A stretch of DNA of 34,680 nucleotides from positions 1-34,680 of the IMG/VR virus record IMGVR_UViG_3300008107_000427. One strand, given 5' to 3'. Position numbers and translations under genes: made by a program. Positions 1 to 34,680 of this stretch are shown here, one piece after another (positions within the stretch are counted from its first letter, which is position 1; each line of letters starts with the position of its first letter). Source of the DNA: a virus. The notes under the pieces are model-generated. The model made no database searches, was not told the origin of the DNA, and worked only from the letters and a program-made list of their open reading frames with translations.

Positions 1-34
1 CGTTGCGGATCAGGATCTTGGCGTTACGTGGCAT
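1..34 (-). CDS. Start of a gene running off the left edge
   Basis: An ATG at 34 opens a frame reading MPRNAKILIRN before the window ends. It begins one base after the stop of the upstream fibre-region gene, the tight spacing used throughout this operon, so it is probably the next gene of the tail fibre/adhesin block. Eleven residues are too few to name a product. Confidence 0.5.
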   Translation of the reverse strand, partial: MPRNAKILIRN

Positions 35-35
35 C

Positions 36-491
36 TCAGAAGCTGCCCCCGTCCACGGTGTCTACGGCGATAGTCACGAAGCCATTCCCGGCGTCCTTTG
101 TCCAGCTGAGGCTGCTGTTGAGGCGGATGACGCCGTTGGTGCCGTCGGTGCCCCAGATGTAACCGGCGGTGCCGCCACTCACCACAGCCACCTTTTCGTC
201 GGTGCTTGCGGCAGGAATGTTGAGTGCCGTTTTAAAGCTGTTGAAGGTGATCTTCTTTTCCTTCTGCCCTGCGCTTTCGCTGGCGTCGTGGATGAGGATC
301 AGGTCCGCCGCGCCATCCACGCTGGCGAGCGTGGTGAGGTCGTCGACTGCCGGCACCACAGGCAGCTTGGTGGTGGCATCGGTGGCAACGTGAAGTGTGC
401 CCCGGTCGGTGGTAACCAGAGGCTCACCTGCGAGCATCCCGGTTGCAGGCAAGTTGGCCTTCAGGCCGCGCTTAAGTTGAATACGTGCCAT
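36..491 (-). CDS. Tail fibre/adhesin-region protein, 151 aa
   Basis: The N-terminus (MARIQLKRGLKANLPATG, then AGEPLVTTDRGTLHV) matches the short beta-structured opening seen on many phage fibre and tropism-determinant proteins (pattern IQLRRGT...AGEP...TD.G.L). That element usually packs against a baseplate or fibre neighbour. The remainder is rich in Gly, Thr and Val, as in a beta-rich fibre tip (GGTAGYIWGTDGTNGV near 105-120). No enzyme motif is visible. It follows an 82-residue GPQGP-containing protein by two bases and lies in the same operon. The fibre/adhesin role is inferred from the N-terminal pattern and position; an exact receptor or partner cannot be given. Confidence 0.65.
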   Translation of the reverse strand: MARIQLKRGLKANLPATGMLAGEPLVTTDRGTLHVATDATTKLPVVPAVDDLTTLASVDGAADLILIHDASESAGQKEKKITFNSFKTALNIPAASTDEKVAVVSGGTAGYIWGTDGTNGVIRLNSSLSWTKDAGNGFVTIAVDTVDGGSF

Positions 492-493
492 GG

Positions 494-742
494 CTAATTG
501 AACGTGCCTCCATCTAGGTTAGCGGCCCAGGTTGACTCGTAATTGGCGTAGCTACTTTTAAGCAGGATGTTGCCTGGATCTCCGCCTGTAGGGAGACCGC
601 CTGCCGCGATACTAGATGGGCCTTGTGGCCCCACAGTTGTGGCTGTGACGACCGAGGTTTGCGGGACCGTGACGACGGTGCTGCTGCCGTTTTCGGTGAC
701 GGTGACAGTATTGGTTAAGGCGCTGACGTTTACAGCAGTCAT
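494..742 (-). CDS. Small Thr/Val-rich fibre-associated protein with GPQGP, 82 aa
   Basis: The 82 residues begin with a Val/Thr-rich beta-prone run (residues 1-35), followed by the collagen-like GPQGPSS and a Gly/Pro turn region (GGLPTGGDPGN). The end, LKSSYANYESTWAANLDGG, resembles the 'ANYDT.W...L' close common in cyanophage fibre-region proteins. The ATG overlaps the upstream stop as ATGA (739-742), so the two genes are probably translationally coupled. I do not recognise an exact family. A linker or small fibre subunit is the likely role, by position. Confidence 0.6.
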   Translation of the reverse strand: MTAVNVSALTNTVTVTENGSSTVVTVPQTSVVTATTVGPQGPSSIAAGGLPTGGDPGNILLKSSYANYESTWAANLDGGTFN

Positions 743-1077
743 GCTGTGTAGCCCTCGGAGACGAGCACGATGCCTTGGAGGTAATACTCCTTCAGGCCAG
801 ACGGGTTGGTGAGCAGAACGTCGTAGTACGCCTCACTAGGGAAGCTGGTTGTCTGGTCGTCGCTCAGAGCGATGGCGACGGTGCCAGTCACGCGGTTGGT
901 GTAGGTGACAGTGAAGTCGGCGTACTTGCTGGTGCGGGCTTGGTTCCAGGCTTGGGCGGCGACGGTCCAGCCAGTCAGGTTGATGGGCGCGTCAGTGCTG
1001 TCTTTGAACTGCAGCGTGATGCTGTAGTCCGCCCGGCGCTGCAGGCTGATGTTGTAAGTGCCGGGCGAGATAGCCAT
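739..1077 (-). CDS. Tail/baseplate-associated beta-sandwich protein, 112 aa
   Basis: The sequence starts MAISPGTYNISLQRRADYSITLQFKD and continues through INLTGWTVAAQAWNQ to FSVTYTN-like strands. I recognise this layout from small cyanophage structural proteins: a Y-N-hydrophobic strand, then 'F.D..G.p.nLTGw', then a 'DVLLTNPSGLKEYYLQG' end. It resembles the N-terminal domain of baseplate upper proteins (BppU-like), which are attachment modules. A purine-rich AAGG lies about 14 bases before the ATG. Its position between a zinc-knuckle protein and fibre proteins supports a structural role in the tail tip. The family assignment is from memory of pattern only. Confidence 0.65.
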   Translation of the reverse strand: MAISPGTYNISLQRRADYSITLQFKDSTDAPINLTGWTVAAQAWNQARTSKYADFTVTYTNRVTGTVAIALSDDQTTSFPSEAYYDVLLTNPSGLKEYYLQGIVLVSEGYTA

Positions 1078-1115
1078 GCTGCAATTTTAGCGACCTTGGT
1101 CTCTTTACTTCAGAC

Positions 1116-1262
1116 TCACCATTTCTTCTCTGGACAGTGCATGATGGGCACCATCACCTTTGCCGGCAGGAAGCACCCACACGAGGCGCAGGTCCGAATG
1201 CCTGGTCGAAAGAAAGGGCAGGCTTGGCAGATCTTGTAGCGGCGCTTTGCCTCCTCGAGCAT
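1116..1262 (-). CDS. 48-aa Cys-rich zinc-knuckle protein
   Basis: This short frame starts at ATG 1262-1260, overlapping the upstream TGA by one base (TGATG), and ends at TGA 1118-1116. It encodes 48 residues with six cysteines at 12, 15, 25, 28, 30 and 43 in the order C-x2-C-x9-C-x2-C-x-C-x12-C. The phrase CASCGCFLPAKV and the end CPEKKW match small proteins I recognise from cyanophage tail-fibre regions (CKECGCFM...K...A.CP..KW). Four to six Cys could bind one Zn. The overlap coupling and codon use match its neighbours, so I regard it as real. Function unknown; it could be a folding helper or a small structural part. Confidence 0.75.
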   Translation of the reverse strand: MLEEAKRRYKICQACPFFRPGIRTCASCGCFLPAKVMVPIMHCPEKKW

Positions 1263-1750
1263 CAGGACTCCAGAGCCTCAATCAACTCGGCTGGGGTCAT
1301 GCCGTTCATTTGTGGCCTGAGAGGTGCAGTCAGCGCACGGACTTCTTCCAGTGTCATCGGTGCCGTGTCTTTAGGGACGATGTCCTTTACCCGTGAGATG
1401 GCAGCGTCTATTGCCTCCTGGTCCTCGCTACGCCCGTTGCGTCCCCAGTAGGCGGCGTCTAGCTGGTCACCGAGCGCGGGGTAGTGCATCGCTCGGACTT
1501 CGGCGTAGGTATATGTGCGTGCCGCGCTCAGCTCTGCATCGCTGAGTAGCTCGCCCTCATCACCGGCTGTGAGAGGCACGTCCTCGGTGCTTGAGAAGTG
1601 CCCCTGAACAAAGCCGAACTGGCGGATGCGGGTTTCAATGTCCCGTTTGGACATGCTGGCGTCAATCGGGACAATGGCCCATGCGCCGTTCTCGAAGTCG
1701 ACGGTCACAGAATTAACGGCGACCTCGCGGACTGTGTAACGCAGTGCCAT
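1262..1750 (-). CDS. XkdW-like tail accessory protein, 162 aa
   Basis: Residues 1-50 form a beta-rich head (VNSVTVDFENGAWAIVPI). A middle and C-terminal part follows with the phrase MHYPALGDQLDAAYWG and then AISRVKDIVPK. The 'YP.l.DQLDa.y......i..VK..iPK' pattern is that of XkdW-like proteins and the short C-terminal domains found near phage tail fibres and baseplates. The last 30 residues (LEEVRALTAPLRPQM) are helical. It overlaps its neighbours by one base at both ends (TGATG). The likely role is tail fibre assembly or attachment; this is inferred from the short motif and context. Confidence 0.6.
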   Translation of the reverse strand: MALRYTVREVAVNSVTVDFENGAWAIVPIDASMSKRDIETRIRQFGFVQGHFSSTEDVPLTAGDEGELLSDAELSAARTYTYAEVRAMHYPALGDQLDAAYWGRNGRSEDQEAIDAAISRVKDIVPKDTAPMTLEEVRALTAPLRPQMNGMTPAELIEALES

Positions 1751-2685
1751 CAGTTGGATCTCCCGGCAACAGTGCCGCTATTTGTAAGAGTAACGAAGGT
1801 GGAAAGGCCGTTGATATAGAAGCCGGCCAGCCCACCCGCTGAGCCTGATGCTCCGCCAGCTCCAGCGCCATTGTTTCCGTTGGCACCCGTACCGCCGGTG
1901 TTGCCCGTGACACCCGTGGCTCCCCAACTGGCACCAGAACCGCCGGTTCCGCCTGTGCCACCAGCACCTGCGTTTGTTCCGCCGGCTGCACCGCCTGCAC
2001 CAGCCGCGCCCGCTGCTAAAGCACCTTCGTAACCTTGGCCACGACCACCAGCGCCTCCTGCTCCACCGCTACCGCCAGAGGTGTATGCAGTGGCTGTGTA
2101 ATTTCTGGCGCAAGTCCAGCAAGAGTCCGCTCGTATCCCATCATTATCGTATCCGACGTAGCAATCGGCGTAGCAATAAGCGTCAGACCAATCGCCGTAA
2201 GGATAGTTACGACATGCCTGATCACAGTCACTTCCTACGTTGTAAGGATCACCAAGGATCTGTGTCGCTGTGTAGTAGTAAAAGCCACCACCACCATCCC
2301 CACCATTACCACCTCGGCCGCCGCCGCCGCCGCCTCCATAGATCGTGGCGCCTGCGTTGTTGATGATTCGGCAGGCAGCTTGCGCGAGGATTGCGTTCCC
2401 GCCGTCACCGCCGGCTCCCGATGTCCCGCCCACACCGCCGGCTCCCTGGATGGCGCCGTAGTTGTCGATGAGCAGTGAGCCCGCCAATCCCGTTGGGATG
2501 GTCAGGGCGGGCGAGGCTGCGGATGTGCCGCCGATGGTCACACCGGAGTTGATGATCAGGCGCTTGGCCACACCGCTGCCGTAGTTCGAGCCGAACAGCG
2601 TGGCGGCGTTGAGGTTCGTGGCTGTCGCGCTGATGACTACAACGAGTTCGCCGCCGCCACCTAGTAGCAGTTGATGGATGCCCAT
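1750..2685 (-). CDS. Glycine-rich receptor-binding adhesin with Cys-rich loop, 311 aa
   Basis: The N-terminal 60 residues form a short beta unit (ELVVVISATATNLNAATLF). From about residue 80 on, the chain consists of Gly-rich stretches (GAGGVGGTSGAGGDGG; GGGGGGGRGGNGGDGGGG; many GTGG repeats), broken by a Tyr/Asp/Cys-rich insert at about 140-195. That insert holds six closely spaced cysteines (CDQAC, YCYADC, SCWTC). Poly-glycine helix sandwiches with variable loops between them are the known design of T-even gp38-type adhesins, where the loops carry receptor specificity. By analogy the Cys-rich insert may be the receptor-contact loop. It follows the fibre gene directly, as gp38-type adhesins follow their fibres. 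Assignment is by architecture, not close similarity. Confidence 0.65.
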   Translation of the reverse strand: MGIHQLLLGGGGELVVVISATATNLNAATLFGSNYGSGVAKRLIINSGVTIGGTSAASPALTIPTGLAGSLLIDNYGAIQGAGGVGGTSGAGGDGGNAILAQAACRIINNAGATIYGGGGGGGRGGNGGDGGGGFYYYTATQILGDPYNVGSDCDQACRNYPYGDWSDAYCYADCYVGYDNDGIRADSCWTCARNYTATAYTSGGSGGAGGAGGRGQGYEGALAAGAAGAGGAAGGTNAGAGGTGGTGGSGASWGATGVTGNTGGTGANGNNGAGAGGASGSAGGLAGFYINGLSTFVTLTNSGTVAGRSN

Positions 2686-3567
2686 TTAGGTCAGCCCAGC
2701 ACCGCTGATCACAAAGGTGTTGGCCGCAACGCAAAGGATGGTGGCGATGCCGTAGGAGCCGAGGGTGCGGTTGCCGGTGGTTGTGAAGCCCGCTTGCCGC
2801 AGCGTGACGCCGCTTGATTGGGTAATGGTTTGGGCGGTGGCGGAGTTGTTGTAGATCGAGATCACGTCTCCCACTGCAAACACACCAACCGGGACGGCTA
2901 CTCCGCCGGTGGTGATGCTGATGTGTCTGCCCGCGTCTGAGGCGACCAACGTGTAGGCGCTTGAACGTGCGTTCTGAGGGACACTCTTAGCGTCGGCGAT
3001 CAGGGTGTCGATGTACCCCTTGGTGGCCGCCATGTTGGTGGTGGTCGGGACACCGGGAAGCGTGAGGTTTCCGGTCAGGGTGCCCCCTGCTAGGGGCAGG
3101 TAAGTGCTGGCGGCTGTGGATGTCTGCAGGTAACGGGCGTCGCCGGCGGTCTGGGTAATGCCTAGTGGGTCTGTACGCACCCAATTGGCCCCGTCCCACA
3201 TCTTCAGTTCATCAGGCGTCTGACTGGTGTCTTGCCAGAGCTGACCCAGGACTGGCGATCCGGGTGCCGTTGCTGCTGGGTTGGTGATGACTGCGCTGCC
3301 AGGCAGGAAGCTGACAATCGTGAACGTCGCGCCGTTCCACACCTTGAGCACCGGTGGGTTGGTGCTGGTGTCGATCCACGGCTGGCCGTTGTAGGGAGCA
3401 GAGGGCTGAGTGGGGCCGACAGAGAGTCCCAGCTGGGTTAGAGCTAAGCCCAGTACGGCGGCTGTGATTTTGCGGGTTTGGCTGCCGCTGATGGAGCTGA
3501 ATGGGAAGAGATCAGCGCTGGCCACTGCTGTGGCTGCGGGCAGCTGAGAAATGCGTTGTCCAGCCAT
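2686..3567 (-). CDS. Tail fibre protein, 293 aa
   Basis: The N-terminus (MAGQRISQLPAATAVASADL) is the usual 'kIsqLp.at....D.l' opening of cyanophage fibre proteins. Two similar WxDTS...W-x-G units follow (GQPWIDTSTNPPVLKVWNG near 62, GQLWQDTSQTPDELKMWDG near 108), a repeated Trp-containing module. Next come DARYLQTS and LPLAGGTLTGNLTLPGVP at about 145-175, then ATKGYID, which is the collar/trimerisation motif of many phage long tail fibres. The C-terminal 100 residues are beta-rich. It overlaps the gpJ stop by one base (TGATG) and abuts the glycine-rich adhesin gene, consistent with a fibre plus tip pair. Confidence 0.8.
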   Translation of the reverse strand: MAGQRISQLPAATAVASADLFPFSSISGSQTRKITAAVLGLALTQLGLSVGPTQPSAPYNGQPWIDTSTNPPVLKVWNGATFTIVSFLPGSAVITNPAATAPGSPVLGQLWQDTSQTPDELKMWDGANWVRTDPLGITQTAGDARYLQTSTAASTYLPLAGGTLTGNLTLPGVPTTTNMAATKGYIDTLIADAKSVPQNARSSAYTLVASDAGRHISITTGGVAVPVGVFAVGDVISIYNNSATAQTITQSSGVTLRQAGFTTTGNRTLGSYGIATILCVAANTFVISGAGLT

Positions 3568-6500
3568 CAGTAGCCCACCACGGTTAGATCAACGAGGCCC
3601 GCCACAGCAGCACCGCTACTGTTCACACATTTTACGGTTACCGAGCTAGTTGACTTGCTGAGCACAATTGCGTTGATGGCGCTCGAGCCGGAGCTTTGCA
3701 GTGTTAGCTGCACAGACTTCACGGCGCGGAAAGGTTTTGTCAGGGGGATGGCGGTCCCGCCAGCGCTGGAGGAGATGACGGCGTCGTTGACGTTCTCGAT
3801 TACGTCTGGGTAGTCCAGCTGGAAGCTGATGCCGGAAAGGGTGCCGGGGGTGACGCCGTCGACGCTGCGGAACAGCGTCTGCACGAGATAGGTGTCCTCG
3901 ATCAGCTTTTCGTAGGGGGCGTAGGGGTGGAGGATGCCGCTGGACTCGCCACTAAGTGCGCCGGAGGTGTAAGTACGTTGCTCGGCGAAGAAGGGCTCTC
4001 CGTTCTCCTGCCAGATCTCGTTGTCGTTGTCCTGCAGGATTGAGGTATCTGCGCCGGTTAGGGCACCGACGCTGTGCTGATAAGTGGCCTGCGCGGTGGT
4101 CGAGACCAGCAGGCTGCTTTCGTAGAAGTTGTTGTCGAAGTTCCAGCGGTAGTAGCTGTCGACTGCCGGGTTGATCTGCTTAAGGGTGTTGGTGGCGGGG
4201 TCGACTTGGGCATTGATGTAAGTGCCAGGCCAGGTCGTGGAGCTGATGGTCTCCTCGTAGACCGCATTGCTGACGGGAGGGGCGCCGATGTTCAGCAAGA
4301 TGAAGGCGGGGTCGTCGCTGCGCCACTGGGTCGCGTCAACCGACTTCACCATCACGGTCCAGGTGTCGGTGTCGAATAGCGAGGTCTCGAACCACTGCTG
4401 TTGGGCAGAGACGCCGCCGGAGTACAGAGGGATGCCGAGGTCCCAAGTCTGAGATGGGCTGCTGTTGACTAGGCCGCCTTGTTTGTAACGGATCTCGTAG
4501 GACACCACGTCGGCGACAACGCCCTGATCCCAGGAGCCGTAGGTCGAGAGCGGCAGCTGCCAGCTGAAGCGCTTTTGGCCGCTGTTGCTGTTTTCCACCA
4601 CGGTGAATAGCCGTGGGGTGGGCGGAACGATCTCGTCGCGTTCCACCGTGTCGTAGAGGTAGTCGCTTGGCTGTTCTCCGAAGATGGCGCTGGTGAAGGC
4701 GGCGCGGATCTCCCAGTCCCCGGGAGCGTGAAACGCAATGGTGTAGTACCCCGTCAGGGGGATGTTGCTCAGGAAGTACCAGCCGTCGGGATCGGGGGGT
4801 TTGACGCCGGGGATGACGGTGGGCACGTTGGTGGGGAACGCCCAGATGCGGTAACCGTTGACGCGCTCGGGGACTGGACAGACACCCGCGTCAACGATCA
4901 GCAACTGAGTGCCGTCAGGCTGGTTTTGGTGACGGATAACGGCGTTGTAGGCCGGGTCGCTCAGATCAGGGATGGCCTCAAAGGCGACAACGCTGCTAAC
5001 GGCCCAGTCGCTTTGCCTGCCAAGGCGATCCGAGGTCGCGACACGTACCTCGTAGGTGTTGCCGTAGACGTGATCTGGCAAAGAGACCGCGGCGTTGGTC
5101 GTGCTCGTAGTGGCGATGTCACTCCATTCGCTGGCGCCGACACTGCGCCACTGGTACGAGTAGGACCGGACAGACAGGCTGTCTGCTCCGTTCTGCTGCG
5201 GTGAGCGCCAGCCGGCGTCGATTTGGGTGCGATTGTTGCGGAAGACCAGTCGAGCGGTTAGGTCTGTAACCGGCTGGGCGGCTTGGAGGGTGAACCGGTC
5301 CCTGGGTATGGCAACGGGCAGATTGTTGTCGATGTAGTCGTATTTGGAGGCGTTGTACTGCAGGGCCTCGACTTGGAAGATGAGGGGGTCGACCTCGCTT
5401 ATGGCGATGATGCGGTAGAGCGCGGCTGTATTGACGGCCCACTCCAATACCCAAAGGCTGCCGGGTTGGGTGGTGACGTTGCCACTGAGGAGCAGCACTG
5501 ACAGCCCCTCCGCGTCGAGCGTGTTGCTGGCGATCTGGTGGGTGCTGAGCTTGGGGGATGTTGTGGTAGTGCCGTCGGGATTGGTGGTGGTCTCACCGTC
5601 GGGGATGACGAGAGTCAGCGTGTAGGCAATGGCGGGGTTGAGGGTCAGGGGTGCGTCAACGGTCACGTTGTTGGCGCTGACGCTGGTCACACGGCCACCG
5701 AGGCGTTGGCCTTGCTTGAGGGGGTCAGCGATTTGGATGATTTCGCCGACACTGGCGGCTAGACCTTCGGCGCCGATGCGGAAGCTGACTTTCTCGGTCT
5801 CGTAGCGGTTGGAGAAGAGCGTGTGTTTGGCGGCCCGCAGTGCCTGACCGCGGGAGGTGACGCCCAGCAGCCGCAGGTCGATGGGGTTGTAGCCGAAGCG
5901 CTCGAGGAGCGTGTCGTCCTGGAGGTACTCGCTGACGCTGGAGTACACCTGATTGGGGTCGTCCCAGTTCGCCAGTACGACGGTTTTGCGTGCGGTTTTG
6001 GCAGTGCCGGTGTAGTTAAAACACGGAGAGGTGACCTGGCCGCTGTCGTTCACCTCTTGGATGACGTTGGCTTCGCTGAATTGCTGGACGGGCTGTTGGA
6101 GGCGGTCTTGCGTCAGGTAGAGCTTCCCCTCGCTGTAGTAGACCAATCCGCGGAAACAGGAGGCCAGTGCGTTCAGGACTTCGTAGACGCCGCCGGGATT
6201 CTGTAGATAGACGTTGCAGGTGAAGCGAGGTTCAGTGCCGCCGGCACCGTCCGGAACCGGCTCATCGCAGTACTGCGAAATGGTGTACAAGTACCAGGGG
6301 TCCACCGCAATGGTGGGGACATAGCGAGCGACGCCGAAGCGTGCGTTGATCACGATGTCGCGGAAGATCCAGGCGGGATTGTCAGTCCACGCCATCTTGA
6401 AAGTACCGTCCCAGAAGCCGGTATAGACCCTCGTGATTGGGTTGTAGTTGCTCGGCACCTGGACCCGTTTACCGCGCAGTCGCACGGACACGTCGGGGAT

Positions 6501-7292
6501 GCTGGTGAATTGGCGGGCGTCGACCTTGACACCGAGGACGGCAGTGTTGGGGTAAGCGAATTTTTCGTCAACGATCTCGGTGTAGCTCTGCCACACGATG
6601 CTGTTCTGTAGGTAGGGCGTGGTGCTGTCGGCGGTGAGGCGGGTGACGCGGATGCTCCACGGCCCTGCGCCGTTCAGGTCAAACTCGTAGGCGCGTTGGA
6701 ACTCGCTATTGGATTTGCCGCTGACGGTGGGTTGAGCGACAGTGATGTAGGGGCCGCTGTTGGTAGAGACGGCGATCCGGTAACTGACGCTGGTGCCGGT
6801 GATGTCGCCGTTGGTTTGGTTGCTCGCCTGTAGTGCTGGGTGGCTGATGATGACGCGGCAGCGCTCCACATCGGCATCGGTGATCGTGCGGGTGATCGGT
6901 CCAACGGCTTGGGTGACGGCGATGCCTACACCGTTGGCGTTCTCGACGGTGCTGAACCCCGGCATTGGGGTCTGGGTTTCGTCGGTACCGGTGCGGCTGT
7001 CGAGGCTGTAGCCAGTGAAGTTGTAGGTGCCATCTGGGTTCTGGATTGGCGTGGAATCCAGGAAGATGTCCTTTGCAGCGCCGTTGGGGAAGCCCTCGAT
7101 CTCGCCTTCGCTGATGGCGTAGACGGTCTTGGCAAACGCAACGGAAAAAAGGTTGTTGGCTTCCTCGACCGGCTGACGTGATGGCGCTGTAACCGTGACG
7201 TACTGATTGACGACAGGGTCGGGTTGACGCCGGCCGCCGCCCTCGCCGCTGACCTCTGGTGCGTTCAGGGTGTTATCGGCGGAGGTGTCCAT
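3567..7292 (-). CDS. J: Lambda gpJ-like host-specificity / central tail-tip protein, 1241 aa
   Basis: This protein forms the central tail-tip hub and usually contacts the receptor. Recognisable gpJ phrases in order are FAKTVYAISEGEIEGF (about 50), YPNTAVLGVKVDARQF (about 245), RVYTGFWDGTFKMAWTDNPA (about 285), YCDEPVPDGAGGTEPRFTCN (about 340) and the following LYLTQD. A fibronectin-III-like domain lies near 670-775 (YEVRVATSDRLGRQSDWA). Beta-rich C-terminal sections end in LVDLTVVGY. Length is close to lambda gpJ (1132 aa). ATG at 7292 overlaps the gpI stop by one base (TGATG), the pattern used by its neighbours; a GTG one codon upstream (7295) is the alternative. It is followed directly by fibre genes. 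Confidence 0.92.
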   Translation of the reverse strand: MDTSADNTLNAPEVSGEGGGRRQPDPVVNQYVTVTAPSRQPVEEANNLFSVAFAKTVYAISEGEIEGFPNGAAKDIFLDSTPIQNPDGTYNFTGYSLDSRTGTDETQTPMPGFSTVENANGVGIAVTQAVGPITRTITDADVERCRVIISHPALQASNQTNGDITGTSVSYRIAVSTNSGPYITVAQPTVSGKSNSEFQRAYEFDLNGAGPWSIRVTRLTADSTTPYLQNSIVWQSYTEIVDEKFAYPNTAVLGVKVDARQFTSIPDVSVRLRGKRVQVPSNYNPITRVYTGFWDGTFKMAWTDNPAWIFRDIVINARFGVARYVPTIAVDPWYLYTISQYCDEPVPDGAGGTEPRFTCNVYLQNPGGVYEVLNALASCFRGLVYYSEGKLYLTQDRLQQPVQQFSEANVIQEVNDSGQVTSPCFNYTGTAKTARKTVVLANWDDPNQVYSSVSEYLQDDTLLERFGYNPIDLRLLGVTSRGQALRAAKHTLFSNRYETEKVSFRIGAEGLAASVGEIIQIADPLKQGQRLGGRVTSVSANNVTVDAPLTLNPAIAYTLTLVIPDGETTTNPDGTTTTSPKLSTHQIASNTLDAEGLSVLLLSGNVTTQPGSLWVLEWAVNTAALYRIIAISEVDPLIFQVEALQYNASKYDYIDNNLPVAIPRDRFTLQAAQPVTDLTARLVFRNNRTQIDAGWRSPQQNGADSLSVRSYSYQWRSVGASEWSDIATTSTTNAAVSLPDHVYGNTYEVRVATSDRLGRQSDWAVSSVVAFEAIPDLSDPAYNAVIRHQNQPDGTQLLIVDAGVCPVPERVNGYRIWAFPTNVPTVIPGVKPPDPDGWYFLSNIPLTGYYTIAFHAPGDWEIRAAFTSAIFGEQPSDYLYDTVERDEIVPPTPRLFTVVENSNSGQKRFSWQLPLSTYGSWDQGVVADVVSYEIRYKQGGLVNSSPSQTWDLGIPLYSGGVSAQQQWFETSLFDTDTWTVMVKSVDATQWRSDDPAFILLNIGAPPVSNAVYEETISSTTWPGTYINAQVDPATNTLKQINPAVDSYYRWNFDNNFYESSLLVSTTAQATYQHSVGALTGADTSILQDNDNEIWQENGEPFFAEQRTYTSGALSGESSGILHPYAPYEKLIEDTYLVQTLFRSVDGVTPGTLSGISFQLDYPDVIENVNDAVISSSAGGTAIPLTKPFRAVKSVQLTLQSSGSSAINAIVLSKSTSSVTVKCVNSSGAAVAGLVDLTVVGY

Positions 7293-7927
7293 CACAGTGA
7301 GTTCTGCAGTTCGAGGCCGAAGGACAGGACGGGCAAGGCACCAACGATGCGCTCGCCATAGAGCACCGGCACCACTTCGCCTTGAAGGGTGTTGGCGTTG
7401 CTTTTATCGAAGGTGAAGCTCTTTAGTTGGTCATCGCTGCGGCCTTCGGTGGCACTGCCCCCTACAGAGCCACCCACTGTTGGCATCTTGGGTGTGGGTG
7501 TCAGGAGTTCGGCTACACCGCCGAAGATGAAGGAGATGCCGATTCCGGCGAGAGGGGCAGAAAATGCTGATAAGCCAACTGTACCTAAGCCAAATAGGCC
7601 TAAGGTTGCACCGGCAGTAACAACCGCCAATGCTACTAATGCCACGCCCGCTAATATCTTGCCCACGGCGCCTTTGCCGGCGGGCATGGGGGCGAGGACT
7701 AGCCGTTTGCTGAGGGGCCAGAGCAGCTGGTCTTCGTCGAGGCCCATTGGGTCTTCGGTAACGACGCGCCAGTTGATGCCGTTCTCGCCAGATTCCACCA
7801 GATACTGACGCAGTGCGGGCAGTTGAACACATAGTGCTCGGAGGGCTTCGGCGGGGGTTTTCACTGCCAGCTGAAAGCGTCTGCCGAAACGCCTGCCCGC
7901 TTCACCCAATAGGCGGATCGTGACCAT
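7292..7927 (-). CDS. I: Lambda gpI-like tail assembly protein, 211 aa
   Basis: The N-terminal 75 residues (TIRLLGEAGRRFGRRFQLAV, then ALRALCVQLPALRQYL) form the ubiquitin-like fold typical of lambda gpI. Two long Ala/Gly/Leu hydrophobic stretches follow at about 88-140 (LAGVALVALAVVTAGATLG; GIGISFIFGGVAEL). The C-terminal tail reads TLQGEVVPVLYGERIVGALP, the usual gpI end. I chose ATG 7927 because it overlaps the gpK stop (TGATG) and has GGAGGAG six bases upstream; a longer frame to 8065 only overlaps gpK. gpI is needed for tail-tip assembly but may not stay in the virion. The codons of the hydrophobic part are noticeably richer in A/T than the neighbours. Confidence 0.85.
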   Translation of the reverse strand: MVTIRLLGEAGRRFGRRFQLAVKTPAEALRALCVQLPALRQYLVESGENGINWRVVTEDPMGLDEDQLLWPLSKRLVLAPMPAGKGAVGKILAGVALVALAVVTAGATLGLFGLGTVGLSAFSAPLAGIGISFIFGGVAELLTPTPKMPTVGGSVGGSATEGRSDDQLKSFTFDKSNANTLQGEVVPVLYGERIVGALPVLSFGLELQNSL

Positions 7928-8652
7928 CAGGCGCTCCTCCGTACCACCATGTACGCATTCTCGCGAAAGTAACCGCTGTAGGCACTTAGGCCGGACAGAC
8001 GGTCCACAAGGTGTTGATACAGCATATTCGCGGCTGGATCTTCTACTACTGCGACGTGGTTGCAAGTGACGTCATTACGGATGCGGAAAAGGATCACGTC
8101 TCCGCGCTGCAACGGTTCGGTGGGCGCGATCCTGCTGAAGCCTTCAGTGGCGAAGTTGTCCTCAAAATGGGTGAATCCGCGTTGGCACCATTCACCTTCG
8201 TACTCGCGTGGGTAGTCGCCCATCACTAAGCCCTGCTGCTGGTAGTACCAGTCACGGACAGCGGAGTAGCAGTCGTAGACGCCGTAGTTCCAGGGGCGCC
8301 CCACGAGGCCGGCGTCTTGGCGCGGGTCAAGCCAGAAGCATTGCGAGCTGCCGCAGTCCCAGACGGCGTAGGGCAGGTTGAGCGTTTTGCAGGCTCGGAT
8401 GTCAGCTGGGCTGAATCGGGCGTAGTTTGAGTGGCTGTGCCAGCTGGCAATGGCGTCGTCGAGGTACTGCGCGGTTTCGGAGGCGCTGATGGTGAAGGTG
8501 TCGGGCTCGGTGGAGGTGTTGGCGCACTGCACCACGCTGCCGTCGCCGAGCACAAAGCCGCACGCCTCTTTCGGGTATGCAGTTTCTGCATAGGCCCTGA
8601 TGGCCTGCTGTTTAGCCTGCGTCAGGGGGTTGGCGTAGGTGCTGAGTGTCAT
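7927..8652 (-). CDS. K: Lambda gpK-like tail-tip peptidase (JAMM + NlpC/P60), 241 aa
   Basis: Two enzyme domains are visible. Residues 20-110 are a JAMM/Mov34 metalloprotease: PKEACGFVLG with E29, WHSHSNYARFSPADIRAC with H72, H74, S81 and D84, all the zinc and catalytic positions. Residues 120-240 are an NlpC/P60 peptidoglycan peptidase: YGVYDCYSAVRDWY with C128 as nucleophile, LQRGDVILF, NHVAVVED with H199, and H214 as a possible third member. This is the lambda gpK arrangement (199 aa there). The likely role is tail-tip assembly and local cell-wall cutting at infection. It starts at ATG 8652, overlapping the gpL stop (TAATG). All key residues appear intact. Confidence 0.92.
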   Translation of the reverse strand: MTLSTYANPLTQAKQQAIRAYAETAYPKEACGFVLGDGSVVQCANTSTEPDTFTISASETAQYLDDAIASWHSHSNYARFSPADIRACKTLNLPYAVWDCGSSQCFWLDPRQDAGLVGRPWNYGVYDCYSAVRDWYYQQQGLVMGDYPREYEGEWCQRGFTHFEDNFATEGFSRIAPTEPLQRGDVILFRIRNDVTCNHVAVVEDPAANMLYQHLVDRLSGLSAYSGYFRENAYMVVRRSA

Positions 8653-9359
8653 TAGCCCTGGGAATCGACGAGGCCGGGGAAGCCGCCAAAGGGCAAGCGG
8701 CTGGTAGCGCCAAAACGCAGTTGGCAGCTGCTGAGGCGTTTACCGCAGGCGTCCTGGGCCAAGGTGGCCACCACGTTGTCGTTGGCATCCCAGTAGTTGC
8801 TGCCGGAGTAGTGGCAGCCGATCTCGCTGCGATAGACCCACTGGCATTGCTCGCGCAGAAGGCGGCGACCAGGGAGGCTGCGTCCCTCGAGGTCGAATGG
8901 GACCGCGAGCTGAAAGGTGACCGCGAGCTTGGTTTCGCTGGACTTCTGCTCGACGACCCAAGAGTCGGGCCCCCAGAAGGCGTCGGGGTCTGCGGCGGGT
9001 TGGCCGTCGAGGTAGGTGGTGAGGGTGCGGATCCGGCTGACGCTGGCACCCACGAGATCGTCGTAGGTGTTGGTGAGCTCTGTGATGCTGAGGCCGACGT
9101 TGGCGAACGTGATGTTGGGACGCTCTAGCTGGCCGCTGGTGTTCAGCTCGAAGCCGCTGGCCTGCAACGGGAGCGCGATGTACGTTTCGCCTCGGTAGAC
9201 AACGTCGGTGCCCCCGACCTGCGTCCAGTTACAGAAGCGATAGATCGCCGGGTCGGTGCTGCCGGGTGGTAGCAGGATCGTGATGTCCAGCGTGAAGAGG
9301 TCAACGACCTCGGGGAGCTGGGTCTTGAACGTTTCAGCGTTTGGGGGTTGCTGGGTCAT
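8652..9359 (-). CDS. L: Lambda gpL-like iron-sulfur tail-tip protein, 235 aa
   Basis: Length and layout match lambda gpL (232 aa). The C-terminal domain carries four cysteines at 172 (EQCQWVYR), 182 (GCHYSG), 205 (DACGKR) and 212 (SCQLRFG), ending LPFGGFPGLV. In the lambda family these four residues bind an Fe-S cluster. A fifth Cys (43) lies in the N-terminal domain. The beta-rich N-terminal part (YRGETYIALPLQASGFEL) is also typical. It sits between gpM and gpK in canonical order and overlaps gpM by four bases (ATGA). The product forms a ring or plug in the tail tip connecting the tube to gpJ. Confidence 0.92.
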   Translation of the reverse strand: MTQQPPNAETFKTQLPEVVDLFTLDITILLPPGSTDPAIYRFCNWTQVGGTDVVYRGETYIALPLQASGFELNTSGQLERPNITFANVGLSITELTNTYDDLVGASVSRIRTLTTYLDGQPAADPDAFWGPDSWVVEQKSSETKLAVTFQLAVPFDLEGRSLPGRRLLREQCQWVYRSEIGCHYSGSNYWDANDNVVATLAQDACGKRLSSCQLRFGATSRLPFGGFPGLVDSQG

Positions 9360-9886
9360 GTGTACACACGTTCCAGTTCAAAACTGACGCCGTAAATGTC
9401 GGGCCCGATGTGACTGATCTCCCAGCCATCACGGACGACGTACTGCTTTGCGGCAAGCCCAAGCGTGATCGTCACGGACTGTGAGTTTGGGATGTTGACG
9501 GATGTGAGAATCCCTGAGGCCAAGTTTGCTGTGTAGTTGGTTGGACGTGTATAGCCTTCTAAGGTCAGCGTGCTGATGTTTGTGTATCCAAGTCGCAGCT
9601 GACCAGCTGTGAACTGCCCATAGAAGGTCTTGGTGGCATCGGGATCAGTCCACAAGAAGGAGGTTCCGCGCTTGCGCAGGAAGAACGCCTCTAATCCCCA
9701 GGTGTCTGAGCCAGCCATGGGAGGCGTGCGGCATTGCCACACTTCGTTCTCGGTATTGAGGCCGTCCGTGATGATTTGGCTGTAACCATCCCCAAACTGC
9801 ACCCGCTGACTGCGGGTACTGCGTTTGACGGTGGCGTCGAAGGTTAGGCGCAGGTCGTCAATGTCGAGGAAACCAAGTGCGTTCAT
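9356..9886 (-). CDS. M: Lambda gpM-like minor tail protein, 176 aa
   Basis: The phrase RSQRVQFGDGYSQIITDGLN (near 22-45) is the signature of lambda gpM-type tail-tip proteins. It is followed by SFLWTDPD (near 76) and the end VSFELERVY, which corresponds to the closing strand of gpM. The protein is longer than lambda gpM (109 aa) because about 65 residues (roughly 100-165) are inserted, containing a Thr/Ser-rich beta segment. It overlaps the tape measure stop by four bases (ATGA) and the next gene likewise. gpM joins the distal tube end to gpL. Confidence 0.88.
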   Translation of the reverse strand: MNALGFLDIDDLRLTFDATVKRSTRSQRVQFGDGYSQIITDGLNTENEVWQCRTPPMAGSDTWGLEAFFLRKRGTSFLWTDPDATKTFYGQFTAGQLRLGYTNISTLTLEGYTRPTNYTANLASGILTSVNIPNSQSVTITLGLAAKQYVVRDGWEISHIGPDIYGVSFELERVYT

Positions 9887-12800
9887 CGCAGCATCCCTCC
9901 GCTACGCCGTTCATTCATCAGCGTTCCCATCACAATACCTTGAACTTGACGAGCGATTTGTTTTTGGGCTTCCGCACCCAAGCTTTCGCCTGTGTTCTGT
10001 ACGGTGATATTGATACCGCCATTAACGACGGTTTTGTCGCTACCTATCGCATGATTGGGGATGATGGAACCGCTAGATCCGGGGACGAACAGCTCGGGGC
10101 CACGTTCGCCAACGATGTAGGGGGTGCGGGCGGAGACGGGACCGCCGGCTGCGCGGAAACTAATACCTGAGTAGAGCCCTGGAGAGGAAAGTCCGCCTGC
10201 ACCACCAAGACCGGGCAGGTCTGCCACACCACCGCTCCCAAAACTGCCCCCGGTGAATGAGCCGAAACCGCCGCCACCTCCAATACTGGCGTTGCCACTG
10301 AAAAGACTATTGCCACCTCCCATAAAGATACCCAGTACCTTCATGATCAATGCCTTGGCAATCATCTGAGTTGCCATATCAAGAAAAGCCTTGCCAATGT
10401 TGGCAAACATCTGACCAAAGGCTTCGCCAATCGTTGCAGTACCCGAGATGACACCGCTGATGGCGGTACTAAGCGTCGACCCGAGCTCGGATTGGATGGT
10501 CTGCCCGAGGCTAGCGATTTCGCCACGTGTATCTGCAAGTTCACTCTTCCAGCGTCCGATGAGTTGCACTACGGGGTCATTCGCTGCAATTTGCGCACGT
10601 GCTTGGGCATCGATGGCAGCGGCCTCAGTAGCAAACTGACTACGGAGCGCTGTCTGCTTACTCGGATTGTCACCCGCTTTTTTCAGTGCTTCGTTCAGGG
10701 TGCGCTGAAGCTCAGCCTTCTTGAGTTCGGCGTCGATCAGCTCTTGGCGAACCCCCTCCAACTCAAGCCGTGCTCGGGTCTGAATATCTTGGGTGGATGT
10801 TTGCAACGAGCGCGTCCGGTTGAGGGAGGCTTCGTAAGCCGCCTGCTGGGCTGTGATCTGGAGAACCTTCAGACGCAGCTCTTTCTCCTGTGCAAGCTTT
10901 GTGACGTACTGGTTTTGGCTTGCAAGAAGCTGCTCTTTGAGCTTGTTTCTCTCGGCCTCGGTGATCCGACCAGCACGCTGCTGCTCAGCAGCCTTGGTGT
11001 AGATCTGTAGGATCTCTCGCTCTTGGATTGCGATCTTCGTCTTCTCATCGACAATGATCTTCAGTTGCTCAGGGTTGTATGCCTCCGCTGAAGCGGCAGC
11101 CAAGGCCTCCAGGCTCAGTTGTGCTTCTTTAAGTTGATTGTCGTACTCTTCTATCTGGACCTTGGGAAATGCAGCCTTAGCAATCTCCTCAAATGCTGCA
11201 GCAGTCTTGGCTTCGGTAAGGGCGGCTTGAAGCGTACGCAGGCGCTCCATGGAACTGCCAAGGCTGCGGACAGCAGTGGCATACTTTTCGATAGCGGGGG
11301 CGCCGATATCAGCAAAGCTGGGCGCTTTTGGTGCTACCGGAGTAGCTACCGCACCTTGAGAACGTGGGCTGGCTGTAGAAGAACCGAGTCCGTGTAAGAA
11401 AAGGTTGCCGGTTTGAAGGGATGTCGCCTGCCAACCCCCGGCACCACCCCAGCTTGGAGTACCTGCAGGGGTTGGAACAAGCGTTCCTTCTGGTACCGCA
11501 ATGTCGATGGCTCCACCACCAGATCGGCGGCCATGAATATCTTGTTCCTTGAGAAGGGCAGCTCGAAGCTGGCCCTCATCCGTCATGTTCTTGACGTCAA
11601 TCTTGGCATTAGACAGCTGAATGTACGGCAGTTGCTGTTGTTGCCAGGCTCGGATGATGGCTACAGCTTCATTTACAACGGCTTTGCGATCATTTGTTGG
11701 GCTACGCAGATCAAGGTGTGGCCCGCTGCTACGTCCCGTACTGCCTACGAGGAACCCAGCACTGACACCAGGAGCAGCCCCGGTTGTTGCAGCTGCTTGC
11801 CGACGGTAATCTGCGACCTTTGTCTCGTAGTCACCTGCGCGTTTGCGGATCTCTGCGATTTTCTTCTCGTTCTCGAGACGATAGTCGGAGATCTGGCGCT
11901 CGAGATTCGCAGCCTCGATATTCAGCTGCTTTTTAGAGGCTTCAATGTCTAGTTCCCCGCGCTCACGGGTAGAAAGGTAGTTGTTGAGCGCCTCCAGTGC
12001 AGCGGATGAGGCACCTTCTTCGCCTTCGATGAGCTTTTTGTTGGCCTGCTCCATTTGGAAGAGGCGTAGCTCCCCGGCAGCGCGGAAGATGTCGACTTCT
12101 TTCTGTGCCAGTTGTTGCCGTAACTGGAAGAGTTGATCTTCTTGCTGCTTCCGTAGTTCTCCAATCTCTTTTTCTAAGTTGACGCGCTTGTCGGCTTGCA
12201 GCTTGATATTGTCTTCTAGGCTGGCCTTATCTCTTTCAGCCTCTATCTTGCGCTTGGCTTCACGGAGCTTTACTTCCTCAGCAAGCAAGCGCGCCGTCTC
12301 TTTACTGCCACCAAACGGATCAATGTCCCCGTTAGCGAAATCGCCGAGCAAGCGAGCGAACTCACCCCATGTCTGAATGCCCGCGCGCGCCTCGTACTCG
12401 AGATCATTCAGCTTGGATGCGATCTCTTCAAGGCGCTCAATGGTCCGGTTGTATTCTGTGTCGACCAGACCTTTCCTGAAGGCGACTGCGGCTTTTGTGG
12501 CACTATCTGCGTTGTCAGCGACGTCTTTATAGGTCGTCGACAGCTCCTGCAGGGCCTGCATGGCCTTGCCGGTGCGAGCCGCTTCTTCCTGTGCTCGTTG
12601 GTACTTCCCGAAGGCATCGACAATCGCGGCAATGCCGACTTGGATGAGGAAGACCCAGCCCAGAGACGTAACAATCGAGAGGCCAGCTGCCTTTGCGGAC
12701 GAGCCCAGTAATTGGAAGGAGGACGCAGAATCTTTGACCGTGTCACCAGCTTTGGTGGTGTTCGTCGCCACGCTGGTGAGGTTGCCGGCTAGATCCTTGA

Positions 12801-14574
12801 GGGCTGCTGCTACAGCTGGGATGACGTTGAAGGGTGATATCAAAGCTGTCGCCAGACCCGCGAGGGCCAACGTCAGCTGGCCGACAGCGATGATCGCGGC
12901 GCCGATGCCTGCAACCAGGGTGGCCATGAAGGTCCCTAAGGCCCCGATGGCTGGTACCACTGAGCTGACGATGAAGCGTCCTAGGAGCGCGATGTTGGTA
13001 GCGGCGTCCAGACCAGCACGCTTAAGTAACCCGAGTACAGCAGCTAGTTCAGCGACGTACTGGACTCCCGGCAGGTCAAGGAACCTTGCGTAGACATTGA
13101 ACAGGCCAGCGAAGACCGTTACAGCGGGCTCGAGGACTACCACCAAGTTGGCTAAGGCAGAGGCCAGGGCCTCGAACGTGCCTGCTTTGATTTCGAGAAA
13201 GGCTTTTGTGAGGACGCGGAACGCATCTGCGATCACAAGGACTGAGGGCTTGAGCGCACTGAAGGCCAACGCAATTGCACCAACAGTGCGCTGGGCGATG
13301 CCTTCGATTGCGTTGAATGCCTTCTGCGCGACATCCTTGGCGTCATTTGCGAGCTTCGCGGTATCGATGCCCTGGCCTGCCCCGGTCCGGCCTGCCGTCA
13401 GGCCGATCACGCTGGAACTGACGCGACCGATGGTACGGCCGGCGCCCTCGGCTATTTCAAAGAGTGTGCTTCGAATTCGGAAAAGGGTTTCGAAGATCTG
13501 CGTCAGTCCTGTCAGTAGTGGATCAAGCAGACCACGACCGAAGGCCTGTCCAACAAGCTCGGTGATGTCCTTGAGGTTGGACACGACACCGGAAAAGCCT
13601 TGCGCTGCAATCCGTTGTCCGGCGACGGCTGCGGATAGACGGTCCTCGAGGAACTTGACAACTCCGCCTGCTTGGGTTTTTGCGCGCGCGACATCCTCAT
13701 TGGTGATCCCAAGAGCTTTTGCGAGGTAGGAATCGGTTGTGATGTCCGCTCGCAGAATTGAACCGATCTCCTGGCGCGCCTGGTAGAGGGGGATCCCAAA
13801 GGTCCCGAGCGCGGCGGCGAAGTTAATCGCCAGGTCTTCAGCTTCCTTCAGGCCACCGCCGATTTGACCGACTTGGGAGGCAACAATGCCAAAGACTTCG
13901 ATGACCTCCCCTGAGGTGACGCCGGCTAACGCAATTGAGCGTTCTCGGATGGAGTCAATACGCTTGCTAACCTCACCAGATAGGGCGACGATCTTCTGGT
14001 ACGGATCCGTGATCTCTTTACCATCACGGAAGACTTTGTTTGTGGAGGCAAGTGTTGTCTGGGTCTTGAGGATGGTCTCTCTGAGCTTGATCTCGCGACC
14101 AATGGTTTCGTTGAAGAAGCCTCCAAAGGCTGCCTGCAGCACTCCGACTGCCTGCTTGACGGCGAAGGTTGCAAACCCGATCTTGGCCAGATTCGTGACT
14201 AAGCCCGAGGCCTTCGAGCCTGCGAGCTCAAGGGAATTGGCAAGGATGGAGCCGGCTTTCGCGTTCTCGCGAAGCGCTGCTGCTGAAGCTGGGGCGTTCT
14301 TTGCGGTTTCGGCTACGTTCTTGGCTAAGTTTTCATATTGCTGAACCTTGTCGCCAATGCCGGGGACATTCTTGCTGACACGATAGAAGGTCTGGATTGT
14401 ATTGCCGGCTTCTTTAATGCTCTTTTCAATGTTGCCAAAGTCACGCCCAATCTGCGCGACATCGATATTTAGTGTTCGTTTTCTAGTTGCTTCGTTCGCT
14501 GCCTTGTCTACTGCCTGAAGCTTCCGCTCGGCAGCCTGGGTTTCGGCTGTGACATTGATTCTGAAATCAGCCAC
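9883..14574 (-). CDS. Tape measure protein with embedded M23-like segment, 1563 aa
   Basis: This protein sets tail length and is ejected with the DNA. It starts at a GTG with no ATG nearby (ADFRINVTAETQAAERKLQ), a typical tape-measure opening. There are long helical/coiled-coil regions and several hydrophobic stretches at about 520-590 and 650-670 (GLSIVTSLGWVFLIQVGIAA). A segment at about 935-1065 has peptidase-M23-like pieces: TGRSSGPHLDLR (H953, D955), HGRRSGGGAIDIA (H1014, D1024) and LFLHGLG (H1061). The C-terminus has the usual AAGGPVSARTPYIVGERGPE, then SGSIIPNHA. At roughly 0.15 nm per residue, it predicts a tail of about 230 nm if unprocessed. A small perfect hairpin (14597-14609) precedes the start. 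Confidence 0.95.
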   Translation of the reverse strand: MADFRINVTAETQAAERKLQAVDKAANEATRKRTLNIDVAQIGRDFGNIEKSIKEAGNTIQTFYRVSKNVPGIGDKVQQYENLAKNVAETAKNAPASAAALRENAKAGSILANSLELAGSKASGLVTNLAKIGFATFAVKQAVGVLQAAFGGFFNETIGREIKLRETILKTQTTLASTNKVFRDGKEITDPYQKIVALSGEVSKRIDSIRERSIALAGVTSGEVIEVFGIVASQVGQIGGGLKEAEDLAINFAAALGTFGIPLYQARQEIGSILRADITTDSYLAKALGITNEDVARAKTQAGGVVKFLEDRLSAAVAGQRIAAQGFSGVVSNLKDITELVGQAFGRGLLDPLLTGLTQIFETLFRIRSTLFEIAEGAGRTIGRVSSSVIGLTAGRTGAGQGIDTAKLANDAKDVAQKAFNAIEGIAQRTVGAIALAFSALKPSVLVIADAFRVLTKAFLEIKAGTFEALASALANLVVVLEPAVTVFAGLFNVYARFLDLPGVQYVAELAAVLGLLKRAGLDAATNIALLGRFIVSSVVPAIGALGTFMATLVAGIGAAIIAVGQLTLALAGLATALISPFNVIPAVAAALKDLAGNLTSVATNTTKAGDTVKDSASSFQLLGSSAKAAGLSIVTSLGWVFLIQVGIAAIVDAFGKYQRAQEEAARTGKAMQALQELSTTYKDVADNADSATKAAVAFRKGLVDTEYNRTIERLEEIASKLNDLEYEARAGIQTWGEFARLLGDFANGDIDPFGGSKETARLLAEEVKLREAKRKIEAERDKASLEDNIKLQADKRVNLEKEIGELRKQQEDQLFQLRQQLAQKEVDIFRAAGELRLFQMEQANKKLIEGEEGASSAALEALNNYLSTRERGELDIEASKKQLNIEAANLERQISDYRLENEKKIAEIRKRAGDYETKVADYRRQAAATTGAAPGVSAGFLVGSTGRSSGPHLDLRSPTNDRKAVVNEAVAIIRAWQQQQLPYIQLSNAKIDVKNMTDEGQLRAALLKEQDIHGRRSGGGAIDIAVPEGTLVPTPAGTPSWGGAGGWQATSLQTGNLFLHGLGSSTASPRSQGAVATPVAPKAPSFADIGAPAIEKYATAVRSLGSSMERLRTLQAALTEAKTAAAFEEIAKAAFPKVQIEEYDNQLKEAQLSLEALAAASAEAYNPEQLKIIVDEKTKIAIQEREILQIYTKAAEQQRAGRITEAERNKLKEQLLASQNQYVTKLAQEKELRLKVLQITAQQAAYEASLNRTRSLQTSTQDIQTRARLELEGVRQELIDAELKKAELQRTLNEALKKAGDNPSKQTALRSQFATEAAAIDAQARAQIAANDPVVQLIGRWKSELADTRGEIASLGQTIQSELGSTLSTAISGVISGTATIGEAFGQMFANIGKAFLDMATQMIAKALIMKVLGIFMGGGNSLFSGNASIGGGGGFGSFTGGSFGSGGVADLPGLGGAGGLSSPGLYSGISFRAAGGPVSARTPYIVGERGPELFVPGSSGSIIPNHAIGSDKTVVNGGINITVQNTGESLGAEAQKQIARQVQGIVMGTLMNERRSGGMLR

Positions 14575-14612
14575 TGTTGCCGGCCCTACTCGTTATCCGT
14601 ATGCTACGGCCG

Positions 14613-15580
14613 CTATTCCGCTGGAGTGTTCAGTGTCGCGAACACATGCAGAGGTATCTGACGAGTCCGAATCAGCTCTGAAAGGATGAATTTGGTCGGT
14701 TGGTCGGGGCCATCGACCTCGGTAGAGGCTGGTTTCCAGTCCGGGAACGGCAGAAACTCGTTTGGTTTGACTTTGGGTGCAGCCCGTTTCGATCCGGAGA
14801 AGCCATGCGCGACTTGGACCACTAACTGGGTCAGTCGGGCCGTCGTGATCGACGCCAGGTTGGCCTTAGCTTGTTCTGCATCGTCGATTTGGCGGAGCAG
14901 CCAGCGCAACGTGCTGATGGGAGTACGCAAAAAGCGCTCGGCTGGGTAGTCGACTCCCATGGGGGAGCACCGCACTCGGACGTAGATCTGATCCCAGTCG
15001 GTTAGAGGGGAGCGCAGCAACCCCTCGCAGTCCTTCAGGATTTGCTCGGGGGTGGGCTGAACTCCGGTTCGGCCTCGGACTCGTTTCCCGCTGGTACGGG
15101 CCAGCCGTCACGCTCCCAGGTGATCAGGCTGAAGATGTCCTGCATCACCTTGGTGGGCATGGACTCCGTATCGGCCTCGGTCCAATCCTCGAGCTTGGTC
15201 CAGTCCTTGGCGCGGGGCAGCTTTGCTTCGCCGCGGTAGCGCATGAACAGGGTGACAAAGGCGATTTGCTGCTCTGTCGCCCCTACGTTCTCGCGTTGCA
15301 ACTCCTCGAGGTCGGTGGCGTAGTCGTACAGGATGTCTTGGTTCTCGTCGTCCCCAGCTTTGCTCAGCATCTCCAGGGCTTCTTTGGTGCTGACACCTTT
15401 GTCCTTGGCGATCCGTTGTGCGAGCTTGATGGAACGGAAGGTCGATTTGGATTGTTTCCTGCTGATCTCCTCAATGCCCTTGGATTCCCCGGGGACCAGA
15501 TCGTTGTAGATCGGGAAGCGGAAGGGGCCGATCTCGTGGTACTTGTCTGGGGCGAAAAGAAGCGAAGCGTACTTACTCAT
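14613..15580 (-). CDS. Tail assembly chaperone GT fusion, made by -1 frameshift
   Basis: The second half (14613 to about 15107) has no good start of its own; the only early candidate is a TTG at 15020. Its frame is -1 relative to the upstream chaperone and is open only from 15107. The two frames overlap at a heptamer G GGA AAC (15089-15083) placed exactly in the zero frame. Slippage there would join 166 residues of the first protein to 156 of the second, about 322 in all; the downstream part then reads PTPEQILKDCEGLLRSP. Lambda makes gpGT by a -1 shift at GGGAAAG at the same map position, just before the tape measure. The ratio of short to long form is known in lambda to matter for tail assembly. 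Confidence 0.82.
15035..15580 (-). CDS. Tail assembly chaperone (gpG-like short form), 181 aa
   Basis: This protein binds the tape measure and helps assemble tail subunits around it. The start is ATG 15580 (MSKYASLLFAPDKYHE); an earlier in-frame TTG or CTG-type start would only lengthen it across the previous gene. The sequence is mixed charged and helical (KGVSTKEALEMLSKAGDDE) and ends in an acidic Glu/Pro/Ser linker after residue 160, where the slippery site lies. It overlaps the 77-residue gene by eight bases. No enzyme motif is visible. Identification rests on its position directly before the tape measure and on the -1 frameshift arrangement. Confidence 0.8.
   Translation of the reverse strand: MSKYASLLFAPDKYHEIGPFRFPIYNDLVPGESKGIEEISRKQSKSTFRSIKLAQRIAKDKGVSTKEALEMLSKAGDDENQDILYDYATDLEELQRENVGATEQQIAFVTLFMRYRGEAKLPRAKDWTKLEDWTEADTESMPTKVMQDIFSLITWERDGWPVPAGNESEAEPEFSPPPSKS
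15083..15089 (-). other. Slippery heptamer GGGAAAC for -1 ribosomal frameshift
   Basis: The minus strand reads G GGA AAC in the chaperone frame (codons starting at 15088 and 15085), the canonical X XXY YYZ form with X=G, Y=A, Z=C. The -1 frame is blocked by a TGA at 15110-15108 just upstream and open downstream to 14613, while the zero frame stops at 15037-15035. Position and sequence correspond to the lambda G-T site (GGGAAAG). Confidence 0.82.
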
Positions 15581-15806
15581 CGACAATCGGGAGCTCCACA
15601 GACCACGCACGAAAAGGTGCTGACTGGTTGAGGAGTTCAAGTGGAAGTTCGATCTTCACATTAGCGTCCTCATACGCTAGGCGTATATGCTGGGACTGGA
15701 TCAGGGGGTCTAGGTACAGGGCGCCACAGTGCAGGGTGGTGCCTTCTACCCGGCAGTTGACCGCGAAGACGCTGTTGATTGCGTCGAGGAGCAAGTCGTG
15801 GTGCAT
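15573..15806 (-). CDS. 77-aa protein between major tail protein and tail chaperone
   Basis: The 77 residues begin MHHDLLLDAINSVFAV and are mixed alpha/beta, with two Cys (18 and 27) and an acidic end (SVELPIVDE). I do not recognise a family. It starts only seven bases after the T-run of a strong intrinsic terminator and has no Shine-Dalgarno-like sequence, so its translation may depend on reinitiation or on read-through transcripts. Its last eight bases overlap the chaperone start. Position suggests a tail assembly factor. A role in capping the expression of the downstream genes is possible but not shown. Confidence 0.6.
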   Translation of the reverse strand: MHHDLLLDAINSVFAVNCRVEGTTLHCGALYLDPLIQSQHIRLAYEDANVKIELPLELLNQSAPFRAWSVELPIVDE

Positions 15807-15812
15807 GGTGAC

Positions 15813-15837
15813 AAAAAAGCCCCGCAGAAGCGGGGCT
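15813..15837 (-). terminator. Intrinsic terminator after the major tail protein gene
   Basis: On the minus strand an 8-bp perfect stem (AGCCCCGC / GCGGGGCT) with the 4-base loop TTCT is followed at once by a run of T (15818-15813). It lies 30 bases after the major tail protein stop and seven bases before the next ATG. This is a textbook Rho-independent terminator. It probably works as a partial one, giving more capsid and tail-tube mRNA than tail-tip mRNA. Confidence 0.88.
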
Positions 15838-15866
15838 CGGTGGTTGGCTCGTTAGCAGTCTGACGC

Positions 15867-16877
15867 TTATGCCGTCCTGAAGTTGGTGGTGAAACCTTCC
15901 AGGGGGCGTTTGACGCCGGAGGCAGAAGCTGTACCGCTGCTGTCCACAGCCTGGGTGATGGCACCGTCGGCCACAACCAGCTGGTAGATGGTGCCAGAGG
16001 CGAGGTTCGCACTCGGGTTGATGGTGACAACGTTCCCGGACAGCGTGACAGCTGCAGGTACGGCCACACCAGTGGAGGCGACTTCCAAGCGGAAACCGCT
16101 GCCATCGGTCTGTCCGAGGGCCAGTTGGGTGAGTGCAACGGTGCCGTCGCTTGTGTAGGTGACGGTGAGATCGTTGCCCACAACCACAGCGCTGGCGTTA
16201 TCCAGGGGCACCGTGGCGTAACGGCGGCTACCCGAGCTCGGGGCGGTGAACAAGAGGCTGGACTGCACACCACCGAAGCTAATCGGCGTAGCACCAGCGT
16301 TGTAGCGGCCGAACACGGGGCGGGCACGCGACATCAGGTCGAAGGTGATCTCGGTGAGACCTTCGGCGTTGATGGACTCCTGGTAGTTCATGATCACCGC
16401 GTTGAAGCCGGTGAAGTCATACAGGTAGTTGCCCGTGGTGCCGTCAGCTTGGCCCAGCTCTTTCAGGAACTCGATGTAGATCTCGTAGTCCTTGTTGTAG
16501 CGGGCACGCTGAATCAGGTTGAAGCCCTCGTCGTAGTTGCCACGGAACTGCGGGCAGTTCTGGCCGGCGGGGACTTCAGCGTCCTTCAGGAAGTAGGCGG
16601 TGACCGATGCTTGCACCGACGAACCGGTGATCACGCTGTCAGCCCAGCCGTCATCGCCCAGGAGGCGGAACTCCTGGTTGTTGTCGTTGATCTGGAAGCT
16701 GGTCTGGGTGATGCCTTGGAGCTCGACGTAGCTAGAGCCGGGGTCGAGGGTCGGCAGGGTGATCAGGCCGGCGCTGTCGCGGTTGGCGAAGTAGCGGCAG
16801 GGAGGGGTCAAATCCACGGCACGGACAATGGTCCGGTGAGCCTTGTGGAACGAGAGCCCGATGGCGTAGTCGGCCAT
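15867..16877 (-). CDS. Major tail (tube) protein, 336 aa
   Basis: Residues 1-220 form the tube domain (start MADYAIGLSFHKAHRTIV, then TLDPGSSYVELQGITQTSFQ). Residues about 230-320 form an added Ig-like beta domain (VEVASTGVAVPAAVTLSGN-like strands, VVTINPSANLASGTIYQLVV), as in other tail-tube proteins that carry surface Ig domains, and of the Big/SbsA type. A good ribosome site (GAGGA, eight bases before the ATG) indicates high expression. It is placed between the terminator-type protein upstream and an intrinsic terminator downstream. The identification comes from size, position and Ig-like C-terminus. Confidence 0.82.
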   Translation of the reverse strand: MADYAIGLSFHKAHRTIVRAVDLTPPCRYFANRDSAGLITLPTLDPGSSYVELQGITQTSFQINDNNQEFRLLGDDGWADSVITGSSVQASVTAYFLKDAEVPAGQNCPQFRGNYDEGFNLIQRARYNKDYEIYIEFLKELGQADGTTGNYLYDFTGFNAVIMNYQESINAEGLTEITFDLMSRARPVFGRYNAGATPISFGGVQSSLLFTAPSSGSRRYATVPLDNASAVVVGNDLTVTYTSDGTVALTQLALGQTDGSGFRLEVASTGVAVPAAVTLSGNVVTINPSANLASGTIYQLVVADGAITQAVDSSGTASASGVKRPLEGFTTNFRTA

Positions 16878-16889
16878 GGTTGTGTCCTC

Positions 16890-17363
16890 TTAGGGGATCG
16901 GGGGGTTCAGCACAGTCCCGCGGATGCGGGCTGTCAGGGCCTCAAAGGTGGCCTCGGTCCGGGCCATGTACGTGACTTGGTCCCGTGGGAAGGCGCGAGC
17001 CAGACGACGGCTGATGTCCAGCAACGTTGTTGACATCCGCGTTCCTTTGTTGGTCCCGTAGTTGGTGAAGCGCACGTTCCACGTTTCGATGGAAATCACG
17101 CCCCCTACGGAGCCGGGGCTGACGATCTCGGGCACGTCCTCGATGGTGCATTCGATGCCCGTGACCACCCAGTTGGAGGGGACCATGGAGGCACCGACGA
17201 CGTAGACCGCAGGGGTGCGGCTGCTGTTCGGGATCGTGTAGTAGCCCGGCCAGGCGGTGTACGGCTTGAGGGTGGTGCCGTCAGCCTCGTACAAGTCGAG
17301 GATGTGGCGCTCAATCGTTGACCGCAGTGCAGTTACTGGCGGGCAGTGCGTGGAGATCGTCAT
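16890..17363 (-). CDS. Probable tail terminator protein, 157 aa
   Basis: ATG 17363 overlaps the upstream stop as ATGA; a longer frame to 17618 only covers the previous gene. The N-terminal helix (TALRSTIERHILDLYEADG) is followed by beta strands (TPAVYVVGASMVPSNWVVTG; VISIETWNVRFTNYG) and a C-terminal helix (LLDISRRLARAF). This alpha-beta layout, its length and its position directly before the major tail protein match tail terminators such as lambda gpU or HK97 gp10-associated genes. The terminator caps the tube and joins it to the head. No sequence signature settles it. Confidence 0.6.
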   Translation of the reverse strand: MTISTHCPPVTALRSTIERHILDLYEADGTTLKPYTAWPGYYTIPNSSRTPAVYVVGASMVPSNWVVTGIECTIEDVPEIVSPGSVGGVISIETWNVRFTNYGTNKGTRMSTTLLDISRRLARAFPRDQVTYMARTEATFEALTARIRGTVLNPPIP

Positions 17364-17734
17364 GGCTGCTCCTCCAAGGCACGGCGGAGCAGTTGACCGA
17401 ACTTGGCAGGAGCCTCTTGAAGGGGTGCCTGAGTCCAAGGTCGGCCCGGGAAGCGTTGACCGTTGAGGCCAACACCGCCCTCGTGGACTTGAGCGGCGTA
17501 CTCGGTGGGCCAGGTGAAGGTCACCGAGCCGTCCGCGTTCACAGTGCGGGTTTGGCTGGCACGAAGGCGGCCAGAGTCCACGATGTCCCGTACCTGCGGA
17601 GGGGTGGGATAGTTCCACTTCGCCGAGGAGATTTCCTGGGTAAAGCGGGCATCCAGCCAGGTGCTCAACTGCTGCACGGCTGTGGCCGTCGCTGTTTGCA
17701 GGGCCTGGTCAAGAGCGCGACGTTGCTGGGCCAT
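17360..17734 (-). CDS. HK97 gp10-like tail completion / neck protein, 124 aa
   Basis: The sequence has the family pattern: an N-terminal helix (RRALDQALQTATATAVQQL), then DIVDSGRLRASQT, a strand pair with WPTEYAAQVHEGG (about 85), and GRPWTQAPLQEAP at the end, corresponding to 'RPFL..Al'. HK97 gp10-type and lambda gpZ-type proteins join head and tail. Neighbours overlap on both sides (TGATG and ATGA). The position, between the head connectors and the tail terminator, agrees. Confidence 0.75.
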   Translation of the reverse strand: MAQQRRALDQALQTATATAVQQLSTWLDARFTQEISSAKWNYPTPPQVRDIVDSGRLRASQTRTVNADGSVTFTWPTEYAAQVHEGGVGLNGQRFPGRPWTQAPLQEAPAKFGQLLRRALEEQP

Positions 17735-18132
17735 CAGGCGGGACCTCCCACAACGCGGAAGATGCCGCTCAGGCTCTGGCGGATGTCGCGATAGGCCGCC
17801 TGGTCCATGTTCAGGCTGTAAGTCAGCTCGAACCGGCCTCGGTAGCCGTTGATGGTGGCGACTGCTTGGCTTCCGTTTGTGATCCGGGGATCGAGAACAG
17901 AAGGGCTCAGCAGACGACCTTCACAGGCATAGGTCGTTGTATCGATGCCACCTTTCCCTGTCCAACGCGGTGGCTGGAGGGTAATGGCGGCGAGATACTC
18001 GACAATCTCGGTGCTCTGAGTGGTGTTACCCGTGGAGGGATCCGTGGTGGTGAAACCGGTGGCCACCTCGAACGCCAGCTGAGCGTTGCCCCAAGGGGCG
18101 TAGCTACCGATAGTGGCGGGTGGGATAGCCAT
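17734..18132 (-). CDS. Probable head closure / connector protein, 132 aa
   Basis: The sequence is a beta-rich chain of 132 residues (IPPATIGSYAPWGNAQLAFE; TEIVEYLAAITLQPPRW; INGYRGRFELTYSLN). The length and the position two bases after the small adaptor gene suit an SPP1 gp16-like stopper, the protein that closes the neck until infection. I do not see a decisive motif. It is also possible that it belongs to a cyanophage-only neck protein family. Confidence 0.5.
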   Translation of the reverse strand: MAIPPATIGSYAPWGNAQLAFEVATGFTTTDPSTGNTTQSTEIVEYLAAITLQPPRWTGKGGIDTTTYACEGRLLSPSVLDPRITNGSQAVATINGYRGRFELTYSLNMDQAAYRDIRQSLSGIFRVVGGPA

Positions 18133-18134
18133 GG

Positions 18135-18443
18135 TCAGAGCGCGAAGCCTGAGATGGGGAGGCTGCCAAGCAAGCGCTGGTACTCCTGGCCGTAGAGGGA
18201 GGCTTGGATCTGGTTCCCGGTAGGGGAGCCCGACATTGCGCCGACCTGGAGGCCGATCTGCATCACGCGGGTGGCCAGCAAGTGGGCCGCGAGATAGCTG
18301 ACTGCGTCGCTGTGGATGGTTCCCCAGCGCGTTTCAGGAGTGAAGCGCCCGGCCTCGGCCAACGCACCCTCGATTACCTCGAGCGACAGTTCGCCAAACT
18401 CGGGGAAACGGATGAGAAATACGTTGGCGGAGGGGACAGCCAT
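18135..18443 (-). CDS. Head-tail adaptor (DUF4054-like), 102 aa
   Basis: This is a short all-helical protein. VFLIRFPEFGELSLEVIEG resembles the 'F...FPeF.d..d..I...l..A' opening of head-tail adaptors; a long helix follows (VSYLAAHLLATRVMQI), then a Gly/Ser loop and LYGQEYQRLLGSLPISGF. This corresponds to the adaptor fold (SPP1 gp15, HK97 gp6, DUF4054 types), which sits on the portal. It overlaps the preceding gene by one base (TGATG). Confidence 0.7.
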   Translation of the reverse strand: MAVPSANVFLIRFPEFGELSLEVIEGALAEAGRFTPETRWGTIHSDAVSYLAAHLLATRVMQIGLQVGAMSGSPTGNQIQASLYGQEYQRLLGSLPISGFAL

Positions 18444-18862
18444 CAGCCGTTGCCTTCAGTGATGGCGCTGATGCGCTTGGCAATGGCGTTCTTCACGCGG
18501 ATCCGGGCTTCTTTCGCGTCCCAACGTTGGAGTTGGGCTACATCGAAGCTGTCCTCGATCAGGTTCAGAGCTTGAGTGATCGGCAGATCCGAGATCGTGT
18601 CAGCTGCTGAGGGCGAGATCGTGGCGTCCTCGGTGGTGTCGCTGGTTTCCTCTTCGATGCGCAGGGCACCGAGTTTGAGGAGACCTTTGACCACGTCGTA
18701 GTCCTTGATCTTGTCCCAGGTGGCAGCGGGGAAACCCCGGTTCACACCAGAGGTGAGCTGGATGTGATCGGTTACGCCAGCGCCTGCGATGAAGGAGAAG
18801 CCCAAAGAGCACTCCTTGTCCATGGGAGGACTTTCAAGCTCGGGGCGATAAACGAGGATCAT
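18443..18862 (-). CDS. Head-region protein of unknown function, 139 aa
   Basis: ATG 18862 (MILVYRPELESPPMDKEC) is preferred over an upstream TTG (18886). The first 60 residues include a hydrophobic turn region (GFSFIAGAGVTDHIQLTSG). The remainder has WDKIKDYDVVKGLLKLGAL, a Thr/Asp-rich linker, and a charged C-terminal helix (AKEARIRVKNAIAKRISAI). I do not recognise the family. The position between the capsid and adaptor genes suggests a head completion factor or a minor head protein. It is separated from the capsid gene by 57 bases containing a hairpin. Confidence 0.55.
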   Translation of the reverse strand: MILVYRPELESPPMDKECSLGFSFIAGAGVTDHIQLTSGVNRGFPAATWDKIKDYDVVKGLLKLGALRIEEETSDTTEDATISPSAADTISDLPITQALNLIEDSFDVAQLQRWDAKEARIRVKNAIAKRISAITEGNG

Positions 18863-18908
18863 GGTCCGGTGAAGTGAGTGAGCCAACCAATTCAGAGCGG
18901 GTTAGGAG

Positions 18909-18929
18909 AAAGCCTGAGATCAGGCCTTT
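18909..18929 (-). other. Hairpin at the stop codon of the capsid gene
   Basis: The minus strand carries AAAGGCCTG, a four-base loop and CAGGCTTT, an 8-bp stem with one bulged base that includes the capsid TGA. No T-run follows on the minus strand (CTCC follows). On the plus strand four T do follow. It may stabilise capsid mRNA or weakly attenuate it. It is a weak candidate. Confidence 0.4.
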
Positions 18930-19831
18930 TCCAGCACCATGGCGCTCTTGGGGTAGTAGAGGGACAGGCCGCCGATGCGGGCGTGGGCTGCCACGGAGAA
19001 CTCGAGGGCCTGACGCACGGGGGGCAGGAACTCGAGAGGTTGGGGCAGGTGCAGTTGCAGCTTGTCGGGGCTGCGGTCGTACACGAACACGCGGTCCTTG
19101 GACAGCGAGCCACCCGACTTGGAGGCCTCGAGCTCGTTGATCGGCTCGATGGCGCTGATCATCGGGTTCGTCCGGAGGAAGAACTCCATGATCGTGGTGT
19201 CCGAAGTGGACGACCGGGGGGTGGTGCTGATGATGCGGTACACGTTGTAGGGCACCAGCATCGTGTTGGGCATCTCCTTCATGTTGGAGTTCTGCACCAC
19301 ACGGGTGGGAACTTCATTCAGGAGTTGGATCAGCTCGTCGGTGGTTGCGGAATCGAACCACACGCTGGGGACCAGCTTGTCGACCTGATCGTTGTTGAAC
19401 AGGCCCTTCATGCCCGAGGCAGCGTCGCCGAAGTAGGCGATCTCCTGCACTTTCTCCTCGTAGGCGCGACGCACGGCGTTAGCACGGCGCTGCTCCAGGT
19501 TCATGCCGGGCACCATGGCGGCGGCACGGGTTTCCTGGATGGTGTACGCGAAGGAGGCACCGAGGCTGCGCACAGGGTGCGTGACCTCTTTGCGCAGGAC
19601 GTCGGCACGGGGCAGGTCGTTGGCTTTGTCGCCAATAACCTTCATCGAGCCTTGCTTATCGAAGACGCGATAGGTGAAGGAGTCAGCGCCGGATCCGACC
19701 TCGGTGGAGATCGGGATCAGCTGGCTGTACTTGATGTCGGCGTACTCGACCTCGAAGGTGCGAGCCAGGATGGTCTCCAGCTCACGGGCGAGAAAGACGC
19801 CGACCTCGTCGTTACGAATTTCGGTAGTCAT
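18920..19831 (-). CDS. Major capsid protein (DUF2184 type), 303 aa
   Basis: This is the shell protein. The opening, FLARELETILARTFEVEYAD then IKYSQLIPISTEVGSGADSF, and the later RVFDKQGSMKVIGDKAND plus SLGASFAYTIQETRAA are typical of the DUF2184 capsid family (HK97-like fold). The C-terminal half contains VRQALEFSVAAHARIGGL (about 275), the conserved closing strand. Its start has GGAG nine bases before the ATG. It lies after a decoration protein and a DUF2213 protease/scaffold, the order expected for this capsid class. No separate delta domain is evident, and the length is usual for the family. Confidence 0.93.
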   Translation of the reverse strand: MTTEIRNDEVGVFLARELETILARTFEVEYADIKYSQLIPISTEVGSGADSFTYRVFDKQGSMKVIGDKANDLPRADVLRKEVTHPVRSLGASFAYTIQETRAAAMVPGMNLEQRRANAVRRAYEEKVQEIAYFGDAASGMKGLFNNDQVDKLVPSVWFDSATTDELIQLLNEVPTRVVQNSNMKEMPNTMLVPYNVYRIISTTPRSSTSDTTIMEFFLRTNPMISAIEPINELEASKSGGSLSKDRVFVYDRSPDKLQLHLPQPLEFLPPVRQALEFSVAAHARIGGLSLYYPKSAMVLEKA

Positions 19832-19848
19832 TGGTAAAAGCTCCGTGA

Positions 19849-20463
19849 TCAGGAGTCAGCGGCGAAGGTGCAGGCTGGGATGTCCAGTTCCAACAGCACC
19901 AGACCGGCGCCGGAGGTCTCAGACAGCCAACGAGCACCCGCCGTGACGGCGGTTGTCCTGGTGCCAGATGCGGTCTTGCAGAAACGACCGAGGAAGGCGC
20001 CGGAAACGGTGCCCGAGTAGTCGGTGTCCCAGAAGCGGACGGCGTCGCCCAGTGCCACGGCCTCGGTGGTGTACACCCAGATGACACCCTTGGAGAGCAC
20101 GTTGACGGTCTCTTTGTCGGGGTAACCGACGCGGCCGTCCGCGGCAAACGGGGTGGGAACAGGGGTGTAGGCCGAGCCGCCGCTCACACCCTCGAAGGTG
20201 AGGGAGCTAACAGCGAGACCCACGATGCCGGTGGCACCGGTGGCGGGCTCGACGGCCAGGGCGTTGTTGCTGGTCGGGGAGTTGTCGGTCATCACCAACA
20301 CCCCGAAGGGGATGGCGGCGCCGGACTGGTTGCGGAAGCTGCGAGACACGTAGGCCTGCAGGTCGGCAATCATGCCCTCGTGACCGGCAACTTCGGTCAG
20401 GGGGTAGCTGCCTTGAGCCCCAGAGGGGTTGGTAACAGTGGTGGCGGTGAAAGTAGCGGCCAT
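19849..20463 (-). CDS. Capsid decoration / structural cement protein (gp24-like), 204 aa
   Basis: The sequence reads VSRSFRNQSGAAIPFGVLVM, GIVGLAVSSLTFEG, ETVNVLSKGVIWVYTTEAV and LGDAVRFWDTDYSGTVSG: the beta-barrel cement-protein pattern known from 'structural cement Gp24' families. These trimers stabilise the expanded shell. The start ATG 20463 is preceded by an AAGGAGCTCCTT palindrome (20466-20477) that holds the ribosome site and overlaps the upstream stop. The gene ends 17 bases before the capsid ATG. The assignment is supported both by pattern and by its place next to the capsid gene. Confidence 0.82.
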   Translation of the reverse strand: MAATFTATTVTNPSGAQGSYPLTEVAGHEGMIADLQAYVSRSFRNQSGAAIPFGVLVMTDNSPTSNNALAVEPATGATGIVGLAVSSLTFEGVSGGSAYTPVPTPFAADGRVGYPDKETVNVLSKGVIWVYTTEAVALGDAVRFWDTDYSGTVSGAFLGRFCKTASGTRTTAVTAGARWLSETSGAGLVLLELDIPACTFAADS

Positions 20464-20475
20464 GGAAGGAGCTCC

Positions 20476-21786
20476 TTACTTGGTGGCGGTGAGGGGACGC
20501 TTCCAGGCTTCGACCTGCCGTGCTCGGTAAGAAGACACAGGGTCGTCGTTGGAGCGACCGGCTCCCTTCAGCGCGTCGCGCAGGGCGGCGGTGCTGTCGG
20601 AACGGGCGTCGGCGGCGTCCTCTTTGGTTTCACCGGTTTCACCGGCTTCACCGTCGTCGGAGCCTTCGGCTTCTTCACCGTCGCCCTCTTCACCTTCGGC
20701 GTCAGCGCGGGCGGCAAGGATGCCGTCCACAACACCACAGATGTAGGAGGGGTCGGCGTCTTCGCGAGGAGCGGCGCCGGTCAGGTTTTCGAAGGCCTGG
20801 TTGTACAGAGTGGCGTCGTCAATGCCGTCGAACTTGAAGTCCTCGGTAAAGGCGGGGGCCAACTTCTGAAGGGTGGAGAGACGAGCGGCGACCAGTTGGT
20901 CGAGCTCGGCTGTGTCGATACGAGCAGAACCGGATTCGAGCTCGGTGATGCGCTCTTCGAGAGCATCAGCACGGCCTTCGGCGGCTTCCTTCTCGTAGGC
21001 GATGGAGTCGAAGTCTGCGTTGAGGGAATCGAGCTTGGAAGAAAGCTCGTCACGCTCGGTGGTCACAGCTTTGAGTTGGCGCTCCATGTCCCGTGCGAAG
21101 GACTGGACCGCCGTTGCTGCTTCCGCGGGCAGATCGATCTCCAGGCCGTCAAGTTTGACGGTGGCCATAACGGGAGATGCAGGTTGACTGGGCTGGAGCG
21201 CCGACCCATAGGTGTGGGTCAGTTCCTGGTCGTAGGCCACAGCGTCAGCTGCGTCCATACGGTCGAGGAGCAGTCGTACCTCCGGGCCAGCCCGGCCACG
21301 GGGCACGATGGCGATGTGATTCACCCGGATGTTGCGCTGGATGCCGGAGTACTCCTCGCCCTCGGGGGTGAGCCCAGGGGTGGGGTCGAAATCGACCTTG
21401 TAGCCGGCAGACACCTCGGTGGCGTCCTTGCGCTTGATCTTCTCGATGGCGTCCGCGTCGGTGACGACGAGGGCGACTTCCACGAAACCGTCGTTGTAAC
21501 GGACCTGACTACCTGAGTAGCCGACCTGATACGTCTTGGTGTTGGAAGAGTCGAGCAGAACGGGTGGATGCCCCCATGTCGCGGGTTTCATCCCGAACGT
21601 GGAAAGCGAATCGGGAGCACTGACCTCCTCGGGGGGCCTGTATTCCCGGACTTGGGAGCCATCAGCACGCCGGTAGAGCTGGGTGCCCGTACGCGCAGCA
21701 CGACACCACACGCGAAGGTAACCCTCCTCGGTGGTTTCGCTACCCGTGATCGGGGCGAAGTCGTACCTGGATACTGATGTTTCCAT
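20476..21786 (-). CDS. DUF2213 capsid maturation protease fused to a scaffold, 436 aa
   Basis: Residues 1-185 match the DUF2213 prohead protease: TWGHPPVLLD (H73), ATEVSAGYKVDF (S126) and IRVNHIAIVPRGRAGPE (H157), with the conserved YDFAPITGS.T.EGYLRV opening. A scaffold part follows from about 207 (MATVKLDGLEIDLPAEA). It contains a coiled coil (about 225-290), a Gly/Pro region, and a very acidic tail (GEEGDGEEAEGSDDGE) at about 370-410. The protease cuts scaffold and capsid ends before packaging. The start is ATG 21786; GTG 21792, with AAGG eight bases ahead, is equally possible. No separate scaffold gene is seen, so the fusion supplies that function. Confidence 0.85.
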   Translation of the reverse strand: METSVSRYDFAPITGSETTEEGYLRVWCRAARTGTQLYRRADGSQVREYRPPEEVSAPDSLSTFGMKPATWGHPPVLLDSSNTKTYQVGYSGSQVRYNDGFVEVALVVTDADAIEKIKRKDATEVSAGYKVDFDPTPGLTPEGEEYSGIQRNIRVNHIAIVPRGRAGPEVRLLLDRMDAADAVAYDQELTHTYGSALQPSQPASPVMATVKLDGLEIDLPAEAATAVQSFARDMERQLKAVTTERDELSSKLDSLNADFDSIAYEKEAAEGRADALEERITELESGSARIDTAELDQLVAARLSTLQKLAPAFTEDFKFDGIDDATLYNQAFENLTGAAPREDADPSYICGVVDGILAARADAEGEEGDGEEAEGSDDGEAGETGETKEDAADARSDSTAALRDALKGAGRSNDDPVSSYRARQVEAWKRPLTATK

Positions 21787-21848
21787 GCGCACAGATTACG
21801 CCTTTTGAGGAGTCGCGATAGCCTTAAACGCAAAGCGGATAAAGGGGA

Positions 21849-22064
21849 GTGGCAATCCACCGGCAATTGACTATGTGCCGCAGGATGCGCGCCTTACGGG
21901 AATACACCGGTCACACCCAGGCAGAGGTGGCAGAACGACTGGGGATCAGTCAGGCGGCGTACTCGAGACTGGAAAAGGGTGAAATAGAGATATCGCTTTC
22001 GAAGCTAATAGTATTAAGCGAGATCTACTCAGTGCCGTTGCACGAAATGCTGCAGGGCGTCTAG
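21849..22064 (+). CDS. XRE-family (Cro/CI-like) helix-turn-helix regulator, 71 aa
   Basis: The helix-turn-helix TQAEVAERLGISQAAYSRLE (about 25-44) is complete, followed by KGEIEISLSKLIVLSEIYSV as the third to fifth helices of a Xre domain. It is on the plus strand, against the whole operon, and divergent from the DUF2213 gene across a gap of about 60 bases. The frame opens at GTG 21849, just after an AAAGGGGA purine run; an ATG at 21873 is a possible later start. The base composition is richer in A/T than the surroundings. Its stop (TAG) overlaps the stop of the minus-strand gene below in the palindrome CTAG. It may repress or activate the divergent genes; no operator is evident. Confidence 0.8.
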   Translation: MAIHRQLTMCRRMRALREYTGHTQAEVAERLGISQAAYSRLEKGEIEISLSKLIVLSEIYSVPLHEMLQGV

Positions 22065-22240
22065 GCGTTGTAAACCTCGGTGTGCCAGACCACGGCGCCC
22101 TCGGAGATCAGACGGCGGCGGATGGTGTTGGCTTCGTGGACGGGACAGAGCAGGGACTGAGCTCCTGCGGGGTTCCAGTACCAGAGGCGGGTGAAGGCGT
22201 GTTCGGGCGGCTTAGCCGGTTTCACGTCGGTGTCCTGCAC
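22061..22240 (-). CDS. 59-aa protein convergent with the HTH regulator
   Basis: The frame opens at GTG 22240 directly after a TGA and ends at TAG 22063-22061, giving 59 residues. A second GTG at 22225 with AGGA seven bases before it may be the true start. The core, FTRLWYWNPAGAQSLLCPVH then EANTIRRRLISEGAVVWHTE, has two Trp, one Cys, two His and clear secondary-structure pattern, and its codon use resembles the structural genes. I do not recognise a family. It lies between the Cys-rich protein and the protease gene, which suggests membership of the head operon. Confidence 0.6.
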   Translation of the reverse strand: MQDTDVKPAKPPEHAFTRLWYWNPAGAQSLLCPVHEANTIRRRLISEGAVVWHTEVYNA

Positions 22241-22273
22241 TCAGGCTCGGGTAACTGAGCTCATTGTGCGGAC

Positions 22274-22564
22274 TTAGCGGCGGCTGGTCTTACCCGAGCA
22301 CTTCCACTTAGCCCGCGAGAGGCAAAGCGGGGTGTTGCGTTCGGCTCCGGAGCAGTCATAGCCTTCGGATTTCATGTCGCCGAAGGACCGAGCGCAGTAG
22401 CGGTCGCCTTTGGGGGTGCCGGGGGCGATGCGGTAGCCCTTGGCGCCGTAGCGGACCTTGTTGGGTCGGCCAGTCTCGGGGTTGGTGACGGTCTTCGTGT
22501 ACTTCTTGCCGTCCTCGGTGTCCTTCTGGGTACGAGGTTTCGTAATGCTGGATGTAGGCGTCAC
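22274..22564 (-). CDS. Cys-rich KGYRIAPGT-type small protein, 96 aa
   Basis: The central part KTVTNPETGRPNKVRYGAKG, then YRIAPGTPKGDRYCARSFG, and the Cys-containing end NTPLCLSRAKWKCSGK match a small protein family I recognise from cyanophages (KGY.IAPGT.KGD.YCARS, then N.P..LSR..WKC.G). I propose GTG 22564 as the start; an earlier in-frame GTG (22633) lies inside the upstream gene. Four Cys suggest a zinc or structural site. About 209 bases overlap the 3' part of the upstream gene in another frame. Whether it is made separately or by a +1 frameshift from that gene is unclear. Function unknown. Confidence 0.65.
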   Translation of the reverse strand: MTPTSSITKPRTQKDTEDGKKYTKTVTNPETGRPNKVRYGAKGYRIAPGTPKGDRYCARSFGDMKSEGYDCSGAERNTPLCLSRAKWKCSGKTSRR

Positions 22565-23204
22565 GCCGCCCGAAACCCTCGATACGGCGTCGACTCGGCT
22601 GGCCGGTCCGTGGGTCGAGCGGTAGGCGAACACGCTCGGGGGTCAAGTTGCTCTGTGGGAGCTGGGCTTGAGTTCCACGCGGCAGGCGCTTCTGATCGGG
22701 TTTGCGATAGCCGGGTTCGTAACGGCGGCGGGCGGCCTCGGTACGGAGGCGGAGCTCACGAAGGGTGGTCTTGGTGGCCATACCCGCGGCTTCACCAGCA
22801 CTCGCCATGGTGTTGCCAATTTGGCCCAGGCGTCGAATCTCCTCTCGGGCGGTCTGGGCGATTGCGCCCTCGGTCTGGCGTACCGCGGTGGCGGTGTTCT
22901 CCCGCATGCGCTGGGTCTTGGACTTGCGCGGAGGTGCGGCGGCGAGGAGACCGCGGGGTGTCAGACCCGGAAGGCGCGGAGGGCTGGAGGGCGGCGCATC
23001 ACTACCGCTGGAACCAGTGCTGCCCCTACGCCGGGACAATGCAACAGCGCCTGCCCCGAGGGCGGCCACACCCAGACCAGCGGCGATGGCCTTGCGCGTC
23101 GGAAAGGATCCCCGTTGGCGGCAGGTTTTTCCCGCTGCGATGTGGCTCTGTCCGCACGGGCGGCCATTGGCGTCGAGGCGGAGCGAGGCAGGAGTGAGCG
23201 TCAT
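22356..23204 (-). CDS. Head-region Cys-motif protein, 282 aa frame
   Basis: Residues 3-31 hold LTPASLRLDANGRPCGQSHI and then AAGKTCRQRG, one copy of the motif C-G-x3-I-x5-C (C17, C28) shared with two other head-region proteins here. A hydrophobic Ala/Gly segment follows (AIAAGLGVAALGAGAVALS, about 39-57), then a Pro/Ser linker, a basic helix (about 100-170) and PRTGQPSRRRIEGFGRRDAY. From about residue 215 the frame reads like the out-of-frame version of the Cys-rich small protein (Arg/His/Pro-rich), so the natural end is uncertain. The predicted role is a minor virion or scaffold-associated protein; there is no named family. Confidence 0.6.
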   Translation of the reverse strand: MTLTPASLRLDANGRPCGQSHIAAGKTCRQRGSFPTRKAIAAGLGVAALGAGAVALSRRRGSTGSSGSDAPPSSPPRLPGLTPRGLLAAAPPRKSKTQRMRENTATAVRQTEGAIAQTAREEIRRLGQIGNTMASAGEAAGMATKTTLRELRLRTEAARRRYEPGYRKPDQKRLPRGTQAQLPQSNLTPERVRLPLDPRTGQPSRRRIEGFGRRDAYIQHYETSYPEGHRGRQEVHEDRHQPRDWPTQQGPLRRQGLPHRPRHPQRRPLLRSVLRRHEIRRL

Positions 23205-23207
23205 GGC

Positions 23208-24257
23208 TCAGAGGGCCAGCTGGTCGAGATCGGTTGAGAAGCCGGCGGCGTAGACGGAGTCGCGACGACCGCGCAGCGGGCGGTCGTAGGCACTGGAGGC
23301 CCAACCGGTTCCGCTAGGCGTCGAGCGCATTCCAGTTGCACGTTGGTAGGCGCGGCGGGCGTTGCGGCTGACACCAGCGGCACCACCGGCGCGCTTGAAG
23401 CCGGCGTATGCACCAATGGCAGCTTCCTGGCCTACGCCGATGGCAGCCTGGCGGCCGGCACTCTTCAGGAACTCCTTCGAGAGTTCTTTTTTGCCCATAC
23501 GACCGGCCTTACTTGCAGCCGCCACCTGAGTCGCGGCGGCGCCGAGCTGCATGTTGCGGTAGCCGCGGCTGACTTCCCCGAGGTTGCCACGCATGGCGCC
23601 TTCAGAAAGCTGCATCAAGCCGGCACCGAGGGCGAACCCGCCGCCGACACGGGCGGCGAGCTCACCGGCGACCTTGATCTTGTTACCAACTCCTTTGGTG
23701 GAACCCCGGGCTCTGTTGAATTGAACAGCTGCAGTAGGATTGTTCATCAAATTTCTGAACTCCTTCTTTGCTTCTGCTTTCGGATCGACCTTCTGAGCGG
23801 CTCCCTTTGTGCACTTCTCGCCCTCGGAGATGGAACCGTTGCCACACTTGAGGTCGGCGCGGACAGAGGAAGGAGTGAGGTTCATAGCTGTATCGAGACG
23901 GGCTCGGATGTAGGCGCGGTTGCGGCCTTGGATGCCGAGGTCGCAAGCGGCGAGGTACTCCTGAGGGGTCAACGCGTCGTTGCGATCCATCTTCTTGCCG
24001 TAGCCACCGCAGTTGCCGTCGCAGGAGGCTTTGCCTTTGCGCACTCCGCAGCTGCAGCCTTCACCATCCATGGGGGCTTTGGTGTTCTTGGCACCTTTGG
24101 CGCTGCGCTTGCGATTGGTCTTACCTGCGGGCATGTCGTCGGGCTCGGCACCTTCGCGGAGCTCTTCTTGCTCGGTTTCAGCCATCTCGTGCTTCTTGCC
24201 CTCGCCCGGCTCCATTTCTATGGACTTGGACTTCTGGGACATGCTGGGCTTGGCCAT
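23208..24257 (-). CDS. Head-region Cys-motif protein, 349 aa
   Basis: Domains in order: an acidic/basic N-terminus (1-60); a Cys cluster CSCGVRKGKASCDGNCGG (C68, C70, C79, C83); LTPQEYLAACDLGIQGRNRA then YIRARLDTAMNLTP (about 96-129); and a copy of C-G-x3-I-x5-C (KCGNGSISEGEKCTKG, C138 and C149). A Gly/Ala-rich amphipathic or membrane-like region follows (VGGGFALGAGLMQLSEGAM, about 200-225) with AMRGNLGEVSRGYRN, closely echoed in the 937-residue protein. The end is Arg/Ala-rich with RRAYQR and SVYAAGFSTDLDQLAL. It is one of three neighbouring proteins with the same motif. It is probably a virion component; function unknown. Confidence 0.65.
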   Translation of the reverse strand: MAKPSMSQKSKSIEMEPGEGKKHEMAETEQEELREGAEPDDMPAGKTNRKRSAKGAKNTKAPMDGEGCSCGVRKGKASCDGNCGGYGKKMDRNDALTPQEYLAACDLGIQGRNRAYIRARLDTAMNLTPSSVRADLKCGNGSISEGEKCTKGAAQKVDPKAEAKKEFRNLMNNPTAAVQFNRARGSTKGVGNKIKVAGELAARVGGGFALGAGLMQLSEGAMRGNLGEVSRGYRNMQLGAAATQVAAASKAGRMGKKELSKEFLKSAGRQAAIGVGQEAAIGAYAGFKRAGGAAGVSRNARRAYQRATGMRSTPSGTGWASSAYDRPLRGRRDSVYAAGFSTDLDQLAL

Positions 24258-24345
24258 AGCAAGGGTGGCCGAGATGGCGTAGTCGGATAGGCCAGATTAC
24301 CGCTGATGGAGCTTTCTTACGGTGACGGGTAGTGGAGTACCTCCC

Positions 24346-24525
24346 GTGGACATCGGAAAGTTCCTAGGACATGAAGCTGAGCAAGCTGCTGGCCCTATTA
24401 CACAGCGTGTTGACACAGTAATTAAGCGTCTTGATGAGATTCAGGCTCAGCTTGATGAGCTGAATCGTCGTTTGGATGCCTTGGGTCCGCTGTCCCGCTT
24501 TCTGGGACGCTTCACCCGGCGCTGA
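24346..24525 (+). CDS. Small coiled-coil protein on the opposite strand, 59 aa
   Basis: GTG 24346 has GGAG eight bases upstream; an earlier GTG (24322) lacks one. The product has a regular heptad coiled coil (RVDTVIKRLDEIQAQLDEL, then NRRLDALG) and a basic end (FLGRFTRR). Codons are richer in T and A than the neighbours. It lies on the plus strand in the gap before the 349-residue gene, and its last 14 bases overlap the 3' end of the Mu gpF-like gene. This is a moron-like position. The function could be dimerisation or DNA binding; no family is recognised. Confidence 0.6.
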   Translation: MDIGKFLGHEAEQAAGPITQRVDTVIKRLDEIQAQLDELNRRLDALGPLSRFLGRFTRR

Positions 24526-25396
24526 GGGGGACGGGGGCGAGCTGCTCGAAGACGGCAGCGCGGTTGAGGCTTGCGAGCTCGGTGGTGCCGGTGCGCTGGA
24601 GGGCGGCTGCCACCTCTTGCTTATGCAGATCGCGCATAGCTGCGTAATCGGGGTCCATCTGGGCGATCTCAGGGTCCCAGGGGGCGACGTAGCAGCGGCA
24701 TCGAGGGTGGAGTGGCACCTTGATTTCGCTGCGTCTGTAGAGCTCCCCGGCCCGCGGGGCGCAGATGGGGCAAGCTCGGTCATCAGCAGTCGCGTAGTAC
24801 ATGACGACGTCGATGCCCTGGGCTGCGTAGTACGTGTTGGACGCGCTGTTGTAGGCCCGTAAGGACTCCGTGCGCACGATCACGTCGGCACGGGACTTCA
24901 CCACACCTAGGCGGAGTCGCATGTCCTGCACCATGGCGTCGGTGGGACGGCCTTCGGCGATCCCTTGGGCGACAGTGGCTGCAGCGGTCTCGGCAAACTT
25001 CTCGCCGTGACGGCGCAGATAGCCCTTGGCTTGACTTGCAGCCGCCACCGTGGCCTCCAAGGGAATGGAGACATCGATGCGCGGCGTGTCTGGGCGCATC
25101 TGGGTGGTCAACTTCTGGCTGACGACCAAGCCGAGACCAGAGGCGTCACGCACGAGATTCCGGAATAACCGGTCGTATGCGTCCACCTTGTCGGGCCGAA
25201 TAGCTGGGATCAGTTGCCGGAACTCCTGCAGCAAGGCGAGGTTGCGCTGGGTCGGATCGGAGTAGCCGGCCTTCATGTGGATCCGGGTCCGACGGACCAG
25301 GCGGTTGAAGGCCTGGTCGAGGACACGGTTCAGCAGACGCAGGGTGCCGTCCTCGGTGGTGCGGAGGGTGCGGTTGTACTGCTCAACTACGTCCAC
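24512..25396 (-). CDS. Mu gpF-like minor head morphogenesis protein, 294 aa
   Basis: The C-terminal half carries the family signature: VIVRTESLRAYNSASNTYYA, then DRACPICAPRAGELY (C-x2-C) and LHPRCRCYVAPWD (H-P-x-C-R-C), which together form a zinc site. The N-terminal 150 residues are helical. Proteins of this family (Mu gpF, SPP1 gp7) bind the portal and are ejected or support DNA delivery. It starts at GTG 25396 with GGAG nearby and overlaps the upstream gene by 14 bases. Gene order (portal, large protein, this) is standard apart from the inserted 937-residue gene. Confidence 0.9.
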   Translation of the reverse strand: MDVVEQYNRTLRTTEDGTLRLLNRVLDQAFNRLVRRTRIHMKAGYSDPTQRNLALLQEFRQLIPAIRPDKVDAYDRLFRNLVRDASGLGLVVSQKLTTQMRPDTPRIDVSIPLEATVAAASQAKGYLRRHGEKFAETAAATVAQGIAEGRPTDAMVQDMRLRLGVVKSRADVIVRTESLRAYNSASNTYYAAQGIDVVMYYATADDRACPICAPRAGELYRRSEIKVPLHPRCRCYVAPWDPEIAQMDPDYAAMRDLHKQEVAAALQRTGTTELASLNRAAVFEQLAPVPLSAG

Positions 25397-28196
25397 GTTC
25401 CATCTCCACCAGGGAGCGCTGGATGAGGAGGTAGTCCGTCATGGCTTGTGCCCGCACCGCGGGGCCGTAGGTCTTAATGCGGGACCAAAGCTCGTCAGGG
25501 CTGATCAAGCCACCGCCGGCACGCTCCGCATCAAGACGGGAACCCTCGAAGTACTGGGAGTATTGCTTGGCGAGGTCTTTGCCTACCGGAGAGCTGAACT
25601 CGCGTTGGCCTTGAAGGAAGGTGACGAACTCGGTTGCGGTGTAGCTACGGCCTTGAGCGCGACCTTGATAGATGGCTTCGCGCCCTTCTCGACGTTGTCC
25701 ACGGGAGACGCCGAGGTCAACTACGGCGCGTGTGGCGCGACGGAAACGCTGGAGCTGTTCGGACTCGGGGACGCCGTAAGCAATGCCGTTAGCTAGGGCT
25801 TCACAGTTGTCCCGGGTCAGAGAGAACCTGTAGTCAGTACCGGCGATGCGGATCGCGCGTTTTACAACTTCTTCGTTAGTGAAGGGAGCACCCGTCCTGG
25901 CTTTGAACTTGGGATCAGGAGCCTTGATCAAAGGTGTCATCAGGGCCTGTGAGGTTTTCAACCCAGGCTTAGTGGCGCCGATCTCGGTAACGTCTGTCCA
26001 GCTGAAGCGGGACTTGTTCGTGTTGGCGATGACGGCCCGAACTATGCCGTCTTTACCTTCTCCCAGATAGATGCCGAAGTGCGCAGCTGGGTCTCTTTCA
26101 TTGCGGAAATAGACCACGTCGCCCGGTTTGAGGCCGGATTTCTTGGTGTAGTAGTAGCCCATGGCTTCGCTGGCACTTTTGGTGCTGGCTTCTTGCTTCA
26201 TGGATTTGACGAGGTCTTTGATGCCCGGGCTCGGAGTGAGTGGGGACTTCGTCGGATCGCTCAGGGTCTTGAGGTTGTAAGCAACGGTGCCAGCAACAGC
26301 CAGGGCGACTGCGCCTCCGGCGACAGCAGCGACGGTTGCGGCCTTGCGCTTCTGGTCGTTCTCGGAAGTTGCAGCACCTCGTCCCTTCTGGCACTCATGC
26401 GCCTTGGGGATGTGGGAGGCGCCACAGGGCTTTCCCAAGTGGCTGCTCTCCTTGAAGTCGGCGCGGGCTGCGAGGTAGGTGGCAGTGCGGACGAGCTCGG
26501 GGGAGAAGTCGTCCTCATCGCCGCGGCGGCGTTTGACTTCGCGGCGTGCGGCTTGGAGCGTCATGCCCGGGTTTTCGCGCATCAGGGCGTAGACCGCTTC
26601 ACCCTCGCTCATGGGGCGAGTTCGCGCGGTTACGGCTGTTTTTGCTGGTACGGCCCTCGTAAAGCCCTCCCGTTCAAGGATTTGGAACGCTTCCCCCTTG
26701 TTGACTGTGCGTCCTTCCAACTCGGAGGCTGCCGCTACAGCGAGGCGGTCGGTAACGGCGTACATCCGGCGGGGACCCGTGCCGGTTACCTCGGAGTGGT
26801 AGTCCCGCAGGACAAGCTCGGCATGCGCTGGGCCTTGGACTCGTTGGCCAGGACGTGTCAGTCCCAGTAGGTACTGAGAGCGGGCCATGGTCCCGTTGAG
26901 CATTGTCTCTTCTGCCCCCGTCTCACGCAGAGCCTTTGTCATGCGGGCGCTTTGCGTCACATTGGAAATGACGGATCCCTGGGATTTGTAAAACTCATCG
27001 AAACCTTTGTAGGTAGCCCGATAAAGAGCATCCGTGCGCCCTTTAGGGCTGAGGCTCAGGGTGTCCTCAAGGTGTTTCGTCAGTACGCCGCGAACAGCTA
27101 GAGAGCCCTGTCCCTTTGGCAAGGTGGAATTGACAACGCCTTGAATGAAGGCACGTTGGTCCTTCTCGGCTATGACGCGGCCATTGCGTGTATTCGTAAT
27201 CGCAAAGCCTTGCTGCTGGGCAAGATCAAGAAGAGAGCTCTTGTAATCAGTGAGTTGGCGCTGAACCGCATCCTTGATGGACTTTGAAGTTAGCGTGTCA
27301 TCTCCCTGAAGTTTGAATTGCCGCGCCAGGAATTCATCGGTCGCAGGGCGTGCGAAGACGTTGCCCTCCTCTTTAACGCCAAGACCAACACCACTCTCGT
27401 GCTTAGTTGTGTTGAAAAAGACTTGTTGGTGTTCCTTATTCCAGGCGTCAAAACTGGATGTGGCACCGCGATGGCTATCGTTGACAGCCTGCAGAGCTAC
27501 GACAAGCTTTGACCTAGCGTCGGTGTCTGCCTGGGCGGGCGTAGTCCGCGTTAGTTGGCCTGTCAGTACAGATTCGACAGGGTTGGCCTGCCTTTGGAGT
27601 TGGGCTTCAATGCCGGATTGGACTTGAGCTCGCACGCGGGCTCGATTCGCTCCGATGATCGGAGTCGCATCAAGTACACGACTCAGGCCGAGCCGGACCG
27701 AGTTGTTGATGTTGGCGCCTACACCTTCTCGGTAGCCAAAGGTGTTGCTCTTCATCAGGATCGAGTGGATCCCGAGGCCGCCGGTAACGACGGCTAGGCC
27801 AATGCCGATGGTACGGGTGCGATCTTCGAGTTTCTTCTGGAGCTCTTTCTTCTGCTGTAGGTTGCCAGGGGCGGCTTTGACGGTGCCGCGGATGATGGCG
27901 CGTTTGCCGCCCTCGACCTCGGAGAAATTGCCCCGGACGATGCCACGTGCGATACGGGAGGCGCCGCGCTGGATGTTCGCGAGGCCCCCGAGGGGGTCGG
28001 TTTGGGTAGCGCGGAGGTGGGGGTCAGTGCCCTGACCCTTAAGGCGGCAGTCCCAGCTCGGGGGAATGCAGCGGTTGCCGCAGCGGACGTTGGGCGGGTT
28101 GCACTGGACGTTGCGCGTGGTCTTGCGCGCGTCGAGTCGGGCTTTGGCGGCCAGATAGGCCGCAGTCCTAAAGCCCTCGGGAGTGGTGTTGTTCAT
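25383..28196 (-). CDS. Large virion protein with two Cys motifs and an LRAT-like domain, 937 aa
   Basis: It starts one base into the portal stop (TGATG). Residues 5-54 hold TPEGFRTAAYLAAKARLDAR and CGNRCIPPSWDCRLKG (C39, C50). Next come RGNFSEVEGGKRAIIRG and a hydrophobic helix (IGIGLAVVTGGLGIHSILM, about 100). A long helical middle follows. A second copy, SPELVRTATYLAARADFKES and KPCGASHIPKAHECQKG (C591, C602), is followed by a membrane-like segment (AVAGGAVALAVAGTVAY). Residues about 690-805 resemble an LRAT domain: GLKPGDVVYF, HFGIYLGEG (H706) and RDNCEALANGIAYG (C798). These would be the catalytic His and Cys of an acyltransferase or lipid hydrolase. The second LRAT His is not visible. 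The last 130 residues are basic and helical. It could be an injected, membrane-active protein. Confidence 0.75.
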   Translation of the reverse strand: MNNTTPEGFRTAAYLAAKARLDARKTTRNVQCNPPNVRCGNRCIPPSWDCRLKGQGTDPHLRATQTDPLGGLANIQRGASRIARGIVRGNFSEVEGGKRAIIRGTVKAAPGNLQQKKELQKKLEDRTRTIGIGLAVVTGGLGIHSILMKSNTFGYREGVGANINNSVRLGLSRVLDATPIIGANRARVRAQVQSGIEAQLQRQANPVESVLTGQLTRTTPAQADTDARSKLVVALQAVNDSHRGATSSFDAWNKEHQQVFFNTTKHESGVGLGVKEEGNVFARPATDEFLARQFKLQGDDTLTSKSIKDAVQRQLTDYKSSLLDLAQQQGFAITNTRNGRVIAEKDQRAFIQGVVNSTLPKGQGSLAVRGVLTKHLEDTLSLSPKGRTDALYRATYKGFDEFYKSQGSVISNVTQSARMTKALRETGAEETMLNGTMARSQYLLGLTRPGQRVQGPAHAELVLRDYHSEVTGTGPRRMYAVTDRLAVAAASELEGRTVNKGEAFQILEREGFTRAVPAKTAVTARTRPMSEGEAVYALMRENPGMTLQAARREVKRRRGDEDDFSPELVRTATYLAARADFKESSHLGKPCGASHIPKAHECQKGRGAATSENDQKRKAATVAAVAGGAVALAVAGTVAYNLKTLSDPTKSPLTPSPGIKDLVKSMKQEASTKSASEAMGYYYTKKSGLKPGDVVYFRNERDPAAHFGIYLGEGKDGIVRAVIANTNKSRFSWTDVTEIGATKPGLKTSQALMTPLIKAPDPKFKARTGAPFTNEEVVKRAIRIAGTDYRFSLTRDNCEALANGIAYGVPESEQLQRFRRATRAVVDLGVSRGQRREGREAIYQGRAQGRSYTATEFVTFLQGQREFSSPVGKDLAKQYSQYFEGSRLDAERAGGGLISPDELWSRIKTYGPAVRAQAMTDYLLIQRSLVEMERGRS

Positions 28197-30028
28197 CAGT
28201 ACGTCTCCCAGGCGGCTCGGAGTGCTTCGACTTCGCCCTCGGGTACAGGGGAGAGCCCTGCCACAGTCTGCCGAGGGAATAAAGCGTTGATGCCGCTCTT
28301 CGCTGCGCGCAAGGAGGCGAAGCCCGTGGCATAAGGCCCGTCAATCAAGGCGCCGTCGACGACAAAGCGCGCTCGGTAGAGCTTGTAGGCCTTGGTGCGG
28401 TTGGGACCGAAGACCATCAGGGATGCGCCCTCGGTGGCATCGGTGCGTTGTCCATCTGGGCCTACCAGATAGCCGGCTTTGATGCCGCTGAGCTCGTGCG
28501 AAACAGCGATCCGCAGGCCGTGGGCCTCGTAGTGATCGAACAGGGAGGCGTCGCCACGGCCAGGCGGGAGGATTGCAGTTTCTTCCTCATCGTCTTCCTC
28601 TTCTTCCGCCGGAGGCAGACCGGGCTGCGGTGCCGTTATCGCAGACAGTTGAGCCTCGTAGCCCGCCATCTGCGATTGGAAGGAAGCGTCGGTCTGGGCT
28701 ACCAACTGCTCTGTGACCGCCTCGTTGAGGGTGGTGTCGATGCTGTACTCGGTACCGCCGAAGCGGGCTTCGCGCACCTCGAGGGGGTTCAGGACACCCA
28801 GGTTGATGTACTGCGCATCTACCTGAGCCATCTGCAGGCGGAGACCTGCTTTCTCTTCGTCGGTCTGGGTGAAGACACTCGGGAAGCGCACACTCCAGGA
28901 TTCCGGAACACGCCCTCGGGTCGGGCCTTCGCGGCTGGCCAGGATGTAGGTGAAGACCTCGGTCAGAGGGGTTCGGCAGTACACCTCCTGCCACTGCTCG
29001 ACCAACGAAGCCCAGACACGTTCCTCGAAGCGGCCTTCCTTACCAAGACCACCAGGGGAGTCGCCCATCAGGATGGATGCAGGCCAACCCGTGGCTGCTT
29101 GGAGATCCTTGATGAAGGGCTCGGTGGCGCTCGCCATGTTGGACAGTGCGCGGTTGAGGAACTGAAGGTCTTCCTCCTGGTCGACGACCATGCCGCCGTA
29201 GACGGAGCGGCTGAGGTTGTTGGCCTCCAGGCGCTTACGCAGATCCGTCTCGTTTCCGGAAGCAATCCGCTGGAACAGGCCGGGGATCTTGTGGACAAAC
29301 AGGTCCGAGTCCGTGGTCATGGTCTCGAGACCCGACATCGTGGACTCGTAGCGCTTGTAGGCCTCCCAGATCAGCTGGAGAACCGACTGGCCCCAGCCGG
29401 TGTTGCGGACACGGACGTTCCAGGGCAGATACAAGCCGTCGAAGCGCGCGACCCGGGTGTTGTGGATGCGGACGTTGGTGTACGAGCCTGTCTGGTCGGG
29501 GGTGATCCTCTGGCTGGTGGTGATCCGGTAGTGCGACGGCTTCGAGTAGTCCGTGATCGAGAAGTCCTCGGGGATCAGCTCGTGCCGGGACAGGGGGACG
29601 AAGCCGCGGACCGCGCGGATGCGCTGAAGATCGACCGGTTCCTCCTCGGGGAGACCGTCGTCGATCAGCAGGACTAGGCCGGCACCGCCGTACAGGCGCT
29701 GCAGTTTGACGACCTCGGAGAGTGCGAAGTGAAACTGTGTGGCCTGGAGGAAGGTCTCAAAGCTGCTGATGGTGTCGTTCGCATCAGGCTCGGTGTCGCT
29801 GCCCAGGACGATGGTGGTGCGGTGGCGCAGGATCTCGTCAGCAATGGCATCGACGTAACGACGAGGCACGCCATGGCTATAGAGGGCCTCGAGCTCCGCT
29901 TCTGAGAGGAAGGCTTTTGCTGCTACAGATGTTGCTGTTGTCTTGTCTCGAGATGACAGGCCCATTCCTGTCAACACGTTGACTAAAGCACCATCATTCC
30001 GGAAGGTATCGGTAGTGTTTTGCGTCAC
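28196..30028 (-). CDS. Portal protein (DUF1073 type) with C-terminal extension, 610 aa
   Basis: The portal forms the dodecameric ring for DNA entry. Recognisable DUF1073 phrases are LVNVLTGMGLSSRDKTTATS, VPRRYVDAIADEILRHRT, RLYGGAGLVLLIDDG, RVARFDGLYLPWNVRVRNTG and ASILMGDSPGGLGKEGRFEE. A strongly acidic linker (PPAEEEEDDEEETAILPP, about 490) is followed by an extra 100-residue C-terminal region (GIKAGYLVGPDGQRTDATEG, FRRQTVAG-like end) not usual for portals. The start is uncertain: GTG 30028 (MTQNTTDTF) is my choice; TTG 30070 is possible; neither has a good ribosome site. Upstream lies a tandem-repeat block. Confidence 0.88.
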   Translation of the reverse strand: MTQNTTDTFRNDGALVNVLTGMGLSSRDKTTATSVAAKAFLSEAELEALYSHGVPRRYVDAIADEILRHRTTIVLGSDTEPDANDTISSFETFLQATQFHFALSEVVKLQRLYGGAGLVLLIDDGLPEEEPVDLQRIRAVRGFVPLSRHELIPEDFSITDYSKPSHYRITTSQRITPDQTGSYTNVRIHNTRVARFDGLYLPWNVRVRNTGWGQSVLQLIWEAYKRYESTMSGLETMTTDSDLFVHKIPGLFQRIASGNETDLRKRLEANNLSRSVYGGMVVDQEEDLQFLNRALSNMASATEPFIKDLQAATGWPASILMGDSPGGLGKEGRFEERVWASLVEQWQEVYCRTPLTEVFTYILASREGPTRGRVPESWSVRFPSVFTQTDEEKAGLRLQMAQVDAQYINLGVLNPLEVREARFGGTEYSIDTTLNEAVTEQLVAQTDASFQSQMAGYEAQLSAITAPQPGLPPAEEEEDDEEETAILPPGRGDASLFDHYEAHGLRIAVSHELSGIKAGYLVGPDGQRTDATEGASLMVFGPNRTKAYKLYRARFVVDGALIDGPYATGFASLRAAKSGINALFPRQTVAGLSPVPEGEVEALRAAWETY

Positions 30029-30114
30029 GACAGCGCAAGACGCGGCGGGATATGCAAAATGTATCGCCAAATTGCAAACTTGCGCATAGGGCGCGAATGC
30101 GAGTTAGCGGTATA

Positions 30115-30198
30115 CAAGTTTAGATACCGGATGCACGAGTTCAGATTCGCGAGGTGTGAGTTTAGATTTCAAGTGCACGAGTTTAGATTTCGAGGTCA
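30115..30198. repeat. Four tandem 21-bp repeats upstream of the portal gene
   Basis: Units begin at 30115, 30136, 30157 and 30178, with an exact 21-bp period. The best-conserved part is [CT][GA]AGTT[TC]AGAT, while the second half of each unit varies. The block is A/T-rich compared with the neighbours and lies between the portal start and the plus-strand HNH gene. A period of 21 bp is two helical turns, so a DNA-binding protein could meet every unit on the same face. Both strands remain open through the block (heptad EFRF--H on plus, SKLV-type on minus), which follows from the 21-bp period and is not taken as coding. Confidence 0.85.
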
Positions 30199-30270
30199 CG
30201 GTTTTCTCTGTTGCAGACTGCGACCGGGACTTTGCTCTGGTCCGTAGGCTGGGAAAGCTGCCACGCCGGC

Positions 30271-30579
30271 ATGTTGGACCATCACATCGATGGCTCCCTC
30301 CTCTGCTCAAAACGGTGCGCCAAGCTGCGATTTCGGCAGGGGATCCTCGACTCCTGGGGGTCCCGTTGTGCCTATTGCGGTAAGCCAGCCGGAACCTTGG
30401 ATCATGTCCGTCCTCGGTGCAAAGGGGGTCACACCGTTGCCCACAACTTGATTGCTGCTTGCGCTGAATGCAATCGAGGTAAGGGGTCAGAGGTTGATTG
30501 GCGAGCTTGGTTCCGGAGTCAGCCCTCGTGGTCACCGGATCGAGAAGCCAGTATCTGGGACTGGCTCAACCCGGCATAG
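30271..30579 (+). CDS. HNH endonuclease (free-standing, homing type), 102 aa
   Basis: The HNH/beta-beta-alpha-metal motif is complete: RCAYCGKPAGTLDHVRPRCK, GGHTVAHNLIAACAECNRGK and then GS. The two CxxC pairs bind Zn; the DH and the later N-L and N are the catalytic parts. The upstream RQGILDSWG is the helix found in cyanophage HNH proteins. ATG 30271 gives 102 residues; a TTG at 30211 would add 20. It is the only plus-strand enzyme gene, and lies between the small-gene block and the portal, a typical place for a free-standing homing nuclease. It cuts DNA and may help packaging or spread itself. Confidence 0.85.
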   Translation: MLDHHIDGSLLCSKRCAKLRFRQGILDSWGSRCAYCGKPAGTLDHVRPRCKGGHTVAHNLIAACAECNRGKGSEVDWRAWFRSQPSWSPDREASIWDWLNPA

Positions 30580-30629
30580 TTGCTAGTCTGTTAGTCCAAT
30601 GATTTCAAGGAATCACTGGGCATTCCGCA

Positions 30630-30683
30630 GTGTGGAGGCTGCGGTGAGGCGTGCAGGCGCGAGAGCCGACGCCACCTCCACAC
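30630..30683. repeat. Inverted repeat in the convergent intergenic gap
   Basis: GTGTGGAGG (30630-30638) and CCTCCACAC (30675-30683) form a perfect 9-bp inverted repeat separated by 36 bases. Inside it GGCGT (30648-30652) and ACGCC (30669-30673) can pair as well. The gap lies between the 3' ends of the HNH gene (plus) and the last small gene (minus), where terminators are expected. There is no T-run on either side, so an intrinsic terminator is not claimed. A structured RNA end or a protein site are possible. Confidence 0.6.
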
Positions 30684-30688
30684 CCCAA

Positions 30689-30778
30689 TCACGGCAGCAG
30701 CTTGGACGCCAGCCACAGCGCCAAGCAGCACGCCACGACGTAGACGACGAGAAGCTCGAACATCAGGGGTACTGTCAT
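30689..30778 (-). CDS. 29-aa single-pass membrane peptide
   Basis: ATG 30778 overlaps the upstream stop as ATGA and the frame ends at 30689. The 29 residues consist of a short polar start (MTVPLMFE), one hydrophobic helix (LLVVYVVACCLALWLA, about 20 residues with the adjoining ones) and a short end SKLLP. A membrane peptide is the only sensible reading. It is the last gene of the small-gene block. The role is unknown; a small holin-like or accessory membrane peptide is possible. It is too short for confident calling, but the coupling supports it. Confidence 0.55.
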   Translation of the reverse strand: MTVPLMFELLVVYVVACCLALWLASKLLP

Positions 30779-31044
30779 TGATCCTCCAGCTCGGCGGCGA
30801 TGGCGAGTAGTTCGGCGCGAGTTTTCTGCCGTTGCTCCCATTTGGAATCGGCCATCAATTGATAGCTCTGGGGCCACGGTTCACCTTCTCCGCAGGGTGG
30901 CTCACTTTGCTCCGGCACCACCTGATCCGCAGCAGCGCGGAGGGCGGCGGCGGTCACCTGCGCGGGGATGTCGTCATCAACATCCAACCACTTGTTGTGT
31001 GCAGCATCCAGCACCGCCTGCGCGGCGGGGGAGAGGTTAGTCAA
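30775..31044 (-). CDS. SPAAQAVLDAA-family small protein, 89 aa
   Basis: LSPAAQAVLDAAHNKW at the start, QVTAAALRAAADQVVPEQSE in the middle and TRAELLAIAAELEDQ at the end match a small helical family I recognise in marine Synechococcus and its phages. The start is TTG 31044 overlapping the upstream stop (TTGA). Two conserved helices flank a variable region. No function is known. It belongs to a series of small genes that begin M-T-N. Confidence 0.7.
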   Translation of the reverse strand: MTNLSPAAQAVLDAAHNKWLDVDDDIPAQVTAAALRAAADQVVPEQSEPPCGEGEPWPQSYQLMADSKWEQRQKTRAELLAIAAELEDQ

Positions 31045-31283
31045 TGTAACTCCAGTACAGAACGAGCAATGTCAATAAAAGTTTCTGGACTGATGAAGTT
31101 CCAGTCGTTCTCATTAAAGAGTTCAACCAGCTCCTCATCCGTCGGCCCCTGCGGCTCGGGCTGGGCCAGGGCGGCGCGGGCGCGATTACGGAGTTCAGTT
31201 AAACAAGACGAACCGATGTACACGTCTTCCACTTTTTCAAAAAGCTCAGCGCACAGCGCTCGCCAGTCGGTGGGGTTAGTCAT
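31041..31283 (-). CDS. Small accessory protein, 80 aa
   Basis: ATG 31283 (MTNPTDWRALCAELFEKVED) is chosen because it shares the eight-base overlap ATGACTAA with the upstream stop; the frame is open further to 31391, but only across the previous gene. The middle (AALAQPEPQGPTDEELVELF) and end (FIDIARSVLELH) resemble cyanobacterial small proteins with 'CAELv...e....E...RAR.aLaqP...pT.eEl'. The function is unknown. Confidence 0.7.
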   Translation of the reverse strand: MTNPTDWRALCAELFEKVEDVYIGSSCLTELRNRARAALAQPEPQGPTDEELVELFNENDWNFISPETFIDIARSVLELH

Positions 31284-31461
31284 CAATCGGCTCCATGTAG
31301 ACGCGAACATTGCGACCGAAGCCACAGGTGCCCCAGCGGATGCACCACTTGTTGACCCAAGGAGATACATTTCCCATCCAGAGGCGTTCAACGTTGTTGG
31401 AGTTGAACCACCAGAGCTGGCCGATGCGGCCGGTCTCTGAATCGATGAAGAAATCAGTCAT
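31276..31461 (-). CDS. Small accessory protein, 61 aa
   Basis: ATG 31461 (MTDFFIDSETGRIGQLWWF) overlaps the previous stop by eight bases; the longer frame lies in that gene. It is rich in Trp, Phe and Asn (NSNNVERLWMGNVSPWVNKW), with two Cys (CIRWGTC), and ends VYMEPIDD. It looks like a compact folded protein. I do not recognise a family. The junction signals on both sides support its reality. Confidence 0.65.
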   Translation of the reverse strand: MTDFFIDSETGRIGQLWWFNSNNVERLWMGNVSPWVNKWCIRWGTCGFGRNVRVYMEPIDD

Positions 31462-31816
31462 TGGGCAGGGCCTCCAGGGCGCGGCGGATAAGTCCAAGCT
31501 CTTCGGGGCCAAACGTGACATACGCACCTTCTGCTCCTGCTGGTCTTGCTAATTCCAACGCTCGCTCCTTCAAGCTCGGCGGCTTGGGGCGCATCGCCTC
31601 TTTTAATGATTCACCTACTGGAGTAATCCGTAGATACGGTTCATTCAGAGTATTATGATCCAGCCACTTTGCATCTTCTGCAAGTTGTTGGTCAGCACCC
31701 CATTGGGCAGCGCGTGTTGCAATATGAAACTCGTAAAGCCAATCACGTTCGTCGTAACTTTTTTCAGAAGCCCACTGCTCCATGAGCTCGCGAGGTGGGG
31801 TAATAGAGTTAGTCAT
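31454..31816 (-). CDS. MTN-ITPPxEL family protein, copy B, 120 aa
   Basis: Opening MTNSITPPRELMEQWASEK, middle HIATRAAQWGADQQLAEDAK, then AMRPKPPSLKERALELARP and end GLIRRALEALPND. It is a paralogue of the next gene upstream: both share TPP-EL--QW, ATRAAQWGADQ-L and the C-terminal RRALEA. I recognise this family from marine Synechococcus and cyanophages, where it is common and of unknown function. ATG 31816 overlaps the upstream stop by four bases, with GGAGG seven bases before it. Confidence 0.75.
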   Translation of the reverse strand: MTNSITPPRELMEQWASEKSYDERDWLYEFHIATRAAQWGADQQLAEDAKWLDHNTLNEPYLRITPVGESLKEAMRPKPPSLKERALELARPAGAEGAYVTFGPEELGLIRRALEALPND

Positions 31817-31828
31817 CGTTCGGCCTCC
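31812..31828 (-). promoter_or_regulatory. Gene-junction ribosome site, copy 1 (GGAGGCCGAACGATGAC)
   Basis: This 17-base sequence encodes the last residues of one gene (EAER-stop), contains a full GGAGG ribosome site, and the ATGA overlap that starts the next. An identical copy lies at 32298-32314. Both are at the end of a small gene and the beginning of the next. Confidence 0.75.
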
Positions 31829-32127
31829 AAAGCGCGGCGGATGATGTCGGTGATCTCGGGCAGGTAGTAATCATCGCGCTCAATGGTGCCCAGCATTTGC
31901 AAGGCAATACTGTTCAGCGTTTGAGGCTTGGGGCGGCGGGCCGCGCGGAGATCAGACTCTTCAAGCCCCCAGTCATCCATCAGCGCACAGCACGCCTCCA
32001 GCTCCTGGTCGGCGCCCCATTGGGCGGCGCGGGTGGCCACTTGAGAAGCGGTGCATTCAGTAGTGGTTGATTGTTGAATCCACTGCTGCACCAGCTCTGG
32101 CGGTGGGGTGATGGGGTGGTTAGTCAT
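31813..32127 (-). CDS. MTN-ITPPPEL family protein, copy A, 104 aa
   Basis: ATG 32127 (MTNHPITPPPELVQQWIQQS) is chosen for its eight-base overlap with the upstream stop; the frame open to 32166 is an extension within the previous gene. ATRAAQWGADQELEACCALM, DLRAARRPKPQTLN and IIRRALEAER parallel copy B. The conserved basic RRALEA end also encodes the ribosome site of the next gene. The function is unknown. It resembles proteins found repeatedly in marine picocyanobacteria and their phages. Confidence 0.75.
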   Translation of the reverse strand: MTNHPITPPPELVQQWIQQSTTTECTASQVATRAAQWGADQELEACCALMDDWGLEESDLRAARRPKPQTLNSIALQMLGTIERDDYYLPEITDIIRRALEAER

Positions 32128-32302
32128 CTTCGTTGGGCAAGAGTTCAAGAAGTGAGTCAATGGCAAGACCTGTCGTGTTTTCTGAGCCTGGTGTGTAATA
32201 CTGCGCCTCTACCAGCGCTATTCGCAAACGCTCAATGCAGGGCCACGGGTCGCGCAGCTCGGTGGAGAAGTCTTGGAATGGTGCGGGGTGGAAGTCGGTC
32301 AT
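32120..32302 (-). CDS. Small accessory protein, 60 aa
   Basis: MTDFHPAPFQDFSTELRDPW, then CIERLRIALVEAQYYT and LAIDSLLELLPNEDD. One Cys, otherwise helical. It starts at ATG 32302, overlapping the upstream stop as ATGA, and carries GGAGG seven bases ahead. No family is recognised beyond similarity of the end to the other small genes here (LLPN-D). The function is unknown. Confidence 0.7.
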   Translation of the reverse strand: MTDFHPAPFQDFSTELRDPWPCIERLRIALVEAQYYTPGSENTTGLAIDSLLELLPNEDD

Positions 32303-32314
32303 CGTTCGGCCTCC
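32298..32314 (-). promoter_or_regulatory. Gene-junction ribosome site, copy 2 (GGAGGCCGAACGATGAC)
   Basis: This is identical over 17 bases to the junction at 31812-31828. It encodes the end of the 73-residue protein (EAER-stop), the ribosome site and the start of the 60-residue protein. Confidence 0.75.
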
Positions 32315-32520
32315 TGCTCAAGCGCAAAGAAAAGCGCAGGCGGAAAGTAAACATCGGGATTGCTGGTCATCCACGCCGCCACCTCGCGGATCGCGGCGCG
32401 GGCAGCGTCTTGGTGCAGCCATTGGTCAGGGTTGATCCGCCCATCAATGGCGCAGCTCACTCGCTCTACCAGCGAACTCCTAATTGGGACTGGATTAGGA
32501 GTTGGTTGGGAATTGGTCAT
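32299..32520 (-). CDS. Small accessory protein, 73 aa
   Basis: MTNSQPTPNPVPIRSSLVER, CAIDGRINPDQWLHQDAARA, AIREVAAWMTSN and an end ALFFALEQEAER. The sequence is helical after the Pro-rich start. It overlaps the AP2 gene stop by four bases (ATGA). Similar 'ARAAIREVAAWL...' sequences occur in small picocyanobacterial proteins. The function is unknown. Confidence 0.7.
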   Translation of the reverse strand: MTNSQPTPNPVPIRSSLVERVSCAIDGRINPDQWLHQDAARAAIREVAAWMTSNPDVYFPPALFFALEQEAER

Positions 32521-32783
32521 TCGGTCACCTCGTTGATAACAGCGTGGTCACCGATGATCCGCAGCGCCGCCCGGTTGTAGGCCAGGGCTGCCTCGCGCTC
32601 GGTGGCAAACGTCCCTAGGTAGTGGCGGGCGCCGCGGTAACCCAGGGCAGCTCGCCACGGCAAGTTCGCACTGTTGGTGCGTGACACACCGCGATAGCGG
32701 CTGGTGCTGTTGGCTGGCAAGGGCCGGTTGGCCATCGACAGGTAGTACGTCTCCGTACTCGTGGTGCAGTTGAAATACCCCAT
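32517..32783 (-). CDS. AP2/ERF-type DNA-binding domain protein, 88 aa
   Basis: Residues about 28-86 form one AP2 domain: SRYRGVSRTNSANLPWRAAL, GYRGARHYLGTFATEREAAL, then AYNRAALRIIGDHAVIN. The YRG and the WRAAL/YLGTF strands make the DNA-binding sheet and EAALAYNRAA the supporting helix. In phages AP2 domains are usually found with HNH nucleases; this one stands alone. It starts eight bases after the terminase stop; a second ATG (32735, MANRPLP) is possible. A role in gene control or in mobile-element targeting is inferred. Confidence 0.88.
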   Translation of the reverse strand: MGYFNCTTSTETYYLSMANRPLPANSTSRYRGVSRTNSANLPWRAALGYRGARHYLGTFATEREAALAYNRAALRIIGDHAVINEVTE

Positions 32784-32791
32784 GGTGCAGT

Positions 32792-34273
32792 TCAGATGTG
32801 GGCGAAGAAGCCCGCGGTATTCGGTGTTTCAGGAATCAGAGAGCAGGCAAACGCCAGCGCCATCACGCAGTCGTCGTGGGCGCCAGCGGCTGCCTCACGC
32901 GCTCCGCTCTCCTTGTGTTGGAAGGCGCGGAGCTCGTTGGCGATGACGCCCTCTGGGAAGACCAGCTCATCGCGCTCCATCAGGTACAGGACGCGATCAG
33001 TCGCTGTGGTCTTGCTGGGGCGGCTCGTAGAGAACAGCTCGATAGCGTAGTTAGGCAGGACATGTTGCAGCGCCTCTGCGATTACGGCGCCCATGGCCTG
33101 CTTTTCCACGATTACCCGCTCCGGGAGGTAATCCTCAATGAGGCTTTTGACATGACGAAGGCTGTAATCGGTGCTCTTGCCGTTCTCGTGGTACATGCCC
33201 ACGACTTCGTAGGGGGCCGAAGTGATGTCCAACACCAGTGCAGTGAAGTAGTCGTTGCCCCCCGCGTTGGGGTCGATGCCGATCACGTAGCTGCGGCCGA
33301 CGGAGCCGCACTCGCGCCAGTGACCGCGGGAGGCGCGCGTGATCAGTTCAGACGAATAGACCTGGGTGTCGGTCGAGCCAAACTTCAGCTCGTACTCGGC
33401 ATCCCATGCCGCGCGGGTCATGCGGCGCGACTCGCGCGTTTTGCGCGCCCACTCCGGGTCGGACCCGTAGATCGGGTGCTGGCTGTAGTGGATCGCGACC
33501 CGGTTCCAGTCGTCCGTGATGCGGGCTAGCCGCGTGTTCAGGGCGCGGATGTTATTGGCAGCGACAAACGAGTACCAGTCAGGGGGTAAGCCGGCATGCC
33601 ACAGCTGGCCGAACCAGTCGAGCTCGGTGTCGGGGGTTGAGGTCACGATCACCTTGGCGGCGTCGCCCACCATCGACAGCGTGGGCATGGCGCCGCGGTA
33701 GATCTCGGCGGCACCGTCGAGGAAGGCGGCCTCATCGAGGAACAGCACCGAGCAGCTCGGGATGCCACGGGCCGCCCGGGGTGAAGCCGGGAGGAAATAC
33801 AGCGTGCCGCGCCCTTCGATAGCGATCTGCGTGTTCGAGTCCGTCAGGTAACGGATCGATTCGCCTTCGATGGAGTTGGCCATGGCGCGCACACGCCGGC
33901 CGAGCTCGGAGGCGTCCTGTTGGGTCTTGGAGAAGACCACCGCGGCGAAGCCACGCTCGGTGAGGGCGCGGCACAGCAGGTAGGAGCAGATCGTCTCGGA
34001 GGCGCCCATCTGACGAGACTTGTTGATGATCGTGTTCGGGTGGGCGTTGATGCTCGCGACGAGATCGATCTGGTACTGATAGGGGTCGAACCGAGAGACG
34101 GTGCCACTCGTGCGGATCCAGGTGCGACGGGCAAACTCCGGCCAGGCTTCAACGCCAGGGAGCTCGGTGACACGCTTGGCCACGCTGTAGTTCGCGGAGC
34201 GTGCTTTGCGGCGGGCGATTTCATCGCGCGGCTTCTCTGCACGGCGTTGCAGCTGGGCGAAGGACGCAGTCAT
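32792..34273 (-). CDS. terL: Terminase large subunit, 493 aa
   Basis: This is the packaging motor. The ATPase domain has Walker A INKSRQMGAS (85-92), Walker B SVLFLDEAAF (D180, E181) and the coupling motif VTSTPD (211). The nuclease domain has YVIGIDPNAGGND (D334), RVIVEKQAMG (E390) and GAHDDCVMALAFA (D467/D468), the three acidic positions. The Walker A has Lys at its start, the usual variant of phage terminases. ATG 34273 overlaps the small subunit stop (ATGA). Length is normal for the family. Confidence 0.95.
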   Translation of the reverse strand: MTASFAQLQRRAEKPRDEIARRKARSANYSVAKRVTELPGVEAWPEFARRTWIRTSGTVSRFDPYQYQIDLVASINAHPNTIINKSRQMGASETICSYLLCRALTERGFAAVVFSKTQQDASELGRRVRAMANSIEGESIRYLTDSNTQIAIEGRGTLYFLPASPRAARGIPSCSVLFLDEAAFLDGAAEIYRGAMPTLSMVGDAAKVIVTSTPDTELDWFGQLWHAGLPPDWYSFVAANNIRALNTRLARITDDWNRVAIHYSQHPIYGSDPEWARKTRESRRMTRAAWDAEYELKFGSTDTQVYSSELITRASRGHWRECGSVGRSYVIGIDPNAGGNDYFTALVLDITSAPYEVVGMYHENGKSTDYSLRHVKSLIEDYLPERVIVEKQAMGAVIAEALQHVLPNYAIELFSTSRPSKTTATDRVLYLMERDELVFPEGVIANELRAFQHKESGAREAAAGAHDDCVMALAFACSLIPETPNTAGFFAHI

Positions 34274-34680
34274 TCGTCCTCGGTGTCGGGGTCGGCGGAG
34301 GCCAGCAGGTTCATGTCAGGGTCAAGGAGGTCTGTTCCTGGGACGGGTTCGCTAGGCGGTGCTTGCTCAGTCATGCCGTAAAGCTGTTGCTCTAGGTCGG
34401 CGATGGTGCGCTCGAGCATCTTTCGCTCTTGGAAGGCTTGGGCGCCGGAAATCAAGGCCTTGGAAGCGGCGATGCGGTCGGCGGCGCGCGCTTCCTCGTC
34501 GTTCATGATTTCGGTCAGGGTGGCCACGGCCATTGGCACGACCGTGATGCCCTGACCGCCACCGGAGTCGATTAGATCCTGTTGCTGGCTGTAGACGGCA
34601 CGTTGCACGGCCGGGCGCTTACGCCAGGTGTACAACGTGCGCTCGGAGATGTTGAGGGCGCGGGCGACTTCGCGACAGGT
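34270..34680 (-). CDS. terS: Terminase small subunit, N-terminus cut by window edge
   Basis: The frame is open to the right edge. Its visible start, CREVARALNISERTLYTWRK, is a helix-turn-helix, which recognises the packaging site. It continues with helices (TLTEIMNDEEARAADRIAAS; AQAFQERKMLERTIADLEQQ) and a Pro/Asp-rich tail. A short TTG start at 34635 would cut the helix-turn-helix, so it is not the real one. At least 136 residues are inside the window. It overlaps the large subunit by four bases. Confidence 0.85.
   Translation of the reverse strand, partial: TCREVARALNISERTLYTWRKRPAVQRAVYSQQQDLIDSGGGQGITVVPMAVATLTEIMNDEEARAADRIAASKALISGAQAFQERKMLERTIADLEQQLYGMTEQAPPSEPVPGTDLLDPDMNLLASADPDTEDE

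Follow-up and report, generated by a model that had tools for sequence, protein, structure and literature searches.

A very probable lambda-type −1 frameshift in the tail-chaperone locus of uncultivated phages related to cyanosiphovirus S-CBS4

The usual frameshift in the tail-chaperone gene very probably operates in an uncultivated phage family related to the cyanosiphovirus S-CBS4. The locus examined here lies in a virus record of 34,680 bases, analyzed over its whole length and hereafter called the window, and it comprises two overlapping open reading frames (ORFs) with a slippery heptamer, G_GGA_AAC, close to the end of the first. We consider it highly likely that ribosomes reach the second ORF by a programmed −1 frameshift of the lambda G/GT type. 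This reading, which had been put forward in a first-pass annotation of the sequence, is favored because of the map position of the pair, the register in which the heptamer is read and its conservation among homologues, a constraint on synonymous codons that is confined to the heptamer and overlap, and the lack of a conserved alternative start. The value of the result is mainly one of annotation: the phage family is mostly unannotated and probably cyanobacterial, and two proteins otherwise without a family gain a firm annotation.

Frame anatomy and gene neighborhood of the chaperone locus

The features of the locus are collected in Table 1. In the zero frame, the heptamer is read as GCG GGA AAC (W-P-V-P-A-G-N-E), and the zero-frame TGA (15037-15035, minus strand) lies 45 nt beyond it. 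The −1 frame is closed by a TGA at 15110-15108 on the same strand and is then open from 15107 to 14613; after a −1 slip, it continues as RVRGRTGVQPTPEQILKDCEG... The first-pass annotation had described the register of the heptamer, the −1 stop and the open frame that follows it, a zero-frame stop shortly after the heptamer, the continuation of the −1 product, and the position of the pair before the tape measure, and it proved right on each of these points. In-register X_XXY_YYZ sites are rare in the long ORFs of this phage (13 per 7644 codon positions, 5 of them with AAA as YYY), and the chance expectation in the 22-codon overlap is therefore about 0.04 sites, or about 0.01 for those with YYY=AAA. 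No second slippery site was found in the overlap in the window, and in a few relatives a GGGGGGA overlaps the heptamer.

Table 1. Features of the tail-chaperone locus and its neighbors in the window
Feature	Coordinates	Strand	Remarks
Tail tape measure gene	9883..14574	minus	PHROG 1538, tail length tape measure, E 9.9e-20
−1 frame extension, putatively lambda T-like in role	14613..15083	minus	156 codons post-slip; profile match to S-CBS4 −1 frame
Overlap, zero and −1 frames both open	15035..15107	minus	Synonymous-codon constraint confined to heptamer and overlap
Zero-frame chaperone gene, putatively lambda gpG-like in role	15035..15580	minus	181 aa, ATG at 15580
Slippery heptamer G_GGA_AAC	15083..15089	minus	In register in 73/73 distinct loci
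Conserved 77-aa ORF	15573..15806	minus	3′ end overlaps chaperone start (ATGAGTAA); between tail protein and chaperone
Probable major tail protein, C-terminal Ig-like domain	15867..16877	minus	Weak PHROG major tail matches, E 0.015-0.019; Pfam Big_5

The chaperone pair (15580-14613), whose two ORFs overlap, stands directly before the PHROG 1538 gene. The gene order on the minus strand is lambda-like, running from terminase, portal, protease, and major capsid protein to the probable major tail protein, the 77-aa ORF, the chaperone pair, the tape measure, minor tail proteins, and lambda I- and J-like proteins. The 77-aa ORF, the stop codon of which overlaps the chaperone start codon, had tblastn matches in 134 loci, duplicates counted, and its homologues in relatives include some with as little as about 46% identity; a PHROG family search with it returned no match. 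The best isolate relative of the capsid protein is that of Synechococcus phage S-CBS4 (52% identity) and the terminase is nearest to those of cyanobacterial phages, and for these reasons a cyanobacterial host is likely. Past the portal, the window also encodes a 937-aa protein (25383-28196) with a Pfam LRAT domain (E 1.2e-8) and a weak NlpC/P60 match.

Conservation of the slippery site and of the codons around it

Homologous loci were gathered from three viral-contig scans, one genome-contig scan, and two isolates, yielding 73 distinct loci (71 uncultivated plus S-CBS4 and P-SS2) each of which covers the 3′ end of the first ORF. The genome-contig collection gave a single match, a short contig in a proteobacterial MAG that is too small for host assignment. 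Comparison with relatives had been named in the first-pass annotation as a check on its reading, and it located a slippery heptamer in the same register and inside the overlap in every locus: GGGAAAC in 45, GGGAAAG in 25, AAAAAAA in 2 (locus L031 and S-CBS4), and GGGAAAA in 1. Present in every one of the 73 distinct loci, the in-register heptamer is far beyond what chance would produce. These loci are mutually related, so that the counts are not independent events and thinned counts are the fairer measure; the site was found in all clusters after thinning, numbering 31 at 90% identity, 19 at 80% protein identity, and 9 at 70%. The distance from the heptamer to the zero-frame stop varies between 13 and 124 nt across the 73 loci, and the site is therefore not part of a passively copied block. 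In each of the 70 loci where the −1 frame is complete, it stays open for at least 120 codons beyond the zero-frame stop.

The second half could in principle be an independent gene, translated by coupled initiation near the zero-frame stop and without any frameshift. A candidate start does exist in the window, namely a TTG at 15020, 17 nt beyond the T that opens the zero-frame stop codon and preceded by a Shine-Dalgarno-like AAGGA; a truncated second product could begin at this codon. However, this TTG is kept in only 2 of the 73 distinct loci, with a GTG at its place in 4 more, and in 42 loci the −1 frame contains no ATG, GTG, or TTG from its last stop to a point 60 nt beyond the zero-frame stop. 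The protein sequence of the −1 frame is moreover already conserved upstream of the TTG (QPTPEQIL), and independent initiation leaves the conserved in-register heptamer unexplained. Given the lack of a conserved start for the second half and of any start at all in this region of 42 loci, independent initiation is removed as the main rival, and we regard it as very improbable. The first-pass annotation had itself singled out relatives encoding the second half as a separate gene with a good start as the finding that would count against a frameshift; the survey of relatives thus left the frameshift reading standing.

A second alternative is that the heptamer is a by-product of conserved Gly-Asn coding, with the overlap being unexpressed or a frame break caused by sequencing error. 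Gly followed by Asn or Lys is indeed itself conserved close to the C-terminus. Nonetheless, at GGGAAAN sites the codon before Gly always ends in G despite the varying residue that it encodes (A, E, G, or V), Gly is always GGA although this codon accounts for about a quarter of Gly codons in these genes, and the next codon switches between AAC and AAG (Asn or Lys). Synonymous codons were also compared in 22 representatives over both genes. The same-codon frequency was 0.82-0.84 at the heptamer versus 0.42-0.44 expected and 0.84 in the overlap versus 0.34 expected, while elsewhere in both genes it was near background. The constraint in the overlap matches the prediction for double coding; in the window, for example, a change of zero-frame TTC to TTT would create a TAG in the −1 frame. 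The synonymous constraint at the heptamer and overlap refutes the coding by-product, a sequencing error is contradicted by the same break in 73 distinct loci from many samples, and we give this explanation practically no weight. Slippage of the polymerase rather than the ribosome, conceivable at the seven-A run of L031 and S-CBS4, is just as implausible, since neither GGGAAAC nor GGGAAAG is a homopolymer run and the codon register is exactly the one that tandem slippage of tRNAs requires.

Proposed expression of the pair and searches for folds and RNA stimulators

According to the lambda G/GT-type reading, most ribosomes would terminate at 15035 and release the 181-aa chaperone. In a presumed minority, the tRNAs paired with GGA AAC would slip back to GGG AAA, and these ribosomes would read 156 further codons to 14613, producing a chaperone extended at its C-terminus. 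If the two products act as in lambda, the short form may coat the tape-measure protein and the extension may recruit the major tail subunit. A more novel reading, less probable than not, is that the pair represents a tail chaperone family outside the recognized sequence families, in which lineages have changed the last base of the A-site codon (AAC or AAG) and kept the other heptamer bases constant. Such a switch might adjust the relative amounts of the two products to the tRNAs of the host.

Searches of Pfam and PHROG returned no family match for either half of the pair. The predicted model of the chaperone (mean pLDDT 74) had no significant match in the PDB, solved tail chaperones included, and in the VIA-align rows for this model all Z values were under 5 and of a common helical type, with no tail chaperone listed. 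In a viral model library, the matches of this moderate-confidence model to annotated tail chaperones were only weak. With a mean pLDDT of 62, the extension model was judged too poor for a fold search. A downstream stimulatory RNA was sought in 80-nt folds past the site in 18 relatives, where z-scores were scattered from 0.9 to −3.6 with no common element, and RNAalifold detected no compensatory change in the downstream region.

Known systems and cultured relatives

Frameshifting of the lambda type is ordinary in long-tailed phages, and GGGAAAC is already known at such a position elsewhere. As in lambda G/GT, the pair is located before the tape measure, the shift is in the −1 direction, an in-register G_GGA_AAx lies near the end of the first ORF, and the extension has no conserved start of its own. 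The lambda heptamer is GGGAAAG, whereas that of this phage ends in C, the lambda form being the one carried by 25 of the 73 loci. The pair further differs from lambda in having no detectable sequence family match and in the 77-aa ORF that separates tail protein and chaperone. The mechanism, roles, and wide conservation of lambda G/GT have been reviewed, with G_GGA_AAC listed for the archaeal virus HCTV-1 (PMC5009743), and Caulobacter phage Colossus has GGGAAAC at the corresponding map position (PMC3556154). The likeness to Colossus and to the haloarchaeal HCTV-1 is one of heptamer and map position, and these are other phages with other hosts. Our literature search found no report of this frameshift site in cyanosiphoviruses; the paper on the P-SS2 genome makes no mention of one either.

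In both cultured relatives, the two halves were deposited as separate hypothetical proteins, gp032 and gp033 in S-CBS4 and gp064 and gp065 in P-SS2; each pair is probably one frameshifted gene deposited as two. The first half in S-CBS4 is homologous to the chaperone of the window (33% identity). Its slippery site is A_AAA_AAA, in register, and the open −1 frame was matched to the extension profile at 98% probability. In this genome (NC_016766, 4001-4971), gp032 appears to be annotated with a start that is too late by 69 nt. The −1 frame, probably the frameshift extension, is longer than gp033, which covers its 3′ part. In P-SS2 (PSS2; NC_013021), the first half is weakly related to the chaperone of the window (E 6e-3), and its extension shows weak similarity to that of the window. 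The tape measure of this phage is not adjacent, lying about 18 kb beyond gp064/gp065 according to the table in its genome paper. gp064 contains G_GGA_AAG in register (GGGAAAG at 4483-4489) and gp065 is in the −1 frame; together (3935-5163), they look like a single frameshifted tail chaperone gene.

Follow-up and report, generated by a model that had tools for sequence, protein, structure and literature searches.

Three neighbouring proteins encoded in the head region of a virus share a short cysteine motif, C-G-x3-I-x5-C, which raises the question of what this motif marks and why it recurs. The window analysed here is the whole 34,680-nt stretch of IMG/VR record IMGVR_UViG_3300008107_000427, and the motif was searched for in all six frames. 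As the original prediction stated, it occurs four times: at C39/C50 and C591/C602 of a 937-aa protein (p937), at C138/C149 of a 349-aa protein (p349) and at C17/C28 of a 282-aa frame (p282); no fifth match was found in any of the six frames of the window. When the three proteins were shuffled, at least one match appeared in 9 of 20,000 trials, and two matches in none of the 20,000. Each copy is preceded by the predicted [ST]P-x2-[hydrophobic]-R segment (TPEGFR, SPELVR, TPSSVR and TPASLR), hydrophobic stretches are present downstream of the copies, and p937 (residues 88-97) and p349 (223-232) do have RGN-x2-EV-x2-G in common. This string was found in 25 of the 15,987 reading frames of the census loci described below, and all 25 bear the module. 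The spacing described is the same in the four copies, but the first copy has four cysteines (C32-x6-C39-x3-C43-x6-C50) whereas the other three have two.

All features located here lie on the minus strand of the window. As judged from its reading frame, a Pfam LRAT match (1.2e-8) and its relatives, p937 (25383..28196) consists of two tandem cassettes, the first comprising module 1, a hydrophobic segment and a helical domain, and the second comprising module 2, a hydrophobic segment and an LRAT/NlpC-like domain. The leader of module 1, TPEGFRTAAYLAAKARLD (residues 5-22; 28131..28184), is a predicted helix (7-25 in the model). It is followed by the four-Cys module, C32-x6-C39-G-x2-C43-I-P-x4-C50 (28047..28103), modelled with a beta hairpin at 37-39/42-44, and by the Gly-rich hydrophobic segment IGIGLAVVTGGLGIHSILM (130-148; 27753..27809). 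In the second cassette, the leader SPELVRTATYLAARAD (565-580; 26457..26504) precedes the two-Cys module 2, CGASHIPKAHEC (591-602; 26391..26426), which homology breaks identify as a swap point between relatives; an Ala/Gly-rich hydrophobic segment comes next (619-640; 26277..26342), in line with the trend over 71 modules. The LRAT/NlpC-P60-like thiol enzyme domain (689-809; 25770..26132) passes the Pfam LRAT gathering score (35.8 bits for a cut-off of 24.3), and its predicted catalytic residues, C798 in NCE and H706 in H[FW]G, are as for LRAT/NlpC-P60; the paired NCE and H[FW]G signature is present in 42 module proteins. The domain could act on lipids or peptidoglycan.

In p349 (23208..24257), identified by its ORF and its relatives, the cassette head is internal: the two-Cys module 3, CGNGSISEGEKC (138-149; 23811..23846), comes after MNLTPSSVRADLK and is followed by a Gly/Ala-rich hydrophobic stretch (199-222; 23592..23663). 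In p282 (22356..23204), the two-Cys module 4, CGQSHIAAGKTC (17-28; 23121..23156), lies at the N-terminus, with the hydrophobic segment AIAAGLGVAALGAGAVALS behind it (39-57; 23034..23090). The first 221 residues of this frame are 75-94% identical to relatives; the remaining ~60 residues are read out of frame: the relatives continue into a C-terminal domain that is encoded in the window by an overlapping ORF (22274..22633; 90% identical to the end of the L014 relative), and that in the relatives is in frame with module 4. This domain also occurs in Synechococcus phages such as S-TIM5. The 282-residue frame in which module 4 had been placed is thus not a whole protein, being disrupted relative to its relatives. 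The module region is bordered on one side by the portal gene (28196..30070; Pfam Phage_portal_3, 5.2e-54) and on the other by a DUF2213 head maturation protease/scaffold gene (20476..21792; Pfam DUF2213, 8.4e-42; PHROG 530, head maturation protease). Between p349 and p937 a separate gene encodes a MuF-like minor head protein of 294 aa devoid of the module (24512..25396; Pfam PF04233, 7e-13, and gene order), and no Pfam match to PF04233 was found in p937, p349 or p282.

The original prediction had staked itself on further copies existing, and profile (HMM) searches found many. The IMG/VR census, which combined two DNA-pattern scans with one protein scan, collected 488 module copies in 343 reading frames from 148 stretches, the two-Cys DNA pattern alone matching 117 IMG/VR stretches. 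Beyond IMG/VR, copies were found in an isolated Aphanizomenon phage, in Nostoc prophages and in Mu-like cyanobacterial prophages, and tblastn against phage records located the module mainly in CL131. A tblastn match in Stenotrophomonas A1432 was judged to be noise, and pattern matches in Bacteroidales, Thermoflexaceae and a Pacearchaeota genome, which lack the phage-type module, were taken as chance. An origin from host proteins was rejected: matches at E≤0.001 were obtained in only 3 of 386 cyanobacterial genomes, and the two whose gene context was inspected are prophages. The module ORFs sit between the portal and the DUF2213 protease, around MuF, in loci of the window type; between the major capsid protein and the tape measure in the CL131/Nostoc type; and after the portal in the Mu type. 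Of 17 whole records, 16 carry the module, and in these the copies are grouped at one or a few sites. S-CBS4, the closest isolate by capsid protein, lacks the module, which is therefore accessory. Where carriers were examined in deposited phage records, their annotation is 'hypothetical protein', and a search for the motif string found no paper in which it is written. These data support the prediction of a duplicated module, belonging to no named family, whose carriers are encoded next to portal and head genes.

In order, the module comprises an R-x-D leader; the core C2-G-x2-[C3]-I-x5-C4, which may have a C1 placed 5-6 residues before C2; and usually a Gly/Ala-rich hydrophobic segment. The same leader accompanies copies at N-termini and copies serving as internal headers, [RK]-x-D being present within 26 residues of 123 of 146 non-redundant modules, for 21% expected; repeated internal copies are spaced 98-982 residues apart. 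Over 71 modules, the Kyte-Doolittle maximum of the hydrophobic segment has a median of 1.5, versus 0.47; the 224-aa JAB-like carrier frames have no strong hydrophobic segment. The core contains exactly two cysteines (C2 and C4) or four (C1-C4). C1 and C3 were both present in 44 of the 146 modules, both absent in 102 and never found singly (38, 41 and 0 in an earlier, smaller set), and about 8 switches between the two forms were inferred on a rough tree. This all-or-none behaviour favours disulfides (C1-C3 and C2-C4) over zinc. Hence, of the disulfide or metal knuckle initially proposed, the former is favoured and the metal is disfavoured: one disulfide (C2-C4), or two when C1-C3 is added, probably hold the module together. 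A nucleic-acid- or protein-binding zinc knuckle that would keep the cargo on the packaged genome appears unlikely. It would agree with the four cysteines lying within 18-19 residues in the 44 four-Cys modules, with the modelled beta hairpin and with a weak, below-threshold Zn_clus match of one copy, but the 102 other modules retain C2 and C4 alone and, since their C3 position varies (H, G, Y, S, A or F), have no constant further ligand, and C1 and C3 are present or absent together, as for a bond. With two-Cys modules in the majority, zinc is disfavoured as the sole explanation.

Structure predictions gave a beta hairpin for the four-Cys copy with modest confidence; the whole-protein model of p937 resolves the four-Cys copy but not the two-Cys copy. 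Foldseek searches with the 937-aa model and with the module model returned no significant match, the weak CD320 matches having E above 4, and a PDB profile search with the four-Cys module returned nothing. Module 1 resembles the C...C...CIPxxWxC part of the LDL-receptor class A domain (PF00057; 15.6 bits, below the 24.1-bit cut-off); however, that domain has six cysteines versus four in module 1, which leaves module 1 outside the family, and the resemblance is a lead only, most likely convergent. A spacing identical to that of the four-Cys module, C-x5-C-G-x2-C-I-x5-C, is found in Pseudoalteromonas phage C5a gp23, an Enterobacter mori plasmid protein and a Bacteroidota SNase protein. These exported proteins have predicted signal peptides before the motif and are encoded outside phage head operons, and the motif in them falls outside all Pfam and NCBIfam models.

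What follows the module is highly variable. The downstream segments fall into 52 clusters with no significant similarity between clusters, and domain matches in carriers include LRAT, kinase, lipase-like hydrolase, ART-PolyVal, InPase, LPD1, GNAT, DnaJ and PolyA_pol; an enzymatic domain is recognisable in some carriers, and many have none. Weak, below cut-off matches to zincin-like (ATLF) domains were seen in two relatives. Of 66 relatives, 36 lose homology to p937 at module 2 (585-660), 26 remain homologous through it and 4 lose homology elsewhere. When all pairs are taken, 71% of the alignment ends that are interior lay 0-60 residues beyond C2, as against 18% of random points; the relatives are partly redundant contigs and the pairwise counts are not independent. 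Such a clustering of breaks is what a mere recombination joint or linker, kept by frequent cassette exchange and devoid of a function of its own, would also produce. We regard that explanation as very improbable, as C2, C4, G and I are strictly conserved and the cysteines follow a pairwise rule, both of which argue for selection on the protein. Since the enzyme cassettes that the module heads are exchangeable, its carriers resemble delivered effectors more than they do plain structural proteins. The structural reading, in which the module stabilises ordinary minor head or connector proteins and the enzyme matches are incidental, is rather unlikely: the head-operon position and the helical middle region of p937 in the AlphaFold model, which has no fold match, speak for it, but 52 downstream clusters with many distinct enzyme families, and swaps at the module, would be atypical of structural proteins, and S-CBS4 does without module carriers.

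Phages and conjugative elements encode large, multi-domain polyvalent proteins together with their portal/terminase late genes, and a paucity of these proteins in cyanobacteria has been stated (Iyer et al. 2017, PMC5512222). The present proteins resemble them in combining several disparate domains per polypeptide (helical and LRAT in p937; kinase, LRAT, hydrolase, InPase, ART and PolyA_pol in relatives) and in being encoded beside portal-terminase late genes, in the window and in relatives. Module-bearing relatives hold the published ART-PolyVal, InPase and LPD1 domains (in L226, L228 and L230), as well as kinases and GNATs as domain types, and in L230 the portal itself is fused to the module and InPase, recalling the InPase-portal fusion described in PMC5512222; the LRAT domain of p937 is not named in the main text of that paper. 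Unlike in polyvalent proteins, a small Cys module and a hydrophobic segment head each unit here; the words 'cysteine' and 'disulfide' have zero occurrences in that main text, which names no cysteine module. MuF polymorphic toxins also join a constant part to a variable effector, are encoded beside the portal and are hypothesised to be delivered from the head (Jamet et al. 2017, PMC5576092). However, their constant part is an N-terminal MuF fused to the effector, which p937, p349 and p282 lack: here that role falls to the Cys module, and in the window MuF is encoded by a gene of its own that does not carry the module. One relative, L230:452-1882, has both MuF and the Cys module.

We consider it probable that the module is a joint and anchor heading cassettes of polyvalent-type virion effectors, mainly of cyanophages, which are loaded in the head and expelled with the DNA. 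The module would precede and join exchangeable, often enzymatic, domains, as in p937 with its tandem cassettes, the second ending in the putative thiol enzyme. Like polyvalent or polymorphic virion effectors, the carriers would be packaged in the head, leave it together with the DNA and then act on the host, while module and hydrophobic segment would probably serve to anchor or thread the cassette, either at a membrane or within the virion. An LC-MS/MS analysis of CL131 particles has been published (PMC6293099).

The T4-type capsid targeting sequence is a short N-terminal peptide that the prohead protease cleaves. That leader and module form a comparable tag, which attaches to scaffold, portal or protease, brings cargo into the prohead, may be cleaved there and has no further role in delivery, is possible though doubtful. 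The leader shared by N-terminal and internal copies, and the genes adjoining portal, MuF and protease, would fit such a tag; it leaves unexplained the hydrophobic segment and the widely spaced internal copies, and the four-Cys spacing also follows signal peptides in the exported proteins, which are not capsid cargo. A bolder reading, which we put forward tentatively, is that module, leader and hydrophobic segment constitute a dedicated delivery device not recognised before: a portable signal by which whatever enzyme is attached would be loaded into the virion and taken across or into the host envelope, its oxidised and reduced states corresponding to virion and host, with cyanophages shuffling up to a dozen effectors.

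These results suggest that the Cys motif signals where interchangeable enzyme units begin, and they point to a modular, unnamed set of proteins carried in the cyanophage particle and probably delivered to the host. The module provides a sequence handle for candidate virion-carried effectors in cyanophages, where almost none are recognised; it predicts packaged proteins and cassette borders, with paired disulfides as a biochemical prediction. If this is true, the takeover of bloom-forming and picoplanktonic cyanobacteria would begin with a diverse set of injected kinases, thiol enzymes, hydrolases and ADP-ribosyltransferases.

The original prediction placed four copies of the motif C-G-x3-I-x5-C in three proteins encoded near the head genes, and all four were confirmed at the residues claimed (C39/C50 and C591/C602 of the 937-residue p937, C138/C149 of the 349-residue p349 and C17/C28 of the 282-residue frame p282), with no fifth match in the six frames of the window, an IMG/VR virus record of 34,680 bases. 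In shuffled proteins, at least one match arose in 9 of 20,000 trials and two matches never. The head-gene neighbours encode terminase, portal, MuF, DUF2213 protease and major capsid protein, and by the latter the nearest isolate is Synechococcus phage S-CBS4 (52% identity). Compared with the related stretches L013 and L014, p282 is frame-disrupted: the break lies near window 22540 and the C-terminal domain, also found in Synechococcus phages such as S-TIM5, is displaced to another frame (22274-22633, minus strand). Upstream of its module, p349 carries a second cysteine cluster, CSC-x8-C-x3-C (24009-24056, minus strand), which looks metal-type; a relative in L049 has a similar C-x-C-rich stretch. 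The plus strand, opposite the head genes, bears a small XRE-like helix-turn-helix frame beside the DUF2213 protease (21849-22064), a 67-residue coiled-coil-like frame between the MuF and p349 genes (24322-24525) and an HNH-like frame (CAYCGKPAGTLDHVRPRCKGG...) upstream of the portal gene (30211-30579). An opposite-strand transcriptional regulator also adjoins DUF2213 in S-CBS4 (gp021) and Aphanizomenon phage CL131 (gp037).

In 22 IMG/VR relatives of p937, additional copies of the motif were present both in that protein and in the frames next to it. Searching DNA for C-G-x2-C-I-P-K-x2-K-C retrieved 31 stretches; each has the motif in frame, and almost every one has more copies close by. A pattern for C-G-x2-H-I-P-x2-H-x-C, with His at the C3 position defined below, matched 117 stretches. 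With a core profile, for which real and chance scores separated cleanly, the total came to 488 copies, spread over 343 distinct reading frames of 148 stretches; as many stretches are near-duplicates, statistics were computed on 146 non-redundant modules. The core was covered by no Pfam, PHROG or NCBIfam model in the proteins scanned, the closest Pfam match being LDLa (15.6 bits, below the cut-off of 24.1). The module comprises this core, a leader and usually a hydrophobic segment: [RK]-x-D occurs within 26 residues upstream of 123 of the 146 modules, versus 21% at random points, and the downstream segment has a median Kyte-Doolittle maximum of 1.5, compared with 0.47 in randomly placed stretches of these proteins. 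The internal copy of p349 begins MNLTPSSVRADLKCG, similar to the N-terminus of stand-alone carriers (MxLTPxxxRxDLKCG), and this start is, judging from sequence, a trace of gene fusion. In the AlphaFold module model, built from 78 module sequences, the leader forms a helix and a beta hairpin surrounds C2 and C3, and pLDDT block means in the core are about 69-80; in the model of whole p937 (mean pLDDT 59), the C-terminal part including the second module was not resolved.

Between nine residues before C2, the first core cysteine, and C4, the second, modules contain two or four cysteines and never three. The additional pair (C1, preceding C2 by 5 or 6 residues, and C3, following C2 by four) was complete in 44 modules, absent from 102 and represented by one member in none. 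The first set gave 38 with both, 41 with neither and 0 mixed (Fisher p about 2e-23, a value of the kind that relatedness inflates). This coupling is not a retrieval artefact, since neither search pattern selected on C1. About eight changes between the two forms were counted on a rough tree (C3 masked, C1 left out), and both forms coexist within 75 of 108 multi-copy proteins. Among profile hits scoring 11 bits or more, C4 was missing from only one clear module, on contig L002. The paired loss seen for C1/C3 would be expected from bonds C1-C3 and C2-C4. Zinc binding is less probable, because no further constant ligand exists in the two-cysteine form, where the C3 position is H, G, Y, S, A or F. 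The four-cysteine motif also follows apparent signal peptides, judged by eye, in exported proteins from Pseudoalteromonas phage C5a, from an Enterobacter plasmid and from a Bacteroidota genome (L249:8965-9390, L251:1429-1995 and L254). Their cysteine spacing is that of the module, which suggests a fold suited to oxidising compartments; the tblastn matches were weak (E 8e-3 to 7), and the likeness may be one of spacing rather than of descent.

The 523 segments downstream of modules fell into 52 clusters. Their Pfam matches, several of which score under curated cut-offs, include LRAT/NlpC-P60, kinases of the APH, Kdo, ABC1, RIO and Pkinase types, lipase-like alpha/beta hydrolases, HipA-like, PI3/4-kinase-like, DnaJ, GNAT, InPase, ART-PolyVal, PolyA polymerase and LPD1. 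The LRAT domain of the window retains H706 and C798. Exchange of these cassettes is apparent among relatives of p937: homology ends at residues 585-660, comprising the second module and its tail, in 36 of 66. In L019 the C-terminal unit (residues 588-937 of p937) is 79% identical and the remainder 45%; an additional unit lies between the two parts, and the border coincides with the module. The additional unit of L007 is C-terminal. By eye, the C-terminal domain of CL131 gp044 (L024:10645-11325) is JAB-like, and human-gut phage homologues match it only past the module.

In stretches where window-type portal, MuF and DUF2213 were all recognised, the interval from portal to protease contains the module genes. 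Their place in CL131 and a Nostoc linckia prophage is between the capsid gene and the tape measure, and Mu-like cyanobacterial prophages have one carrier after the Mu portal. Fusions of the module to portal, to MuF and to a Mu-like protease occur in larger records; one portal protein (L230:2138-5671, minus strand) has a C-terminal extension and comprises portal domain, module, InPase and LPD1. Whole-record searches located the copies, as many as 13 in a record, at one site or a few, and found none in S-CBS4. Few cyanobacterial genomes carry the module. One, G366, may contain a prophage effector locus (L235:1022-8983), where five close-set frames on both strands carry the four-cysteine motif and differ in their C-termini (GNAT, InPase, M90-like). 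Isolates, prophages and the capsid relative, taken together rather than contig by contig, point to cyanobacteria as hosts of the IMG/VR contigs.

Virion effectors are a known class. No description of the module, of its pairing rule or of its wide use among cyanophages emerged from the open-licence literature searched, and an earlier description elsewhere is possible. Co-location with portal and MuF, effector-like content spread over several domains, and cassette swapping match both the polyvalent proteins of Iyer et al. (PMC5512222) and the proposal of Jamet et al. for MuF toxins (PMC5576092). From this match we infer that the carriers would be packaged in the virion and delivered to the host. 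The module, together with the hydrophobic segment, may keep the cassette in place, either at the envelope or in the virion.
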